From NCBI RefSeq assembly GCF_004331075.1, contig NZ_SJNX01000008.1:1-64000 (forward strand): a stretch of 64,000 nt of DNA. Reading direction: 5' to 3'. The translations under genes were made by a program, and so were the position numbers. This stretch comes from Acinetobacter brisouioides (GTDB taxonomy: Bacteria > Pseudomonadota > Gammaproteobacteria > Pseudomonadales > Moraxellaceae). Of this stretch, positions 1 to 64,000 are shown piece after piece. The notes beneath the pieces are model-generated. The model made no database searches and had not been told where the DNA came from. It saw only the letters and a program-made list of their open reading frames with translations. The first letter of the stretch is position 1. Each line of letters begins with the position of its first letter.

Positions 1-442
<442 letters not shown>

Positions 443-1615
443 ATGGCTTTTAAAAATATTGCTGACCAAACTAACGGTTTTTACATCCCTTGCGTGTCTT
501 TATTTGGACCAGGTTGTGCCAAAGAAATCGGAACTAAAGCGCAAAATCTAGGTGCAAAAAAAGCACTGATTGTTACCGACCAAGGTTTATTTAAGTTTGG
601 TGTAGCAGACACAATTGCTCAATACTTAACAGATGCTGGTGTAGAGAGCCATATTTTCCCAGGTGCAGAACCAAACCCAACCGATGTTAACGTACACAAT
701 GGTGTAAAAGAATACATTGACAATAGTTGTGATTTTATCGTTTCACTTGGTGGCGGTTCTTCACACGACTGTGCAAAAGGTATTGGTCTTGTTACAGCGG
801 GTGGCGGTCATATTCGTGATTACGAAGGTATTGACAAAAGTACAGTTCCAATGACTCCATTAATTGCAGTCAACACAACAGCAGGTACTGCTTCAGAAAT
901 GACACGTTTCTGTATCATTACCAACACTGATACTCACGTTAAAATGGCAATTGTAGACTGGCGCTGTACTCCACTGATTGCCATCGACGATCCTAAACTA
1001 ATGATTGCTAAGCCAGCAAGCTTGACTGCTGCAACAGGTATGGATGCATTAACACACGCTGTTGAAGCTTACGTTTCTACTGCTGCAAACCCAATTACAG
1101 ATGCATGTGCTGAAAAAGCCATTACCATGATTAGTGAATGGTTACGCCCTGCAGTTGCTAACGGTCAAAACCTTGAAGCGCGTGATGCAATGAGCTATGC
1201 ACAGTATCTTGCAGGTATGGCATTCAACAACGCATCTTTAGGTTATGTGCACGCAATGGCTCACCAATTGGGCGGTTTCTATAACCTTCCTCACGGTGTA
1301 TGTAATGCAGTCCTTCTACCGCACGTTTGCGAATTCAACCTGATTGCTTGTCCTGACCGTTATGCACGTATTGCTCACTTAATGGGTGTAAATACTCATG
1401 GCTTAACTGTGACCGAAGCTGCTTTTGCTGCAATCACTGCCATCCGCGAGTTGTCTTCTTCTATCGGTATTCCTTCAGGCTTGACTGAGCTTGGTGTAAA
1501 AACTGAAGATCTTGATGTTATGGCTGAAAATGCTCAGAAAGATGCTTGTATGTTAACTAACCCGCGTAAAGCAACACATGCTCAAGTTGTAGATATTTTT
1601 AAAGCTGCTTTGTAA
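443..1615 (+). CDS. Iron-containing (group III) alcohol dehydrogenase
   Basis: A 390-residue cytoplasmic NAD(P)-dependent alcohol dehydrogenase, probably interconverting ethanol or another primary alcohol and its aldehyde. The GGGSSHD nucleotide-binding motif is at residues 103-109. The metal ligands of the family are visible as Asp201 and His205 (GMDALTH), His270 (GYVHAMAH) and His284 (LPHGV). The frame is open from 383, but an AGAAGGA ribosome site sits correctly before the ATG at 443, and family members start at this point, so 443 is preferred. Length matches Zymomonas AdhB-type enzymes. With the regulator and aldehyde dehydrogenase that follow it forms an alcohol to aldehyde to acid oxidation unit. 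Confidence 0.92.
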   Translation: MAFKNIADQTNGFYIPCVSLFGPGCAKEIGTKAQNLGAKKALIVTDQGLFKFGVADTIAQYLTDAGVESHIFPGAEPNPTDVNVHNGVKEYIDNSCDFIVSLGGGSSHDCAKGIGLVTAGGGHIRDYEGIDKSTVPMTPLIAVNTTAGTASEMTRFCIITNTDTHVKMAIVDWRCTPLIAIDDPKLMIAKPASLTAATGMDALTHAVEAYVSTAANPITDACAEKAITMISEWLRPAVANGQNLEARDAMSYAQYLAGMAFNNASLGYVHAMAHQLGGFYNLPHGVCNAVLLPHVCEFNLIACPDRYARIAHLMGVNTHGLTVTEAAFAAITAIRELSSSIGIPSGLTELGVKTEDLDVMAENAQKDACMLTNPRKATHAQVVDIFKAAL

Positions 1616-1646
1616 TCACTTTTAAATGCTGTAAGTTTTCTCCAGA

Positions 1647-1690
1647 TAGGCTTCTCACAAAGTTCGCTTTGTGAGGGGCTTTTTTTATTT
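1647..1690 (+). terminator. Intrinsic terminator after alcohol dehydrogenase
   Basis: A 9-bp perfect stem CTCACAAAG / CTTTGTGAG (1654-1662 / 1667-1675) closed by a TTCG tetraloop, followed by GGGC and a long T-run. Confidence 0.9.
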
Positions 1691-1801
1691 TTAAACAAAC
1701 GAAGACAATGCGATGCCTAAGCAACGCAAAAATTATTATTGTTATTCATTCAGCTTATTGTTTTTATTATTTATCGTTTAAATATTTCTATTTGGTTTTA
1801 A

Positions 1802-2980
1802 TTACGAATCTTTATACTTTTCTAAAACCTGATGAGCAGGATGAGTTTCTGGTAATAACTCAATCAGACGCTCAACCGCATCAATTGCATCGGGTACATG
1901 TGCAATGTGTTTAAGTAGTGTATCCGTATCTTTGGCTTTAAAAATTGCATCACTCAAACGAGACTCTAAACAATCACGCCAAGCGCATAAAAATGGGCTT
2001 TCCGTTTTCGCTAAAAACACACCTGTATACAAACGCAAGGCAGATTCTAAATATCCAGCATCAAGCGCTTGCTCTGCCTGTAAGAAATCGGCTTCTACTT
2101 GCGCTAACAAGCGATATGGGCGCGAACCAAGCATTCCACCAAGCAAATCACGTAGCTGCGACATTTCCGCCTTTAGCGTGCCCATACTGACCTTACGCTC
2201 ACCATAAAGCGCACTGTGTAGCTTGTCGAGATTCATCCCTTGTGGGCAAAGTGCCAAAATGGTCATAATTTCAAATTGGCGTGGAGTCAGTACCAGCACT
2301 TTGCCATTGAACAACACTTGTGAAACAGAAAAAGCACGAATATACAAACGCTGTTTTTGCTGTTCGAGTAGTGCAGATTGAATAATCGAGGCACAGCGTT
2401 CAACTGCAAGTACACCTAAAGTATTATGATTTTTCCATGTTGTCGATAAATCCACCACACCAAGCAACTGATGCGAATACGGATCAACAATTGGCGTCGC
2501 ATAACAAACCCAGTCATGTACCGATTCCATATAGTGTTCACTGGAAAAAACACAGCATGACTGTCGAGTTTTCAGCGACAGTGCCAAGGCATTGGTACCC
2601 ACCGCATCTTCACTCCATTTGCCACCAGACACAAAATGTACCTGCTCAGCCTGAGCCTGCATTTCACGGCTTGCGGCTGTCCAGACAATGGTACTACCAA
2701 CGTCACCAATTGCCAGAACCATTGAGGATTGCTGTGCAACGTGCCTTAATTCAGCCTCACAGCGTTGTAGCGCTGAAGCTAGGGTGTTGCCCTTAAATGC
2801 AGTATTGTCTACCAATGGCGCAGCCATGCGCTCTTTTGGAATGCATGCAGAAATACTTCGTTGCCAGGAGCTCATAATGCTCTGACCTACTTCTTGAGCT
2901 TGTTGAGGCGACCAGGAGATGCTCTGCCTTAACTGCTCTACCGCACCGCGATGGTGCGATAAATCTTTTTTCGTAAACAT
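1802..2980 (-). CDS. GAF-domain transcriptional regulator (AcoR N-terminal type) with winged-helix C-terminus
   Basis: A 392-residue regulator lying convergent to the alcohol dehydrogenase and divergent from the aldehyde dehydrogenase. The N-terminal half, with motifs such as SSWQRS, GKWSEDAVGTNA and the VDLS end of a GAF fold, resembles the sensor half of AcoR-type activators of acetoin and alcohol catabolism. Unlike AcoR there is no sigma-54 AAA+ domain: no GESGTGKE or GAFTGA motif. Instead a segment beginning LTPRQFEIMTILAL near residue 250 looks like an OmpR-type winged helix followed by helical repeats. The frame is open from 3013, but an AGGGA site precedes the ATG at 2980. It probably controls the flanking dehydrogenases (inference from position). 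Confidence 0.75.
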   Translation of the reverse strand: MFTKKDLSHHRGAVEQLRQSISWSPQQAQEVGQSIMSSWQRSISACIPKERMAAPLVDNTAFKGNTLASALQRCEAELRHVAQQSSMVLAIGDVGSTIVWTAASREMQAQAEQVHFVSGGKWSEDAVGTNALALSLKTRQSCCVFSSEHYMESVHDWVCYATPIVDPYSHQLLGVVDLSTTWKNHNTLGVLAVERCASIIQSALLEQQKQRLYIRAFSVSQVLFNGKVLVLTPRQFEIMTILALCPQGMNLDKLHSALYGERKVSMGTLKAEMSQLRDLLGGMLGSRPYRLLAQVEADFLQAEQALDAGYLESALRLYTGVFLAKTESPFLCAWRDCLESRLSDAIFKAKDTDTLLKHIAHVPDAIDAVERLIELLPETHPAHQVLEKYKDS

Positions 2981-3127
2981 TTGTATTTCCCTTGTATAGC
3001 TGGCAAATTCCAACCTTTTTCCAACCTAATTTATGATTATTATTATATCCATAATGTACCAGAAGTACTTTATCAGAAGCAGTATGCTTTTGTTAGATGA
3101 TATAAAATAAAGCAAAGGAATTTTCAC

Positions 3128-4639
3128 ATGCGCTATCTTGACCCGAATCAACCTGGTTCAAAAGTTCAATTCAAATCTCAATATGAAAACTTTATTGGTG
3201 GTGAATGGGTCCCACCGGTAAAAGGCGTGTATTTTGAAAATAGCTCTCCAGTCGATGGTAAAGTTTTTACAACTGTTGCGCGTTCAACTGTTGAAGATGT
3301 CGAGCTTGCGTTAGATGCTGCACATAAAGCAAAAGCTTCATGGAACAAATCATCTCCTACAACTCGTTCTAACTTATTGCTTAAAATTGCTGACCGTTTA
3401 GAAGAAAACTTGGAAGTTCTTGCGGTAGCAGAAACTTGGGACAATGGTAAGCCAATTCGTGAAACACTTGCTGCTGACATCCCACTTGCAATCGACCATT
3501 TCCGTTATTTTGCAGGCTGTATCCGTGCACAAGAAGGTGGCATTTCTGAAATCGATGAAGATACCATCGCTTACCACTTCCATGAACCACTAGGTGTTGT
3601 GGGTCAGATTATTCCTTGGAACTTCCCGATCTTGATGGCGGCATGGAAAATTGCACCAGCACTGGCTGCAGGTAACTGTATCGTTATGAAGCCAGCTGAG
3701 CAAACACCAGCTAGTATTTTGGTTCTCATTGAATTGATTCAAGATCTTCTTCCACCAGGGATCTTAAACATTGTGAGCGGTTTTGGTGCTGAAGTGGGTC
3801 GTCCACTGGCAACTAGCCCACGTATTGCAAAAATTGCATTCACAGGTTCAACTGCTGTTGGTCAATTGATCATGCAGTATGCGACAGAAAACATTATTCC
3901 TGTAACACTTGAACTTGGCGGTAAATCACCAAACATCTTCTTTGAAGACGTGATGGATCAAGAAGATGACTACCTAGACAAAGCACTTGAAGGTTTTGCG
4001 ATGTTTGCCTTGAACCAAGGTGAAGTTTGTACTTGTCCTTCTCGTGCACTTGTTCAAGAAAGCATTGCTGACAAATTTTTGGAAAAAGCAATTGAGCGTG
4101 TAAAACGTATCAAAACAGGTCACCCACTTGATACAGATACAATGATCGGTGCTCAAGCGTCTGTTCAACAACAAAATAAAATTTTGGGTTGCATCGAAAC
4201 TGGCCGCAGCGAAGGTGCTCAATTGTTGACAGGTGGTTCTCCTCGCCATGACGTAGAAGGTGGTTTCTATATCGAACCAACGATCTTCAAAGGCGAAAAC
4301 AACATGAAGATCTTCCAAGAAGAAATCTTTGGGCCTGTATTGTCTGTAACCACATTCAAAGACTTTGATGATGCAATGAAAATTGCAAACGACACCATCT
4401 ATGGTTTAGGTGCAGGTGTATGGTCGCGCTCAGCGCATACGTCTTACCGCGCAGGCCGTGCAATTGAAGCGGGTCGTGTATGGACCAACTGTTACCACAT
4501 CTACCCTGCTCACGCAGCGTTCGGTGGCTACAAACGTTCAGGTATCGGACGTGAAAACCATAGAGACATGTTGAACCATTATCAACAAACTAAAAACTTG
4601 TTGGTAAGCTACTCAACTAAAGCGATGGGTTTCTTCTGA
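3128..4639 (+). CDS. NAD-dependent aldehyde dehydrogenase (AcoD/ExaC-like)
   Basis: A 503-residue cytoplasmic aldehyde dehydrogenase of full family length, likely oxidising acetaldehyde or another short aldehyde made by the upstream alcohol dehydrogenase. Visible motifs are PWNFP (cofactor/substrate channel, near 163), the [11 protein letters not shown]-binding turn near 239, the general base Glu262 in LELGGK and the nucleophile Cys301 in [11 protein letters not shown]. The CTCPSR form is characteristic of the AcoD/ExaC acetaldehyde dehydrogenase branch. An AAGGAA site lies just before the ATG. It is divergently transcribed from the GAF-type regulator, which supports control by that protein. 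Confidence 0.92.
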
Positions 4640-4670
4640 TTTAGCCTTTTGTAGCGGTATTTGCTACGTT

Positions 4671-4700
4671 AACAGCGAACCTCGATTCGCTGTTTTTTTT
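4671..4700 (+). terminator. Intrinsic terminator after aldehyde dehydrogenase
   Basis: ACAGCGAA (4672-4679) pairs with TTCGCTGT (4686-4693) around a 6-nt loop, followed by eight T. Confidence 0.9.
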
Positions 4701-4705
4701 ATTTG

Positions 4706-4760
4706 AAGCTGACTTAAATGCTAAGCAATCACAGATTCTTAGGTTTAAGTCAGCTTTTTT
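4706..4760. terminator. Second long hairpin with T-run
   Basis: AAGCTGACTTAAA (4706-4718) pairs perfectly over 13 bp with TTTAAGTCAGCTT (4744-4756), with a 25-nt loop and a T-run. It may be a backup terminator or a small repeat element placed behind the first terminator. Confidence 0.5.
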
Positions 4761-4890
4761 ATACCACAATTGAGTGCGGTAAAAAATTCATCAGATATGC
4801 AGTAGCCTTTTGTAAAATAAACAATTTTCAACTTGTTTTTTTCTACTGATTGTTTATGTTTTGACTTTAGTTCAACCGAATTCAAGGCGC

Positions 4891-5613
4891 ATGATGACAA
4901 CAATACTTCACCCAACACTACCTAAAACAATTTATGCAATTCAGCATCTTGCCTTTGAAGATTTAGGGGCTTTAGAAGATGTATTTTATCAATATGGTTA
5001 TCGTGTCCGTTATTTTGATGCAGGAGTCGATGATCTATCGGCAGCACTTGCTTACAATGGCTTGGTTGTGATTTTAGGTGGGCCAATCGGGGTCTATGAA
5101 CAGGATGATTATCCATTTTTAGTCGATGAAATAGCAGGCTTAAAACAACGCCTTGCCGACAACAAACCAACGCTGGGCATTTGTTTAGGTGCACAATTGA
5201 TTGCCTATGCTTTAGGGGCTAAAGTTTACGCGGGTCATACCAAAGAAATTGGTTGGAGTTCACTCAGCCTACCCGAAGCACCCCATAATCCTTTGGTAGT
5301 GTTAGGTCAAACTGCTGTTTTACATTGGCATGGTGATACTTTTGATTTGCCTACGCAAGCAGAGTTACTGGCAAGTTCCGATCTTTACCCACATCAGGCA
5401 TTTCAAATTGGGAAAAATATTTTAGCCTTACAGTTTCATATTGAGGTAGCTGAAGAGGATTTAGAAAAGTGGTTGATTGGGCATACCTGTGAACTGCGTA
5501 AAGCCAATATCAATATTCAACAACTGCGCGAAGATAATCATCGCTATGCGCCAGAGCTTATGTCTAAAGCAGCAGAAGTGCTTGGGCAGTACATATCCAA
5601 TCTTCAGGTTTAA
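4891..5613 (+). CDS. Class I glutamine amidotransferase (GMP-synthase-type domain)
   Basis: A 240-residue stand-alone glutaminase domain. The catalytic triad is visible: Cys98 in GICLGAQ, His183 and Glu185 in LQFHIEV. The oxyanion-type GGPIGVYE segment is near 63-70. Such proteins hydrolyse glutamine to feed ammonia to a partner; no synthetase partner is adjacent, so the acceptor is unknown. Some relatives are gamma-glutamyl hydrolases acting on gamma-glutamyl polyamines. A TTG at 4861 would extend the frame, but an AAGG site and the ATG at 4891 fit the family start. The gene appears monocistronic. Confidence 0.85.
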   Translation: MMTTILHPTLPKTIYAIQHLAFEDLGALEDVFYQYGYRVRYFDAGVDDLSAALAYNGLVVILGGPIGVYEQDDYPFLVDEIAGLKQRLADNKPTLGICLGAQLIAYALGAKVYAGHTKEIGWSSLSLPEAPHNPLVVLGQTAVLHWHGDTFDLPTQAELLASSDLYPHQAFQIGKNILALQFHIEVAEEDLEKWLIGHTCELRKANINIQQLREDNHRYAPELMSKAAEVLGQYISNLQV

Positions 5614-5782
5614 TATAGTTTGGCGATGAATCAGTTCGGGCTTTAAGAATTAATTTGAAATAAAATATGAGACTTCTTTTATCATTATTTACATCCACTT
5701 TTTTCCCATACGGATAAATAAAATGGACTGATGAAAGAAGCTTATTGAAAGATATTTACATAATTTAAATTAAATTAAATAA

Positions 5783-5816
5783 AAAAAGGCTTACATTTTT
5801 CAATATAAGCCTTTCA
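5783..5816 (-). terminator. Terminator of yceI (hairpin usable on both strands)
   Basis: AAAGGCTTA (5785-5793) pairs with TAAGCCTTT (5806-5814). On the minus strand the hairpin runs into a T-rich tract just after the yceI stop. Confidence 0.8.
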
Positions 5817-5828
5817 TTTATCTAAATA

Positions 5829-6407
5829 TTACTTAGCAGCTTGTGCTTCAGTTGTAATATTTACAGTAATTTTATCACCAACATTTGGCACGTAGTTCGC
5901 GATACCAAAGTCTGAGCGGTTAAAGCTCGTAGTGGCATTAAAACCAACTGCTTCTGCTTTAGTCATTGGGTGAACGCCTTGTTTATTCAACACAGCTTTC
6001 AAAACCACTGGTTTAGTAATACCTTTAACAGTCAGGTTACCTGTAATATCAAAGTGTTTTTTATCTTTAGTTTCAACTTTTGTACTTACAAAAGTAATGT
6101 TTGGATATTTTGCTGCATTAAACCAGCCTTCTTCCTGAAACTCTTTATCTAAAGCAGGAACGTTAGTGTTTACACTGCTTACAGGAATAGTTACGTTTAC
6201 TGAAGAATTGGCAGGTTTTGCGTTATCAACATTAATCACACCTTGAATAGCAGAAAAGTTTGCACTTGGTGTAGAAAAGCCAAAGTGATTCCAAGAGAAA
6301 ACTGTTGCTGTATGCGTAGGGTCAATTTTATAAGCTACAGGTGCTGCTACAGTCAATGAACTCGCAACTGCAACTGCTAAACCAAGGGATAATGCTTTGA
6401 AATTCAT
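5829..6407 (-). CDS. YceI-family periplasmic lipid-binding protein
   Basis: A 192-residue protein with a clear signal peptide: MNFK, a hydrophobic stretch, and cleavage near SLTVAA-AP. The mature part has the YceI lipocalin-like beta-barrel features: YKIDPTHT at the N-terminus, FSWNHFGFS, the VTIPVSSVNTN strand, and NRSDFGI near the C-terminus. YceI proteins bind isoprenoid or amphiphilic ligands in the periplasm and are often induced by stress or alkaline pH. The gene is followed by its own terminator, and a perfect 20-bp palindrome lies 80 bp upstream, so it is probably monocistronic and regulated. Confidence 0.9.
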   Translation of the reverse strand: MNFKALSLGLAVAVASSLTVAAPVAYKIDPTHTATVFSWNHFGFSTPSANFSAIQGVINVDNAKPANSSVNVTIPVSSVNTNVPALDKEFQEEGWFNAAKYPNITFVSTKVETKDKKHFDITGNLTVKGITKPVVLKAVLNKQGVHPMTKAEAVGFNATTSFNRSDFGIANYVPNVGDKITVNITTEAQAAK

Positions 6408-6486
6408 TTTGTTTGTCTCGTAATAAACCGTATTGTGAGTATTTTAAACTTTCATCAAAAAATTACACTGTTATAGATAAAACGTT

Positions 6487-6506
6487 TTGTTGCATCAATG
6501 CAACAA
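6487..6506. promoter_or_regulatory. 20-bp palindrome upstream of yceI
   Basis: TTGTTGCAT-N2-ATGCAACAA is a perfect 9-bp inverted repeat around a 2-nt centre, 80 bp before the yceI start. Its size and position fit a dimeric repressor or activator site. The protein that binds it is unknown. Confidence 0.5.
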
Positions 6507-6608
6507 TCTTTACCAACCCTAACACGGTTATATTTTTTAAAATTTATATCAACTTTATAGATGAATCATAATAATGATCCTAGACAGTATTGTGGACAGC
6601 CGATCCCT

Positions 6609-6824
6609 CTAAATTCTTAAAATATTTCTGTTCAAAGGCTTCAGACTTAACCAACCATTTGCAGAATATCGTTTAATTCGCTTATAGTAAATCTCAATAT
6701 ATTCAAACAAGACAGAATTGGCTTCTTTTCGAGTAGTAAACACACTACCGTGTACCACATAAGCTTTCAATGTATGAAAGAAGCTTTCCGTCACCGCATT
6801 GTATGAATAGCCGACCTCTAATTT
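6609..6824 (-). pseudogene. IS3-family OrfB transposase, C-terminal fragment
   Basis: The frame reads YNAVTESFFHTLK, then FTTRKEAN and YIEIYYKRIKRYSANG. This is the standard C-terminal region of IS3-family DDE integrases, including the final catalytic Glu (ESFFHTLK). The N-terminal two thirds of OrfB, with both catalytic aspartates, are missing, so it cannot be active. Confidence 0.85.
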
Positions 6825-6914
6825 CTAGGCAATTGAAGCTACAGACTCATGCAAATTCGAAAGTGCATAATCTATTGCCTGCTGTTTAAATTCAGGACTA
6901 AAGCGTTTAGCCAT
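6825..6914 (-). pseudogene. IS3-family OrfA, N-terminal fragment
   Basis: Starts with ATG at 6914 and reads MAKRFSPEFKQQAIDYAL, the helix-turn-helix opening of IS3-family OrfA proteins, then stops at a TAG after 29 codons (SIA-stop). The remaining OrfA sequence is lost. It lies inside the deleted element at 6576-6984. Confidence 0.8.
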
Positions 6915-6984
6915 TTTTACATCTCCAAAGTTAACGTTACGTTAGCTTTAGAGGGAACTACTGTCCATTATTTTGTCTAGGATC

Positions 6985-7229
6985 AAATTCTTGAGGCGAT
7001 TGGTTCTGAAACTCCATAACTTATCGCAACATGAAATAAAGTTCGATATTCACGCCAATAACTGAGACAGAGGATAACCCTAATCCTCCACACTTAACTT
7101 GGAGTGTCTGCCTTTTGTGATGACGTGCTTATTCAATTGATCAACCATTAAATAGAATGGTTGATCATGAGATGCCTGTATATCGCTTAAACTGCGTTTC
7201 AGAAAGCTTTTTAAAGTCGAGATATTCAT
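6985..7229 (-). pseudogene. IS5-type transposase, N-terminal fragment with frame damage
   Basis: From ATG at 7229 the minus strand reads MNISTLKSFLKRSLSD and then KHVITKGRHSKLSVED before a stop. In another frame it continues WREYRTLFHVAISYGVSEPIASRI. This block matches the N-terminal helix-turn-helix region of IS5-group transposases (consensus LSxEDQxLxTLxYWREYRTYFHIAxSYGVSE). The gene is frameshifted, and its C-terminal part is cut off exactly where the IS3-type element begins. It is older debris, not functional. Confidence 0.7.
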
Positions 7230-7614
7230 TGGCAGATCAAATTTGAGTGCTTTTTGATTTATGAAAGAAGTCTATTTTCTTTGCGAAGCTTCATTTTTCA
7301 TAAAAAAAACAATTATATCAATTCAAACTAATGATTTGTAGAATAATTTTTAGATTTAATACTTCAAAAAATTATCGAAAATCTGCTTAACGGATCCGCT
7401 TAGACAATAAGATAGACCTAGGAAAGAAACCATATTTATTCTAAAAATACAAAGAGGAAGTAAAATGCAGCAGCATTATGCTTCCTCAAATATATTAGCT
7501 CAGCTTTATTTAATAAAATTAACTTCTAAAAATTTCTTTAGGAACTCACTTTGACTCTTCAAACACAATTGTACTGTGTACGCGTAGTGACGTACGCATC
7601 CAGATTTTTATAAA
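7230..7614. other. Intergenic debris behind the esterase gene
   Basis: Low-complexity AT-rich DNA. It contains an imperfect hairpin GAGGAAG/CTTCCTC (7454-7460 / 7481-7487) that could terminate the minus-strand esterase operon, and a 29-bp segment (7273-7301) resembling one at 35182-35210. No credible gene is seen. Confidence 0.4.
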
Positions 7615-8208
7615 CTACTTAAAAAAGCTTAAGCTTTGTTCCAGTTCAGTTCGATTAATACTATGCCCAAGCCCATCAAATAAATGTACCGTTGTATCAA
7701 AACCAGCTTGTGTTAAATACTGTTCTGCCTGAACCGATTCAGTCGCTGGAATGACTGTATCACTCTGACCATGCAACAACAAAATTTTAGGTTTATAAGC
7801 CAAATCTGCTTGAATTGGGCTAGATAACCGTCCAGAAAAGCCAATCACGCCAGCAACTGCCCAACGTCCTGAAACAACAGCATCGAGTGCCATAATCGTG
7901 CCTTGTGAAAACCCACAAAACACCACCTGATCCAAATGATCCTGTAACTGATGTTGTTCTAAGATTTGTTGAATCGTCTGATCAAAAGCAGGACGCGCCT
8001 GTTCAATCCGCTGTAACCGATTCTCTACAGTCACCCCATCAATACTGAACCACTGAAAGGCTTCAGGGCTATTCATAAATCGATAAGGTGCGTTCGGCGC
8101 TGCAATTTTTAGTTCAGGATAATAATGTTGCCAAAACTTGCCCACAGGCAATAAATCTGCGCCCTGACTCCCAACACCATGCAAGAAAATCACCAATTTA
8201 ATTTTCAT
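7615..8208 (-). CDS. Phospholipase/carboxylesterase-type alpha/beta hydrolase
   Basis: A 197-residue cytoplasmic serine hydrolase of the carboxylesterase/thioesterase family. The oxyanion motif FLHGVGSQG is at 8-16, the nucleophile elbow GFSQG puts Ser at 101, Asp150 is in GQSDTVIP and His182 in GLGHS. Length and motif spacing match YpfH/EstB-like enzymes, which cleave small esters or acyl groups. It follows the glutathionyl-hydroquinone reductase gene by 12 bp on the same strand, so it is the last gene of a DoxX/YqjG operon. Its physiological substrate cannot be told from sequence. Confidence 0.88.
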   Translation of the reverse strand: MKIKLVIFLHGVGSQGADLLPVGKFWQHYYPELKIAAPNAPYRFMNSPEAFQWFSIDGVTVENRLQRIEQARPAFDQTIQQILEQHQLQDHLDQVVFCGFSQGTIMALDAVVSGRWAVAGVIGFSGRLSSPIQADLAYKPKILLLHGQSDTVIPATESVQAEQYLTQAGFDTTVHLFDGLGHSINRTELEQSLSFFK

Positions 8209-8220
8209 CGTATTCTCACC

Positions 8221-9180
8221 TTATAGGGGTAACTGAAAGTTAATTTCGGGTCCAACAGGCACAATACCTAAAGGATTTAAGGACTTAATTGAATAATATC
8301 CCTGTTTGATATGCTCAAAATTCACCGTCTGAGCAATACCAGGAATCATTAAAATATCTTGAACATAGCGACTTAAATGTGAATAGTGACGTAACTGTTT
8401 CAGATTACATTTGAATAAACCATGATACGCCACATCGAAGCGAATTAAAGTCACAAACAAACGGATATCAGTTTCAGTAAATTCATTTCCAAACAAATAA
8501 CGGCGCTGTGACAATCGCACTTCGAGTTGTTCCAGCATTTCAAAAACGTCCGCAACTGCATGTTCATAAGCGATTTGTGTCGTTGCAAAACCAGCGCGAT
8601 ACACGCCATTGTTGAGTTTTTGATAAATCTGCTCATTCAGTACATCAATTTCAGGCTGTAGCTTTTGCGGATACAACTCATAATCAGACTGTGCCAAATC
8701 AGCAAACCCAGCATTAAACATCCGAACAATATCGGACGATTCATTATTAACGATCGTTTTGCGTTTTTTATCCCAAAGCACAGGTACAGTTGCCCGCCCA
8801 GTGAAATGCGGATCGGCAAGCGTATAAATCTCATGCATATATTGTTTATGATTTAAGCTGTCTGTATCCGCAGAAAAGGCATACCCAAAACGCCAGCCAA
8901 AGTCGCTCAATTGCGGTTCAACCACCGAAACCGACACAATATCGGTTAAGCCTTTTAATTCACGGGCAATCAGTGTCCGTGATGCCCAAGGACAAATCAG
9001 CGCAACATACAAATGATAGCGCCCTTTTTCTGCCTCAAAACCACCCTCACCCGTTTGACCTGCCCGACCATCAGGCGTGATCCAGTTTCTAAAACTTGAT
9101 ATTTGGCGGACAAAGCCACCTTCCTGATCGGTTGCCTGTACGGGTTGCCAGTTCTCTACCCACTGCCCATTTACTAACAT
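8221..9180 (-). CDS. yqjG: Glutathionyl-hydroquinone reductase (YqjG/ECM4-type GST)
   Basis: A 319-residue Xi-class glutathione transferase. The signature LICPWASR gives catalytic Cys63, with the long N-terminal loop GGFVRQISSFRNW typical of the family. The C-terminal helical domain has the FTETDIRLFVTLIRFD motif. These enzymes reduce glutathionyl-hydroquinones to hydroquinones with glutathione. The gene lies between doxX and the esterase on the minus strand, a common redox/quinone-stress grouping, and is probably controlled by the upstream LysR protein. Confidence 0.93.
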   Translation of the reverse strand: MLVNGQWVENWQPVQATDQEGGFVRQISSFRNWITPDGRAGQTGEGGFEAEKGRYHLYVALICPWASRTLIARELKGLTDIVSVSVVEPQLSDFGWRFGYAFSADTDSLNHKQYMHEIYTLADPHFTGRATVPVLWDKKRKTIVNNESSDIVRMFNAGFADLAQSDYELYPQKLQPEIDVLNEQIYQKLNNGVYRAGFATTQIAYEHAVADVFEMLEQLEVRLSQRRYLFGNEFTETDIRLFVTLIRFDVAYHGLFKCNLKQLRHYSHLSRYVQDILMIPGIAQTVNFEHIKQGYYSIKSLNPLGIVPVGPEINFQLPL

Positions 9181-9243
9181 GGTTTTATCCTATTCAAAGC
9201 AAAAAAGTGTTGTGCTGATTCAATACCACACTTCATTTCTATT

Positions 9244-9648
9244 TTATGATTTAAAAGAAGATTTTAAATGATATGGCCCATCACCAATTAATGCCAGACT
9301 GATTAACCCGACAATCCAGAACGCTGGATATTCCCAGCCACCATTGGCATTGGTAAACCAGAAACCTGCTGCACCATGTACAGTAAAGATTGCACCCAGC
9401 AAGACAGGAATCAGTGCCAATGCTGCCAAACGTGGTTTAAATCCAACTAACAGTGCAATTGCTCCTACCACTTCCCAAGTCATCGTCACATATGCCATCC
9501 AGCCAGGAACACCCACAGATTCAAAAAATTTGGCTGTACCTGCAGGCGTAAAGACGAAAAATTTTAGCCCTGCGTGTGCAAAAAATAAAATCGCTAGACT
9601 CACCCGCAACAGCAAAGCGGCATAAGGCGCGGTTCGTGCAGTATTCAT
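9244..9648 (-). CDS. DoxX-family membrane protein
   Basis: A 134-residue inner-membrane protein with about four transmembrane segments (near residues 9-28, 49-70, 74-95 and 106-125). FFAHAGLKFF and FFESVGVPG are typical of the DoxX/SURF4 family, which is linked to redox and thiol stress. The frame is open from 9714, but an AAAGGAAA ribosome site precedes the ATG at 9648, giving the usual DoxX length. It is followed by yqjG on the same strand. A perfect LysR-type palindrome lies about 80 bp upstream. Confidence 0.88.
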   Translation of the reverse strand: MNTARTAPYAALLLRVSLAILFFAHAGLKFFVFTPAGTAKFFESVGVPGWMAYVTMTWEVVGAIALLVGFKPRLAALALIPVLLGAIFTVHGAAGFWFTNANGGWEYPAFWIVGLISLALIGDGPYHLKSSFKS

Positions 9649-9728
9649 GATGATTTCCTTTAACAATGTCGTTATGGAAATAGCATAATTATTTTTAATC
9701 TGTAGATTAATCACGTAGCAAGCAAAAT

Positions 9729-9751
9729 ATTATTTCCATTTTAGAAATAAT
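9729..9751. promoter_or_regulatory. LysR-type operator upstream of doxX
   Basis: ATTATTTC-N7-GAAATAAT is a perfect 8-bp inverted repeat containing the T-N11-A core of LysR sites. It sits between the LysR gene (9834-10757) and doxX, about 80 bp before the doxX start, so it is the likely binding site of that regulator. Confidence 0.6.
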
Positions 9752-9833
9752 TGAGCTTCTTTCACAAGTTCATTCTGTTTATTTCTATGAGAGAAAAATA
9801 AAGAGGGAAACCATGATGAAAAAGGTTTATTCA

Positions 9834-10757
9834 TTATTCTGAATCAATAAAATCCCACTCTGGGCGGCTCTGATAATAACTTTTTAGAAAATCAATCAAG
9901 CGTCTGACCTTGTTTGCCAAATGCCGTGATGGCGGATAAACCGCATATAACCCGCTACTTTTGATCCGATAATTCGGCATGATTGGAATCAATTGCTTGG
10001 CTTTTAGTGACTGCCCGCAAATAAAGGCAGGCATTCTACAAATCCCCAAACCTGCCAAAGCTGCTGTATGACAAGCTTCAGTATTTGCAAAATGGATTCG
10101 ACCTTGTATTTGCACCACTTCTTGTTGTTCAGGCGGTTGCACCGTGTCAAAACGCCATAATTCAGGCTCTTTAAAATTGCGGTCAATAATGCACTGATGC
10201 TCTAGTAAATCTTGTGGATGCTTGGGTAACTGTACCTTCTGCAAATAACTCGGTGCAGCCACAAGTAGAATCTGTATATCCAGCAAATGTCGGGCAATCA
10301 GGTTGCTGTCTTTTAAAGAACCAATTCGGATTGCAAGGTCAAAGCCTTCATCAATCACATTCACCAGACGATCGGTAAAACTGACATCAAGTTCAATTTC
10401 AGGATACAGCTGGGCAAAGTCAACCAGTGCATGACTTAACTGGTTCACCCCAAAAGAATTGGGAACACTAATTTTAATACGGCCACTGGGTGTTTGTGAC
10501 TGGTTTTTGACACTCACTTCCAGTTCGTCAAACTCAGCCATGAGTTGCTTGACTTGCAAATAATACGCTTGCCCAATTTCTGTCGTACGCAAAGAACGTG
10601 TTGAACGATGCAGCAATTGCACACCCAGTTCATTTTCCAGACGCGCAATCAGTTTAGAAGCCTGAGCCACACTGGTCAGACGCTGTTCTGCAGCTTTAGC
10701 GAAGCTGCCTTGTTCTATCACCGCAATCAACATCCGATTGCATTCCAAGCGATCCAT
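9834..10757 (-). CDS. LysR-family transcriptional regulator
   Basis: A 307-residue LysR protein. The N-terminal winged helix-turn-helix covers residues 1-60 (FAKAAEQRLTSVAQASKLIARLENELGVQLLHRSTR), and the periplasmic-binding-like effector domain follows (RIKISVPNSFG, DLAIRIG, LVAAPSYL). It belongs to the branch that ends in a VRRLIDFL helix. It is transcribed in the same direction as doxX, yqjG and the esterase, with a LysR-type palindrome between it and doxX. Control of that redox group is therefore the likely role. The effector is unknown. Confidence 0.9.
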   Translation of the reverse strand: MDRLECNRMLIAVIEQGSFAKAAEQRLTSVAQASKLIARLENELGVQLLHRSTRSLRTTEIGQAYYLQVKQLMAEFDELEVSVKNQSQTPSGRIKISVPNSFGVNQLSHALVDFAQLYPEIELDVSFTDRLVNVIDEGFDLAIRIGSLKDSNLIARHLLDIQILLVAAPSYLQKVQLPKHPQDLLEHQCIIDRNFKEPELWRFDTVQPPEQQEVVQIQGRIHFANTEACHTAALAGLGICRMPAFICGQSLKAKQLIPIMPNYRIKSSGLYAVYPPSRHLANKVRRLIDFLKSYYQSRPEWDFIDSE

Positions 10758-11158
10758 ATCTGCAACTTATAACAATTTCATCCCCAATATATTGATACTA
10801 CAATAAAATCGTTTTTGGATAAAAAATCTTATCTGCATTTTAGATGCGGTATCCTTTTCAATAAAAAATGACTTTGTAATGATGCAGTATATTTTTATGA
10901 TTTGACTCACTTCGCTATTCGCCAGACGTTCTAACTGATTGAAGTCAAAATATAGAATGAAGAAATTTTCTTTCACAACTTTTTTGAGTTGTATTAAACC
11001 CACAATCCAAAACTGGATAATGATTTGTAGGTAGAACTTTAGACGCTGCTTGATATTTGGATACAATATAAAACTACATCTTTTTTTTGCATCCGTGCAT
11101 TGTAATAGGGTCGGTTAAAAAATCGTCAATCTTATGATTTTAAAAAAGGATGAATAAA
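10758..11158. other. Intergenic region, no supported gene
   Basis: AT-rich DNA between the LysR gene and the small His-rich ORF. A 99-codon minus-strand frame covers most of it but has hydrophobic, low-complexity composition and no ribosome site, so it is not called. Confidence 0.5.
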
Positions 11159-11341
11159 ATGACTAAGCAAAAACACCCTAAGGATGAATTAGAGTCTAAC
11201 AACACTAAAGAGCAGCCAAGTCAAGATGATGCTCCGCCGCAAAAGAACCCTAAAGATAAATCTAATGAGCATGAGCAACATAAATCAAGCCATTATCATC
11301 AACACCATGATACGACCAGCAACTATAAACAGCCCCATTGA
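11159..11341 (+). CDS. Small hydrophilic His-rich protein, unknown function
   Basis: A 60-residue ORF with an AAGGA ribosome site 8 nt before the ATG at 11159; the in-frame ATG at 11150 overlaps that site and is less likely. The product is highly charged and lacks hydrophobic residues: many Lys, Glu, Asp, Gln, Asn and Pro, with a C-terminal SHYHQHHD cluster of five histidines. It is probably disordered and could bind metal. No family is recognised. It stands alone, downstream of no operon, next to the island boundary. Confidence 0.55.
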   Translation: MTKQKHPKDELESNNTKEQPSQDDAPPQKNPKDKSNEHEQHKSSHYHQHHDTTSNYKQPH

Positions 11342-11555
11342 GCAGGCATTCACACCAATCCTGTATAGAAAGCATAAACATAAATTTATGCTTTCTAAAG
11401 ACTGCTGAGTTTAACTATATAATAATAGTGAATAGATAAATTCTATCGTTAGAGGCTATATAAGCCGAAAACTTACACATAGTGTTACATGGATTTATAA
11501 AACAAAAAACTTAAAATTAGTACACCTAAGGCCCACACGAACGAAAACAATCTCC

Positions 11556-11597
11556 TATCCTATAGTTTTAAAAAAATTAGGATACAAAACAGGATAC
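11556..11597. repeat. GTATCC-type repeats, possible attachment-site remnant (left)
   Basis: Contains ATCCTATAGTTTTA followed by AGGATACAAAACAGGATAC, giving two direct AGGATAC copies 12 bp apart (11579 and 11591). A related block at 15952-15986, beside the tRNA, has GTATCCTGA, then TATAGTTTTA and TCAGGATACAAA. Paired blocks of this kind at both edges of a tRNA-linked island suggest old integrase arm or attachment sites. Confidence 0.4.
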
Positions 11598-11777
11598 ACG
11601 ATTCAAATGTTTTTTTAATCAATTTAACTACTTAGTACCACTTTACTCCCCCACTATTCCAATCATTTCATTGCATTTTGACAATACAAAGCTTCTGAGT
11701 GAAAGATGATCCGACATCAATATTATAATGACAATTGCCAATTTGAGTCTGTTCTTTCACGATGGTATGTCTTAAAT

Positions 11778-11817
11778 AAATTTCATGAAGCTTTACCTGA
11801 GTTTCAGTTAAATAAGC
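11778..11817 (+). repeat. 40-bp inverted copy of an mcrC segment
   Basis: Bases 11778-11817 are the exact reverse complement of 12046-12085 within mcrC, over 40 bp without mismatch. The arms are 228 bp apart. The segment corresponds to the KFHEALPEFQLNK part of McrC and can be read in the opposite orientation here. It looks like a recent inverted duplication or template-switch event. Confidence 0.8.
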
Positions 11818-11932
11818 TGAGATGATACCTGGAATTTTGTAGTCTCCTTTAAGAATATCTTGCTTAAATGCCGATCATTTTACTTTCAAAGCATCCACTA
11901 TCAGATAATAAATTGTCTATCGTACATTTTTG

Positions 11933-13267
11933 TCAAGAGTCACCCATGCATTGATTCATTATCATATCAAAACCGATTAATTCATCATTATCTAGATCAA
12001 AAGGGAGAACCCATATCTTTGGATTTTTTCCTTGATCTCTTTCATGCTTATTTAACTGAAACTCAGGTAAAGCTTCATGAAATTTTGAACTTTTTGGATA
12101 AATCAAAACTATTGGACCATCGTGTTCCAGGTACATATAACTATAAACAAACATTTGCTGCATATCACCATCGCTGATTCCATAACGTTGGTCTTCACTG
12201 TTCTGATCCAATAATTTCCATTTTGTGTCTAAAATCATGTTCCTATGAACAGTTTTATTTTTCGCTTCAAAGTAAATATCTGGTCGAAGATTAAATCTAT
12301 CTTTTCCATTATGACGAGACAAATATTTATTGCTCTTTTGCCTTTGGATTCGGTAATGATCCAAATATTTTTTCTCCATTTCACTCAGCACATAAGCTTC
12401 GAATAACTTTTCCATAGGAAAGAGCAAGCTTATTCCATGCCATTCACCATGCAATGCTGATGGTGTCTGTTCACCTAGTACTATTTCACACCAGACTTTG
12501 ATTGGTTCATATTGAGCATATAAACGACCTGATTTCCATTGAGGCAAGTCTAAACGCGGCAATGTACTTGTTGGTACCTCATTCAATTTAAGACGTATTT
12601 CATTTGCCAATCGCCAATTATCATTATTTTGTGTGAGTTTACAGATTTTTTCTAATGCAGTTTTAATAAGGCGATTTGGTGCTGTATTTAAAGAAAATAT
12701 ATCATGTTCAATCGGAAAACGATGTTGCTCTGTCACTGGTTGAGTCAGATATCTTTGGATATTCAATTTACCTTTTAAATAGGCATTATGCTCTGCGATA
12801 CATTGATATTCAGACCGTACACCTCGCTGAAGCAATAGGTTACATGCCTCCAAAAAGCGACTCATGATCCACTCACTTAAAGGTAGGTTTAATTTATCGA
12901 GTGTAGCTGCTCCTGCTTCTCGTGGAGATGGAAGTTTCCATAAGGCAAGTAGCATTTTTCTAAGTAACTGACGTTCTTTTAGAAATGCAACTTTTCTTTG
13001 ATCTTGCTCTTCTATTTCTACATGCTTGGGGAGTATCTCAATTGTATGACCACATGGTGTTTGGATAATACCCACATAGTTATCAACTTTTATTTTACGT
13101 CTGCCCTCTAACTCAAAAATGGCAGCACCATTTTTTTTAGCTTGACTAGAAATCTCACATAGATAGTCAAATACTGAAGTTGGAACACAAATATGATCCA
13201 ACTCTTTAGCAAAAGCTTGTTCAGTGCCACTGTCTTCAATGACACCATATTCACGCAAACTGAGCAC
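11933..13267 (-). CDS. mcrC: McrC, nuclease subunit of a McrBC-type modification-dependent restriction system
   Basis: A 444-residue McrC. The N-terminal beta-rich domain begins LREYGVIED and contains ELEGRRKIKVDNYVG. The C-terminal PD-(D/E)xK nuclease core shows RPD at 328-330 and LDTKW with Asp347 and Lys349, preceded by the FPMEKLFEAYV helix. McrC docks on the McrB GTPase ring and cuts DNA containing modified cytosine. It starts with GTG two bases after the mcrB stop (TAA-TT-GTG), so translation is coupled. Bases 12046-12085 have an inverted copy downstream of the gene. Confidence 0.92.
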   Translation of the reverse strand: MLSLREYGVIEDSGTEQAFAKELDHICVPTSVFDYLCEISSQAKKNGAAIFELEGRRKIKVDNYVGIIQTPCGHTIEILPKHVEIEEQDQRKVAFLKERQLLRKMLLALWKLPSPREAGAATLDKLNLPLSEWIMSRFLEACNLLLQRGVRSEYQCIAEHNAYLKGKLNIQRYLTQPVTEQHRFPIEHDIFSLNTAPNRLIKTALEKICKLTQNNDNWRLANEIRLKLNEVPTSTLPRLDLPQWKSGRLYAQYEPIKVWCEIVLGEQTPSALHGEWHGISLLFPMEKLFEAYVLSEMEKKYLDHYRIQRQKSNKYLSRHNGKDRFNLRPDIYFEAKNKTVHRNMILDTKWKLLDQNSEDQRYGISDGDMQQMFVYSYMYLEHDGPIVLIYPKSSKFHEALPEFQLNKHERDQGKNPKIWVLPFDLDNDELIGFDMIMNQCMGDS

Positions 13268-13269
13268 AA

Positions 13270-15432
13270 TTATGAGACCTCTTTAACTGTATTCTCTAGT
13301 TTTGGAATTTTATAGTCTTTCTTCGGACTTATAGTTTGCTTTAAAGCATTTACCTTTATTGCTAATGGAGCATTCTGAAATAAATAATTATTTACATCCC
13401 AATTACGTTTTTTTAGATGCTCAATTTCACTAGGATTCATCGATAAAAATAATGTTGAATCTAAGTTCATTGTATGAACCATGCCATTTTCACCTAGCAC
13501 TAAGTTGATCTTAGTCCAGTCATCAAAAAAGTATTCTTGCAATAATGGTATTATTCTTTTTTCAAAAATGTGCATCAAATTTTCTAAACTTGGTTTTTCT
13601 ATCAATGGGGTAAAATATGCATGGCCAATACAGTGATCACGGTCTAATAAAACTTTAATTCTTTTATTCATCACTTCCAATATATTAGAAACAGCTCCCA
13701 CTCCTAAGCCTTGTATAACAATATCTTTTAAAACTTCTGGTTGAGGTTGCATCTCAATAAATTCAAAGCGCCGTCTTAAGGCGATATCAACAGATGTTAA
13801 TGAGCGGTCAGAACTGTTCATTGTTCCAATAATATAAAGATTTTCTGGGACACCAAATTTTACATTTGGGGAATTTGGCAAAATAATCTCTAAAGCTTCA
13901 GCCTTACCCATTCTTTTTGATTCTTCAATTAAAGTAATCAACTCACCAAAAATTTTAGAAATATTTCCTCGGTTAATTTCATCAATAATAAGAACAAATT
14001 TATCATCTCTATCTCTTTTAACTGTTTTCTCTAGAGTCAATAAATTTTGAAGTTTATCTTTATCTACTGCATTTTCAAGATTATAAACAGTTGATTGTGA
14101 GAATATTTTTTTAAAATAATCCTCATTATTTAGGCTTGGTGAAAAACTTTTCAGCCATTTCACTTTTCTCACTTGGTGATAGCTAAACTCTTGCTCACTA
14201 TCATATTCATATGCTCCAATTACCTCTGCTATTGCTCTAAATTTTAGATTTCCATCCGTAATGACAACTAAATCACCATTTTTTATTTTATTTTTAAAAG
14301 TATTCACGTAACTAGATGCTGTATCTAATTGATTTATTGGATAATCAAATTCAGTTAATTTCTGTTTTATGGCTTGAAGTTCATTACAGCCTGTGAAATC
14401 AATAGCATCTCCCCAACCCAATAGAACAACATCATTATCTAAACAAGATCGGTATAGATCATCTTCAATACCAGCTCGGCCTAATGACATTTTCCATATA
14501 GCTCTCTTTCCTAAATCAAATTTTTCGCTGATATTAGATTTAACATTCGCACTAGCTAACTGACAAATTTTTTTGAAAATGCCAGGTATAACAGGGTAAG
14601 TTAACTGATTATTCTCTGGTACAACTTTAATACCCTCAACAAAATCCTCATAGCCATAACTTTGATGGAAAGTCACAAAACTTATGCGACCTTCAGCCAT
14701 ATATTTTTTGAATTTGTTTCTATCATCTTGGGTTTGTTGTTTTTCAAGGTCTCTCCCGTCTAGAATAGATAATGCATAATTAATTGTATTATAAGTTTTA
14801 CCTGTACCTGCTGGACCATAAAGAATTTGGTTTAATGAATGTTTTTTAGGATTTTTTTCAATAATTGGCGATGTATTATCTTTTATTTCCAGCCCCAATT
14901 CTTTGCAAATTTCTTCATAAGTTGGTGAAAAATTTTGAAACTCCTGTATTGTCCACTCAACTAAATGCTCTATATCCATTTCTAAACCATCAGTTATTGG
15001 TAATATAGAAACAATAGAAGAATTATTTTTTGGACCTCTTATTGACTCATATAACACACGTTCCTTAGCTTTTTTATCCTTAGGATCTTCATCTATTCCC
15101 AACTTAACAGTATCAATTTTAATTTCAAAACCTAAATCAGCATCAATTCCAACCGTGTAAGCTAAGTTTTCAGAATATTTGCTTGGAAAAATTTTAGCCC
15201 ATTGATAAGAATAAAAATTTTGGCCTGCATCAAATGCTGCTTGCTTAATCTCAATTGGAATATCATTTTTTAAAAAAGAATCCCTTACTTTTTCAGCCCA
15301 GATTTTAGTATATGGATATATTTTTTGAGCTAACGCTTTTCTTACTTCTATATGTTCATAACTGCTTTTATCATATTTCTGCTTTGCCCATTTACGTAAT
15401 AGATCAAAATCTTCTTGTATCCAGTAGCTCAT
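13270..15432 (-). CDS. mcrB: McrB-type AAA+ GTPase with inserted EVE/PUA-like domain
   Basis: A 720-residue McrB homologue. Residues 1-190 form a family-specific N-terminal domain that I do not recognise. The AAA+ core has Walker A GPAGTGKT (206-213), Walker B FVLIIDEINRG (479-489) and the McrB signature as MNSSDRS (538-544; MNTADRS is usual). Between Walker A and Walker B, at about 308-428, lies an EVE/PUA-like segment (AIWKMSLGRAG, VVLLGWGD, GDLVVITD, YHQVRKVKWL), a fold that reads modified bases. The ATG at 15432 has a GGGGT site; a TTG at 15453 is less likely. It is the first gene of the mcrBC operon and acts against foreign modified DNA. Confidence 0.9.
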   Translation of the reverse strand: MSYWIQEDFDLLRKWAKQKYDKSSYEHIEVRKALAQKIYPYTKIWAEKVRDSFLKNDIPIEIKQAAFDAGQNFYSYQWAKIFPSKYSENLAYTVGIDADLGFEIKIDTVKLGIDEDPKDKKAKERVLYESIRGPKNNSSIVSILPITDGLEMDIEHLVEWTIQEFQNFSPTYEEICKELGLEIKDNTSPIIEKNPKKHSLNQILYGPAGTGKTYNTINYALSILDGRDLEKQQTQDDRNKFKKYMAEGRISFVTFHQSYGYEDFVEGIKVVPENNQLTYPVIPGIFKKICQLASANVKSNISEKFDLGKRAIWKMSLGRAGIEDDLYRSCLDNDVVLLGWGDAIDFTGCNELQAIKQKLTEFDYPINQLDTASSYVNTFKNKIKNGDLVVITDGNLKFRAIAEVIGAYEYDSEQEFSYHQVRKVKWLKSFSPSLNNEDYFKKIFSQSTVYNLENAVDKDKLQNLLTLEKTVKRDRDDKFVLIIDEINRGNISKIFGELITLIEESKRMGKAEALEIILPNSPNVKFGVPENLYIIGTMNSSDRSLTSVDIALRRRFEFIEMQPQPEVLKDIVIQGLGVGAVSNILEVMNKRIKVLLDRDHCIGHAYFTPLIEKPSLENLMHIFEKRIIPLLQEYFFDDWTKINLVLGENGMVHTMNLDSTLFLSMNPSEIEHLKKRNWDVNNYLFQNAPLAIKVNALKQTISPKKDYKIPKLENTVKEVS

Positions 15433-15485
15433 TTTTACCCCATATATATTCAAATCAATTAAATGTAAATTAATAATATTAAAGG

Positions 15486-15912
15486 TTATTTTACAGAATA
15501 TATCTCATTAACTAGCAAAACACACTCATTAACTTCTGCTGTTTAATATTACTTTGGATTCCCCACCACGATTGCTAAAGACTGTGCTCTCCAATTTGCT
15601 ACATTTAAACGGTTTTCATCAAACAAAAAATCCACTCCACGTGGCGAATCATTCGCATCACTTGCACATAAACTGAAAAATACAATAGGTGCTTCCTGGC
15701 CTTGGAACTTATCTACACTTCCAATTTTGCATTTTACCTAAAACAGATTTAAGTTTATTAGTCACTTGAAAGTTATACGGCGCTACAAATAACATATCAT
15801 CCAATGTGATGGACTTTTTATTACCTTCCTTGTCAGTATAAATTCGCCCAATAAGCTCATTTACAGCCTGCTGAATCGCTTGAACACCTTCATCACTCGC
15901 TGAGTATTTCCT
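15486..15912 (-). pseudogene. SF1 (DNA2/NAM7-like) helicase, C-terminal remnant with frameshift
   Basis: On the minus strand one frame reads SASDEGVQAIQQAVNELIGR and LDDMLFVAPYNFQVTNKL. A +1 shift then gives VGSVDKFQGQEAP, SPRGVDFLFDENRLNVANWRAQ and VVGNPK before in-frame stops. The VDKFQGQEAP motif V and the NRLNVAxxRAQ motif VI are diagnostic of SF1 helicases of the DNA2/NAM7 class, which often carry a RecB-like nuclease. The N-terminal part is gone and the frame is broken, so it is dead. It lies just upstream of mcrB, inside the island. Confidence 0.8.
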
Positions 15913-15951
15913 TCATGTTAAACGGGGATACTCGGCTGTTATTAAGAACCT

Positions 15952-15986
15952 GTATCCTGAGTTATAGTTTTATTTCAGGATACAAA
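15952..15986. repeat. GTATCCTGA inverted repeat, possible attachment-site remnant (right)
   Basis: GTATCCTGA (15952-15960) and TCAGGATAC (15975-15983) form a perfect 9-bp inverted repeat with a loop containing TATAGTTTTA. The same elements appear at 11556-11597. It lies 110 bp from the 3' end of the tRNA, on the side where tRNA-targeting integrases leave their islands. Confidence 0.4.
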
Positions 15987-16027
15987 CGAGCAGTTTCGGT
16001 AGAGTGCATATAAGTTTATTTTTAGTA

Positions 16028-16064
16028 TAAAAAAACCCCTAATTTATTAATAATTAAGGGTTTA
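16028..16064 (-). terminator. Terminator of the tRNA transcript
   Basis: On the minus strand a stem AAACCC...TTAATT pairs with AATTA...GGGTTT and is followed by a T-run, 33 bp after the tRNA 3' end. Confidence 0.8.
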
Positions 16065-16096
16065 GTTACCATATGAGTGCATATGATTATAAAATC

Positions 16097-16173
<77 letters not shown>

Positions 16174-16520
16174 CATACAACAATAAATCCTTGTATTTAC
16201 AAGACTTTATTACGAAATGCATCATATATAAATTCATTGAAAATTACAAGTTTTTTTACTGGCTAGACACATAGTAACCGAAGAAAATATGTAATCTAAC
16301 CACATGTTGCAACGTGCAGAATTTTAGCTCATGTCAACAATAAGAGTAAAGCTAGTCAAGCCATTTATTGATCAATATCAAACTTCATTTTCAATGATTT
16401 ATCAAATAATAAACAAATTCGCTCCATCATATAAACCATACGTCTAATCCAAATTTTCTGGATCAACTCAACGTCATAATACAACCAGCATTATCATGTG
16501 GTCTAAATATGCTAAATAAT
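16174..16520. other. Intergenic region upstream of the tRNA
   Basis: AT-rich DNA that must contain the tRNA promoter on the minus strand. No ORF or clear repeat is seen. Confidence 0.4.
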
Positions 16521-17009
16521 TTAAAAAATACGAATATAATCAATTGAGTATTCTGAAAAAATATCTGGCAAAGCCATAAAAACACTCGATAAATGAGATG
16601 CAAGAAATCCAATAAAAAAACCATAAACCAAAGTTTGATAATTGAGAAGATCGCGACTGATTTTAATTTTTAAGAATGGAATTTTATACAATAATTGCCG
16701 GATGGTTTTGGGATTTGAAAGTGCCAACGCAATACAAAACCAGCCGATATAACTGAGCGTTGGTGATTTATCCAACATTAACCACGAAGAACTTTTTACA
16801 TCATAAGCATAAGATAACCATGTTGCATGGTTAGAATATAGATACGTTATAATTTTTCCTGGCAATAACCCTAAATCTAAAAACCAAAAAAACCATAGAA
16901 AATTTTTAAGTACAAAAAAACTAAATCCAACTTCGTTAAAAACATAATCTATATTTTTCTTATGCTCATCGGTGCTAATTTTTGTTGAATTGTCCTTAGA
17001 CCTAAACAT
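16521..17009 (-). CDS. Hypothetical inner-membrane protein
   Basis: A 162-residue protein that I cannot assign to a family. It has a charged N-terminus (residues 1-25) and about four hydrophobic segments (near 29-55, 84-98, 123-140 and 145-155), rich in Phe, Trp and Leu, so it is probably an integral membrane protein. The ribosome site is weak. It stands alone between the tRNA and a CoA-transferase fragment, in a stretch with accessory character, so it may be horizontally acquired. Confidence 0.55.
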   Translation of the reverse strand: MFRSKDNSTKISTDEHKKNIDYVFNEVGFSFFVLKNFLWFFWFLDLGLLPGKIITYLYSNHATWLSYAYDVKSSSWLMLDKSPTLSYIGWFCIALALSNPKTIRQLLYKIPFLKIKISRDLLNYQTLVYGFFIGFLASHLSSVFMALPDIFSEYSIDYIRIF

Positions 17010-17433
17010 GCAAGTATCTCAAAAAAGAATCAACTGTCATTTTAGAGCATCTTACTCTGCTGTGCGTATAAATTTTAGTGAGAACAACTCATAGATACTC
17101 TGTTTAAAGTGTTCTTCCCCAAATTTTGTTTAAATTTTGATTCTAAATCACATAAACCAAGACCCAACATACGGTAGTAAAAACTAGAGAAACTCTACAG
17201 ACATACTGAGTTACTAATACATATGAATCGATGTAGTCTTGCACTTTAAGTCAATGTTTATAGGATTCATGCCATTTCCGTATCTTTCTTTGGCAGGTTG
17301 AAAAAGTAAAGAACTTAAAAACAATCTATAAAAATGTATTAATGATATCAAAATATTTTTACACAACTACTCATCTCTTGATGCATTAGGCCCAAAAACA
17401 TTTGAATGCAGTTCAATACCTCATTTAGCATAG
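17010..17433. other. Intergenic region, nothing recognised
   Basis: AT-rich DNA between the orphan membrane protein and the CoA-transferase fragment. No coding frame, hairpin or repeat stands out. Confidence 0.4.
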
Positions 17434-17667
17434 CAAGTCACTCACTGCACCAAAACTGGCGAAGCCAAAATTCTGGATCAATGCAACTTACCACTCACAG
17501 GTTTAGGTGTGGTTTCTCGCATTATTACAGACCTAGGCGTGTTTGATATTACAAATGAAGGTGTGAAATTGATTGAACTGGCAGATCAAGTCAAGTTTGA
17601 TGAAGTACAGCGAAAAACAGGCACGCCTATTATTAATCAACAACAATATTTAAAGCAAAGTGCTTAA
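17434..17667 (+). pseudogene. 3-oxoacid CoA-transferase subunit B, C-terminal fragment
   Basis: An open stretch without a start codon reads QVTHCTKTGEAKILDQ, CNLPLTGLGVVSRIITDLGV and IELADQVKFDEVQRKTGT, ending at TAA 17667. This is the C-terminal end of the beta subunit of ScoB/PcaJ/AtoA-type CoA-transferases (LPLTGxGVVxxIITDLGVF). The rest of the gene and the alpha subunit are absent, and an in-frame TAG precedes it. It is a relic of a lost or rearranged operon. Confidence 0.85.
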
Positions 17668-17711
17668 AATTTCTAATTTTCATAAACAGATCATCAAATA
17701 CGTACACCCAC

Positions 17712-17740
17712 AAAAAAAGATGCCTATGGCATCTTTTTTA
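17712..17740 (-). terminator. Terminator of the envelope operon after lpxA
   Basis: AAAAAAGATGCC and GGCATCTTTTTT form a 12-bp perfect stem with a TAT loop, 15 bp past the lpxA stop. It works on both strands. Confidence 0.9.
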
Positions 17741-17754
17741 ACATGGTATCCTGC

Positions 17755-18543
17755 TTAACGCAAAATACCACGCTGTGACTGTTCTAAAGAATCAATCAGC
17801 AACTGAACTTCAGCCACCTCTGGCAAGATTTCTGCACGAATACGCTCAAGCGCTTCTACGGTTGTCAGACTTTCTTTATAAATGAGCTTGAATGCTTCAC
17901 GTAAGCCTTGAATCACTTGTTTTGACCAACCTTTACGGCGCATTCCTTCAATATTCAAACCAAAAGCATGAGCTGGATTTCCAGATGCCATCACATAAGC
18001 AGGCACATCTTTCACAATTAAAGATGCTGCCCCGATCATGCTGTAAGAATCAACCTTACAGAATTGATGAATTCCAGAGTTCCCACCAATAACAACATAA
18101 CTTCCAACATGAACGTGACCTGCCACGCCCACATTATTGGCAAAAATATTATGATCGCCAATCTGACAATCGTGAGCAATATGCGTGTTCACCATGAGTA
18201 AGTTATAACTACCCACTTTGGTTAAACTATGATCTTGCACCGTACCACGGTGCAAGCTGCAATGCTCACGAATCACATTATGATCGCCAATTTCAAGCCA
18301 TGTTTCTTCGCCTTTATATTTAAGGTCTTGACATACCTCGCCTACACTCGCGAACTGGAAAATCTCATTGTGTTCACCAATACGAGTATATCCGCCAATC
18401 ACAACGTGAGAATGAAGTATGGTACCTTCACCAATAGTCACATGAGGACCAACTATACAGTACGGACCAACTTTTACATTGGGTGCAATAACTGCAGAAG
18501 AGTCAATAATAGCGGTTGGATGGATATATTCTTTATTGCTCAT
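17755..18543 (-). CDS. lpxA: UDP-N-acetylglucosamine acyltransferase LpxA
   Basis: First enzyme of lipid A synthesis: it transfers a 3-hydroxyacyl chain from acyl-ACP to UDP-GlcNAc in the cytoplasm. It has 262 residues. Left-handed beta-helix hexapeptide repeats run from about 8 to 190, and the catalytic His is His124 in HIAHDC. The frame is open from 18654, inside fabZ, but the true start is the ATG at 18543, where MSNKEYIHPTAII begins, 7 bp after the fabZ stop and behind a GAGTAGG site. It is the last gene of the operon and is followed by a strong terminator. Confidence 0.96.
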   Translation of the reverse strand: MSNKEYIHPTAIIDSSAVIAPNVKVGPYCIVGPHVTIGEGTILHSHVVIGGYTRIGEHNEIFQFASVGEVCQDLKYKGEETWLEIGDHNVIREHCSLHRGTVQDHSLTKVGSYNLLMVNTHIAHDCQIGDHNIFANNVGVAGHVHVGSYVVIGGNSGIHQFCKVDSYSMIGAASLIVKDVPAYVMASGNPAHAFGLNIEGMRRKGWSKQVIQGLREAFKLIYKESLTTVEALERIRAEILPEVAEVQLLIDSLEQSQRGILR

Positions 18544-18550
18544 GCCTACT

Positions 18551-19033
18551 CTAGATTCTTTGATGAGAGATAATAATTTCAGCAGTTGTTGCCACAACAC
18601 CATCAACGCTAGCAGTACAGTTATATTTGTAAATACCACGTTTTTGCATGACAAGCTCAGATTTCAGCACAAGCTGATCCCCTGCAACAACCTGCTTCTT
18701 AAAACGAATTTTCTCTGCACCTGCAAAAAGGAACAAAGAGCCTGGCTGAGGTTTTTCGTTATTTAACACAAAACCTAGTACACCAGAAATTTGCGCCAAT
18801 GCCTCAACAATTAAGACACCTGGCATGATTGGATATTCAGGAAAATGTCCTTGAAGAAATTCTTCATTAATAGATACATTTTTATAACCAACGATACTGT
18901 TATCGGTAATTTCTGTCACTCGATCCACTAACAAGAATGGATAGCGATGTGGCAAATATTCACGAATTTGTTGAATATTCATTGGTAATGCTGGTTTATT
19001 TAAATCTTGATTTTGTGACTCTGTCATATTCAT
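18551..19033 (-). CDS. fabZ: 3-hydroxyacyl-[ACP] dehydratase FabZ
   Basis: A 160-residue hot-dog-fold dehydratase of type II fatty acid synthesis that removes water from 3-hydroxyacyl-ACP. The catalytic His63 is in [12 protein letters not shown] and Glu77 in LIVEALAQ. The ATG overlaps the lpxD stop by 4 nt (ATGA); a second in-frame ATG lies two codons later. Placement between lpxD and lpxA lets the cell balance use of 3-hydroxyacyl-ACP between phospholipid and lipid A. Confidence 0.96.
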
Positions 19034-20100
19034 TTACGCATATTAAAAGTTGATTCAAGTGACTCAATACGAGCTTGTATATGATCAAGTTGTTTGACGA
19101 TTTGGGTCAATGGCACATCTGCTAATTGTCTTAAGCGAACAACTGTGCGGCGCCAATGCTTAGTTTCAAATAAACCAATTCCTGAAGAATATGAGCCAGC
19201 CTCAAAAATACTTTTTGTGACCATTGACATTGCGGTCAATGTCACATTATCAGCAATTTTTAGGTGTCCAGCAACACCACAAGCGCCCGCAAGTATACAG
19301 TTTTTGCCAATCGTTACGCTACCTGCAATGGCTGTTTTTGCAGCAATCGCTGTGTTTTCACCAATATGTACGTTATGGGCGATTTGCACAAGATTATCTA
19401 CAATGACCCCATCTTCCAAAATTGTGTCATCTAATGCACCACGGTCAACACTACAATTTGACCCAATGCGAACATTATTGCCTATTTTTACAGAACCCAA
19501 CTGCGCGATACGATGCCATTTCCCTTGATAAGGAGCAAAACCAAAACCTTCACTTCCGATGACAGTATTGGCATGAATACGCACATTGTTACCAATCTTG
19601 CTAAATCCAGTAATCGTCACATGTGAGTCAATAAAACATTTATGCCCAATTTCCACACCATCATCAATCTTGACATGGGACTCAATAAACGTATGGTCTC
19701 CAACGACACAATTTTCACCGATGACCACATAGTGACCTACATAGGCAGTATCTGAAATCATCGCTGACGGATGAATTTGGGCTGTACTCTCAATTCCCAC
19801 ATCTGTTTTTTTAATTTCAAATACATGTGTAAGAATTGCAAAAGCAAGATAAGGATTATCAACAACAATAAAATTATGGTGTGTTGTCAATTTCAATTGC
19901 AAATCATGTGTGACGATTAATATACCAGCCTTAGATGCAAGTGCTTGCTCTAAGTATTTATCCCCATTCACAAAAGAAATCTGCTGTGATGTCGCTTGCT
20001 CTAAACTAGACAAACCTGAAACTTTCGTTTCAGGTTGCCCAATTAATTCACCATGTACTAAAGATGCTAATTCTTTAAGTGTATATGAACGCTGAATCAT
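19030..20100 (-). CDS. lpxD: UDP-3-O-acylglucosamine N-acyltransferase LpxD
   Basis: Third step of lipid A synthesis: adds the second 3-hydroxyacyl chain to the 2-amino group of UDP-3-O-acyl-glucosamine. It has 356 residues. The N-terminal uridine-binding domain covers 1-100 ([24 protein letters not shown]). The beta-helix of hexapeptide repeats covers 105-310, with catalytic His242 in [12 protein letters not shown]-terminal helix ends the protein. It starts 3 bp after the skp stop and overlaps fabZ by 4 nt. Confidence 0.96.
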
Positions 20101-20103
20101 TGA

Positions 20104-20592
20104 TTATTTCATCGCATTAACCTTTTGAATCATTTTATCAGTTAAGTCGTTCTTAGCGTCATAGGCAAGTGCTGAATTTTTATTCAAAACAAAATCTAAA
20201 CCGTTTTCTTTACGCAATTGCTCTGCTGCTTGCTGCACACGTGTCGTAAAAGTTTGTCCTGTCGCCTGAGAGGTAGACTGTACGCGCTGCTGAATGTTTT
20301 GTTCCAATGAATTAATTTCTTTTACTTTCGCGTCATATTGCGTTTTAAGCTGCTGCACTTCTGCTGGTTTAGCTGTGGCTGCTTTATTTTGCAAATCTTG
20401 GATATCTTTATTTAACTGTTCAACACGTGTAGCAGAAGGTTTTACTGCTTGTTGTAAGCCATCATTTTGCTGTTTCAAATAAGTACTGCTTTCAACAACA
20501 CGTTGCATGTCAATCACACCATAACCTGCGGCGTGTGCCATACCCATAAAACCTAAACCTGCTGCAAATGCTACTGCTAATTTTTTCATCAA
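20104..20592 (-). CDS. skp: Periplasmic chaperone Skp/OmpH
   Basis: A 162-residue exported chaperone that holds unfolded outer-membrane proteins on their way to BamA. The signal peptide spans MMKKLAVAFAAGLGFMGMAHA. The mature part begins GYGVIDMQRVVE and continues with a long Gln/Lys/Glu-rich coiled coil (about 45-125), the tentacle region of Skp trimers. It lies 47 bp after bamA, the usual gene order. Confidence 0.93.
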   Translation of the reverse strand: MMKKLAVAFAAGLGFMGMAHAAGYGVIDMQRVVESSTYLKQQNDGLQQAVKPSATRVEQLNKDIQDLQNKAATAKPAEVQQLKTQYDAKVKEINSLEQNIQQRVQSTSQATGQTFTTRVQQAAEQLRKENGLDFVLNKNSALAYDAKNDLTDKMIQKVNAMK

Positions 20593-20639
20593 TATATCCT
20601 TAAATCATTACATCATTAACGGCTGACCGAAGGTCGAAC

Positions 20640-23105
20640 TTAGAAAGTTCGACCAATCTGGAATTGTACTGCTTGCGTTTGATCCGTTGTTTTCTTATTC
20701 AGCGGGAAAGCATAACTAATTGAAAGAGGGCCAATCATGGTATTCCAAGTCAGGCCAAAACCAACGCTATAACGTAAGTTACTTACATCAAAACCGTAGT
20801 TATCTTTACAATATTGCTTTGCGCCAGCATTCGTAGAAGTGACTGGAGTAGCAGGATTGTTATAAGCAGTCACATTACATTCTGTATCAAAGACATTGCC
20901 ACCTTCAGCAAACAGTACAGGACGAACATTACGTGCCCAGTCACCTTTCGATGGTACAGGTAAAATCAGTTCCGCACCAAATTGTACTAAGGCATTGGCA
21001 CCTGTAGAGTCTCGACTACTACTTTGCGCTATGTTATTCGCACTATAGTACACCCCAGGATAAGCTGGCCCTAAAGTATTGTCTTGATAACCACGGACTG
21101 ATCCCCAACCACCAGCATAGTAGTTTTTCCAGAAAGGCAGATCATGACCATAACCTAACTTACCATAACCATGAACTCCCCAACCTTTACCACCAATTGG
21201 GAAAAATACTTGGGTGCTATAAGTCAATTTCTGATAAGCAGCATCACTACCAGGTAAAGCAACTTCCAAGTTCACACTGTGCAACTGACCTGAAGTTGGT
21301 AACATTGGTCGGTTTAGAGTATTAAATGACCAACCCAAGTTTACAAGGTAATTGAGATAGGTCCCTTCAAACTCACTATCATAAGCCACACCACCAGAAG
21401 TCGTTGTTGCCGTTGCTTTTACCTTGCCGCCATGACTCAGTAAATAGTCTCTAAATGCAACTGAACCATATTGGTCGGTAGAAATATCTGTGCTTTCTAA
21501 ACCCAATGAGCCACTAACACTCTGGTTCTCATCGATTGGATAAGACAAACTTGTATTGGCACCGAGTGTTTTAGAATAGTAATCACTAACGTGGTAGTCT
21601 TGGTATGGCTTAGTTTCTTTATAATAGACATTATAACCAGCACTTACACCATCAATCGTAAAGTATGGATCTGTGACTGCCAAACTATAAGATGTTGCAT
21701 ACTGTGATTTAGTAAAGTCAAAACCTACGCTTTTACCTGTACCCAGAAAGTTAGACTGGCTAATCCCGGCTTGATAAGTGATACCGCCACTTTGTGAGTA
21801 ACCTAGTGCTAGAGTACTTGTTCCTGAATGTTGCTCTTCAACATTAACATCCAAATCAATTTGGTCTGGCACATTTGGAATACGTACAGGTTTAACATCA
21901 ACAGTTTTAAAGTAACCAGTACGTTCTAAACGTACTTTAGACAAGTCGATTTTCTCGTTACTTGCCAAAGCACCTTCCATTTGACGCATTTCACGACGTA
22001 ATACCTGATCTTCAGTTTTAGTATTACCTATGAAGTTAATACGACGAATCGTCACTTGCTGACCTGGATTAATGTAATAATTCAGATCAACGGTTTTCTT
22101 ATCATTATCAATTTGTGGAACAACATTGACTTCTGCAAAGTAATAACCTGCATTACCATATTTATGCAATAACAGATTTTTGACAGCATCAATTTTTTCT
22201 TGAGAATAAGTATCGCCATCTTTATAAATTTGCAGCGTTTTTAACTCTTCAGGCTTAAATAAAGTATCACCTAAGAACTTAGTCTGACCAACCTTAAATT
22301 GCTGACCTTCAGTAATTGAAACTTCAACAAAAATATTTTTCTTATCATTACTGATATTTAAATTTGATGAATTCACAGCAAAATTAACATAACCCGCATT
22401 CAAATATAATGCGCGTAATGCTTCTAAGCTTGCTGCCATACGTTCTTTAGCATAACGGTCATTACGAGTAACGATAGATGACCAGCTACTTTCTTTAAGT
22501 GCGAATGCTCGTTTAATTTCATCATCGCTAAAAACTGTGTTACCAATCACACTGATATCGACAACTTTAGCAGCCTTACCTTCATTAAAGTTAATGGTTA
22601 AGTCAACACGGTTATTTGGGCGTGGCGTGGTTTCGACTTTAATGTCAGCATTATAACGACCTTGCTGGTTATATTGCTGCTCAAGCTCTGTTTCAAGATT
22701 TTGCAGAGTCGACTTTTTCAGCACTTCGCCTTCTGCGATTCCCATTTTTTTCAAGCCATCTTGCAAAGCTTCTTTAGGAATGAGTTTGTTGCCTTTAAAT
22801 TCAACTTTAGAAATAATTGGGCGTTCAACAACATTAAAAACTAAAGTATTACCCTGTTGGTTTGCTTTAATGTCATCAAATAAACCTGAGTCATATAAAG
22901 TATGTATGGCATTATTGAGGGTCGCATCATTTACACGATCACCGCTTTTTATTGGCAACATACTATAAATATTGGCAGGAGTTAAGCGAACTAAGCCTTC
23001 GATTTTAACATCTTGGGCAATAAACTCATCCGCGGCATAAACCTGTTGTACAGCAGCCATTGCACTCACCAGTGCTAAAGGCATTAAAAAATGTGTGTGA
23101 CGCAT
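20640..23105 (-). CDS. bamA: Outer-membrane protein assembly factor BamA
   Basis: An 821-residue Omp85 protein, the central subunit of the BAM complex that inserts beta-barrels in the outer membrane. The signal peptide ends near VQQVYA-ADEF. Five POTRA domains cover about 25-430 (FIAQDVKIEGLVRLTP opens the first). The C-terminal 16-strand barrel includes the conserved VRGYQDNTLGP loop-6 motif, and the protein ends in the aromatic F expected of a barrel. It follows rseP by 38 bp and precedes its client chaperone gene skp. Confidence 0.96.
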   Translation of the reverse strand: MRHTHFLMPLALVSAMAAVQQVYAADEFIAQDVKIEGLVRLTPANIYSMLPIKSGDRVNDATLNNAIHTLYDSGLFDDIKANQQGNTLVFNVVERPIISKVEFKGNKLIPKEALQDGLKKMGIAEGEVLKKSTLQNLETELEQQYNQQGRYNADIKVETTPRPNNRVDLTINFNEGKAAKVVDISVIGNTVFSDDEIKRAFALKESSWSSIVTRNDRYAKERMAASLEALRALYLNAGYVNFAVNSSNLNISNDKKNIFVEVSITEGQQFKVGQTKFLGDTLFKPEELKTLQIYKDGDTYSQEKIDAVKNLLLHKYGNAGYYFAEVNVVPQIDNDKKTVDLNYYINPGQQVTIRRINFIGNTKTEDQVLRREMRQMEGALASNEKIDLSKVRLERTGYFKTVDVKPVRIPNVPDQIDLDVNVEEQHSGTSTLALGYSQSGGITYQAGISQSNFLGTGKSVGFDFTKSQYATSYSLAVTDPYFTIDGVSAGYNVYYKETKPYQDYHVSDYYSKTLGANTSLSYPIDENQSVSGSLGLESTDISTDQYGSVAFRDYLLSHGGKVKATATTTSGGVAYDSEFEGTYLNYLVNLGWSFNTLNRPMLPTSGQLHSVNLEVALPGSDAAYQKLTYSTQVFFPIGGKGWGVHGYGKLGYGHDLPFWKNYYAGGWGSVRGYQDNTLGPAYPGVYYSANNIAQSSSRDSTGANALVQFGAELILPVPSKGDWARNVRPVLFAEGGNVFDTECNVTAYNNPATPVTSTNAGAKQYCKDNYGFDVSNLRYSVGFGLTWNTMIGPLSISYAFPLNKKTTDQTQAVQFQIGRTF

Positions 23106-23143
23106 GCCTATTTTTCCACTAAGTTGGATATTCCGTAATTCTG

Positions 23144-24499
23144 TTATAAACGCATAAAATCATTAAATAAAGCAAGGACCATCATGCTACCCAGCAATAC
23201 CATACCGATTTTAAAACCAATCATTTGTATTTGTTCAGAAACAGGTTTACCTCGAATTGCTTCTATAAAATAATAAACTAGATGTCCACCATCAAGCATT
23301 GGGATCGGTAATAAGTTCAAAATCCCCAAACTTACACTCATCAACGCCATAAATGAAATAAAAGTTTGCCAGCCCATTTCTGCACTTTGTCCAGCAACTT
23401 TAGCAATCGTGATCGGACCTGATAAATTTTCCAAACCAATTAAACCACGAACCATTTTGGTCATTGAATTTAAAATCATACTGGAAATTTCACCTGTCTT
23501 TTGTACCGCTTTTCCAAACGCTTGTACAGGTGTATATTGAATTGTTTGCTTATATTGGCTAGGAACATTAATGTGTGCCGACTTGGTTTGCACCCCTAAC
23601 ATGCCTGTCACATTTCCCATATTGTCACGCTTACCCTGAGGCATGACCTGCAACTGGAGAACCTTGCCTTGCCGCTCAACATCAATTTTAAGTAATTTTT
23701 CTGGCGACTTTTGTACAATATCAACCACATCAAACCAGTCAGGAGTTTTCACTCCATCAATTGCAATAATCTTGTCGCCTTTTTGCATACCTTGACGACT
23801 AGCAGCACCATCTGGCACAAGCTGATCAATGACAGGTTCAATTTTTGGACGATATGGCAAGAACCCCAAAGTATCTAAAGCAGACTGCGTTTGATCTTTT
23901 AAGAAATGCTGAATGGGTAGACTAAAATTTTTGAGTTGACCCTGATGTTCAGCCTGTACCTGAATTTGCCCTGTCTCTCCCGCACGATCAACCAGTGCAA
24001 AATTTAAGGCTTCCCAAGTCGAAGTCATTTTCCCATCAATTGCAACAACTTTATCGCCAATCTGCAAACCTGCAATCGCGGCAGGCGTTTCAGGTATCAC
24101 TTTACCAACGCGGGTATTGAGCTGTTCCTGCTGGGGTAAAAACAGCACCCAAAACAGTAAAATCGCAAAGATCAAGTTAATCAGTGGTCCTGCTGCAACA
24201 ATCGCAATGCGTTTCCAAGGGGACTGACGATTAAATGCAAACGGAAGGTCTTCAGCTTTAACATCACCTTCACGCTCATCTAGCATTTTGACATAACCAC
24301 CTAAAGGCAATGCCGATAAACGATACTGAATACCTGACTTTTTAGATGTCCAATTGAGTACAGTTGGTCCAAAACCAATTGAGTAGACCAAAACCTTGAC
24401 ACCTAATTTGCGAGCGACCCAATAATGACCAAATTCATGAATGGCAATCAGTGGCCCAAGCAAAAAAATTGCCGCAAGCACAATAAATAAAATACTCAT
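23144..24499 (-). CDS. rseP: Site-2 intramembrane zinc protease RseP
   Basis: A 451-residue inner-membrane metalloprotease that cleaves anti-sigma factors within the membrane during envelope stress and removes leftover signal peptides. The zinc motif HEFGH is at 21-25 in the first membrane helix. Two PDZ domains occupy about 115-300 (GLQIGDKVVAIDG; GMQKGDKIIAIDG). The third zinc ligand lies in PMLDGGHL near the C-terminus. Its ATG overlaps the dxr stop by 1 nt (TAATG). Confidence 0.95.
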   Translation of the reverse strand: MSILFIVLAAIFLLGPLIAIHEFGHYWVARKLGVKVLVYSIGFGPTVLNWTSKKSGIQYRLSALPLGGYVKMLDEREGDVKAEDLPFAFNRQSPWKRIAIVAAGPLINLIFAILLFWVLFLPQQEQLNTRVGKVIPETPAAIAGLQIGDKVVAIDGKMTSTWEALNFALVDRAGETGQIQVQAEHQGQLKNFSLPIQHFLKDQTQSALDTLGFLPYRPKIEPVIDQLVPDGAASRQGMQKGDKIIAIDGVKTPDWFDVVDIVQKSPEKLLKIDVERQGKVLQLQVMPQGKRDNMGNVTGMLGVQTKSAHINVPSQYKQTIQYTPVQAFGKAVQKTGEISSMILNSMTKMVRGLIGLENLSGPITIAKVAGQSAEMGWQTFISFMALMSVSLGILNLLPIPMLDGGHLVYYFIEAIRGKPVSEQIQMIGFKIGMVLLGSMMVLALFNDFMRL

Positions 24500-25698
24500 T
24501 ATTTTAGCCTTAAAGCATCAACGCGCTGAACTGCTATATTACGAGCAAATTGATCTGCTTGCAAAATAGTCTCTAGCGAATTGGCCTGAGCATTTTCCAT
24601 ATCATTCAAGGTATGTTCTACAACTTCAGGAATTGCGGTAAATTTTATTTTTTGCTGTAAAAATGCAGCAACTGCAATTTCATTGGCAGCATTTAAAATC
24701 GCTGGTGCAACACCACCCGCTTGCATAGCATGACGAGCTAAACTCAAAGCAGGAAATTTAATGGTGTCGGGTTGTTGAAAATTAAGCTGTTGATGTACAA
24801 ATAAATCCAGAGCATCTACAGGTGACGAGATGCGCTGTGGCCAAGCCAATGCATGTGCGATTGGCGTACACATATCAGGATTACCCATTTGAGCCAAAGT
24901 TGAACCATCCACATATTGAACCATAGAATGAATAATACTTTGTGGATGGATAACGACTGTAACAAAATGTTCTGAAATTGAAAACAAATGACATGCCTCA
25001 ATCAATTCCAGACCTTTATTCATAAGAGTTGCAGAATCAACGGAAATTTTCTGTCCCATTGACCAATTTGGATGTTTACATGCCTGTGCGGGGGTCACAT
25101 CATGCAAGTCATTCAATGATGTATTTAAAAATGGGCCACCTGATGCTGTCAGCAGAATTCGAGAGACACCCTGCTTGGGTTGGCCTGTACGCTCTGACTG
25201 ACAATAATCATTTGGTAAACACTGAAAAATAGCATTGTGTTCAGAATCTACGGGTAGCAAAAGTGCTTGATGCTGCTCTGCTGCCTGCATCATGATTTCA
25301 CCCGACATGACCAAAGCTTCTTTGTTCGCAAGCAATACACGCTTACTGGCTTTGACTGCGGCTAAAGTTGGCAACAGTCCTGCTGCGCCAACGATTGCTG
25401 CCATGACAATATCAACCTGTGGGTGCTCAGCAACAGTAACCAAACCAGCTTCATCAGTCAAAATTTCTGTATAGTCAATCTGATGCTGTTTAAATAACAG
25501 CGCCAGTCGATCTTGTTGCGTTGAGGGAACAACAGCAACTTGAGGATGGAACTGTTTGCATATTTCAACCAATTTTTCAAGTCGACTATACGCCGTAACT
25601 GCAAAAACCGAGTATTTATCTGGATGTTGCTGCAATACTTTTAATGTACTTTCACCAATTGAACCAGTTGCACCCAATATACAAACAGATTGAGACAT
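24499..25698 (-). CDS. dxr: 1-deoxy-D-xylulose 5-phosphate reductoisomerase
   Basis: A 399-residue cytoplasmic enzyme making 2-C-methyl-D-erythritol 4-phosphate, the committed step of the non-mevalonate isoprenoid pathway. The NADPH-binding motif GATGSIGESTLKVL is at 9-22, LANKEALVMSG near 120-130, and the metal/substrate motifs VDSEHNAIFQCL and NKGLELIEACHLF follow. It supplies isoprenoid for the neighbouring UppS step. Its start directly abuts the cdsA stop (TAAATG). Confidence 0.96.
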   Translation of the reverse strand: MSQSVCILGATGSIGESTLKVLQQHPDKYSVFAVTAYSRLEKLVEICKQFHPQVAVVPSTQQDRLALLFKQHQIDYTEILTDEAGLVTVAEHPQVDIVMAAIVGAAGLLPTLAAVKASKRVLLANKEALVMSGEIMMQAAEQHQALLLPVDSEHNAIFQCLPNDYCQSERTGQPKQGVSRILLTASGGPFLNTSLNDLHDVTPAQACKHPNWSMGQKISVDSATLMNKGLELIEACHLFSISEHFVTVVIHPQSIIHSMVQYVDGSTLAQMGNPDMCTPIAHALAWPQRISSPVDALDLFVHQQLNFQQPDTIKFPALSLARHAMQAGGVAPAILNAANEIAVAAFLQQKIKFTAIPEVVEHTLNDMENAQANSLETILQADQFARNIAVQRVDALRLK

Positions 25699-26523
25699 TT
25701 AGAGATCTACACCGATAAGTTTTAGTAAATAAATTCCTGTTGCAAAAATCGGTGCTGCGGCAAGCAATGAATCAATACGATCCAAAACACCACCATGCCC
25801 AGGAAGAATTCGACCCGAATCTTTCACACCTGCTCGGCGCTTAATCATTGATTCAAACAAGTCACCTTGAACCGAACCAAGCACAGTGATAATCGAGAGG
25901 GTTAGAAATAGTACATGTTGTAGCAAAGTTAAATGTAGATAATGACTTTGGACAATAACAACAATAATACCTGAAGTGATTAAACCACCAAACAAACCTT
26001 CAACCGATTTATTCGGGCTAACATTTGGCGCCATTTTACGGTGACCCAACTTTCTCCCAACAAAATATGCACCACTATCTGCTCCCCAAACCAAGAGGAA
26101 TAGATACATTAGCCACCACGGCGAATGTTCCCAGACAGAAAAAATTGCACTCACTGCTGCTGAAATCAGGATCAGGCCGACCAGATTCAGGCTTTTATTA
26201 TACCAGCCATCATATTCTGGAAAGTTTTTCACCCAGTATACACTGGTGAGCCATACCAAAATGGAAGCTATCCAAAAAAGCAATGTAATATCATGAACAT
26301 ACAATGCAATCACAGATACAATCAAGGCAATACAAGCATATCCAAAAACAAAAAATGGTCGTATCGATGCATCCTGCTTTGGCATTAATTTATACCACTC
26401 ATACCCTGCAATCGTTGCAGCAACGACCATCAATGCTTGCATAGGGTAATGCGAGGTTGTAGCAAACATACAACTTAAAACAATTGCTACCAATACCAAC
26501 GCGGTTTTAATCCGCTCAAACAT
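25699..26523 (-). CDS. cdsA: Phosphatidate cytidylyltransferase CdsA
   Basis: A 274-residue inner-membrane enzyme with about eight membrane segments that makes CDP-diacylglycerol from CTP and phosphatidic acid, the entry to phospholipid head-group synthesis. The signature SxxKRxxxxKDxxxxxPGHGGxxDRxDS is visible near the C-terminus as SMIKRRAGVKDSGRILPGHG followed by GVLDRIDS. WGADSGAYFVGRKLG is also conserved. It sits 3 bp after uppS, in the usual order. Confidence 0.95.
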   Translation of the reverse strand: MFERIKTALVLVAIVLSCMFATTSHYPMQALMVVAATIAGYEWYKLMPKQDASIRPFFVFGYACIALIVSVIALYVHDITLLFWIASILVWLTSVYWVKNFPEYDGWYNKSLNLVGLILISAAVSAIFSVWEHSPWWLMYLFLLVWGADSGAYFVGRKLGHRKMAPNVSPNKSVEGLFGGLITSGIIVVIVQSHYLHLTLLQHVLFLTLSIITVLGSVQGDLFESMIKRRAGVKDSGRILPGHGGVLDRIDSLLAAAPIFATGIYLLKLIGVDL

Positions 26524-26526
26524 GTA

Positions 26527-27279
26527 TTATTTCTCAGTTTTCTCTTGTTGGATTTGTTCAGAGGTTTTACCAAAACGGCGTTCACGCTGTGCAAATACCT
26601 TAAAGGCTTGATTGAGTTCTTCTACCGAAAACTCAGGCCATAATGTTTTAGTAAAATAAAGCTCTGCATATGCAGACTGCCACAGCAAGAAATTAGAAAT
26701 TCGATAATCTCCACCTGTTCGAATGAGCAAGTCCACTGCAGGCAAATCTCCAAGGTGAATATATTGGCCAAACAGTGTGGGATTAATCTGATCAACTGTA
26801 ATTTTATGGTCCAGTACATCTTGAGCAATACGCTTAGCTGAATCTGCAATATCCCACATACCACCATAACTAATCGCAATTGTCAGCGTCATTTGCTTAA
26901 AGTGGGCAGTTTGTTGCTCAGCAGTCTTGAGTAGCTCTTGTAAGTGGACTGGAAGCCGAGAACGCTCACCGATAAAACGTAGGGCGATCTCAAACTTAAT
27001 CATACGTGGGATTTGCTCGTGAACGGTCTGCTCCAGCAAATGCATCAGCAAATCAACTTCAGGTTGAGGTCGATTCCAGTTTTCACTTGAAAAAGCAAAA
27101 ACCGTCAACGCCTGAACCCCAAGCTCACGGCAGCGCTCTACGATAGGATCTAGCGTATTTTTACCTTCTTTATGCCCAGCACCTTGTGCAAGGTGCATTT
27201 TTTTGGCAAAACGATTGTTGCCATCCATAATGATGGCAACATGTTGAGGAAGGTGATGAATGCCGTCTAAACTCGTCAT
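26527..27279 (-). CDS. uppS: Undecaprenyl diphosphate synthase UppS
   Basis: A 250-residue cis-prenyltransferase that adds eight isopentenyl units to farnesyl diphosphate to make the C55 lipid carrier for peptidoglycan. The catalytic Asp lies in IMDGNNRFAKK; the more common form is MDGNGRWAKK, so Gly-Trp is replaced by Asn-Phe. Other family motifs are present: FAFSSENWNRP, ISYGGMWDI, RTGGDYRISNFLLWQ and the acidic FTKTLWPEF. It lies 3 bp after frr. Confidence 0.95.
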   Translation of the reverse strand: MTSLDGIHHLPQHVAIIMDGNNRFAKKMHLAQGAGHKEGKNTLDPIVERCRELGVQALTVFAFSSENWNRPQPEVDLLMHLLEQTVHEQIPRMIKFEIALRFIGERSRLPVHLQELLKTAEQQTAHFKQMTLTIAISYGGMWDIADSAKRIAQDVLDHKITVDQINPTLFGQYIHLGDLPAVDLLIRTGGDYRISNFLLWQSAYAELYFTKTLWPEFSVEELNQAFKVFAQRERRFGKTSEQIQQEKTEK

Positions 27280-27282
27280 CCA

Positions 27283-27837
27283 TTAAACCTTCATTAACTC
27301 TTCTTCTTTTGCAGCTAGACGCTTATCGACTTCAGCTACATATTTGTCAGTGATTTTTTGAATATCATCACTTGCACGGCGTTCATCATCTTCAGAAATT
27401 TCTTTTTCTTTCAATAATGTTTTTAAGTCGCCCAAAACATCACGGCGGATGTTACGAATTGCAACTTTGGCATTTTCAGCTTCAGTACGTGCAACCTTTT
27501 GCATATCACGGCGAGTTTCTTCAGTGAGTGCTGGTAATGGCACACGAATTGCGTCAGCAGTAATTGGATTTAAACCCAAATCACTTTCACGAATAGCTTT
27601 ATCAATTGCTGAAACCATTGTGCGTTCAAATGGCTGAACGATCAACATACGTGAATCTTCAACACCCACGTTTGCCACTTGGTTTAATGGCACATCCGAA
27701 CCGTAGTAAGGAACCATGACGCCATTTAAAATAGATGGATGCGCACGGCCAGTACGAACTTTTGCAAATCCTTGCTCCAAGGATTCGAGTGACTTTTGCA
27801 TTCGCTGTTCGCTGTCTTTTTTAAGATCGTTAATCAT
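27283..27837 (-). CDS. frr: Ribosome recycling factor
   Basis: A 184-residue tRNA-mimicking protein that, with EF-G, splits the ribosome after termination. It is full length, with the conserved GRAHPSIL and [15 protein letters not shown] segments and a C-terminal helix rich in Lys and Glu. It follows pyrH by 73 bp and precedes uppS, the standard order in this cluster. Confidence 0.96.
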
Positions 27838-27910
27838 ATGATCTTCCTTACTTTCTCAAAATGTAAAATAAAATTAGCGCTAGTATAAAGAGCTTTCTCA
27901 GTTACGTATA

Positions 27911-28639
27911 TTACTTCGTAACGTGAGTCCCTTCTTTTTCACCCATCACGATTGAAAGCAATGCGCCAGATTTGTTCATATCAAATACTTGTAAAGGCAC
28001 ATTATGATCACGGCATAAGCAAATCGCAGTAAGATCCATTACACCTAACTTCTCATCCAACACTTGATCAAAAGTCAAACGATCATACTTTACTGCATCG
28101 TCATATTTACTTGGATCTTTATTATAAACGCCATCAACTTTAGTGGCTTTTAGGATGAGGTTTGCTTCAATTTCGATACCACGCAAACATGCGGCTGTAT
28201 CTGTTGTAAAGAATGGATTGCCCGTACCAGCAACAAATACGCAGACTTCACCTTGACTCAAGTGACGAATCGCATCACGGCTTGAATATGGCTCAACTAC
28301 AGTACCAATCGACAATGCAGACATCAGGCGAGTTTTGATATTACGACGCACCAACGCATCACGCATGGCCAAACCATTCATAACGGTTGCAAGCATGCCC
28401 ATTTGGTCGCCTGTAACACGCCCAACCAAACCATCTTTTTGTAGTTGGCTACCGCGATATAAGTTACCACCACCTACTACGATGCCCACTTGTACACCCA
28501 AACCAACCAAATGTGCAATAGAAAGTGACATTTGATCAAGAACTTGGGCATCAATCCCCATCTCACGGTTGCCTGATAATGCTTCACCAGACAACTTTAG
28601 TAAAATACGTGAGTAACGAGGACTATTTGTTTCTGCCAT
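27911..28639 (-). CDS. pyrH: Uridylate kinase PyrH
   Basis: A 242-residue amino-acid-kinase-fold enzyme phosphorylating UMP to UDP in pyrimidine nucleotide supply. It shows LLKLSGEAL (phosphate loop), [28 protein letters not shown] and the [16 protein letters not shown] segment that binds the nucleotide. The hexameric enzyme is essential and regulated by GTP and UTP in proteobacteria. It lies downstream of rimO; rpsB and tsf, which often precede pyrH, are not here. Confidence 0.96.
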
Positions 28640-28697
28640 GACGGTGCTCCGAAAAAGTTTTCATTCGAATAAAGTTAAATTTGTAAATGTGAGCCGA

Positions 28698-30041
28698 TTA
28701 ATTTGCTTTAATTTTAATCAATTTAGCAAACAGATCATATTCATCTGCATCGGTAATTTCGACTTCTAGCAAATCACCCTCTTTAATTTGTGATTTATCA
28801 ATGTCTTCAACAAAAACATTGCCATCAATTTCTGGGGCATCTGCATAAGAACGCGCAACCGCAACTGGATATTCATCCTCCAGACCATCAACCAATACCG
28901 TCATAGTTTGACCAATGCGTTGTTGCAATTTTGCTACTGAAATCTCTTGCTGTACCTGCATAAAGCGTTCATAACGCTCTTGTTTAATCTCTTCAGGTAC
29001 ATGATCTGGTAAGTCGTTAGCTGTTGCGCCTTCTACTGGTGAATAAGTGAAGCATCCAACACGGTCAAGCTGTGCTTCTTTGAGCCAGTCAAGCAGTATT
29101 TGGAAATCTTCTTCAGTTTCACCAGGGAAACCAACCACAAACGTCGAACGAATAACTAATTCAGGGCATTTTTCACGCCAAACTTGTAAACGCTCTAGCG
29201 TGTTTTCGCTATGTGCAGGGCGTTTCATGAGTTTTAAAATGCGTGGACTAGCATGTTGGAATGGAATATCCAGATAAGGTAAAATTTTACCTTGTGCCAT
29301 CAGGTCAATGACTGCATCAACATGTGGATATGGGTAAACATAGTGTAAACGTACCCAGATACCTAACTGACCAAGTGCTTCACACATGTCATAAAATTTG
29401 GTTTTGACTGGCTGTCCATTCCAGAAGTCCAGCTTGTATTTGGTGTCGACACCATAGGCTGACGTATCTTGAGAAATCACCAAGACTTCTTTTACACCTG
29501 CACGTTTTAGTGCCGCAGCTTCTTCAAGAACTGAACCTACAGGACGTGAAACCAAGTCGCCACGCATACTTGGAATAATACAGAAGGTACAACGATGGTT
29601 ACAGCCTTCCGATATTTTTAAATAAGCATAGTGTTTTGGCGTAAGACGCACACCTTGCTCAGGAACTAAATCAATAAATGGGTTATGTTTTGGTGGAGCA
29701 GGTACATACTCATGTACAGCTTCCATCACATCTTGATATGCTGCTGCGCCCGTCACTTTCAATACATTTGGATGCATTTGACGAATTTTATCTTCATCTT
29801 TCCCCAAGCAGCCTGTCACAATTACACGACCATTTTCATTCATGGCTTCGCCAATTGCATCTAACGACTCTTGTACCGCAGACTCGATAAAACCGCAGGT
29901 ATTTACCACAACTAGGTCAGCACCATCATAATCTGATGCAACCTGATAACCTTCAGTACGCAACTGGGTTAATATACGCTCAGAATCGACCAATGCCTTA
30001 GGACAACCTAAAGAAACAAAACCGACTTTGGGGGATTTCAT
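28698..30041 (-). CDS. rimO: Ribosomal protein S12 methylthiotransferase RimO
   Basis: A 447-residue radical-SAM methylthiotransferase that modifies an aspartate of ribosomal protein S12. The N-terminal UPF0004 domain carries the second iron-sulfur cluster ligands Cys13, Cys49 and Cys78. The radical SAM cluster is Cys147, Cys151 and Cys154 in GCNHRCTFC, and the C-terminal TRAM domain starts near 375. It is the first minus-strand gene of the run and is divergent from ntrB. Confidence 0.95.
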
Positions 30042-30356
30042 GCAAACAACACTCCACTAGAATGCGCGTATTGTATGACTTTTCCCTGCGTAAGCATAGG
30101 CATAAACGGTAATGTTTCAACCATGCACCAAAATATTGCTCATGTTTTAACAAAACAAATAAGCAGCACCAAGATAGTGCTAAAAACTCCTCATTTTGAT
30201 ACTGTTTTAGAGATGAATGCCCAAAAGCCACTTTAAAAGCATGTCAAAGGCTCATTTTTGCCTAAAAACAAGTCATTTTATAAAGTTGGCTTACATTTTG
30301 CTTTAATTGGGCTAGTTTTAATTTTAGAAAATGTTCCATAACAGGGAGCAAATACA
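30042..30356. other. Divergent promoter region rimO / ntrB
   Basis: Holds the rimO promoter on the minus strand and the ntrB promoter on the plus strand. A sigma-54-like element is at 30286-30302. No other gene is credible. Confidence 0.5.
30286..30302 (+). promoter_or_regulatory. Predicted sigma-54 (RpoN) promoter of ntrBC
   Basis: TTGGC-N7-TTGCT keeps the exact GG-N10-GC spacing of the -24/-12 RpoN consensus (GG at 30288-30289, GC at 30300-30301). It lies about 55 bp before the leader ORF and 100 bp before ntrB, and nitrogen-regulatory operons commonly use RpoN. Confidence 0.55.
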
Positions 30357-30404
30357 ATGACAACGATGCCATTGCGCTATTTTACTTCAGGAAGATTACG
30401 CTAA
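30357..30404 (+). CDS. Candidate 15-residue leader ORF coupled to ntrB
   Basis: An ATG at 30357, behind a strong AGGGAG ribosome site, opens MTTMPLRYFTSGRLR and stops at a TAA overlapping the ntrB ATG by 1 nt (TAATG). The strong site and stop-start overlap suggest translational coupling. It could equally be an unused chance frame. No function is known. Confidence 0.4.
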   Translation: MTTMPLRYFTSGRLR

Positions 30405-31513
30405 TGGACCCTACTCCAACGATTGATTATCGTCTGCTCGTCGACAATTTGACCACAGCCATCTTACTGGTCGATAAAAATTTAAATATTTTTTACCTTA
30501 ACTCGTCTTGTGAAGCACTTTTTGACATGAGTTTGTTACGTGCTTCAGGTATACCTGTAGTTCAGCTTCTACAAGCACCAAATGATACTTTTGATACACG
30601 TGAAGCATTATTCAACACATTAAATACTGGACAGGCTTATACACGTCGCGAAGCCATTATTAATGTGAATTTTAAAGACATTCATGTGGATTATTCAGTT
30701 TCACAGCTCAATGCTGGACGTCCCTATCACCCTCTGTTACTGATTGAACTCAACCCAATTGACCGGATGCTGAAAATTTCCAAGGAAGAAAACCTGATTC
30801 AGCAACACCAAGTCACACGACAACTGATTCGTGGCGTCGCACATGAAATCAAGAATCCATTAGGCGGTATTCGGGGAGCAACACAGCTTTTGGCACGTAG
30901 CCTAAACGATCCAAAATACAATGAGTTCACCGACATTATTATCAGTGAGGTGGATCGCTTACGTACACTGGCAGACACCATGCTCGGTTCACGTCAACTG
31001 CCTAGCTATGTTGATGTTAATGTGCATGAGCCTTTAGAACGTGTCCGATCTCTGATTACCAATCAGACCAAAAAGAAAATTAAAATCACACGTGATTATG
31101 ATTTATCCCTCCCTGATGTCAAAGCTGATCGTGACCAGCTGATTCAGGTCATGCTCAATATTAGTGTCAATGCGGTGCAGGCTATGCTAGAGCACAAGGA
31201 TTTTTTCCAAGAGCATAAGCCTGAGCTGATCTTACGCACCCGTATTCAGCGTCTTGTCACCATTAATGGTGTTTTACATCGCTCTGCGGTACGCGTTGAT
31301 ATTGAAGACAATGGACCAGGTATTCCTGAAGAAATTTTAGAATCTGTCTTTTATCCACTGGTCACAGGTCGTGCCAATGGCACAGGGCTTGGACTCAGTA
31401 TTGCACAAAATATTATGCACCAGCACAACGGCATGATTGTTTGCCACTCTGTGCCGAGTAAAACCATTTTTAGCTTATATTTACCTTGGGAGTCGCACCA
31501 TGTCGCGAAATAA
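30404..31513 (+). CDS. glnL: Nitrogen-regulation sensor kinase NtrB (GlnL)
   Basis: A 369-residue soluble sensor kinase/phosphatase that controls NtrC according to PII signalling of nitrogen status. The PAS domain covers residues 5-115. The HisKA box gives phospho-acceptor His147 in GVAHEIKNPLGG, and the ATPase domain shows NAVQAM, DIEDNGPGIP and GRANGTGLGLSIA. There are no membrane segments, as expected. Its 3' end overlaps ntrC by 14 nt. A GGAAG site within the leader ORF serves its start. Confidence 0.94.
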   Translation: MDPTPTIDYRLLVDNLTTAILLVDKNLNIFYLNSSCEALFDMSLLRASGIPVVQLLQAPNDTFDTREALFNTLNTGQAYTRREAIINVNFKDIHVDYSVSQLNAGRPYHPLLLIELNPIDRMLKISKEENLIQQHQVTRQLIRGVAHEIKNPLGGIRGATQLLARSLNDPKYNEFTDIIISEVDRLRTLADTMLGSRQLPSYVDVNVHEPLERVRSLITNQTKKKIKITRDYDLSLPDVKADRDQLIQVMLNISVNAVQAMLEHKDFFQEHKPELILRTRIQRLVTINGVLHRSAVRVDIEDNGPGIPEEILESVFYPLVTGRANGTGLGLSIAQNIMHQHNGMIVCHSVPSKTIFSLYLPWESHHVAK

Positions 31514-32993
31514 AATTTGGGTCATTGATGATGATCGCGCCATGCGCTGGGTGTTGGAAAAAACCTTCAAAGAAGAAGGCTTTGATGTCACCAGTTTTGA
31601 GGAAGCTCAAAGCGCATTAGACCAGCTACCACATGAAGCGCCCGATGTCATTTTAACTGATATCCGTATGCCAGGAATCGATGGTTTAACCTTTTTAGGT
31701 AAGGTAAAAAGCAGCCACCCTGAACTCCCTGTCATTATTATGACGGCACATTCAGATTTGGAATCTGCAGTTTCAAGTTATCAAACTGGTGCATTTGAGT
31801 ACCTACCCAAACCGTTCGATATCGATGAAGCATTGGCGTTGGTAAATCGCGCGATTTTGCACATTACGAAGCTACAACAACAAGAATCAGCCAATAAAAC
31901 CAGCTCGCCAATTCATTCGACTGAAATCATTGGTGAATCGCCTGCCATGCAGGAAGTCTTCCGCGCAATTGGTCGCCTATCTCAATCGCATATTACGGTT
32001 CTCATTAATGGTGAATCGGGTACAGGTAAAGAACTGGTTGCACACGCCCTGCATCGCCATTCGCCACGTAAGAGCAAACCTTTTATTGCCTTAAACATGG
32101 CCGCGATTCCCAAAGATTTGATTGAAACCGAATTGTTTGGACATGAAAAAGGTGCGTTCACAGGTGCGAATACACAACGTCAAGGTCGTTTTGAACAAGC
32201 CAATGGCGGTACATTGTTCCTTGATGAAATTGGCGATATGCCGTTTGAAACCCAAACCCGTTTATTACGCGTACTGGCAGATGGCGAGTTTTATCGGGTT
32301 GGTGGTCATATTCCAGTGAAAGTCGATGTGCGTATTGTTGCCGCAACACATCAGGACTTGGAAAAACTGGTCAATGAGGGACGTTTCCGTGAAGACTTGT
32401 ATCATCGTCTGAACGTGATTCGTATTCATATTCCAAAACTGGCACATCGTAGCGAAGACATTCCGATGCTGGCGCAGCATTTCTTGGCTCAGGCAGGCAA
32501 AGAGCTTGGCGTTAGCCCAAAAATCTTACGCCCAGAAACCATAAGTTATATGCAGCAACTGCCTTGGCCTGGTAATGTGCGTCAACTGGAAAATACCTGC
32601 CGCTGGCTCACTGTTATGATTACAGGTCGAGAAGTTTATCCAGAAGACCTGCCAAATGAGCTAAAACAAATTCCAATTCAAAAATCTGGCGATCCTGTTA
32701 ATACCAACACCAGCAATGAACGCATAAGCGTACAACACTGGGATGAATTGCTTGCTCAATGGGCAATACAAAAATTGCGTAATGGCGAGATGAAAATTTT
32801 GGATATTGCCACCCCAATGTTTGAACGCACTTTAATCAATGCAGCGTTACAGCAGACTCGTGGACGTAAACGCCATGCTGCCGAATTGCTAGGTTGGGGA
32901 CGCAATACACTGACACGTAAGCTCAAAGAGTTGGGGCTAGATTCTGTCGATGACGATGAAGAAGAAGATCAAAAGCTCTCAACTTTAGAATAA
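31500..32993 (+). CDS. glnG: Nitrogen-regulation response regulator NtrC (GlnG)
   Basis: A 497-residue sigma-54-dependent activator. The receiver domain has the phospho-site Asp54 in ILTDIRMPG. The central AAA+ domain has GESGTGKE (Walker A), the sigma-54-contacting GAFTGA loop and the arginine-finger region. The C-terminal Fis-type helix-turn-helix (RGRKRHAAELLGWGRNTLTRKLKELG) binds DNA. The frame is open from 31437, but the ATG at 31500 with its GGGAG site gives the family start. The predicted RpoN promoter upstream of the operon suggests autoregulation. Confidence 0.95.
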   Translation: MSRNKIWVIDDDRAMRWVLEKTFKEEGFDVTSFEEAQSALDQLPHEAPDVILTDIRMPGIDGLTFLGKVKSSHPELPVIIMTAHSDLESAVSSYQTGAFEYLPKPFDIDEALALVNRAILHITKLQQQESANKTSSPIHSTEIIGESPAMQEVFRAIGRLSQSHITVLINGESGTGKELVAHALHRHSPRKSKPFIALNMAAIPKDLIETELFGHEKGAFTGANTQRQGRFEQANGGTLFLDEIGDMPFETQTRLLRVLADGEFYRVGGHIPVKVDVRIVAATHQDLEKLVNEGRFREDLYHRLNVIRIHIPKLAHRSEDIPMLAQHFLAQAGKELGVSPKILRPETISYMQQLPWPGNVRQLENTCRWLTVMITGREVYPEDLPNELKQIPIQKSGDPVNTNTSNERISVQHWDELLAQWAIQKLRNGEMKILDIATPMFERTLINAALQQTRGRKRHAAELLGWGRNTLTRKLKELGLDSVDDDEEEDQKLSTLE

Positions 32994-33011
32994 CGCATTA
33001 AGTTGAAATCA

Positions 33012-33038
33012 CAAGGTCATGCTCAGCATGGCCTTTTG
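33012..33038 (+). terminator. Terminator after ntrC
   Basis: AAGGTCATGC pairs with GCATGGCCTT (one G-T pair) around a TCA loop and is followed by TT and an AT-rich tail. Confidence 0.7.
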
Positions 33039-33380
33039 ATATTTTATATGCAAACTGAAGGCTTCCATCTCAAAAATAAAACATCATCAAGTAACGGAAT
33101 CAACCATTGCGTATTCATCTGTATAGAAGCATTTTCTTCAAAGCTCCATTGATACAAGGACTGACTTCCTTCGCGAAAAACCAAATCGTTTAGAGCAAAA
33201 TATTCATTTATCTTGACAATCAATTGCAAACTACATAAAGAACAAGCATTCCGAGAGTATCCGCAAATTGTATATGAGCAAATAATCGTAAAGTGAACAA
33301 TACACCCACAGGCTATTGCGCCATTTTAGTCCAGATTTGCTATACTCAACGATTAACCGTGATATCTTGATTTATTTCCT
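33039..33380. other. Intergenic region before the TetR gene
   Basis: Contains a 61-codon minus-strand frame (33044-33229, TTG start) of protein-like composition but with no recognised family and no ribosome site. The TetR promoter, with a TATACT -10-like hexamer near 33343, lies at the right edge. Confidence 0.4.
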
Positions 33381-34025
33381 ATGTCAGATCAACTTTACTG
33401 CTATTGCAACGTGCCACCCCAAACCAAACGTGGGTTTGAGCGACATCTTGCCTTTGTAATATCTGCTACGGAACTTTTTTTAGAAAAAGGATATGACGCT
33501 GTTTCCCTTGATGACATTGTGAATCATGCAGGGGGATCAAAAGCCTCCTTATATAAATATTTTGGTAATAAAGATGGCTTATTTAAAGCGATCTGTGAAC
33601 ATCGCCGTGATATTTTCTTCAAAGAACTATTCTTAAAAATCGCCCCACAAACTAGCAATTTAAAGAGCTTATTGGTCAGTATTTTAAATAATTTTTATCA
33701 ACACATTTTAAAACCAGAAAATCGTAAATTTGTTCGATTACTATTTGAACAAACCAAGCAAAACCCCGAGCTTGCAATCTATTTATATGAAGAATGTCCT
33801 GGGAAAATTCTACACAATGTCAGTCAACGACTCAGCCAGGCACATGAACAGGGTCAAATCGTCTGTGCTAACCCTTTGCACTCCGCCAAAATGTATTTAG
33901 GAATTTTATGGCATTTTGAATGGCAGGTCTTAATGGGTGTTGAACCTAACGAAAGCCTTGAAGAAATCAATCATTATATTGAATATAGTGTCGAACACTT
34001 TTTAAAAGCTCTGCAATATAGATAA
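33381..34025 (+). CDS. TetR-family transcriptional regulator
   Basis: A 214-residue repressor-type protein. After an unusual N-terminal YCYCNVPPQ segment, the helix-turn-helix covers about residues 22-68 (AFVISATELFLEKGYDAVSLDDIVNHAGGSKASLYKYFGNKDGLF). The C-terminal all-helical domain resembles the TetR_C AefR/YbiH type. No efflux pump or enzyme is divergently linked; argF lies 106 bp downstream, with a GTAATCGATTAC palindrome between them. The ligand and targets are unknown. Confidence 0.88.
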   Translation: MSDQLYCYCNVPPQTKRGFERHLAFVISATELFLEKGYDAVSLDDIVNHAGGSKASLYKYFGNKDGLFKAICEHRRDIFFKELFLKIAPQTSNLKSLLVSILNNFYQHILKPENRKFVRLLFEQTKQNPELAIYLYEECPGKILHNVSQRLSQAHEQGQIVCANPLHSAKMYLGILWHFEWQVLMGVEPNESLEEINHYIEYSVEHFLKALQYR

Positions 34026-34056
34026 GTCTTTGGAAAAATAGACAGCTTATAGTATA

Positions 34057-34068
34057 GTAATCGATTAC
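34057..34068. promoter_or_regulatory. 12-bp palindrome in the tetR-argF gap
   Basis: GTAATCGATTAC is a perfect 12-bp palindrome, 64 bp before the argF start and overlapping its likely core promoter (TATAGTAT just before). It could be a repressor site. Confidence 0.4.
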
Positions 34069-34088
34069 TTTTTCTTTAACGAACAACT

Positions 34089-34118
34089 AATTGTTGATGC
34101 CATCGCGATTCAACAATT
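34089..34118 (+). promoter_or_regulatory. Hairpin in the argF leader
   Basis: AATTGTTGA (34089-34097) pairs perfectly with TCAACAATT (34110-34118) over 9 bp with a 12-nt loop. It ends 14 nt before the argF ATG, just ahead of the GGAG ribosome site, so it may affect translation. Confidence 0.45.
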
Positions 34119-34131
34119 ATGTGGAGTAACC

Positions 34132-35052
34132 ATGGCTCTACGGCATTTCCTCACTTTACGTGATCTTTCGACGGCAGAACTTAACCGCATTATTGCACGC
34201 GCACAAGAGCTTAAGTGTCTACAACACGAAAACACGGTTTACCAACCTTTTGTTGGTAAAGTCCTCGGCATGATCTTTGAAAAATCAAGCACACGTACCC
34301 GCGTTTCTTTTGAAGCAGGTATGAGCCAATTTGGTGGTAGTGCCATCTTTTTATCATCACGTGACACTCAATTGGGTCGTGGTGAACCGATAGAAGATTC
34401 AGCACGTGTCATTTCAAGCATGCTTGATATTGTGATGATTCGTACTTTTGGACATGACATCGTAGAACGTTTTGCTTCTTACTCAAAAGTCCCTGTGATT
34501 AACGCATTGACCGATGACCACCACCCTTGCCAATTACTCGCAGACGTTCAAACTTATGTTGAACATCGCGGTAGCATTGAAGGTAAAACTGTGGCATGGA
34601 TTGGCGATGGTAACAATATGTGTAATTCATATATTGAAGCTGCGCACATGTGGGGCTTTAAGCTCAAAATTGCGGCACCAAAAGGCTACGAGCCAAAACC
34701 TGAGTTCTTGTCTGAGTTTGCCCACTGCGCTGAATTGGTTGGCTCAGCAGAAGATGCTGCCGTAAATGCCGACCTCATCGTCACTGACGTTTGGGCATCT
34801 ATGGGTCAGGAAGAAGAACAGAAAATTCGTGAAAAAGCGTTTGCAGATTATCAAGTCAATGAACACTTGATGAGTCTTGCCCACCCTGATTGCTTGTTTA
34901 TGCATTGCTTACCTGCTCACCGTGGTGAAGAAATTTCTGAAAACATGCTTGACCACAAAAATGCTGTGGTTTGGGATGAAGCAGAAAACCGCTTGCATGC
35001 ACAAAAAGCACTCATGGAATTTTTATTGCTAGAAAATTTGAAAAAAGACTGA
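34132..35052 (+). CDS. argF: Ornithine carbamoyltransferase
   Basis: A 306-residue cytoplasmic enzyme joining ornithine and carbamoyl phosphate to citrulline in arginine synthesis. The carbamoyl-phosphate loop STRTR is at 53-57, with [11 protein letters not shown] in the middle and the ornithine-side [10 protein letters not shown] near 265-275. The GTGGAGTAACC ribosome site is good. It is a single-gene unit with a strong terminator, and a palindrome and hairpin in its leader suggest regulation. Confidence 0.95.
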
Positions 35053-35085
35053 TAAAAAAGCCTTTCTTCAAGTTACAGTAATCAG

Positions 35086-35119
35086 TTAAGGAGATTATCA
35101 ACGATCTCCTTAATTTTTT
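35086..35119 (+). terminator. Terminator after argF
   Basis: TTAAGGAGAT (35086-35095) pairs with ATCTCCTTAA (35104-35113), then six T. A very similar hairpin occurs at 50740-50767. Confidence 0.9.
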
Positions 35120-35551
35120 GGATAAACTTAACTCAAAATTATAAATATCAACATATTCTTGTGATCAAATTGTTTTACCTCATGAGAAGCGAAGCTCCGC
35201 AAAGAAAATATCTAGTTAATATTCCTCATCGCAAAATTCGGCAAATTTCTTCATTTACATCATGAGTTACAAAAACAGTTTTTTAGAAAGCCTTTTGCCT
35301 CGAACAGTTGCGGATAGAATTTCTACGCAACCAGATAAGCTCATCAATTTATTCAGTGTTCGGCATTATTAATCGCTTCAAGGCTTATTTATATGTTTGT
35401 GTAAATAAAATAAATAATTTAAACAAGCATCATAATATTGCCATGAAATCGTATAGAAACTTTGAGCTTTTGTTGTGTTTTGCTAAAAATCCTTGTTTAG
35501 CACTTTCAAGCCGATATCCTATGCGAGTCTTTTGTGAAATGAATAGACGGT
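35120..35551. other. Intergenic region, no supported gene
   Basis: AT-rich DNA between argF and a short HTH-like ORF. A 29-bp stretch at 35182-35210 (minus strand) resembles 7273-7301. Plus-strand frames are short and lack ribosome sites. Confidence 0.4.
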
Positions 35552-35776
35552 ATGAAAACAGAAAATTTTGTTCTTATTGGACAAGCTTTATTTGGAGAAT
35601 CTTGGCAAAGTCAGGTTGCCGACTTTTTAAATATTGATACACAAGAGATTCAAGACTGGATTCGCTCTGGTCATATCCCCCATTGGGTCAATGAAGATTT
35701 AATCAAACTGACAGATATGCGACTTGAACAAATACAACATGTTGCTCATTTATTAAATCATAAATCCATTGCTTAA
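35552..35776 (+). CDS. Small HTH-like hypothetical protein
   Basis: A 74-residue protein that I do not recognise by name. The pattern FGESWQSQVADFLNIDTQEIQDWIRSGHIPHWV looks like a compact helix-turn-helix, similar to phage-type or Cro-like regulators, with a DNA-reading helix that would carry Asp-Trp-Ile-Arg. The ribosome site is weak (GACGG), but a strong terminator directly follows the stop, which supports a real gene. Confidence 0.65.
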   Translation: MKTENFVLIGQALFGESWQSQVADFLNIDTQEIQDWIRSGHIPHWVNEDLIKLTDMRLEQIQHVAHLLNHKSIA

Positions 35777-35778
35777 TT

Positions 35779-35816
35779 GATAAAAAAGAGGCTGTTGTAC
35801 AAGCCTCTTTTTTATC
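35779..35816. terminator. Bidirectional terminator
   Basis: GATAAAAAAGAGGCT and AGCCTCTTTTTTATC form a 15-bp perfect stem with an 8-nt loop between convergent genes (the small HTH ORF and the LrgB gene). Confidence 0.95.
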
Positions 35817-35824
35817 AAAAAAAT

Positions 35825-36517
35825 TTAAAGAAACTTAAACCATAAATGTATAGCGACTGGCCCAACTAAAACCATTAAAATTCCCGCAATCACCATCGTT
35901 AGGCTAGCAATTACACCTTCTTCACTATCACGTTGCTGGGCGCGCACTGTACCAAAACCGTGTGCCGCATTACCAAAGGCAGCACCATTGGCAATATTGG
36001 AACGCACTTTGGTCATTGCCAAAATAAAGTCACCACACACCATGCCAAACAGCCCCGTAATCAGGGTAAATAAAGAAGCCAATGCCGCTGACCCATGAAT
36101 ATTTTCTGCAAATATCATTGCAAATGGCGTTGAAATCGAACGTGCCATTAAGCTATTGGTCACTTCAGGGCTAAATTTAAAAATCTGTGCCAACTGATAA
36201 GCGCTTACAATACCAACACCCATCCCGACCACAATAGCCAGTGACAAGACACCCAAATGTTGACGAATCATGTGCCGATAATGATAAATAGGCACAGCAA
36301 AGACCACTGTTACAGGCCCTAACAAGTTGACAATCCACTGAGTATTCTGCCGATAGGTCTGATATGAAATGCCAAAAATCATCATGAGGATAATCGTCAA
36401 CACAGGCACCAAAATTGCAGGTGAAAACCAGAGTTTCGGATATCGCTGATAAACTCGTTTTGTGACCACATATGCTACTAGTGTCCAGATTAAGCATAAA
36501 CCTGCCCAAAGATTCAT
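35825..36517 (-). CDS. CidB/LrgB-family membrane protein
   Basis: A 230-residue inner-membrane protein with about seven hydrophobic segments. The conserved LrgB stretch is visible: NSLMARSISTPFAMIFAENIHG, followed by GAAFGNAAHGFGTVRA. The family partners a CidA/LrgA holin-like protein in controlling murein hydrolase activity, programmed lysis or pyruvate/acetate by-product export. Its start lies 14 bp after the CidA-like gene stop, forming an operon divergent from a LysR gene. Confidence 0.9.
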   Translation of the reverse strand: MNLWAGLCLIWTLVAYVVTKRVYQRYPKLWFSPAILVPVLTIILMMIFGISYQTYRQNTQWIVNLLGPVTVVFAVPIYHYRHMIRQHLGVLSLAIVVGMGVGIVSAYQLAQIFKFSPEVTNSLMARSISTPFAMIFAENIHGSAALASLFTLITGLFGMVCGDFILAMTKVRSNIANGAAFGNAAHGFGTVRAQQRDSEEGVIASLTMVIAGILMVLVGPVAIHLWFKFL

Positions 36518-36531
36518 TATGATGACTCCAG

Positions 36532-36963
36532 TTAATGCATGCGATGTTGTAAACGCTTACGGACGTGCCAGTATTTTTTCAGGCGATAGGTATAGTGAAT
36601 CGTTAAACTGGTGCTCAGCATCACCAGCATCGTTCCGATTCCGATACTCACCACAATTTGCCAGCCCTTGGTCAGAAATAACTGCTTGTATTGCACTACA
36701 GCAACCACAATGGGTACAAAAAACAAAACTAACTCAGCCAGTACTGCATTTGCTCCAAGTGCCACCTGCTCCAGCTTAACCCAACCTGCAAACAGGCAGA
36801 TGAGCAATAAAAACATACCCAAAATACCAGAAGAAATCGGCAAGCTAAATTTTTGGTGGATCAGGTTTCCACACCACCAGAAAATGGCCAACAAACCAAA
36901 CTGTGGCAGCAATTTCAACAGTTGAAAACCCATATTCGGCTTTGTGTTCATAGCAAATTTCAA
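36532..36963 (-). CDS. CidA/LrgA-family holin-like protein
   Basis: A 143-residue protein with four hydrophobic segments and the family motif LPISSGILGMFLLLICL, followed by a short lumenal loop and FFVPIVVAVVQY. It is the first gene of the two-gene operon with the LrgB-family gene. The divergent LysR gene with a palindromic site between them matches the CidR-cidAB arrangement. Confidence 0.88.
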   Translation of the reverse strand: MKFAMNTKPNMGFQLLKLLPQFGLLAIFWWCGNLIHQKFSLPISSGILGMFLLLICLFAGWVKLEQVALGANAVLAELVLFFVPIVVAVVQYKQLFLTKGWQIVVSIGIGTMLVMLSTSLTIHYTYRLKKYWHVRKRLQHRMH

Positions 36964-37035
36964 ACAACACGTTTAATTCAATACAATGATGTTAAGCAAA
37001 AATTGATATACCAAATATGAATTATTTAATTTAAA

Positions 37036-37056
37036 ATTATTCTATTTTGGAATAAT
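37036..37056. promoter_or_regulatory. LysR-type operator between cidA-like and LysR genes
   Basis: ATTATTC-N7-GAATAAT is a perfect 7-bp inverted repeat with a T-N11-A core, ending 12 bp before the LysR start. The position suggests autorepression by the LysR protein and control of the divergent cid-type operon. Confidence 0.6.
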
Positions 37057-37068
37057 AAAAACTCAATT

Positions 37069-37977
37069 ATGCTGTCATTTAAACTTTTGCGCTGTTTTGT
37101 GACTTTGGTGAAAACCAAGAGCTTCACACATACTGCCGATGAACTGCATCTCACCCAGCCAACCATCAGTAAAATGCTGCAGCAACTTGAGGAGCAACTC
37201 GGCGTACAGCTCTTAGTGAAAGCAGAATCTGGGCGAAAACGACAAATTGAACTGACTGAAATTGGCGAGCGGATTTACCAGCACGCTTTAGATCTATTAC
37301 AAACTCAACAAAACATCTTTCAAGAAATTGAAAACTATCAATCCTTAAAAACGGGAACGCTAAGGCTTGGGGTTCCACCACTCGGCGCGCAATTGCTCAC
37401 ACCTGCTCTGTTTGACTACCACCAACAATGGTCAAAGATTGAATTGTCTTTTTTAGAAGTAGGCTCGCGTGGCATTGAGCAAGCTTTGTTAAACAATGAA
37501 CTGGATGTCGGGGTATTATTACAGCCTTTCGATACCAATATTTTTAATGCCATCGAATTGTGCGATTACCCTTTAATGGTGTTATTGCGCCGTGACTCAT
37601 TATGGGCAACCCGCACATCCATTCGCCTAGAAGAATTGCAACAGCAGTCATTTTTGATGTTTCCTGAGAACTTCTCGCTCAACAGTATCATTATGAATGC
37701 CTGTCAACACTATGGTTTTGAACCTAACATTGTCTGCAAAACCAGCCAGTGGAATTTGTTGGCTGACATGGTTTTGCAGCGCATGGGAATTGCACTGCTG
37801 CCACAGTATTATACCAATATGCTTGATCCACACTTGTTTGCAGCAGTTCCATTACAGCAGCCTTATATTCGTTGGCACTTGTTTATGGCATGGAGAAAAA
37901 ATTATGCCATTTCACCTGCGGTTCAGGCATGGATTAAAATCGTGCAACAACACTTTCCACATAAAAGACCTGATTAA
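37069..37977 (+). CDS. LysR-family regulator (CidR-like)
   Basis: A 302-residue LysR protein. The helix-turn-helix is at 1-60 (FTHTADELHLTQPTISKMLQQLEEQLGVQLL), and the effector-binding domain follows (GTLRLGVPPLG, LDVGVLLQP, SLNSIIMNACQHYGFEPN). It is divergent from the CidA/LrgB operon, so control of that operon is likely, as in CidR systems that sense acetate or acidic metabolites. The ligand is inferred from the family only. Confidence 0.9.
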   Translation: MLSFKLLRCFVTLVKTKSFTHTADELHLTQPTISKMLQQLEEQLGVQLLVKAESGRKRQIELTEIGERIYQHALDLLQTQQNIFQEIENYQSLKTGTLRLGVPPLGAQLLTPALFDYHQQWSKIELSFLEVGSRGIEQALLNNELDVGVLLQPFDTNIFNAIELCDYPLMVLLRRDSLWATRTSIRLEELQQQSFLMFPENFSLNSIIMNACQHYGFEPNIVCKTSQWNLLADMVLQRMGIALLPQYYTNMLDPHLFAAVPLQQPYIRWHLFMAWRKNYAISPAVQAWIKIVQQHFPHKRPD

Positions 37978-38068
37978 GCAAAGTGTGCTGTACGGTTAGT
38001 TGTGCAATTGCTGCAATAACAGTCGCAGCTTTATTTGAGTTAAACATTTCAAAGATAAAGCATGAAGA

Positions 38069-38098
38069 TTGCAGGCATGTCACCTGCAACCGTTTTTT
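38069..38098 (+). terminator. Terminator after the CidR-like gene
   Basis: TTGCAGG (38069-38075) pairs with CCTGCAA (38083-38089), followed by CCG and six T. It sits just past the convergent permease stop. Confidence 0.75.
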
Positions 38099-39611
38099 AT
38101 GAGTTAGATTTGGCTCGAAGCTGAGCAGCGTATGCCACTGCATCATCTTCTGGTGCTTGCGATTTGTTATATGGTTTTGCTACAAACATGTAGATTAGAC
38201 CACTACCGATCACAAAACCAAGACCGATCAACACAATCCAGCGATCGACAAACGAGTTCCCTGTTGCAGGTTGTGCCAACAAGTAAATCGCGAAGATGCC
38301 ATATGCCAGTGCCAAAATGTTGATAATCATCCCCCAGCCACCAACGGTCCATTCGCCCGCAGGTTTCCAGCCTTTAAAACGCTGACGCAATGCTGCTAGT
38401 ACCACCATCTGGAATGCACAATAAATCCCGATCACGGCAAATGCAGTAATACGTGCCAAGCTATCTGGCTGGAAGTAGACTAAGAAACACAACAAAATAG
38501 GTAAGATACAGCTCACAATCATGGCATGGTCAGGTACACCTTGTTTTGACAATTTTGCCATCCAGTGGCTATTTGGCAACATTTCATCGCGCGCAAATGA
38601 AAACACCAAACGGCTTAAAGCAGCTTGTAATGACAAAATACATGACAGCATCGCCACAATCGCAATCACAATAAAAATGTTCGCGCCCGTTGTTCCCAAT
38701 GCTTCATTTAAAATTGCAGGAATTGGGTCAGTCACTTTACCCGATACGATTTGCAGCAAGTTTGGTGATGCCATCAAATAACCAAGGACTGATAAAATTG
38801 CAGACACTGCACCAAAAACAATACTTAAAATCATGGCAACAGGAATTTGACGGCTTGGGTTTTGTACTTCTTCTGCCACGTTTCCACAGGCTTCAAAACC
38901 GAAGAACATAAACAAACCCAACAAAGATGCTGACATGAAGGCGCTAAAGTAAGAACCATTACTCGCTAAAACACCCATTGAGTCAAACACCACTGAAAAT
39001 GGCTGCGCACGGTGGAAAATCAACAGGTATAAACCCAAACCAATCACGCTCAGGATTTCACACCAAAATCCAATACGGGCAACACGTGCCAAGTTCTTCG
39101 TACCTGACATGTTAACCATCATAATCGTCAACAGCAAAATGACGGAAGTAATAAGATTATTCATAGCAGTCGATGGTAAATGCAGTAATGTCAACACAAA
39201 ACCACTACTGTATTCCACAATCGAGGTTACGGTGACAACCAATGCCCACAGATAAATCCATGCGGCCATCCATGCATATTTACGCCCCCACAAACGGCGT
39301 GCCCAAGGATACAACCCACCTGTAATTGGGTACTGTGATGCGGTTTCCCCAAACACCATCGCCACCAATAACTGCCCAATTGCAACAATTAAAATCCACC
39401 AAATCGAGGGCGGCCCCGCCAAGGTAATCGCCAGTGCAAACAGTGAATACACAGCAGTCAATGGTGATAAATAAGTAAACCCCAACGAGAAATTTGAAAT
39501 CAGACCAATCGAGCGTTCAAATTGGGTAGCTTCTTGATCTACTGCATGTGCGATGTGTTTGACTTCATCGACCACCAGCCCCACATCTTCTTTAATCGAA
39601 TGTTTTGTCAT
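38097..39611 (-). CDS. APC-family amino-acid/GABA-type permease
   Basis: A 504-residue transporter with about twelve transmembrane segments and the APC signature region (ITGGLYPWARRLWG; FFGFEACGNVAEEVQNPSRQIP). It belongs to the choline/GABA/urea-type branch of the amino acid-polyamine-organocation superfamily. The frame is open from 39725, but an AGGAAA ribosome site fits the ATG at 39611 (MTKHSIKEDVGL). It lies 115 bp after the SnoaL gene and in the same direction as the aldehyde dehydrogenase, so it probably imports the amine or amino acid that the dehydrogenase pathway uses. Confidence 0.9.
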   Translation of the reverse strand: MTKHSIKEDVGLVVDEVKHIAHAVDQEATQFERSIGLISNFSLGFTYLSPLTAVYSLFALAITLAGPPSIWWILIVAIGQLLVAMVFGETASQYPITGGLYPWARRLWGRKYAWMAAWIYLWALVVTVTSIVEYSSGFVLTLLHLPSTAMNNLITSVILLLTIMMVNMSGTKNLARVARIGFWCEILSVIGLGLYLLIFHRAQPFSVVFDSMGVLASNGSYFSAFMSASLLGLFMFFGFEACGNVAEEVQNPSRQIPVAMILSIVFGAVSAILSVLGYLMASPNLLQIVSGKVTDPIPAILNEALGTTGANIFIVIAIVAMLSCILSLQAALSRLVFSFARDEMLPNSHWMAKLSKQGVPDHAMIVSCILPILLCFLVYFQPDSLARITAFAVIGIYCAFQMVVLAALRQRFKGWKPAGEWTVGGWGMIINILALAYGIFAIYLLAQPATGNSFVDRWIVLIGLGFVIGSGLIYMFVAKPYNKSQAPEDDAVAYAAQLRAKSNS

Positions 39612-39726
39612 GTTATTTCCTGAAATTGCCCTTGTTCTTCCCCACAAATGAGTCATGAACAAGTGTGCTCGGAATTGCCAAGATGGATATTGGGTATATC
39701 CCCAACCCAACACCCATCTGATCACC

Positions 39727-40206
39727 TTACCAACCCAATTGTTTGTTAAAACCTAAAGCATCGTAGTAGTCGCCCTGATAGGTAATTTTGCCGTTGTGAA
39801 TACGCACAAAACTCACACCTTCAAAAGACAATGGTTTCCCCGTTGCAGGCGTTTCTGCACTCCATGCCCCTGTATTCGTTCCAGTAAAACGCCATTGGAA
39901 GGCAATGCCATCTTTACTGACCAGTGGCTTACTAATCATTTCCCATTTCAGGTTCGGTACAGCCCCAACAAAAACTTTAATCACATGATCACGTGCAGCA
40001 ACACGTCCTTTTTGTGGTGTGCCCACTGTAACATCGTAGTACACGGCATCTTGTGCCAAATATTTCGATGCTTTTTCTGCATCATGCGCATTCCATGCTG
40101 CCATATAAGCCGCAATGACTTTTTGTGGGTCTTCCTGTGCAGCATGTGCTGCACCAACCAAGGCCATTAAGGTGATAAAACTAAAAGCACGTACTGTCTG
40201 TTGCAT
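39727..40206 (-). CDS. Exported SnoaL/NTF2-like protein
   Basis: A 159-residue protein with a signal peptide (MQQTVRAFSFITLMALVGAAHA-AQ) and a SnoaL-like fold: VIAAYMAAWNAHDAEKASKYLAQDAVYYD at the N-terminus and FEGVSFVRIHNGKITYQGDYYD at the C-terminus. SnoaL folds cover cyclases, isomerases and non-catalytic binding proteins; no specific activity can be claimed. It is predicted periplasmic and sits between an aldehyde dehydrogenase and a permease gene, suggesting a link to the same substrate. Confidence 0.85.
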   Translation of the reverse strand: MQQTVRAFSFITLMALVGAAHAAQEDPQKVIAAYMAAWNAHDAEKASKYLAQDAVYYDVTVGTPQKGRVAARDHVIKVFVGAVPNLKWEMISKPLVSKDGIAFQWRFTGTNTGAWSAETPATGKPLSFEGVSFVRIHNGKITYQGDYYDALGFNKQLGW

Positions 40207-40242
40207 GTTGTTCTCCCTGATCGGAATTTTTTTTGTTTAAAA

Positions 40243-41688
40243 TTAATCTTCGTAAGCACTCATGACATGTTTAATACGGGTATATTCCTCAAAGCCGTAA
40301 CCCGATAAATCTTTGCCGTAACCTGATTTTTTAAAGCCGCCATGTGGCATTTCTGCGGTGAGTGGGATATGGGTATTAATCCACACCGTGCCAAAGTCCA
40401 AATCGCGTGACAGACGCATAGCGCGTGAGTGATCTTTCGTCCACACACTCGATGCCAAACCATATTCAACATCATTGGCTTTGTCTAAGGCATCGGCTTC
40501 ATCGCTAAATTTCTGTACGGTAATAATCGGGCCAAAGATTTCAGTTTGTACGACTTCATCGTGTTGTGCCAAACCTGTGATCACCGTCGGTTCAAAATAA
40601 AATCCAGCCTGTTCGGCTTTTTTACCGCCTGTTTCAACCTTGGCATGTGCAGGTAAACGTTCAATAAAACCTTGAATGCGTTGCAGTTGCCCTGCATTGT
40701 TGAGTGCCCCATATAAAGCATCCTGATCATCTGGCAAACCGAAATGACTGTTCTTGGCAGCTTGTACCAGTTTTTCCACAAACTGATCATGCACTTCATC
40801 GGCAACTAGAACGCGAGTGGCTGCGGTGCAATCCTGCCCTGCATTGAAATAGCCTGCCAAGGCAATATGTTCAGCGGCTTTGTCCAAGTCCGCATCAGCA
40901 AAAATCAAGACGGGAGCCTTACCACCGAGTTCCAAATGTGCTTTGGCAAGATTGGCGGCTGCCGATGCCGCGACTTGCAAACCTGCACGTACTGAACCTG
41001 TAATCGAAACTAATGCAGGAATACGATGCGACACCACCAACGCACCGACTTCAGCATTCCCCAGTACTACGTTAAACGCGCCTTTTGGAAACAGCGGTGC
41101 CGCCAGTTCTGCCAGTAACAAGGTACTTTCTGGTGTAGTATCACTCGGTTTGAGTACCACCGTATTGCCTGCGGCTAAAGCAGGGGCAATTTTCCAGACA
41201 GCCATTAAAAATGGATAATTCCACGGCGCAACCTGTCCAACCACACCCAATGGTTCACGGCGAATGCTTGACGTGGTTCCTTGCAAATACTCTCCTGTAG
41301 ATTTACCCTCTAGACAACGTGCAGCTCCTGCAAAGAAGCGAATCTGGTCGGCGGCGGTGGCGACTTCTTCAGAAGCAATCAGGTGTTTGAGCTGTCCCGT
41401 GTTGCGGCTTTGTGCTTCCACGAAGCGCTCCGAATTCTGCTCAATCACATCTGCCAACGCCAACAGTGCTTTTTGACGAACAGATGGTGTAGTTTTCCCC
41501 CATAAGGCAAATGCAGATTTGGCAGCCTGATAAGCAGCATTGACCTCAGCTTCGGTTGCATTTGGTGACTGGGCATAGGCTTCGCCTGTCACTGGGCTAA
41601 TCAGGTCGAAGTACGCTCCCCCAAACGATTCAATGTATTCCCCATTAATAAAATGTTTTAACTTTAACGTGCTCATTGTATTGTTCAT
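40243..41688 (-). CDS. NAD-dependent aldehyde dehydrogenase (gamma-aminobutyraldehyde dehydrogenase type)
   Basis: A 481-residue aldehyde dehydrogenase. It shows [20 protein letters not shown], the base Glu in LELGGKAP, and the nucleophile Cys in NAGQDCTAATR, a form typical of betaine/gamma-aminobutyraldehyde dehydrogenases (PatD/Prr). The likely role is oxidation of 4-aminobutyraldehyde to GABA in putrescine breakdown. Two starts are possible: the ATG at 41688 has a GGGA almost touching it, and one four codons later (41676) has the same GGGA 14 nt away; neither spacing is ideal. The SnoaL gene and permease follow on the same strand. Confidence 0.9.
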   Translation of the reverse strand: MNNTMSTLKLKHFINGEYIESFGGAYFDLISPVTGEAYAQSPNATEAEVNAAYQAAKSAFALWGKTTPSVRQKALLALADVIEQNSERFVEAQSRNTGQLKHLIASEEVATAADQIRFFAGAARCLEGKSTGEYLQGTTSSIRREPLGVVGQVAPWNYPFLMAVWKIAPALAAGNTVVLKPSDTTPESTLLLAELAAPLFPKGAFNVVLGNAEVGALVVSHRIPALVSITGSVRAGLQVAASAAANLAKAHLELGGKAPVLIFADADLDKAAEHIALAGYFNAGQDCTAATRVLVADEVHDQFVEKLVQAAKNSHFGLPDDQDALYGALNNAGQLQRIQGFIERLPAHAKVETGGKKAEQAGFYFEPTVITGLAQHDEVVQTEIFGPIITVQKFSDEADALDKANDVEYGLASSVWTKDHSRAMRLSRDLDFGTVWINTHIPLTAEMPHGGFKKSGYGKDLSGYGFEEYTRIKHVMSAYED

Positions 41689-41922
41689 TCCCTATGTACA
41701 GTTGTTTAAAATAATACCTATAATGTTATATGTATTATGTTTGAAAATTCCTGTCAATCATTTTTGTTGAATAATCTGTTTTTATTTCTTCAAATTACTT
41801 TGGACGCTAAAACAGCAAAAAGCCAGCCAATCTGCGCGTCACTATTTTTATTTTTACAAAAGCTCGGTACATTGTGCACAGGACATGTTAAAACCGCCAA
41901 ATTCTGACAAGGTAACAACGCT

Positions 41923-43710
41923 ATGGAACTGACGCTTGGCGCCAATACTGCACTTGCAACAACACAACTGACTGTAGACATACAGGTTTTTGGTTTAAGC
42001 GCAGCAGATTTAGACTTTAGCGTCTACCGCCTTGCTCAGCAGACTCAACAAGTTCGTGGCGATGATGACATGATTTTTTATGGGCAACCGCACGATCAAG
42101 CGCAAACGCTCAGTTTGTCAGGCAATTCTATTGGTGCATGTTTAACTATTGATTTATCTCGCCAACCTTCTGAAATCGAAAAAATTGCGATTTGTGCTAC
42201 CCTCGCCGATTCCTTTCGCAATTTTTCAGCCATCAATTTCTTAAAAATCAAATTACTCAATCAAAATGAAGTCCTTGCTCACGGTAAAATTTTAGGTGAA
42301 CAACGTCGTGAAGCCGCACTGATTTTAGCGGAAATTTACCGCTACAAAGGGCTTTGGAAATTTCGCTTAGTCGGACAAGGTTTTCATGGTGGGCTCAAAC
42401 CTTTGGCGGAACATTTTGGCGTGAAAATTATAGAAGAATCTGAAGGTACTTCGCCAACGCCAACGCCAACGCCAACGCCAACGCCAACGCCAACGCCAAC
42501 GCCAACGCCAACGCCAACGCCAACGGAATCATCCAACTTTCTTAAGGGTATTTTGTCAAACCCACTAAAAATATTTGAGAAACGTAAGCACCTAAAAGCC
42601 TTTCAGCAATTGATCGGAAATCTGTTTCAAACTCAACAACTGACCGACAAAACCCAGCAACAACTGATACAGTTTTGCCAAACACATCAGCTCGACCTCA
42701 AAGAGGCCTTAGCGTTTTCCCAACAAGAAACTCATTTGTTTTTAATTACAGCGACCAGTAAACAATCAAAGCTAACACTTGAGCGCTGGATGAACTTTTT
42801 ACATCCAGCCGAAAAAACCAGAAGCCAAGTTTATGCCTTACTCAAACAAACGGCAGAACAGCAATTTCGACAAAAACTGCAAGAAGCATTAAACATACGT
42901 CAGTTAACCACACCAAATATGCAAGATTTGGATCAGCTGTGCCACAGTCAGCAATTGGATAAAACATCGCTAATGCATAGCATGCACAAAGAGATTCAGA
43001 ACTTTCTGCAGTTTAAACTTGCCAGCATGAGCGCAGATGGCTGGGTCGATCAGGCTGAACAACTTGAATTCCAGCAGCTTTGCCAATTCTTACAGGTTAG
43101 CTTACAGGCTGAACGTGATTTACAAGCCCGCATTGCTAAGACCAACCAGATTTATAAAATCCGTCAAGGGCAAGTTAGCCCGATCCAAACCAATCAAGTA
43201 ATCTTAAAAAATTTGGAAGCGTGTTACCTCCATCAGACTCAAGTTAAAAAACTCCATACCAAAAAAGAAGCGGTGATTGGAGATTTATTCATTACCAATG
43301 AACGCCTGATTTATATATCCGACATGGCACTGGAAATTCCGATTGCTCAAATCATGGCAGTCGAATGTCACGCTGCTACCATTTACATTACCGCGAAAAC
43401 CAAAAAAGCCTCAGGTGAGTTTTGGATTGGGGAACATGCCGATTTGGTTGAAGCTTATATTGATCAGGCGGTTAAACGCTTCCACCGCCAAGTGGATTTG
43501 CAACAAACTTCGGGTAGCACGCGACATATTACACAAAACGTTAAAAATGCGGTATGGGAACGCTGTCAAGGCAAATGCGTGGAATGCAATGCATCGTCCT
43601 ATCTAGAGTTTGATCATATTATTCCCTTTTCTAAAGGTGGCTCAAACTCGGAACGCAATATTCAATTGCTCTGTCGGGCATGTAATTTGGCGAAAAGTGA
43701 TCGGTTATAA
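41923..43710 (+). CDS. Multidomain TerD-(PT)12-TerB-like-PH/GRAM-like-HNH nuclease protein
   Basis: A 595-residue cytoplasmic protein. Residues 1-172 form a TerD-type domain (LTLGANTAL, GDDDMIFYGQ, ILAEIYRYKGLWKFRLVGQGF). A linker of twelve Pro-Thr pairs (178-201) is encoded by a perfect CCAACG tandem repeat. Residues 215-405 are helical, with a TerB-like SADGWVDQAEQLEF segment near 370. Residues 420-525 look like a PH/GRAM-type domain (GDLFITNERLIYISDMALEIPI). Residues 534-595 are an intact HNH nuclease: Cys552/Cys555, the DHIIPFSKGG motif with His565, and Cys584/Cys587. TerD domains belong to the Ter stress-response network and HNH fusions suggest DNA processing or defence. No other ter gene is nearby. 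Confidence 0.85.
   Translation: MELTLGANTALATTQLTVDIQVFGLSAADLDFSVYRLAQQTQQVRGDDDMIFYGQPHDQAQTLSLSGNSIGACLTIDLSRQPSEIEKIAICATLADSFRNFSAINFLKIKLLNQNEVLAHGKILGEQRREAALILAEIYRYKGLWKFRLVGQGFHGGLKPLAEHFGVKIIEESEGTSPTPTPTPTPTPTPTPTPTPTPTPTESSNFLKGILSNPLKIFEKRKHLKAFQQLIGNLFQTQQLTDKTQQQLIQFCQTHQLDLKEALAFSQQETHLFLITATSKQSKLTLERWMNFLHPAEKTRSQVYALLKQTAEQQFRQKLQEALNIRQLTTPNMQDLDQLCHSQQLDKTSLMHSMHKEIQNFLQFKLASMSADGWVDQAEQLEFQQLCQFLQVSLQAERDLQARIAKTNQIYKIRQGQVSPIQTNQVILKNLEACYLHQTQVKKLHTKKEAVIGDLFITNERLIYISDMALEIPIAQIMAVECHAATIYITAKTKKASGEFWIGEHADLVEAYIDQAVKRFHRQVDLQQTSGSTRHITQNVKNAVWERCQGKCVECNASSYLEFDHIIPFSKGGSNSERNIQLLCRACNLAKSDRL
42454..42525 (+). repeat. Hexanucleotide tandem repeat CCAACG x12 inside the TerD-HNH gene
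   Basis: Twelve identical CCAACG units (72 bp) encode Pro-Thr x12. The unit is two codons long, so slipped-strand changes would alter linker length without breaking the frame. The perfect identity suggests recent expansion. Confidence 0.95.
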
Positions 43711-43826
43711 GAATGTGTATTTTTCAGATTTTATTTTGGGTTAAACTTCAAGATATGTAATAAAAATATATAAAATCATATTTTTAGTTTTAATAAATTC
43801 ACATAAAATAGATTAAATATCAGCGC

Positions 43827-44324
43827 ATGAACCGCAACATGAAATATTCTGTTTTCCTTAGCATACTAATTGGCTGTCTTTTACCGACAATGTCACAAAC
43901 TCATGCGAATCCTGTTTATTCTGTCAATATTTTAAATCGCCCTTGGAACTGCTCATTTTATAATGGTTATCAAGTCCCAATTTACCTAGACCCAAGTCTC
44001 AACAATGTTGGCGTGGCAGGAAATACCCCACCACATATTGTTTTAAATCCAGTCGTCATGAATCAATTTTCACCGACTATGCAAATATTCTGGCTGGCAC
44101 ACGAATGTGTTCATGCAACCTATCAACCTGTTTCTGCAAATGAAAATCAGGAAATGACAGCCGACTGCATTGCAATTAAACAGTTAAGACAATTGAATTT
44201 AAGCCCAAGAGAAGTCAATGAAATTGCTTGGCAAACTTTGCCTTTGCTTGGCAGTACACATACAGGGCACTTACCCGGCCCACTGAGAGCGCAGCATATT
44301 ATGCAATGCTATATGTCGCCTTAG
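43827..44324 (+). CDS. Small exported zincin-like protein (predicted metalloprotease)
   Basis: A 165-residue protein with a signal peptide (MKYSVFLSILIGCLLPTMSQTHA at 5-27) and a HExxH motif, HECVH at 92-96, followed after 12 residues by QEMTADC, where Glu109 or Asp113 could be the third zinc ligand as in ExxxD-type zincins. It has four or more Cys in the mature part, so disulfides are likely in the periplasm. It looks like a minimal secreted metalloprotease. I do not recognise a named family. It follows the TerD-HNH gene by 116 bp. Confidence 0.7.
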   Translation: MNRNMKYSVFLSILIGCLLPTMSQTHANPVYSVNILNRPWNCSFYNGYQVPIYLDPSLNNVGVAGNTPPHIVLNPVVMNQFSPTMQIFWLAHECVHATYQPVSANENQEMTADCIAIKQLRQLNLSPREVNEIAWQTLPLLGSTHTGHLPGPLRAQHIMQCYMSP

Positions 44325-44344
44325 AGAAATAATCCTCAATAAAA

Positions 44345-44388
44345 AGTGCTATTCCCCCAACTAAATTGGAGAAATAGCACTCATTTTT
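44345..44388. terminator. Bidirectional terminator
   Basis: AGTGCTATT (44345-44353) pairs with AATAGCACT (44373-44381); T-rich tracts flank on both strands. It lies between the convergent zincin and pepN genes. Confidence 0.8.
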
Positions 44389-44411
44389 ACACTTAAATAT
44401 ATGCAATAAAA

Positions 44412-47018
44412 TTAGATACTGAGCATACTATTTAAGGTTTCAGCCACATTTTTAGATTTCACTTGTGCTTTCAAATCTAACAACTGCTGTTGTACTGCTG
44501 AACGCTGAGGTTCTGCCAAAGTATACCAACGTGACAACACCTGTAGCATACGTGAACCCACAATTGGGTTTTTCTCATCCAGATACTGAGCAAGTTCAAT
44601 AAAGTGCTGCACCCCGAAACTCCATGTATTGACTGGATGGCTATTTAAACCGCCGCTCACCGCACGAATACGGTTTGGTGTTCCCAAGTCATAATCAGGA
44701 TGTGCAGTTAAATACTGAATGGTTTCAGCATTAGCTTTTGGATGTGCGGCTTGCAACACAAACCATTGATCCAGTGCCAATGCTTCATCATTAAAGCGAT
44801 TATAGAAATCATCCAGACACGCTTTGGCTTGTAGTGCATCATTCCACAGCAACACTTTCAACGCACCTAAGCGTTCAGACATATTGAGCGTGGTTTGATA
44901 CTGTTCTTCTGCCCAAGTAAAGACATCTGCATCGCCCTGACGCGCCATATAGCTCAGTGCAATATTTTTCAGTGCGCGCTCGCCCATTGCCTGTGAAAAT
45001 TCATTTTGCAGGTCTGGATCAAGTGTCTGATAGGTCTCTTTCCAGAAATCCCCCATTTCACGGGCAAAAGTATCTAATAAAGCATTACGTTTACTTTGAA
45101 CAACTTCTGGTTGATAGCCCTGATCAATACGGCTACCCAAATAACCTTCAGCAGGCACATCCAGTAAACGTGAAGCCAACAACGGATCACGTTGCACTAG
45201 CTCAGGTAAGGTATTTTTCAAGGCTTGAATATAAGTATCTGCAGCATGGTCTTCGAGTAAAATTCGTTCCAGCAAGGTTTGAGTTGCTTGCCACTGATTG
45301 AAACCATTGGTTTCATGCTGGATTAAAAATGCCAACTCATCATTCGAATAGTCAAAATCCAAATTCACAGGCGCAGAGAAATTGCGCAGCAATGACACGA
45401 CAGGTTGCTCATTCACTCCCGTAAATTCAATCGTTGCCTGATCCTGATCAAACAAATACACGCCGTCTTTCACATCATTTACAAATAGGTCTGTTGAATG
45501 CAGCGTATATTGCTCACCTGTATTGGCATTAAACAGCGCCAATGCCACAGGAATTGGAACTGCTTTCAGATCTGGGTATTTTGGATGTACTTTTAGGCTT
45601 TGTTTCAAGCTCAAACGATAAGTCTGAGTCGCTGCATCATATTCACCTTTGGCTTCCAGTTTTGGCGTTCCAGGTTGATTGTACCAGTTTAAAAATGCCG
45701 ATAAATCCACACCTGAACCTGCTGAAAGCGCAGCCACCCAATCTTCGACTGTGACGGCTTGACCATCGTGACGGCGGAAATATTCGTCTGTGCCCTGACG
45801 GTATTTTTCCTGACCAAGCAAGGTCGACATCATGCGGTTAATTTCCGCACCTTTTTCATAGACTGTTGCGGTATAAAAATTATTAATTTCAACAAAATGA
45901 TCTGGACGTGGCGGATGTGACAGCGGACCTGCATCTTCAGGGAACTGATGCGATTTCAAAACGGCAACATCATCAATGCGTTGTACCGCAGCCGACTGTA
46001 AATCTTCCGAGAAAGACTGATCACGGAATACCGTTAAGCCTTCTTTTAAACACAACTGGAACCAGTCACGGCAAGTAATTCGGTTGCCTGTCCAGTTATG
46101 GAAATATTCATGTGCAATCACAGACTGTACACGCATAATTGCGGCATCTGTGGTGTATTCTTCATCGGCAAGCACACAAGAGGTATTAAAGATATTTAAA
46201 CCTTTATTTTCCATTGCACCCATGTTGAATTGGCTCACCGCTACAATCATATAGTTATCGAGATCATAAGCGCGACCATAATGCTCCTCATCCCAACGCA
46301 TGGAATGTTTCAGCGCTTCCATCGCGATGTGGCATTTTGGAATATCTTTTTCAATTGCATAAATTTCTAAAGCAACATCACGCCCTTCCGAAGTCACGTA
46401 ACGGTCTCTCAGCACAGCCAAATCACCAATCACACAGGCAAACAGGTAGCTTGGTTTTTTGGTTGGGTCTTGCCACAGCGCATAATGACGACCTTCACCT
46501 GCTTCACCCGTTTCCAGCAAGTTACCATTTGCCAGTAATACTGGATATTTTTTATCGGCTTCCACACGCGTGGTAAAGACAGATAAAACGTCAGGACGGT
46601 CTGGATAAAAGGTAATTTTACGAAAACCTTCAGGCTCATTTTGGGTGACAAACAAATCACCCGCCTGATACAACCCTTCCAGCATGGTATTGCTTTCAGG
46701 GTGAATAATGACTTGGGTCTGAATCGTTGCCTGATCAGGCACATTCGACAACACCAATTGCTCAGCATCGAGTTGATACTCGGTTTCAGACAACAACTCA
46801 CCATTTAAACGAATTGATTTGAGTTCCAGATCTCGCCCTAGCAGCACCAGATCTCCTGCTGTTTGACGTTGTATATTTAACGTTGCATCCACAATCGTGT
46901 GGTCGTCATAGACTCGAATGTCTAAATCAATCGAATCGACAAGAAAGCTTGGTTTTTGATAATCTTTTAAATAAACCGTTTGATCGGCTTCAACCACTGG
47001 ATTTGCTGCAATATTCAT
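44412..47018 (-). CDS. pepN: Aminopeptidase N (PepN)
   Basis: An 868-residue cytoplasmic M1-family zinc aminopeptidase that trims N-terminal residues from peptides. The substrate-binding GAMEN motif is in NMGAMENKGLNIFN. The zinc site HEYFHNW, with the third ligand in LKEGLTVFRDQ, lies near residues 290-320. Proteobacterial DUF3458-type C-terminal domains follow. The frame is open to 47117, but an AGGA site stands before the ATG at 47018, where MNIAANPVVEADQTVYLKDY begins; this agrees with the family N-terminus. Confidence 0.95.
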   Translation of the reverse strand: MNIAANPVVEADQTVYLKDYQKPSFLVDSIDLDIRVYDDHTIVDATLNIQRQTAGDLVLLGRDLELKSIRLNGELLSETEYQLDAEQLVLSNVPDQATIQTQVIIHPESNTMLEGLYQAGDLFVTQNEPEGFRKITFYPDRPDVLSVFTTRVEADKKYPVLLANGNLLETGEAGEGRHYALWQDPTKKPSYLFACVIGDLAVLRDRYVTSEGRDVALEIYAIEKDIPKCHIAMEALKHSMRWDEEHYGRAYDLDNYMIVAVSQFNMGAMENKGLNIFNTSCVLADEEYTTDAAIMRVQSVIAHEYFHNWTGNRITCRDWFQLCLKEGLTVFRDQSFSEDLQSAAVQRIDDVAVLKSHQFPEDAGPLSHPPRPDHFVEINNFYTATVYEKGAEINRMMSTLLGQEKYRQGTDEYFRRHDGQAVTVEDWVAALSAGSGVDLSAFLNWYNQPGTPKLEAKGEYDAATQTYRLSLKQSLKVHPKYPDLKAVPIPVALALFNANTGEQYTLHSTDLFVNDVKDGVYLFDQDQATIEFTGVNEQPVVSLLRNFSAPVNLDFDYSNDELAFLIQHETNGFNQWQATQTLLERILLEDHAADTYIQALKNTLPELVQRDPLLASRLLDVPAEGYLGSRIDQGYQPEVVQSKRNALLDTFAREMGDFWKETYQTLDPDLQNEFSQAMGERALKNIALSYMARQGDADVFTWAEEQYQTTLNMSERLGALKVLLWNDALQAKACLDDFYNRFNDEALALDQWFVLQAAHPKANAETIQYLTAHPDYDLGTPNRIRAVSGGLNSHPVNTWSFGVQHFIELAQYLDEKNPIVGSRMLQVLSRWYTLAEPQRSAVQQQLLDLKAQVKSKNVAETLNSMLSI

Positions 47019-47280
47019 ATATCGTCCTAATTTTTTTCTGAACTCGACACCACATGACTTGATCATACTTGGTGTTATTTCAGTTGTCTTTAACTGTCGC
47101 AGATTAATATTGGGCAATTTGCAGCATTTTCAATTGAATTCGATTTTAGTGATGAAATCACGCACAGTTTTACTTTTCAAAAATCTTCATAGAGCGCTTT
47201 CATATATGCTTAAAAGCGGTTTATTTAGTCTATAAGGCACATATCAAAAAGCCCAATCAAATTAAAAATGGAGCAAAACA

Positions 47281-47715
47281 ATGGGTTTTATTAACGCAAA
47301 AATTACTGAACAAGACCGTTTAGATTATGGACTAGATAGTTATGCTATTCCATATTTTAAAGATGCAATGTATTGGACAATTGACCAAGAAAACAAGATG
47401 TTCTTAGTTCGTACTTGGAAAGGACATGAATTAGGCGTAGATACCCATATTTCGGTTTGGATATTTTATGTCAATGGCGGTTTTTTAAAATTCACCAAAG
47501 AAATTTTGGAATATAAAAAAATAGAAGATGGACATTATTATTCCAAACAAAAACTGACAGACCTTCGCATCATTGAAGACGTGAATATGGATCGGCAGCA
47601 ACTGTTACAACAGATTGTTGAGGCGATGGAAGTCTGCCAAGAGATAACCCCCATTCCTCCTAGCCCATCCATGAAAAGTTATGATCTTTGGGTTGACGTG
47701 AACGATGTGCTTTAA
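47281..47715 (+). CDS. Hypothetical cytoplasmic protein
   Basis: A 144-residue protein that I do not assign to a family. It has no signal peptide or membrane segment, mixed alpha/beta composition, several Trp and Tyr, and a Pro-rich TPIPPSPS stretch near the end. A GGAG ribosome site precedes the ATG by 7 nt, and codon use resembles the neighbours, so it is probably a real, resident gene. It is transcribed divergently from pepN and convergently with ridA. Confidence 0.65.
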   Translation: MGFINAKITEQDRLDYGLDSYAIPYFKDAMYWTIDQENKMFLVRTWKGHELGVDTHISVWIFYVNGGFLKFTKEILEYKKIEDGHYYSKQKLTDLRIIEDVNMDRQQLLQQIVEAMEVCQEITPIPPSPSMKSYDLWVDVNDVL

Positions 47716-47793
47716 ATCGGTCGATTTTGATCTAGACATGTCCCAATTTGATTGATCAAATCAGGACACACCTATATTGCACGATTAACTAAC

Positions 47794-48153
47794 TCAGATT
47801 TGAGCTGCTGTAACCGCAATTTCAATTAACCAGTTTGGGTTAACTAAATCTGCTTGAATGGTCGCACGCGCAGGCGTTGCATTGCCTTTTAACCAATCCA
47901 CCCAGATTGCGTTAAATTTTGGGAAATCTTCTAGATTTTTGATGAAAACTTGAGCTGAAATCAATTTAGTTTTGTCAGTGTTTGCCAAAGCCAACAACTC
48001 ATCAATTGTCGCCAAGATTTCTTTGGTTTGACCTTCAATATCCAAATCGGTGTTTTTAGGTACTTGGCCAGATAAATAAACAACGCTATTGAATACAGTT
48101 ACTGCACTCATGACTTCAGTTGTTTTAAAATGCTCAATGCTAGAATTTGACAT
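47794..48153 (-). CDS. ridA: RidA-family enamine/imine deaminase
   Basis: A 119-residue Rid protein. The conserved strand-helix pattern is visible: AVTVFNSVVYLSGQVP, QTKEILATIDELLALAN and the C-terminal PARATIQADLVNPNWLIEI, which includes the Arg that binds the carboxylate. RidA destroys reactive 2-aminoacrylate-type enamines formed by PLP enzymes. The frame is open into alr, but the ATG at 48153 with a GAGAAA site gives the family length. It lies 11 bp after alr, a PLP enzyme, consistent with local clean-up of side products. Confidence 0.9.
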   Translation of the reverse strand: MSNSSIEHFKTTEVMSAVTVFNSVVYLSGQVPKNTDLDIEGQTKEILATIDELLALANTDKTKLISAQVFIKNLEDFPKFNAIWVDWLKGNATPARATIQADLVNPNWLIEIAVTAAQI

Positions 48154-48164
48154 GTGTGATTTCT

Positions 48165-49262
48165 CTACGGTTGATTTAAAAAAGTAACTCGTGATGTGAC
48201 AGCGCACATTAGTTCATAGCCGACTGTTCCAGATGCGCTCGCAACTTCATCAATCGGTAAAATTGTGCCAGAAGAAGATTTACCCCAGAGTACAACTTCG
48301 CTTCCAACTTGTGCATCGCTAATATGGGTGACATCGACAGCAAGCATATCCATACTCACTCGACCAATCAGTCGAGTTCGAACCCCATTCACCAGAACTG
48401 GCGTACCTGTTGGTGATACACGTTGATATCCATCTGCATAACCACAAGCCACGATGCCGATTTTCATTGGCCCTTCTGTAGTGAAAGTCGAACCATAGCC
48501 AATCGTTTCATGATCTTGCAAATCCTGAATTGCGATTAATTCACTTTTCAGCGTCATGGTTGGTTTCAAATTCCAATCATGGATGGTATGTGTTGGATAA
48601 TCTGGTGAACTGCCGTAAAGCACAATGCCGCTACGCACATAATCTGAATGAAGCTTGTAGCGAAGAATGGCAGCACTATTGCTGATTGAGCGTTTACCAG
48701 GCAAATCTTTAACGGTTTCTTCAAAGGTTTCTAATTGATAATGAATGCCTGGTTTTCCTAAACGCTCACCATCTGCATCGGAAAAATGCATCATATGCGT
48801 GATGCTTTTGATTGCAGGGTTTAAATGTAATTGCTTCCAAGTGCTTACATATTCGCTTGGTTTAAAGCCTAAACGGTTCATCCCGCTATTCATTTTTAAA
48901 AATACATCAAATTGAGCAGGATATTGGTGTTGTTGAATCCATTTCACCTGTGTTTCATTATGAATCGCAAAACTCAAGTTATATTGAGTGCAATCAAAAA
49001 GGTCTTGAGGTGAGAATATCCCTTCAAGCAATATAATCGGCCCTTCCCATCCTAAAGCACGTAACTTTTTCGCTTCAGCAATATCGAGTAGAGCGAAGCC
49101 ATCCGCTGTTTTAAATGCATTGTAAACATTTTCAATGCGATGACCATATGCATTTGCTTTGACTACGGCAAAGACCTGACTATTTTCAACGGTACTACGA
49201 ACCATAGCCAAGTTATGTGCTAATGCTTCATGATGAATAATTGCCGTAATTGGACGTGACAT
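48165..49262 (-). CDS. Alanine racemase
   Basis: A 365-residue PLP enzyme interconverting L- and D-alanine for peptidoglycan or for D-alanine catabolism. The PLP lysine is Lys35 in VVKANAYGH, and the N-terminal TIM barrel continues with FLKMNSGMNRLGF and RSGIVLYGSSP. The second catalytic residue, Tyr, is in HETIGYGSTF. Coupling with ridA resembles catabolic dadX operons, but dadA is not in the window, so alr versus dadX is not decided. Confidence 0.93.
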   Translation of the reverse strand: MSRPITAIIHHEALAHNLAMVRSTVENSQVFAVVKANAYGHRIENVYNAFKTADGFALLDIAEAKKLRALGWEGPIILLEGIFSPQDLFDCTQYNLSFAIHNETQVKWIQQHQYPAQFDVFLKMNSGMNRLGFKPSEYVSTWKQLHLNPAIKSITHMMHFSDADGERLGKPGIHYQLETFEETVKDLPGKRSISNSAAILRYKLHSDYVRSGIVLYGSSPDYPTHTIHDWNLKPTMTLKSELIAIQDLQDHETIGYGSTFTTEGPMKIGIVACGYADGYQRVSPTGTPVLVNGVRTRLIGRVSMDMLAVDVTHISDAQVGSEVVLWGKSSSGTILPIDEVASASGTVGYELMCAVTSRVTFLNQP

Positions 49263-50146
49263 CGTTTATTCCCAACCTGTATTTGAAATCTTGATGAAGG
49301 ACTATTTGGCCTTTTCACCAATTTCTAGATGCTACTCTCTAAATTGATAACTAAAAGAAGAAGGTATTGAGATCATCATTTGCATCGCGTCCACGACCAA
49401 AAAATGCATAGAAAATAAAAGTATATTTTCCATTGATTGATCTTCAAGGTGATGTAAATCGTTGGCGGTATGAAATGATAAATTCTGAGGCTTAAGCCCG
49501 AAATCTATTTTGACTCATCCAATGAATCTACTCGTAATAATCCGTCTAATTCCAGTTAATTCGACTAGTATATTTTTAAATAAATAGGCGATTTAACTAT
49601 TTTTATAGCAAATTTATAGATAATTTATTTATTTTTCTCGTCTTCATTAGAAAAAACCAATAATTTTTTTATAGCGCTCACGTAATGATGCTGGGAATTT
49701 AGCTCGAAAAGCTGTTGAGAGCAGCTCTGCGATTGTGAATATTCAACGATTCTAGAGTGTATCCTGATTTGGCTTTGCACCAAATCATCAAAGCAATCTC
49801 AATCATAGACTAAAAGTTTTGTGCAAGTTTAGCCAATCAAATGACGATCACACCAAACTATTTTCATCTTGCACAGGCATTTCAAGTTAAATGCTCCAAG
49901 CAATATAAACATTTACCGAACATCCTGATATTTCTCCTGTTCTTTGGACAAAGAACATCATAGGACCGCATAGTAAATTGAACTGATGACCAAATATCTT
50001 TGGCGACTAGCATGCAGGCCATTGAAGATTAATCCATTATTCTTCTTATTTTCATTCAATTGAAATCTAAGCAAAGCTTAATATTGCCGTCATTCAATTG
50101 GCGGCCAAGTTAAATAAAAAAGCACAGTGCTTTTTCTGAGGTCATG
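49263..50146. other. Long intergenic region upstream of alanine racemase
   Basis: Nearly 0.9 kb without a supported gene. It must hold the minus-strand promoter of alr-ridA near 49300 and the plus-strand promoter of the PAP2 gene. A short AAAAAGCAC/GTGCTTTTT-type palindrome is at 50115-50135. Fragments with protein-like runs occur (for example a minus-strand AELLSTAFRAKFPASLRERY near 49650-49730), but nothing is assignable. Confidence 0.4.
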
Positions 50147-50686
50147 ATGTCACTAGAAATGCTTAATTTCCAATTATTTGGACTCATCAATGCATCAGCA
50201 AATCCAAATCCTTTTTTGGTTAAATTTGCAATTTTTATCTCGCATGATCTTGTCACCATATTTGTCATTGGATTATTGGCTCTCGCCTTCTTTCGTCCTA
50301 AACGTTTTAAAATTCCAGCCATCAAGGCAGCAGCTTTTACAGCGATCACGTCGATCATCGCAGCACTAATTGACAAATTTTATTATCACCCTCGTCCTTT
50401 TGCGCTTAATTTGGGACATAAGCTGATTCATCATGCTGCAACCAATTCTTTTCCAAGTCACCATATGCTCGCCATGAGCAGCATGGCGTTGGCATTTTTA
50501 TTATTTAGCCGCGAAAAATTAGTCGGCAGTATTTGTGTTGCACTGGCTTGGCTTGTGGGTTGGTCACGTGTGTATCTTGGCGTACATTTTCCTGTTGATA
50601 TTATCGGCGCATTTTTACTGGCTTTATTTATCAACATCTTAGGTAACTTGGTGTTATGCAAATACTTGGAATTTCGTAAGTCCTAA
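50147..50686 (+). CDS. PAP2-family phosphatase (undecaprenyl-diphosphatase type)
   Basis: A 179-residue inner-membrane phosphatase with about five membrane helices. The three PAP2 motifs are present: K-x6-RP as KFYYHPRPF, PSHH (usually PSGH) in NSFPSHHML, and SR-x5-H-x3-D in SRVYLGVHFPVDI. BcrC-like enzymes recycle undecaprenyl diphosphate to its monophosphate in the periplasm and can give bacitracin resistance. Two ATGs are adjacent; the second (50147) is better spaced from the GAGG site. Confidence 0.88.
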   Translation: MSLEMLNFQLFGLINASANPNPFLVKFAIFISHDLVTIFVIGLLALAFFRPKRFKIPAIKAAAFTAITSIIAALIDKFYYHPRPFALNLGHKLIHHAATNSFPSHHMLAMSSMALAFLLFSREKLVGSICVALAWLVGWSRVYLGVHFPVDIIGAFLLALFINILGNLVLCKYLEFRKS

Positions 50687-51308
50687 CAAAAACCATCTGC
50701 TCATATCTAACAAGACCACCTCAAAGATTCGTATATGATTTAAGGAGATAATTACTCATCTCCTTAAATTCCCCAAATAACAACCATAATTAATTTCACA
50801 TATAAATCAAAAATTTAAATTTATTTCTCTTTTTCTAACCATAGAAAGAGAAGCATTTTTCGGTATAGATATTTCCCTCAACAAAACTCAACAGATTGCT
50901 GTATTTCAATCGTCAAATTGAGATGAGCTTACCTACAAAATAGGTTCTTTGAGATTTTTTCAATTGCTCATCTTTAAAGCAAATAATTAAGCATAAATTT
51001 TAACGTCATCTAGTCATAAAACACTTTTTATGTCGCTGTATAGCCAATATAAAAAATAAAGTACAAACTATGATCAATCAGGTTTATCGTTGTTTCTTTT
51101 ATATTTTAAGTCTCTAAAAATTTACCTCATCCATAACAGACTGTTATTCATTGATTGATCGAATCTTCACCTTGTAAAGATGCAAATTTGCAACAAAGCT
51201 TCCGATAAATGTCCACACTCAACCTGAGTGATTTAGTCCGAATTATGCTATGCTCTTGCCGATTCACCTAACCCTTGGCTTTATAAATCTTTGTAGTGTA
51301 AAGAGAAT
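50687..51308. other. Intergenic region before the LRAT-like gene
   Basis: Contains a 9-bp hairpin TTAAGGAGA / TCTCCTTAA (50740-50748 / 50759-50767), which is likely the PAP2 gene terminator although the T-run is poor, then AT-rich DNA. A -10-like TATGCT lies near 51248 before the LRAT-like gene. Confidence 0.4.
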
Positions 51309-51836
51309 ATGGCGAAAGTCCCTTTCAACGTTGGTACACATCTGATTGTGAAACACTTTGGTTACACCCATCACGGTATTTATGCAGGACGTGGGCGTGT
51401 CATTCATTATTCTGGTTTTGCACATCTGTTTAAGAAAAAACCCATTGAAATGACCAGCCTTACCCAGTTCTCGCATGGTAAAAAGATTCTGGTTCGCCAT
51501 TATCAACAGCCAAAATACAAAGGACGAGCAGTGGTTCGGCGTATGCGCTCACGCATGCACGAAAACAGCTATCACCTGATTATCAATAATTGCGAACACT
51601 TATGCAGTTGGGCAATTACAGGTCTGGAAAGTAGCCCTCAAGTCATTAAAATGATGAATAGACTCACAACTATCGGCTATGTGAGTTCTATTATGAGTTA
51701 TATGAATAGCCTGTTTTTAACCATCGCAACCACCAGTTTTGCATTGGTGCTATATATCAAAAAGAAACTGCGTGACAAAGCCAAAACTCAGCTCTCCACT
51801 CATTTGACCTATAAGCAAGAACCTAAAAATAAATAA
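51309..51836 (+). CDS. LRAT/NlpC-P60-like acyltransferase-fold protein with C-terminal membrane anchor
   Basis: A 175-residue protein. The N-terminal domain shows the LRAT pattern: HHGIYAGRGRVIHYSG with His22 as candidate base and His33, and NNCEHLCSWA with nucleophile Cys95, followed by a single membrane helix near 131-150 and a basic tail. LRAT-family proteins form thioester acyl intermediates and act as phospholipid acyltransferases or hydrolases; bacterial members are poorly characterised. It converges on a GST gene with no gap between stops. Confidence 0.8.
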   Translation: MAKVPFNVGTHLIVKHFGYTHHGIYAGRGRVIHYSGFAHLFKKKPIEMTSLTQFSHGKKILVRHYQQPKYKGRAVVRRMRSRMHENSYHLIINNCEHLCSWAITGLESSPQVIKMMNRLTTIGYVSSIMSYMNSLFLTIATTSFALVLYIKKKLRDKAKTQLSTHLTYKQEPKNK

Positions 51837-52586
51837 CTAAATACCATGCCAGTCAACACGCGCATTACGCTCTGTTGCATAGATGCGCATCACATATTGC
51901 CCAATCGGTAAGTTTTGTAGCTGTAGTGAAAACGCATAAGCCTCTTCAGAGATCATGTCAAAGCTGTCAAGTTCCCATGGTGTTCCTGAGATATTTAACA
52001 AGGGAGCAAGCATTGAACATACCGCGATATCGGCCAGTGTTAGGCGCTCAGCGAGCAAGTACCGAGGCTGTGCTGTAAATTTTTCAGCATAGGTCAAAAT
52101 ATATTGTTTAGATTCTGCCAGTCTTTCAGCATCTAGTTGAAAACCATGACTGACTAAAGTTTTCACCAACGGTTGGGAGTATTTTTTTAATTTACGTAAA
52201 TAACCACTTTCACCCAACAAAATATCTAACGAAGCATTATTACGTACAATCATTTGTGACCAAACCCAGTGACGTACATGTACGCCGAGTAAATTGGCTT
52301 CATGATTGAGATGTAAAACTTCTTCGCGCAGCCCAAAACGGCTTGGCAGCAGATTATGCTCTGGGTAGGTTTCATCCAAATAACGAGCAATTTCAGTCGA
52401 ATCGGCAATCCAGTGAGTTTCATCCTTTAAAATAGGCAAGTTATTTTGCCCAGTTTTCAAGCGTGCAAATGCCCGATGGAAGCCTGGAGCCAAATTATGA
52501 GCAACAAAATCCAGCTCTTTATGATCGAGTAACCAACGCGCTTTTTCACAAAAATGTGACAATGGAAATTGGTATAAAGTGCGCAT
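51837..52586 (-). CDS. Glutathione S-transferase family protein
   Basis: A 249-residue GST-like protein. The thioredoxin-like N-terminal domain (1-80) begins LYQFPLSHFCEKARWLLDHK and contains NLPILKDETHWIADSTEIARYL, the glutathione-binding region with the conserved cis-Pro and Ser. The C-terminal helical domain includes LAERLTLADIAVCSMLAP. The catalytic residue is probably the Ser or Cys in SHFCEKAR. The substrate is unknown. Confidence 0.88.
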   Translation of the reverse strand: MRTLYQFPLSHFCEKARWLLDHKELDFVAHNLAPGFHRAFARLKTGQNNLPILKDETHWIADSTEIARYLDETYPEHNLLPSRFGLREEVLHLNHEANLLGVHVRHWVWSQMIVRNNASLDILLGESGYLRKLKKYSQPLVKTLVSHGFQLDAERLAESKQYILTYAEKFTAQPRYLLAERLTLADIAVCSMLAPLLNISGTPWELDSFDMISEEAYAFSLQLQNLPIGQYVMRIYATERNARVDWHGI

Positions 52587-52831
52587 AGAATTCCCCTATT
52601 TGATCACAATTTTAATTATAGACTAGAAATACTCTATTACTTTAGTCAGGAAACTGAGCAAACTCAATGTTCATTTCTACCGAGTTAAGTATACAAATCT
52701 CCCAAAATAAAAACATTCCTTCACTTTTTATATGGCAGATGATCTATCATAACTCGATCATGACCTGACTTTAACGCTGCTTTGTTGTAAAATCACTGGC
52801 AATTTTACATAACAACTTTTGTGAGTCTTGC

Positions 52832-53923
52832 ATGGGTTTTAATTGTGGTATTGTTGGTTTACCAAACGTCGGCAAATCAACGCTTTTTAATGCACTAACC
52901 AAAGCTGCGATTGCTGCGGAAAACTTCCCATTTTGTACCATTGAACCCAATACAGGGATTGTGCCTGTTCCAGATGCACGTTTAGACAAATTGGCAGCTA
53001 TCGTCAATCCTCAGCGTATTCTACCAACAACCATGGAATTCGTAGATATTGCAGGGCTTGTCGCGGGTGCATCTAAAGGTGAAGGTTTAGGGAACCAGTT
53101 TTTGGCAAACATCCGTGAAACCGATGCGATTGCCCATGTCGTACGTTGTTTTGAAGATGAAAACGTCATTCACGTCAACGGCAAAATCGACCCGCTAGAT
53201 GATATTGCTACGATTAACACCGAACTTGCACTTGCAGACATGGACACCGTGACCAAGTCTTTAACCCGTTTGGTTAAAATCGCCAAAAGTGGCGACAAAG
53301 AAGCGATTGCAACCAAAGCCATTCTAGAAAAAATCTTGCCTTTACTTGATGAAGGTAAACCTGCCCGCGCTGCAGATTTGTCTGATGATGATCGTAAACT
53401 GCTACGCGGTTATGGTTTATTGACCCTTAAACCAACCATGTATATTGCCAACGTTGCAGAAGATGGTTTTGAGAACAACCCGCATCTTGACGCTGTACGT
53501 AAGCTGGCAGAAGAAGAAAACGCGATTGTTGTGCCATTATGCAACCAGATCGAAGCTGAAATTTCTTTGCTTGAAGATGATGAACGTGCTGAATTTCTTG
53601 AAGCCATGGGTATGCAGGAACCAGGCTTAAATATCGTTATTCGCGCTGGTTATAGCTTACTTGGCTTACAAACCTACTTTACTGCGGGTGTACAGGAAGT
53701 TCGAGCTTGGACAGTTAAAGTTGGAGCAACTGCACCACAAGCGGCAGGCGTGATTCACACCGACTTTGAGAAAGGTTTTATTCGCGCTGAAGTTGTAGCT
53801 TATAACGACTTTGTGCAGTACAACGGCGAAGCAGGCGCAAAAGAAGCTGGAAAATGGCGTCTTGAAGGAAAAACTTACATCGTACAAGATGGCGATGTCA
53901 TGCATTTCCGCTTTAATGTCTAA
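52832..53923 (+). CDS. ychF: Redox-responsive ATPase YchF (Obg-family)
   Basis: A 363-residue P-loop protein of the OLA1/YchF group, which hydrolyses ATP rather than GTP, binds ribosomes and affects the oxidative stress response. The G1 loop GLPNVGKST is near residue 8, with [20 protein letters not shown] (G3) and a C-terminal TGS-like domain with [13 protein letters not shown] and [14 protein letters not shown]. It is full length, with a terminator after the gene. Confidence 0.96.
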
Positions 53924-53936
53924 ATAAATCACATCA

Positions 53937-53968
53937 AGGTCAGGAAAACACTTTCCTGACCTGTTTTA
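53937..53968 (+). terminator. Terminator after ychF
   Basis: AGGTCAGGAAA and TTTCCTGACCT form an 11-bp perfect stem with an ACAC loop, then GTTTTA. Confidence 0.85.
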
Positions 53969-54302
53969 TAGAGCTGAATGCTAAAACTCATAATTAAAGA
54001 AGTATTTTCGTAAAATACCATTTCATAAATCATAAAGTTTTTGGCGTGATACCCAATTGCACCATCAGCCATACCTAAAATCAATTTCTGAAACGATTAA
54101 AGTTCTTTCATCATATTTTATATCCCATTTGTATTTCTACCATAAGAAGATAACAAAAGGATTGATAAAAGAGATCTATTACTCTTATTTATAAGGTATT
54201 CTTTCGAAGAAGATAAAATTTACATTTTTGTATAATATTTACTTTTTACGTGATTTTGTTCACAATATAATGATAAGTAATACAAAAAAAGGCTGGCAAC
54301 AC
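53969..54302. other. Intergenic region before the MarR gene
   Basis: AT-rich promoter region for the MarR gene, including a TATAAT at 54231-54236. No gene is seen. Confidence 0.45.
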
Positions 54303-54767
54303 ATGAGCAAAAAATACGCAAAATATTTACCCGCTTCGGATAATATTCAGACCAGCAACTTTCCATTTTACTGGATCACCCAAATTCACCAAAAGTATGT
54401 CGAAAATGTCGATCACGTCCTCAAAAAGTATGGAATGGATAACTCTCGTCGCCGTGTATTGGCTGCATTATTAACCAAACAAAATGCCAGTGTTTCTGAG
54501 TTATCAGAAATCCTCATATCAAAAATGTCAACAACAACAAAACTCGTTTATCGCCTCAAAGACGAAGGTTATGTTGATACCCATTCATGCCCTGAAGATG
54601 CTCGCATTACTCGTGTTGTGCTTACTGAAAAAGGACACGATATGCTTAAAAAAATTAATGACCTAACGGGCGTTGTGCTAGAAGAGGCATTCACAGGACT
54701 AACACCATTACAAATTGAGAAACTACTGGCGCAATTGCAGCATATTTTCAAAAACCTGTCGCATTAA
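54303..54767 (+). CDS. MarR-family transcriptional regulator
   Basis: A 154-residue winged-helix regulator. The DNA-binding part covers about 40-110 (RRRVLAALLTKQNASVSELSEILISKMSTTTKLVYRLKDEGYV, then the wing ARITRVVLTEKGHD). The frame is open from 54228, but the ATG at 54303 begins the family-length protein with an AGG-type site. It is convergent with a small hypothetical gene and has no obvious partner, so its targets are unknown. Confidence 0.88.
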   Translation: MSKKYAKYLPASDNIQTSNFPFYWITQIHQKYVENVDHVLKKYGMDNSRRRVLAALLTKQNASVSELSEILISKMSTTTKLVYRLKDEGYVDTHSCPEDARITRVVLTEKGHDMLKKINDLTGVVLEEAFTGLTPLQIEKLLAQLQHIFKNLSH

Positions 54768-54809
54768 CTTGATCGCAAGTATTCAACTAACATCGACGAT
54801 GTTCAATCA

Positions 54810-55112
54810 TTACATTCTGTATTTCACTTTAAATAACTCACGTTTTTCAAGGCGTGTTTTATTTTCTGTAATATGCTGAAGCAGCATATCTTTCACCCGC
54901 TCATGCGTAAAACCCAGTGCATAACCTTTTACAATAACTTGACTTGGCAAGCTAAAGAAAAAATATTTTAAATCTTCTTCTTGCATGTCAGGAAAAATAT
55001 GTTGGCACTCCAAGAAATGCTTCAATGCCTGTTTTTCTTGTTGTACTTGCGTCGATGAATCATTCCAATAATGTTTACGTATTGCCATCAGATTATTATG
55101 CTTATAGCTCAC
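54810..55112 (-). CDS. Hypothetical 100-residue protein
   Basis: It starts with GTG at 55112 behind a very strong GAGGAG ribosome site 6 nt away. The product is charged, helical and rich in Lys, Glu, Gln and aromatic residues (KHYWNDS, LKYFFFSLP, LGFTHERVKDMLLQHI), with no membrane segment. No family is recognised. The middle part could be a short helix-turn-helix. It is convergent with the MarR gene and divergent from the ABC1-family kinase. Confidence 0.65.
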   Translation of the reverse strand: MSYKHNNLMAIRKHYWNDSSTQVQQEKQALKHFLECQHIFPDMQEEDLKYFFFSLPSQVIVKGYALGFTHERVKDMLLQHITENKTRLEKRELFKVKYRM

Positions 55113-55304
55113 ATTTTTCTCCTCAAATACTTATTGATTCTATTGTAGCTATTATTATGCACATACTTTTAGCGACAGTACAAAACGCTGTAAAATCCCA
55201 CAAGAATCTCGACATTGAACTGTTTTAATACGCACGAAAAGCTTTTTTTTCGTTACAATAAACCACTTATGCTCAAATTTCCCTTCTCTTAAGGATTGTG
55301 TTCA

Positions 55305-56684
55305 ATGTCAGATCAGAAAGATAAGTTAAAGAATTTAAAAACATCTTCTATAGATCGACGTTTATCCATTGTAAAAGCATCCTTATTGGCAGGTACGCGC
55401 TGGGCAACATCGAATGCCACCACTATATTTTCAAGTGATGAAGAAAAAGAACGTAAGCGCAAAAAGGCGCTGAAAGAACAAGCAGACTATTTAGTTTCTG
55501 AAATTGGCAAACTCAAAGGCTCAATTGTTAAAATTGGGCAAATGATGGCGCTCTACGGTGAGCACTTTCTCCCTGACGAAATCACTCAGGCCTTAAGCAC
55601 GTTAAATAATCAAACGATGGCACTGGAATGGAGTGCAATTCAACCTCATTTAAAAAATGAGCTGGGTGAAAAATATTATGAACTAGAAATCAATCCTGAA
55701 CCGATTGGTACAGCATCCTTGGCACAAGTGCATCGCGCCAAAAGAAAATCTGACGGTTTAGATATTGCACTCAAAATACAATATCCAGGTGTTGCCAATG
55801 CCATTGATTCAGATATGAATCTATTTAGAAGCATGATTCGACTGACTAATATGGTGCCTCAAACTCGTGAATTTGATCAATGGTTTGAAGAAGTCCGTGA
55901 AATGATGCATCGAGAAGTGAGCTACGATGTTGAAGCGGCAACAACCCACCGTTTTGCCCAATATCTAAAACATGACACGCGTTATATTGTACCTAAAATC
56001 ATTGATCGTTATTGTACCAAACAGATTCTTTGCATGACCTTTGAAGAAGGTATTCCAGTAAATAGCCCTGCTATGCTTTCATTACCGCAAGAGCGCCGTA
56101 ATCAGCTTGGTGAAGCCTCTCTTGAAATTGCCATTCGTGAACTATTTGAATGGGGTGAAATGCAAACTGACCCTAATTTTGGTAATTACCTTGTTCGCTT
56201 AGGCAATGGACAAGATATACCCGACCAAATTGTACTTTTAGATTTTGGTGCCATTCGCCAGTTTGATCAGAACCTACTCGATGTAGCACATAATCTGATT
56301 AGCGCAGGTTATCAGCACAACCTCGAACAAATGGTAAATGCCATGACGGGCTATGATTTCTTTAACAATATTCCCATCAGTATTAAGCCAGACATGGCAA
56401 AAGTATTTTTGCTGGCTACCGAACCATTTAGCAGTTTACAAAACAACTCAGACCTTCCAGAAGGTGTGATGGACGAACAAAACCGCTATAACTGGAAAGC
56501 CAGTCAACTACATAGCCGTGTCATGCAACGCGCTAGCAAATCAATGGCCTCACGTTATTTTAGTGTTCCCCCTAAAGAGTTTATGTTTATTAGCCGTAAG
56601 TTCATTGGTGCATATACGTTTATGACTGTTTTAGATGCACAAACCAATATTCGAAAAATGGTTACCCCCTTTCTGCGATCATAA
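55305..56684 (+). CDS. ABC1/UbiB-family atypical kinase
   Basis: A 459-residue protein of the AarF/ADCK (UbiB) family. The family KxGQ motif is visible as GSIVKIGQMM, the Ala-rich loop as IGTASLAQVHRA, the nucleotide Lys in IALKIQYPG, the catalytic-loop TDPNFGNYL and the metal motif LLDFGAIRQF. Relatives support ubiquinone synthesis or lipid metabolism. This one lacks the two C-terminal membrane helices of UbiB, so it is probably a distinct soluble member. The ATG at 55305 with an AAGGA site is preferred over an upstream TTG-type start. Confidence 0.88.
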   Translation: MSDQKDKLKNLKTSSIDRRLSIVKASLLAGTRWATSNATTIFSSDEEKERKRKKALKEQADYLVSEIGKLKGSIVKIGQMMALYGEHFLPDEITQALSTLNNQTMALEWSAIQPHLKNELGEKYYELEINPEPIGTASLAQVHRAKRKSDGLDIALKIQYPGVANAIDSDMNLFRSMIRLTNMVPQTREFDQWFEEVREMMHREVSYDVEAATTHRFAQYLKHDTRYIVPKIIDRYCTKQILCMTFEEGIPVNSPAMLSLPQERRNQLGEASLEIAIRELFEWGEMQTDPNFGNYLVRLGNGQDIPDQIVLLDFGAIRQFDQNLLDVAHNLISAGYQHNLEQMVNAMTGYDFFNNIPISIKPDMAKVFLLATEPFSSLQNNSDLPEGVMDEQNRYNWKASQLHSRVMQRASKSMASRYFSVPPKEFMFISRKFIGAYTFMTVLDAQTNIRKMVTPFLRS

Positions 56685-56689
56685 ACAGA

Positions 56690-56718
56690 AAAAACCTCAG
56701 ACAAGCTGAGGTTTTTTT
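56690..56718 (+). terminator. Terminator after the ABC1-family kinase
   Basis: AAAAACCTCAG and CTGAGGTTTTT form an 11-bp stem with an ACAAG loop and a long T-run. Confidence 0.93.
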
Positions 56719-56914
56719 ATCATTAGAATTTTTTTAACCTGAGTTCGGTGACAGTTTTTTAGTCAAAATATTCAAGATATCGGTCAATACCATCATCTTT
56801 TTCATATATTGAAAATACAATATCTTAAAAATGTAGCCCTAAGCTCAAACATGCAACTGACGTTTTTGCATGTTTGATTATGCCTACACATTTCATATCG
56901 AACTCAAGTTAATT

Positions 56915-58024
<1,110 letters not shown>

Positions 58025-58742
58025 TTATCCTATTCCTTAAGTTCAAATCATGGGTCATGATGATAATATTTTCATCATTATAGTTTCTTTTGAAGCAAAT
58101 TTAATGCCTAAAAGTAAATTTCAGTACATTAGAACTGCAATATTTTCCTGTATTTTGACCTTAGATCATTTCATAAATAAATACAAACCCATCATGGCTA
58201 CTCATCAATATACTTAAGAATTTCTTACGGGATGGATGCATTTTTTGCACCATATTAATGCATTTTTTGCATACATAATAATCAGATTCATTATTTAATT
58301 TAAAAGAATTCACCCCAAATTCCACAATTTCCGCTTATTTATTGTCAATTCAGACCAAATATCTCAAGAAAAACTTAACAATCTCATCTAAATTTTCAAA
58401 TGAAAATTTAAAAGTTCAATGTAATTTTTCTTAAAAATTTTGTATAAAAAATATTCTATTCGACTAAAGTATAACTTATTGATTTGGTCGGGTTTCAGAA
58501 TTAAAAATCGTTTTCTCGACTAACAAAACCCAACCAATATAATTAAGATATTGTTTTTATTTAATTTTATGAAAAATCAATAAATTTCTTTTATTTATTT
58601 GAGTTATTTATTTAATTTCATCATTTCCAAATTTTATAGCTACATTTTAACTTCAAATATTTTTTTAAAGTAAAATTCGTTTTGCAAGTAAACCACAAAA
58701 TTGGCACCCACTTTTTTGGAATATCTATAGGATTTTATATTA
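58025..58742. other. Divergent regulatory region frmA / dctA
   Basis: About 0.7 kb of very AT-rich DNA with no gene. It holds an inverted repeat at 58057-58078 near frmA and paired TGCA-N5-TGCA palindromes at 58236-58271. Both divergent promoters must lie here. Confidence 0.5.
58236..58271. promoter_or_regulatory. Two TGCA-N5-TGCA palindromes 22 bp apart
   Basis: ATGCATTTTTTGCA occurs at 58236-58249 and again at 58258-58271. Each is a hyphenated palindrome TGCA-N5-TGCA. The copies are 22 bp apart, two helical turns, so two regulator dimers could bind the same face. The regulator is unknown. Confidence 0.5.
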
Positions 58743-60050
58743 ATGGACATTCACGCACATCAACCCAAAACTCCAGGGGACAAGCCGAAGTTTTACCAAA
58801 TACTTTATGTTCAAGTAATCTTCGCAATTGCCATAGGTATCTTATTAGGTCATTTCTTCCCAAGCGTTGGTGAAAGCTTAAAACCTTTAGGTGATGCTTT
58901 TATTAATATTGTAAAAATGATCATCGCACCCGTTATTTTCTTAACAGTAGTCACGGGTATTGCTAGCATGAACAACATGGGAAGTGTTGGACGTGTAACA
59001 GGTAAAGCGATGCTTTATTTTGTCACATTCTCAACTTTAGCGTTATTTGTTGGGATGGTGGTTGCCAATGTGATCCAACCTGGTCACGGCTTAAATATCG
59101 ACCCTGCAACTTTACACGGCGATAAAGTTTCCGAATATGTTGAGAAAGCGCACGACTCGACTGTCGTTGGTTTCTTGATGAATATCGTTCCAAAAACATT
59201 GGTTAGTCCACTTGTTGGCGGCGATATCTTACAAGTTCTTTTTGTTGCAGTATTGTTTGGTATTGCACTTGCAACAACCAGCGAACACTCTAAACCAATT
59301 ATTGATTTCTTAAATAACCTGACTACTCCTGTATTTAAACTTGTAGGCATGCTCATGAAACTTGCACCAATTGGTGCGTTTGGTGCAATGGCATTTACAA
59401 TTGGTAAATATGGTATTGGTTCTATTGGTAACTTGGCATTATTAATTCTCACTTTCTACATTACAGCTGTATTGTTTGTCGTGATTATTTTAGGTGCTGT
59501 TGCAAAATACAACGGTTTCTCAATTATTGACTTGGTTCGTTACATTAAAGAAGAACTCTGGTTAGTTCTAGGAACAAGCTCTTCAGAAGCTGCACTACCA
59601 TCACTCATGGAAAAAATGGAAGAAGCAGGTTGTGAAAAATCTGTTGTAGGTCTTGTTATTCCAACAGGTTACTCGTTTAACCTAGATGGTACAAACATCT
59701 ATATGACGATGGCAGCATTGTTTATTGCTCAGGCATGTAACATTGACTTAACCATCGGCCAGCAGTTGACCCTACTACTCGTTGCCATGATCAGCTCTAA
59801 AGGCGCGGCAGGCGTAACTGGTGCAGGTTTTATTACACTTGCAGCAACTTTATCTGTCGTTCCAGATGTTCCTGTTGCAGGGATGGCGCTTATTTTAGGT
59901 ATCGACCGTTTCATGTCTGAATGTCGTGCACTGACCAATCTTATTGGTAATGCATGTGCAACAATCGTTGTGGCACGTTGGGACAAAGCGTTAGACAAAG
60001 AAAAATTAGATGCAACGCTAAAAGCGCATAAAGCAAAAGCTGGAGCTTAA
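58743..60050 (+). CDS. dctA: C4-dicarboxylate:cation symporter DctA
   Basis: A 435-residue inner-membrane transporter of the DAACS family, with eight membrane helices and two re-entrant loops, importing succinate, fumarate or malate with protons or sodium. It shows the serine-rich [17 protein letters not shown], the [25 protein letters not shown] motif and [14 protein letters not shown]. The NLDGTNIY form matches DctA more than GltP. It has its own terminator. fumC, further along, metabolises one of its substrates. Confidence 0.92.
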
Positions 60051-60071
60051 AGCAAAGATTGATGCATCAGC

Positions 60072-60101
60072 AAAAAAGCCGTGAAATTCACGGCTTTTTT
60101 T
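60072..60101 (+). terminator. Terminator after dctA
   Basis: AAAAAGCCGTGAA pairs with TTCACGGCTTTTT over 13 bp, followed by a T-run. Confidence 0.93.
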
Positions 60102-60263
60102 ATTGCTATCTGATTGGTCATTCGGAGTCATAACTCCAACCATTTATCCGATGCCATCAGCCACTAAACTGAGCAAGATTTGGATATCAATCTATAAAAG
60201 ATTACGTACAATCAGATTTAAATCATATCAAATGATTACGCATGACAAGGAGTGGCTGATTAT

Positions 60264-61172
60264 ATGCGTTCATCCGATTACATAAAATTATTGTTTCTTG
60301 CAGCAATATGGGGGGCTAGCTTTCTTTTTATGCGAATAGCGGCTCCTGAATTTGGCGCAATCAATACGGCTTTTTTAAGAGTCGTATTTGGATTTTCAGG
60401 GCTTGCTATCATTTTATTTATATTCAAATCTTCATTTCAATTTGAAGGTAAATTTAAATCTACACTCATCTTAGGCATGATTAATTCTGGTTTGCCTTTT
60501 TTAATGTATTGTTTAGCCGCAAAATGGCTACCAGCAGGTTATTCTGCAATTTTAAATGCAACTACACCGCTTATGGGTGCAATTTTTGGATTTAGCTTTT
60601 TCGGCGAACACCTGTCTTTGAAAAAATGGATCGGGGTATTTCTTGGTCTCTTCGGAATTATAGCCATTACAACAGTTGGAAAAGCCAACACCTCTCAAGG
60701 AACAATTGCGGGAATTACAGCATGTCTTATTGCCACAAGTTGTTATGCAATTGCTGGCTTTTTAACACGGCGCTGGATTTCAAATCGAGGCGGTTTAGAT
60801 CCTAAAATAGTCGCTTTTGGCAGTCAGCTCGGAGCTGTACTCTTTCTGTTTCCATTTTTCATTTGGTCTATGACAACAGGCCCTAGCATTCATTGGCTAC
60901 AAGGCAATGTATGGGCAAGTGTCATGGCCGTTGGTCTAGTGTGTACGGCTTTTGCCTATATTCTTTATTTCAAACTCATTGCTGATATTGGCCCGCTACG
61001 TTCTTTAACTGTGACATTTATGATTCCACCTTTTGGTGTGTTATGGGGATATCTCATATTAGGTGAAACAATGACCAAAGGTTTTATTTTTGGTGCGATC
61101 ATTGTTTGTATCGCCGTATGGATGGTAGTCAGTCCAGATAAAGTTGCTCTTAATCATCAAAAGCAAACGTAA
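60264..61172 (+). CDS. EamA-family (DMT) transporter
   Basis: A 302-residue inner-membrane protein made of two EamA repeats, about ten membrane helices in all. It opens LLFLAAIWGASFLFMRIAAPEFG, the usual EamA start, with repeat-end motifs GVFLGLFGIIAITT and GAIIVCIAVWMVV. Members export amino acids, drugs or metabolites; the substrate is not predictable. AAGGAG lies 11 nt before the ATG at 60264; a GTG at 60252 overlaps that site and is less likely. Confidence 0.9.
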   Translation: MRSSDYIKLLFLAAIWGASFLFMRIAAPEFGAINTAFLRVVFGFSGLAIILFIFKSSFQFEGKFKSTLILGMINSGLPFLMYCLAAKWLPAGYSAILNATTPLMGAIFGFSFFGEHLSLKKWIGVFLGLFGIIAITTVGKANTSQGTIAGITACLIATSCYAIAGFLTRRWISNRGGLDPKIVAFGSQLGAVLFLFPFFIWSMTTGPSIHWLQGNVWASVMAVGLVCTAFAYILYFKLIADIGPLRSLTVTFMIPPFGVLWGYLILGETMTKGFIFGAIIVCIAVWMVVSPDKVALNHQKQT

Positions 61173-61222
61173 AATTACCTATAGAACCCGTTAAATCAAT
61201 TCAAATATTCATCCAACTTATA

Positions 61223-61257
61223 AAAAACCTGTTAAATTTTAACAGGTTTTTGTTTTT
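61223..61257 (+). terminator. Terminator after the EamA gene
   Basis: AAAACCTGTTAAA pairs with TTTAACAGGTTTT and is followed by a T-rich tail. Confidence 0.88.
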
Positions 61258-61292
61258 CAAATGCCAGTCTACTTAGGGTTTTATTTAAGCAT

Positions 61293-61784
61293 TTATATTG
61301 TGCCATTTAAAATAGCATCAGACACACGACCTTTCCAGTGTTCACGCAATGTTGGTAGATAGAATTTTTCACCAATTTCCACCAAGTCTGCATCAATCAG
61401 GGCATGTAAATCCTGCAAGAACAAATAATCGAGTTCAACATTCGACAATTTTGCATTTTTCTTACCATGCTCTTTACGCTTTGCCTGTGCTTTTTTAACA
61501 AACTGGTCAGCATAAGCACGGTCTTTATACTGTGCCACTGCAGTTAAACGTAGTTCAACTAGCCCCCAGCCCCCCAACAACAATTTGAAAATTTCAAAAT
61601 CTTGAGATGATGCTTCCCAAGTCATCTCTTCCAAATTATCGTCTGAAGGTAGAACAGGAAGTAACAGCTCCATCACACTTGGAAAAATCTTTTTAAAATT
61701 GAGAATAAATTTGACAGGATGATCACCCGGATAATCTTGAAACTGAACGTGTTGTTGCGTATCGGTTAAATATATATCGAGCAT
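61293..61784 (-). CDS. Hypothetical cytoplasmic protein
   Basis: A 163-residue protein without a family I can name. It has a central acidic stretch (LPSDDNLEEMTWEASSQDFE), a basic helix (FVKKAQAKRKEHGKKNAK) and a C-terminal LREHWKGRVSDAIL. There is no signal peptide. The frame is open to 61847, but the ATG at 61784 (MLDIYLTDTQQHVQF) avoids a hydrophobic, poorly coded extension; no clear ribosome site decides. It lies 87 bp after fumC on the same strand, so it may be cotranscribed with it. Confidence 0.6.
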   Translation of the reverse strand: MLDIYLTDTQQHVQFQDYPGDHPVKFILNFKKIFPSVMELLLPVLPSDDNLEEMTWEASSQDFEIFKLLLGGWGLVELRLTAVAQYKDRAYADQFVKKAQAKRKEHGKKNAKLSNVELDYLFLQDLHALIDADLVEIGEKFYLPTLREHWKGRVSDAILNGTI

Positions 61785-61871
61785 AAAAAAGATCATCAGC
61801 AGTAAATATAGAGCGCTATATTGTACGCATAACTCACGCCAATACAAACTGCTGATGCTCAGACATGTCTA

Positions 61872-63266
61872 TTATTTCACATTCGGTGCAACCATTTTTT
61901 CAGGGCGCACCACTTCATCAAACTGCTCAGGGGTTACCAGATTAAGCTCTACAGCGACCTGTTTTAAGGTTTTATTTTCTTTATAAGCTGTTTTTGCCAC
62001 TTTCGCCGCATTTTCATAACCAATCACAGGATTAAGTGCAGTCACCAGCATTAAAGAATTATGTAAAAAGTGGTCAATTTTTTCGCGGTTTGGCTCAATT
62101 CCCACAGCACAATGATCATTAAAGCTATTACATACATCACCAAGCAATTGAATCGACTGCAATAAATTAAATGCAATCACAGGCATAAACACATTCAACT
62201 CAAAGTTACCTGACGCACCCGCAATATTAATCGTGGTGTCATTTCCCAAGACCTGAGCAACCACCATGGTCATGGCTTCACTCTGTGTCGGATTGACTTT
62301 CCCTGGCATAATGCTTGAGCCTGGCTCATTTTCAGGGATACGTAACTCACCAAATCCGCAACGTGGGCCACTGGCTAACCAGCGAATATCATTTGCGATT
62401 TTATTTAGGCTGATTGCAAGGGTTTTCAATGCACCCGATGCAAATACCGCAGCATCACGCCCAGCCAATGCTTCGAATTTGTTTGGTGCAGTAACAAAAG
62501 GCAAGCCAGTCAGTTGTGCCAGTTGTTGTGCAGCTTTCACGGCATAGTCTGGATGGGCATTTAACCCTGTACCCACAGCCGTCCCACCCAATGGCAGCTC
62601 ATACAAGCCTTCAAGGGCTTGATTCAGGCGCTTTAAACCATGATCAAGCTGTGAGACATAACCGCTAAATTCTTGCCCTAATGTCAACGGTGTTGCATCT
62701 TGTAAATGTGTTCGGCCAATTTTGACAATTTGCTGAAATTCATCTGACTTTTGCTGCAAGGTATCACGAAGGCGTTTCACCGCAGGAATCAGCAGTTCAT
62801 TAATTTGCACACTCGCTGCAACATGAATCGCAGTTGGAAATGAGTCATTGGTCGATTGTGCGCGGTTCACGTGATCATTCGGATGGACAGGCTTTTGTGA
62901 ACCCAAAGGGTTGCCTAGTTTTTGGTTAGCAATATTGGCAATCACTTCATTACAGTTCATGTTACTTTGCGTACCCGAACCTGTTTGCCAAACTACCAGT
63001 GGAAATTGTGCATCCCACTGCCCCGCAATGACTTCTTCAGCCGCATCGACAATATAATTTGCCAGTTCTTGTGAAATCTGTTTCAACTCCGCATTGGTTA
63101 ATGCAGCTGCCTTCTTGACCAGCCCCATGCCACGAATCATGGCGCGAGGTAAACGCTCTTGACCAATTTTAAAGTTTTGTAAGCTGCGCTGGGTTTGCGC
63201 TCCCCACAACGCATCATTTGGGACTTCAACTTCACCCATAGTGTCATGTTCAATACGTATTTTCAT
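61872..63266 (-). CDS. fumC: Class II fumarate hydratase
   Basis: A 464-residue iron-independent fumarase of the TCA cycle, interconverting fumarate and malate. The superfamily signature [13 protein letters not shown] is intact, with [14 protein letters not shown] and [20 protein letters not shown] forming the active site. It is full length and homotetrameric by family. The class II type is usually favoured under oxidative or iron-limited conditions. Confidence 0.96.
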
Positions 63267-63381
63267 AACCTTCCTCTAGCTCTAGTTTTTATCGTTTACT
63301 TATATCTAATGATTTACATTATCACCTTAAGCATCATACTAAGCTAAAAGGTTTTAGTAAATAATTATCATTTTCTTATAA

Positions 63382-64000
63382 TTATGCGCCACGATAAAAT
63401 CGCCACTGATCCTGTAGCATCTGTGCGACTGTCCGTTGCGCAGTCCAAGCTAACTCTTGCCTTGCTTTAGTTACATCTGCACCAATCTGATCTAATACAC
63501 TTTGATTTAAATGATGTGCAACATTCAGCATTGGGATTTTAGTACCTGTAACTTCTTCTGTGGTGTGAATCAACTGTGCAATACTTACCACATCTTCTCT
63601 GGCAATATTGAACACCTCATAGCAGTGTTGTTGTTTTCCCAACCATTCCAGTGTTTTTTCCAAAGCATCACAGACATCCAAAATATGTACAAAACTGCGC
63701 TCAACCGTATGATCCTGAGTTTTGGCAGCCTGATATAACTCTATACCTTCGCGCTCATGATTCGCAGCTTGCATCAACAATCCCATAATACTCTTTGGTA
63801 ATTTAGGGACAAATTCTCCCCAAAAACCCTGTTCAAATGCACCAGCAACATTGGCAAGACGTAATATAGCCATATTCCATTCATTGTCGTGCTGAAATAC
63901 ATCAGCAAGAATTTTTTCCATCATTTGCTGTGACTGTACGTAAGGATTAGCACAGTGATAGTTCAACGGTGCAGTTTCTGAAAGCTTCGTTTCAGAACAT
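63382..64000 (-). CDS. NAD-dependent epimerase/dehydratase, C-terminal part (runs off window)
   Basis: The minus-strand frame is open through base 64000, so the N-terminal half, including the Rossmann GxxGxxG, lies outside. What is visible is the C-terminal part of a short-chain-type sugar-nucleotide epimerase: SETKLSETAPLNYHCANPYVQS (YxxxK-like region shifted to YVQSQQ), LRLANVAGAF, RSFVHILDVCDALEKTLEWL and YEVFNIAREDVVSI. GalE-type UDP-glucose 4-epimerase is the closest pattern. The Tyr-x3-Lys of the active site reads YVQSQ, without the usual Lys at that spacing, which is unusual. Confidence 0.8.
   Translation of the reverse strand, partial: CSETKLSETAPLNYHCANPYVQSQQMMEKILADVFQHDNEWNMAILRLANVAGAFEQGFWGEFVPKLPKSIMGLLMQAANHEREGIELYQAAKTQDHTVERSFVHILDVCDALEKTLEWLGKQQHCYEVFNIAREDVVSIAQLIHTTEEVTGTKIPMLNVAHHLNQSVLDQIGADVTKARQELAWTAQRTVAQMLQDQWRFYRGA

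What the first reader, a model, noticed from the sequence alone, without database searches (positions are those of the whole stretch)
41923..43710. Stand-alone TerD / TerB-like / PH-GRAM-like / HNH nuclease fusion
One gene appears to combine a TerD domain, a TerB-like helical segment, a PH/GRAM-like segment and an intact HNH endonuclease with its four zinc cysteines and DHIIPF core. It is not in a ter operon. Comparative genomics of the Ter stress system (TerD/TerB/TerY network) has predicted links to DNA processing and phage defence. A single polypeptide with sensor and nuclease parts could be a self-contained defence or stress effector. The HNH call is direct from sequence; the two middle domains are weaker.
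Basis: partly seen in the sequence, partly recalled or inferred. Interest (0 to 1): 0.78.

Follow-up and report, generated by a model that had tools for sequence, protein, structure and literature searches.

The report
TerD-tethered HNH nuclease, Ter-system satellite
This bacterial gene joins a piece of the tellurite/stress "Ter" machinery to a DNA-cutting enzyme through two adaptor domains; related cutting modules turn up on prophages and beside restriction genes, which makes it a good but untested candidate for a DNA-cutting arm of the Ter system.

Summary
Window 41923-43710 (+) is one intact 595-aa gene: TerD (1-165), a disordered Pro-Thr linker coded by twelve CCAACG repeats, a helical region with a TerB-type motif (214-414), a PH/GRAM fold (424-525) and a complete HNH nuclease (534-595). 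TerD and HNH pass Pfam cut-offs; PH/GRAM is shown by structure; TerB only through relatives' profiles. "Self-contained" is doubtful. The gene stands alone here, but its TerD is closest to the N-terminal TerD of the ter operon's double-TerD protein. All five Acinetobacter genomes found with the TerD-to-HNH architecture also carry that double-TerD gene (35 of 175 do overall); a sixth genome outside the genus, checked afterwards, does too. In Deinococcus radiophilus the nuclease heads a run of ter genes. The TerB-PH-HNH half is a separate mobile module, found on prophages and, at some loci, near restriction-modification genes; it seems to have joined TerD at least twice. Best reading: a nuclease effector docked on Ter assemblies by its TerD domain, probably against phage or foreign DNA. 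Docking and defence are inferred, not shown. Against a metabolite-signal model, this genome lacks two Ter enzymes (PRTase, StiP). New variant of a known kind.

The parts
41923..43710 (+). whole gene, TerD-(PT)n-helical/TerB-like-PH/GRAM-HNH protein, 595 aa, stop included
41923..42417 (+). TerD domain (residues 1-165), of a divergent kind without the GDNRxGxGxGDDE loop
   Evidence: Pfam PF02342 93.1 bits; fold match 3ibz Z 17.8; loop missing
42436..42558 (+). disordered linker (residues 172-212)
   Evidence: pLDDT below 50
42454..42525 (+). (CCAACG)12 run coding Pro-Thr repeats; a run of the same unit and number is in the linker of a ter-operon double-TerD gene, L011
42562..43164 (+). all-helical region (residues 214-414) with a TerB-type ADG..E motif; D372 invariant in the alignment
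43192..43497 (+). PH/GRAM-like domain (residues 424-525)
43522..43707 (+). HNH (H-N-N type) nuclease domain (residues 534-595); Cys 552/555/584/587, D564-H565, N579, N588
   Evidence: Pfam PF01844 47.3 bits; invariant columns

Best explanation
It is a nuclease effector that works as a satellite of the Ter system. The TerD domain, kin to the N-terminal TerD of the ter operon's double-TerD protein, docks the enzyme on Ter assemblies encoded elsewhere in the genome. The long flexible Pro-Thr linker lets the rest move. The helical TerB-like region and the PH/GRAM domain hold or gate the nuclease through protein or membrane contacts. On threat, the HNH domain nicks or cuts DNA, most likely incoming phage or plasmid DNA, or host DNA as an abortive response. 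Shown: architecture, conserved active site, purifying selection, co-occurrence with a ter gene, mobility of the module. Inferred: docking, gating, DNA target, defence role.
For: TerD and HNH above Pfam cut-offs. PH/GRAM by fold. Active site invariant in 12 of 12 aligned sequences. TerD of the five Moraxellaceae nucleases is sister to the double-TerD N-domain of four Acinetobacter (98/97). All 5 Acinetobacter genomes with the TerD-to-HNH architecture carry a double-TerD-type hit, against 35 of 175 overall (hypergeometric P 2.5e-4). G601, outside the genus, was checked afterwards and has it; G171, with a TerD-less nuclease, does not. In D. radiophilus it is the first gene of a same-strand run of ter genes. 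The TerB-PH-HNH half matches phrog_6050, is in Acinetobacter prophages and, at two loci, beside a Z1 helicase with C5 methyltransferase, or type I RM with Mrr. Literature: a Ter model with TerB and TerD as possible signal binders and possible use by jumbo phages against superinfection (PMC7824862, passage); TerB in the anti-phage systems Shango and Bunzi (PMC10952713 table passage; PMC10250203 passages).
Against: No experiment on any member is known to me. The window gene sits among ordinary genes, not in a defence island. The co-occurrence is about three independent lineages in the genus: G000 and G119 are 83% identical copies, G043 and G100 hold a nearly identical prophage gene that is also shorter (509 aa, one helical stretch missing). 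G694 has ter genes but only a partial PH-like hit, so ter does not imply the nuclease. Viral-contig examples come from a virus-only collection, so their phage setting is partly circular. At 3 of the 7 viral loci whose neighbours were scanned, PADLOC found nothing. D. radiodurans has the gene with no ter gene annotated within 10 kb. PRTase and StiP of the Ter biosynthetic module are absent from this genome and G119, so a Ter metabolite signal cannot be general. Fold search gave no TerB match for the helical region. Docking was not modelled.
Confidence: 0.45

Rival explanations
1. A stand-alone restriction-like or abortive defence nuclease that needs no Ter partner; TerD, zinc-ribbon-like, DUF2510 or membrane segments are interchangeable sensors or anchors.
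For: The TerB-PH-HNH module occurs without TerD: forms with paired CxxC (zinc-ribbon-like, by eye) L074, L075, L084, L085, L086, a form with a membrane-like start L073, and forms with more helical repeats L077, L078, L088. L078 is beside type I RM and Mrr, L075 beside a Z1 helicase and methyltransferase. The window and other Acinetobacter copies have different flanks.
Against: The TerD-bearing copies co-occur with the double-TerD gene in 6 of 6 Moraxellaceae genomes checked, and one heads a run of ter genes.
Confidence: 0.22
2. A stress or DNA-damage nuclease for the cell's own DNA, used with Ter during oxidative or radiation stress.
For: D. radiodurans and D. radiophilus carry it; D. radiodurans ter genes are listed in a table of a radiation-resistance paper (PMC1978522, passage); a pilot study calls a role of the E. 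coli ter operon in UVC resistance partially confirmed (PMC8123226, passages).
Against: Patchy distribution (5 of 175 Acinetobacter genomes), prophage carriage and a broken copy in A. brisouii do not suit housekeeping.
Confidence: 0.15
3. A selfish, homing-type HNH gene that picked up accessory domains.
For: Nearest phage-record hits for the HNH part are mostly annotated HNH endonuclease or endonuclease VII; prophage carriage.
Against: The gene is free-standing and its flanks differ between lineages; introns and inteins were not searched for. TerD is under purifying selection too (dN/dS 0.12).
Confidence: 0.1
4. A scaffold in which the HNH domain is no longer catalytic.
For: A TerB-PH-like protein without HNH exists in two genomes of another genus of the family (L067, L068).
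Against: Catalytic and zinc positions invariant in 12 of 12 sequences; HNH is the most constrained part, dN/dS 0.028.
Confidence: 0.05

Closest known systems
Ter system (TerD/TerB/TerC/VWA network; Anantharaman, Iyer and Aravind 2012, not held; title seen in reference lists, content recalled)
   Same: TerD domain akin to a ter-operon protein; TerB-like helices; one homologue heads a run of ter genes
   Different: not in the operon here; carries a nuclease; this genome lacks PRTase and StiP
phrog_6050, HNH endonuclease family of phages
   Same: the TerB-PH-HNH half matches, residues 313-594 to profile 62-360 of 402, E 1e-38
   Different: TerD and the Pro-Thr linker are outside that match
Shango and Bunzi anti-phage systems (TerB-containing)
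   Same: TerB-type domain in a defence setting; a weak BnzB-like neighbour (E 1.4e-7) near homologue L076
   Different: Shango has separate TerB-like, helicase and ATPase genes; no such partner was found among the 10 window neighbours scanned
HNH domains of McrA-type, IscB/Cas9-type and SAVED-fused (7rwm; the name Cap5 is recalled) nucleases
   Same: HNH-region sequence similarity only
   Different: no guide-RNA, SAVED or methyl-base recognition family was hit by Pfam at E <= 1

Membership tests
TerD (PF02342) | profile score above cut-off and TerD fold | tested here: met
   93.1 vs 25.3 bits; 3ibz Z 17.8, rmsd 2.6, 156 residues
Canonical TerD with acidic loop | GDNRxGxGxGDDE loop conserved in the 7 operon TerDs aligned | tested here: not met
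   motif absent in 8 of 8 nuclease TerDs and 5 of 5 double-TerD N-domains; that the loop binds metal is recalled, not tested
HNH endonuclease (PF01844) | score above cut-off, four Cys, DH..N..N core | tested here: met
   47.3 vs 21.4 bits; invariant residues
TerB (PF05099) | profile score above cut-off | tested here: inconclusive
   no hit in the window protein; 5 of 12 relatives hit at E <= 1, L088 above cut-off; fold search gave no TerB match
PH/GRAM superfamily | PH/GRAM fold | tested here: met
   1zvr MTMR2 Z 13.5, rmsd 2.2, 100 residues; GRAM, bPH_3 and Vps36 Pfam scores stay below cut-off
Ter system member | encoded in a ter operon | tested here: not met
   none of 10 window neighbours scanned is a ter gene; met in D. 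radiophilus, not in D. radiodurans within 10 kb
Ter system member | ter genes elsewhere in the same genome | tested here: met
   double-TerD hit in 6 of 6 Moraxellaceae genomes with the TerD-to-HNH architecture; own cluster on C13
Known anti-phage system (PADLOC) | whole-protein model match | tested here: not met
   6 part matches at E <= 1, best PDC-S48 E 1.8e-7 over residues 303-409
Anti-phage defence | protects against phage | not testable with these tools
   needs plaque assays

The most novel reading that the evidence does not exclude
The Ter system has a separable DNA-cutting arm: satellite nucleases, some carried by prophages, plug into the host's Ter assemblies through a TerD domain copied from the operon, so that a prophage turns the host's Ter machinery into a superinfection defence.
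Probability: 0.25. Interest if true: 0.78.

Novelty: new variant of a known kind. Interest (0 to 1): 0.55.

Why it matters
Ter operons have been linked to phage inhibition and, by prediction, to DNA processing; the passages I read name no DNA-cutting component. A nuclease that shares a domain with a ter-operon protein, co-occurs with it and once heads the gene run gives that link a concrete, single-gene test: express it with and without ter genes, with an intact and a dead active site.

Tried and rejected
Pfam on the window protein alone found no TerB and only a sub-threshold PH-like hit (Vps36); PfkB and similar weak hits were set aside as chance. NCBIfam gave IscB/Cas9-like hits in the HNH region, all far below cut-off, and low-complexity hits in the Pro-Thr linker. 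Fold search of the helical region alone: no Foldseek hit at E <= 0.001, best second-look Z 7.0, no TerB chain listed; inconclusive. A Ter metabolite-signal mechanism was considered and dropped for this genome because PRTase and StiP were not found. An empty-site comparison through the neighbouring GlxA-type regulator of G119 was tried; of 12 loci I read 4, and none of the 3 outside G119 showed the same left flank, so no clean empty site was obtained. A search for the D. radiodurans locus tag (recalled) gave 25 papers, 20 listed; by title most are unrelated, probably archive accessions, and none was opened, including one on Deinococcus rubellus. Phage records were searched with the window protein and two module queries: the rows listed match TerD alone or the HNH end, except Bacteroides phage BS-TP3, which matches over PH and HNH; 20 of 37 and 20 of 34 records were listed. 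Literature searches: I read passages of nine papers (PMC3710099, PMC7159879, PMC12839542, PMC10250203, PMC10952713, PMC7824862, PMC1978522, PMC12363816, PMC8123226) and none of these passages describes this fusion. No whole paper was read, and the 2012 Ter paper is not held, so it may mention such fusions.

Full report
WHAT IS THERE. The gene at 41923-43710 (+) is an intact 595-codon ORF. Pfam finds TerD at 17-165 (93.1 bits, cut-off 25.3) and HNH at 552-594 (47.3 bits, cut-off 21.4). A twelve-copy CCAACG run at 42454-42525 codes a Pro-Thr linker. An AlphaFold model (mean pLDDT 81.7, pTM 0.50) shows a TerD beta sandwich, a disordered linker at 172-212, helices at 214-414, a PH-like domain and HNH. 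The PH part fits the MTMR2 PH-GRAM domain (1zvr, Z 13.5, rmsd 2.2, 100 residues); the TerD part fits 3ibz (Z 17.8). The helical part is TerB-like through relatives: 5 of 12 module sequences hit TerB at E <= 1 and L088 passes the cut-off. The window protein itself does not hit TerB, and a model of that part alone (pLDDT 90.7) found no TerB chain, so this stays inconclusive. The zinc cysteines and the DH..N..N core are invariant in the 12 aligned sequences (window plus 11 relatives; L009 and L010 are near-copies). Against L007 (83% identical) dN/dS is 0.09, and 0.028 in HNH, with dS 1.15 overall.

DISTRIBUTION. Of 175 Acinetobacter genomes, 36 matched at E <= 1e-20. Five carry the TerD-to-HNH architecture: G000, G119 and G088 at full length, G043 and G100 in a 509-aa form without one helical stretch. 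G171 has only the TerB-PH-HNH half. G013 has an 85-residue match that ends early. Apart from the nuclease genes themselves, the matches are through TerD. A family-level search with TerB-PH matched 7 of 199 genomes at E <= 1e-4, three over nearly the whole query (G000, G601, G171). In 398 genomes of the phylum, the listed matches beyond the HNH end were the window's own gene and a partial hit in G248 (in one search two of 14 control genomes rang, Escherichia coli and Deinobacterium chartae). Homologues with TerD and HNH were also found in Deinococcus radiodurans and D. radiophilus and in a viral-collection contig, L076, where a DUF2510 and a zinc-ribbon-like segment are added. In A. brisouii (L039) the same locus holds only the first 88 codons, followed by what look by eye like the 3' part of a regulator gene and a transposase fragment.

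LINK TO TER. The tree of TerD domains puts the five Moraxellaceae nuclease TerDs next to the N-terminal TerD of the double-TerD protein of four Acinetobacter (98/97). The Deinococcus pair falls elsewhere on a long branch and L076 is a long branch of unsure place; starred branches force at least two label changes. Two joinings are the simplest reading, since the Deinococcus nuclease half is 48-49% identical to the TerD-less L075 protein but 30-32% to the window's; one joining with later losses is not excluded. Some double-TerD genes have the same kind of hexanucleotide Pro-Thr linker, L011 with twelve CCAACG copies; in this genome's own ter region no such run was found. I count 35 of the 175 genomes with a double-TerD-type hit. 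I read such ORFs from five loci (L002, L011, L013, L022 from the genus and L040 from outside it) and judged the rest from match range and frame length; one of them (G120) is cut by a contig end. All five nuclease genomes are among the 35 (P 2.5e-4 without correction for kinship); allowing for shared descent this is about three independent cases. G601, which holds the same protein as the MAG locus L037, was then checked and has the double-TerD gene with further TerDs on one contig; G171, G085, G655 and G248 have none, and G694 has ter genes with only a partial PH-like hit. In D. radiophilus the gene is the first of a same-strand run TerD, VWA, TerD, TerD, DUF475, next to divergent ATP-grasp, PRTase, HAD, AIM24, StiP and aldolase genes. 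This genome's own ter cluster on C13 holds several TerDs with, read by eye, a TerC-like gene, an AIM24-like gene and the double-TerD gene. PRTase and StiP were found in G088, G043, G100, G601 and G013 but not in G000, G119 or G171 (StiP rang in 1 of 14 control genomes). So that half of the system is not needed wherever the nuclease occurs. The nuclease TerDs lack the acidic loop of the canonical TerDs aligned (8 of 8), so I favour docking over metal sensing.

MOBILITY AND DEFENCE SETTING. The TerB-PH-HNH half matches the phage family phrog_6050 (residues 313-594, E 1e-38). In viral contigs I found the module on 12 contigs (duplicates between the calls removed by contig name); L086 and L087 are probably the same element and L087 was not read. 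In the genomes G043 and G100 the TerD-bearing gene lies in prophages, with antirepressor, tail, lysis or head genes around, and the G171 form lies in a third. PADLOC scans covered 18 neighbour proteins at 7 of the 12 contigs. L075 is beside a Z1 helicase and a C5 methyltransferase; L078 beside type I RM and an Mrr-type gene; L073 has a C5 methyltransferase and a GHKL ATPase some kilobases off in the same element; L076 has a weak BnzB-like neighbour and a weak PDC-M09A-like one; L074, L077 and L086 gave none. The window gene itself is among ordinary genes: 9 of 10 neighbours scanned have ordinary Pfam families and one has none.

MECHANISM. I commit to a Ter-docked nuclease effector (0.45). Shown: domains, conserved active site, selection, co-occurrence, mobility. 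Inferred: docking through TerD, gating by the helical and PH parts, DNA as target, defence as role. Ter as a means against superinfecting phages, with TerB and TerD as possible signal binders, is a published proposal, which also reports a nearly complete Ter system in an Acinetobacter jumbo phage (PMC7824862, passage). TerB occurs in Shango and Bunzi (PMC10952713 table passage; PMC10250203 passages). Novelty: each part is known, and Ter links to DNA processing were predicted before (the 2012 paper, title seen in reference lists, text not held), so this is a new variant of a known kind rather than a new kind.

Noticed in passing
window 43827-44324 +: Small protein downstream with a signal-like N-terminus and an HExxH motif (HECVH), both by eye; no Pfam family above cut-off.
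   Followed up: no
L067 1405-2619 and L068 391-1236: TerB-PH-like proteins without an HNH domain beside gatB-like genes (by eye) in two genomes of another genus of the family; the L067 protein has a membrane-like N-terminus.
   Followed up: no
L011, L012, L013, L015, L017-L020, L023, L026: Loci with double-TerD-type hits contain Pro-Thr-type hexanucleotide runs of 5-15 copies; only those of L011 and L013 were read and lie in the linker.
   Followed up: partly
L039 7998-9341: A. brisouii TUM15274 has the same locus with the gene cut after 88 codons, next to what looks like a transposase fragment.
   Followed up: partly
G000 and G119: Ter genes present, but PRTase and StiP of the Ter biosynthetic module not found.
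   Followed up: yes
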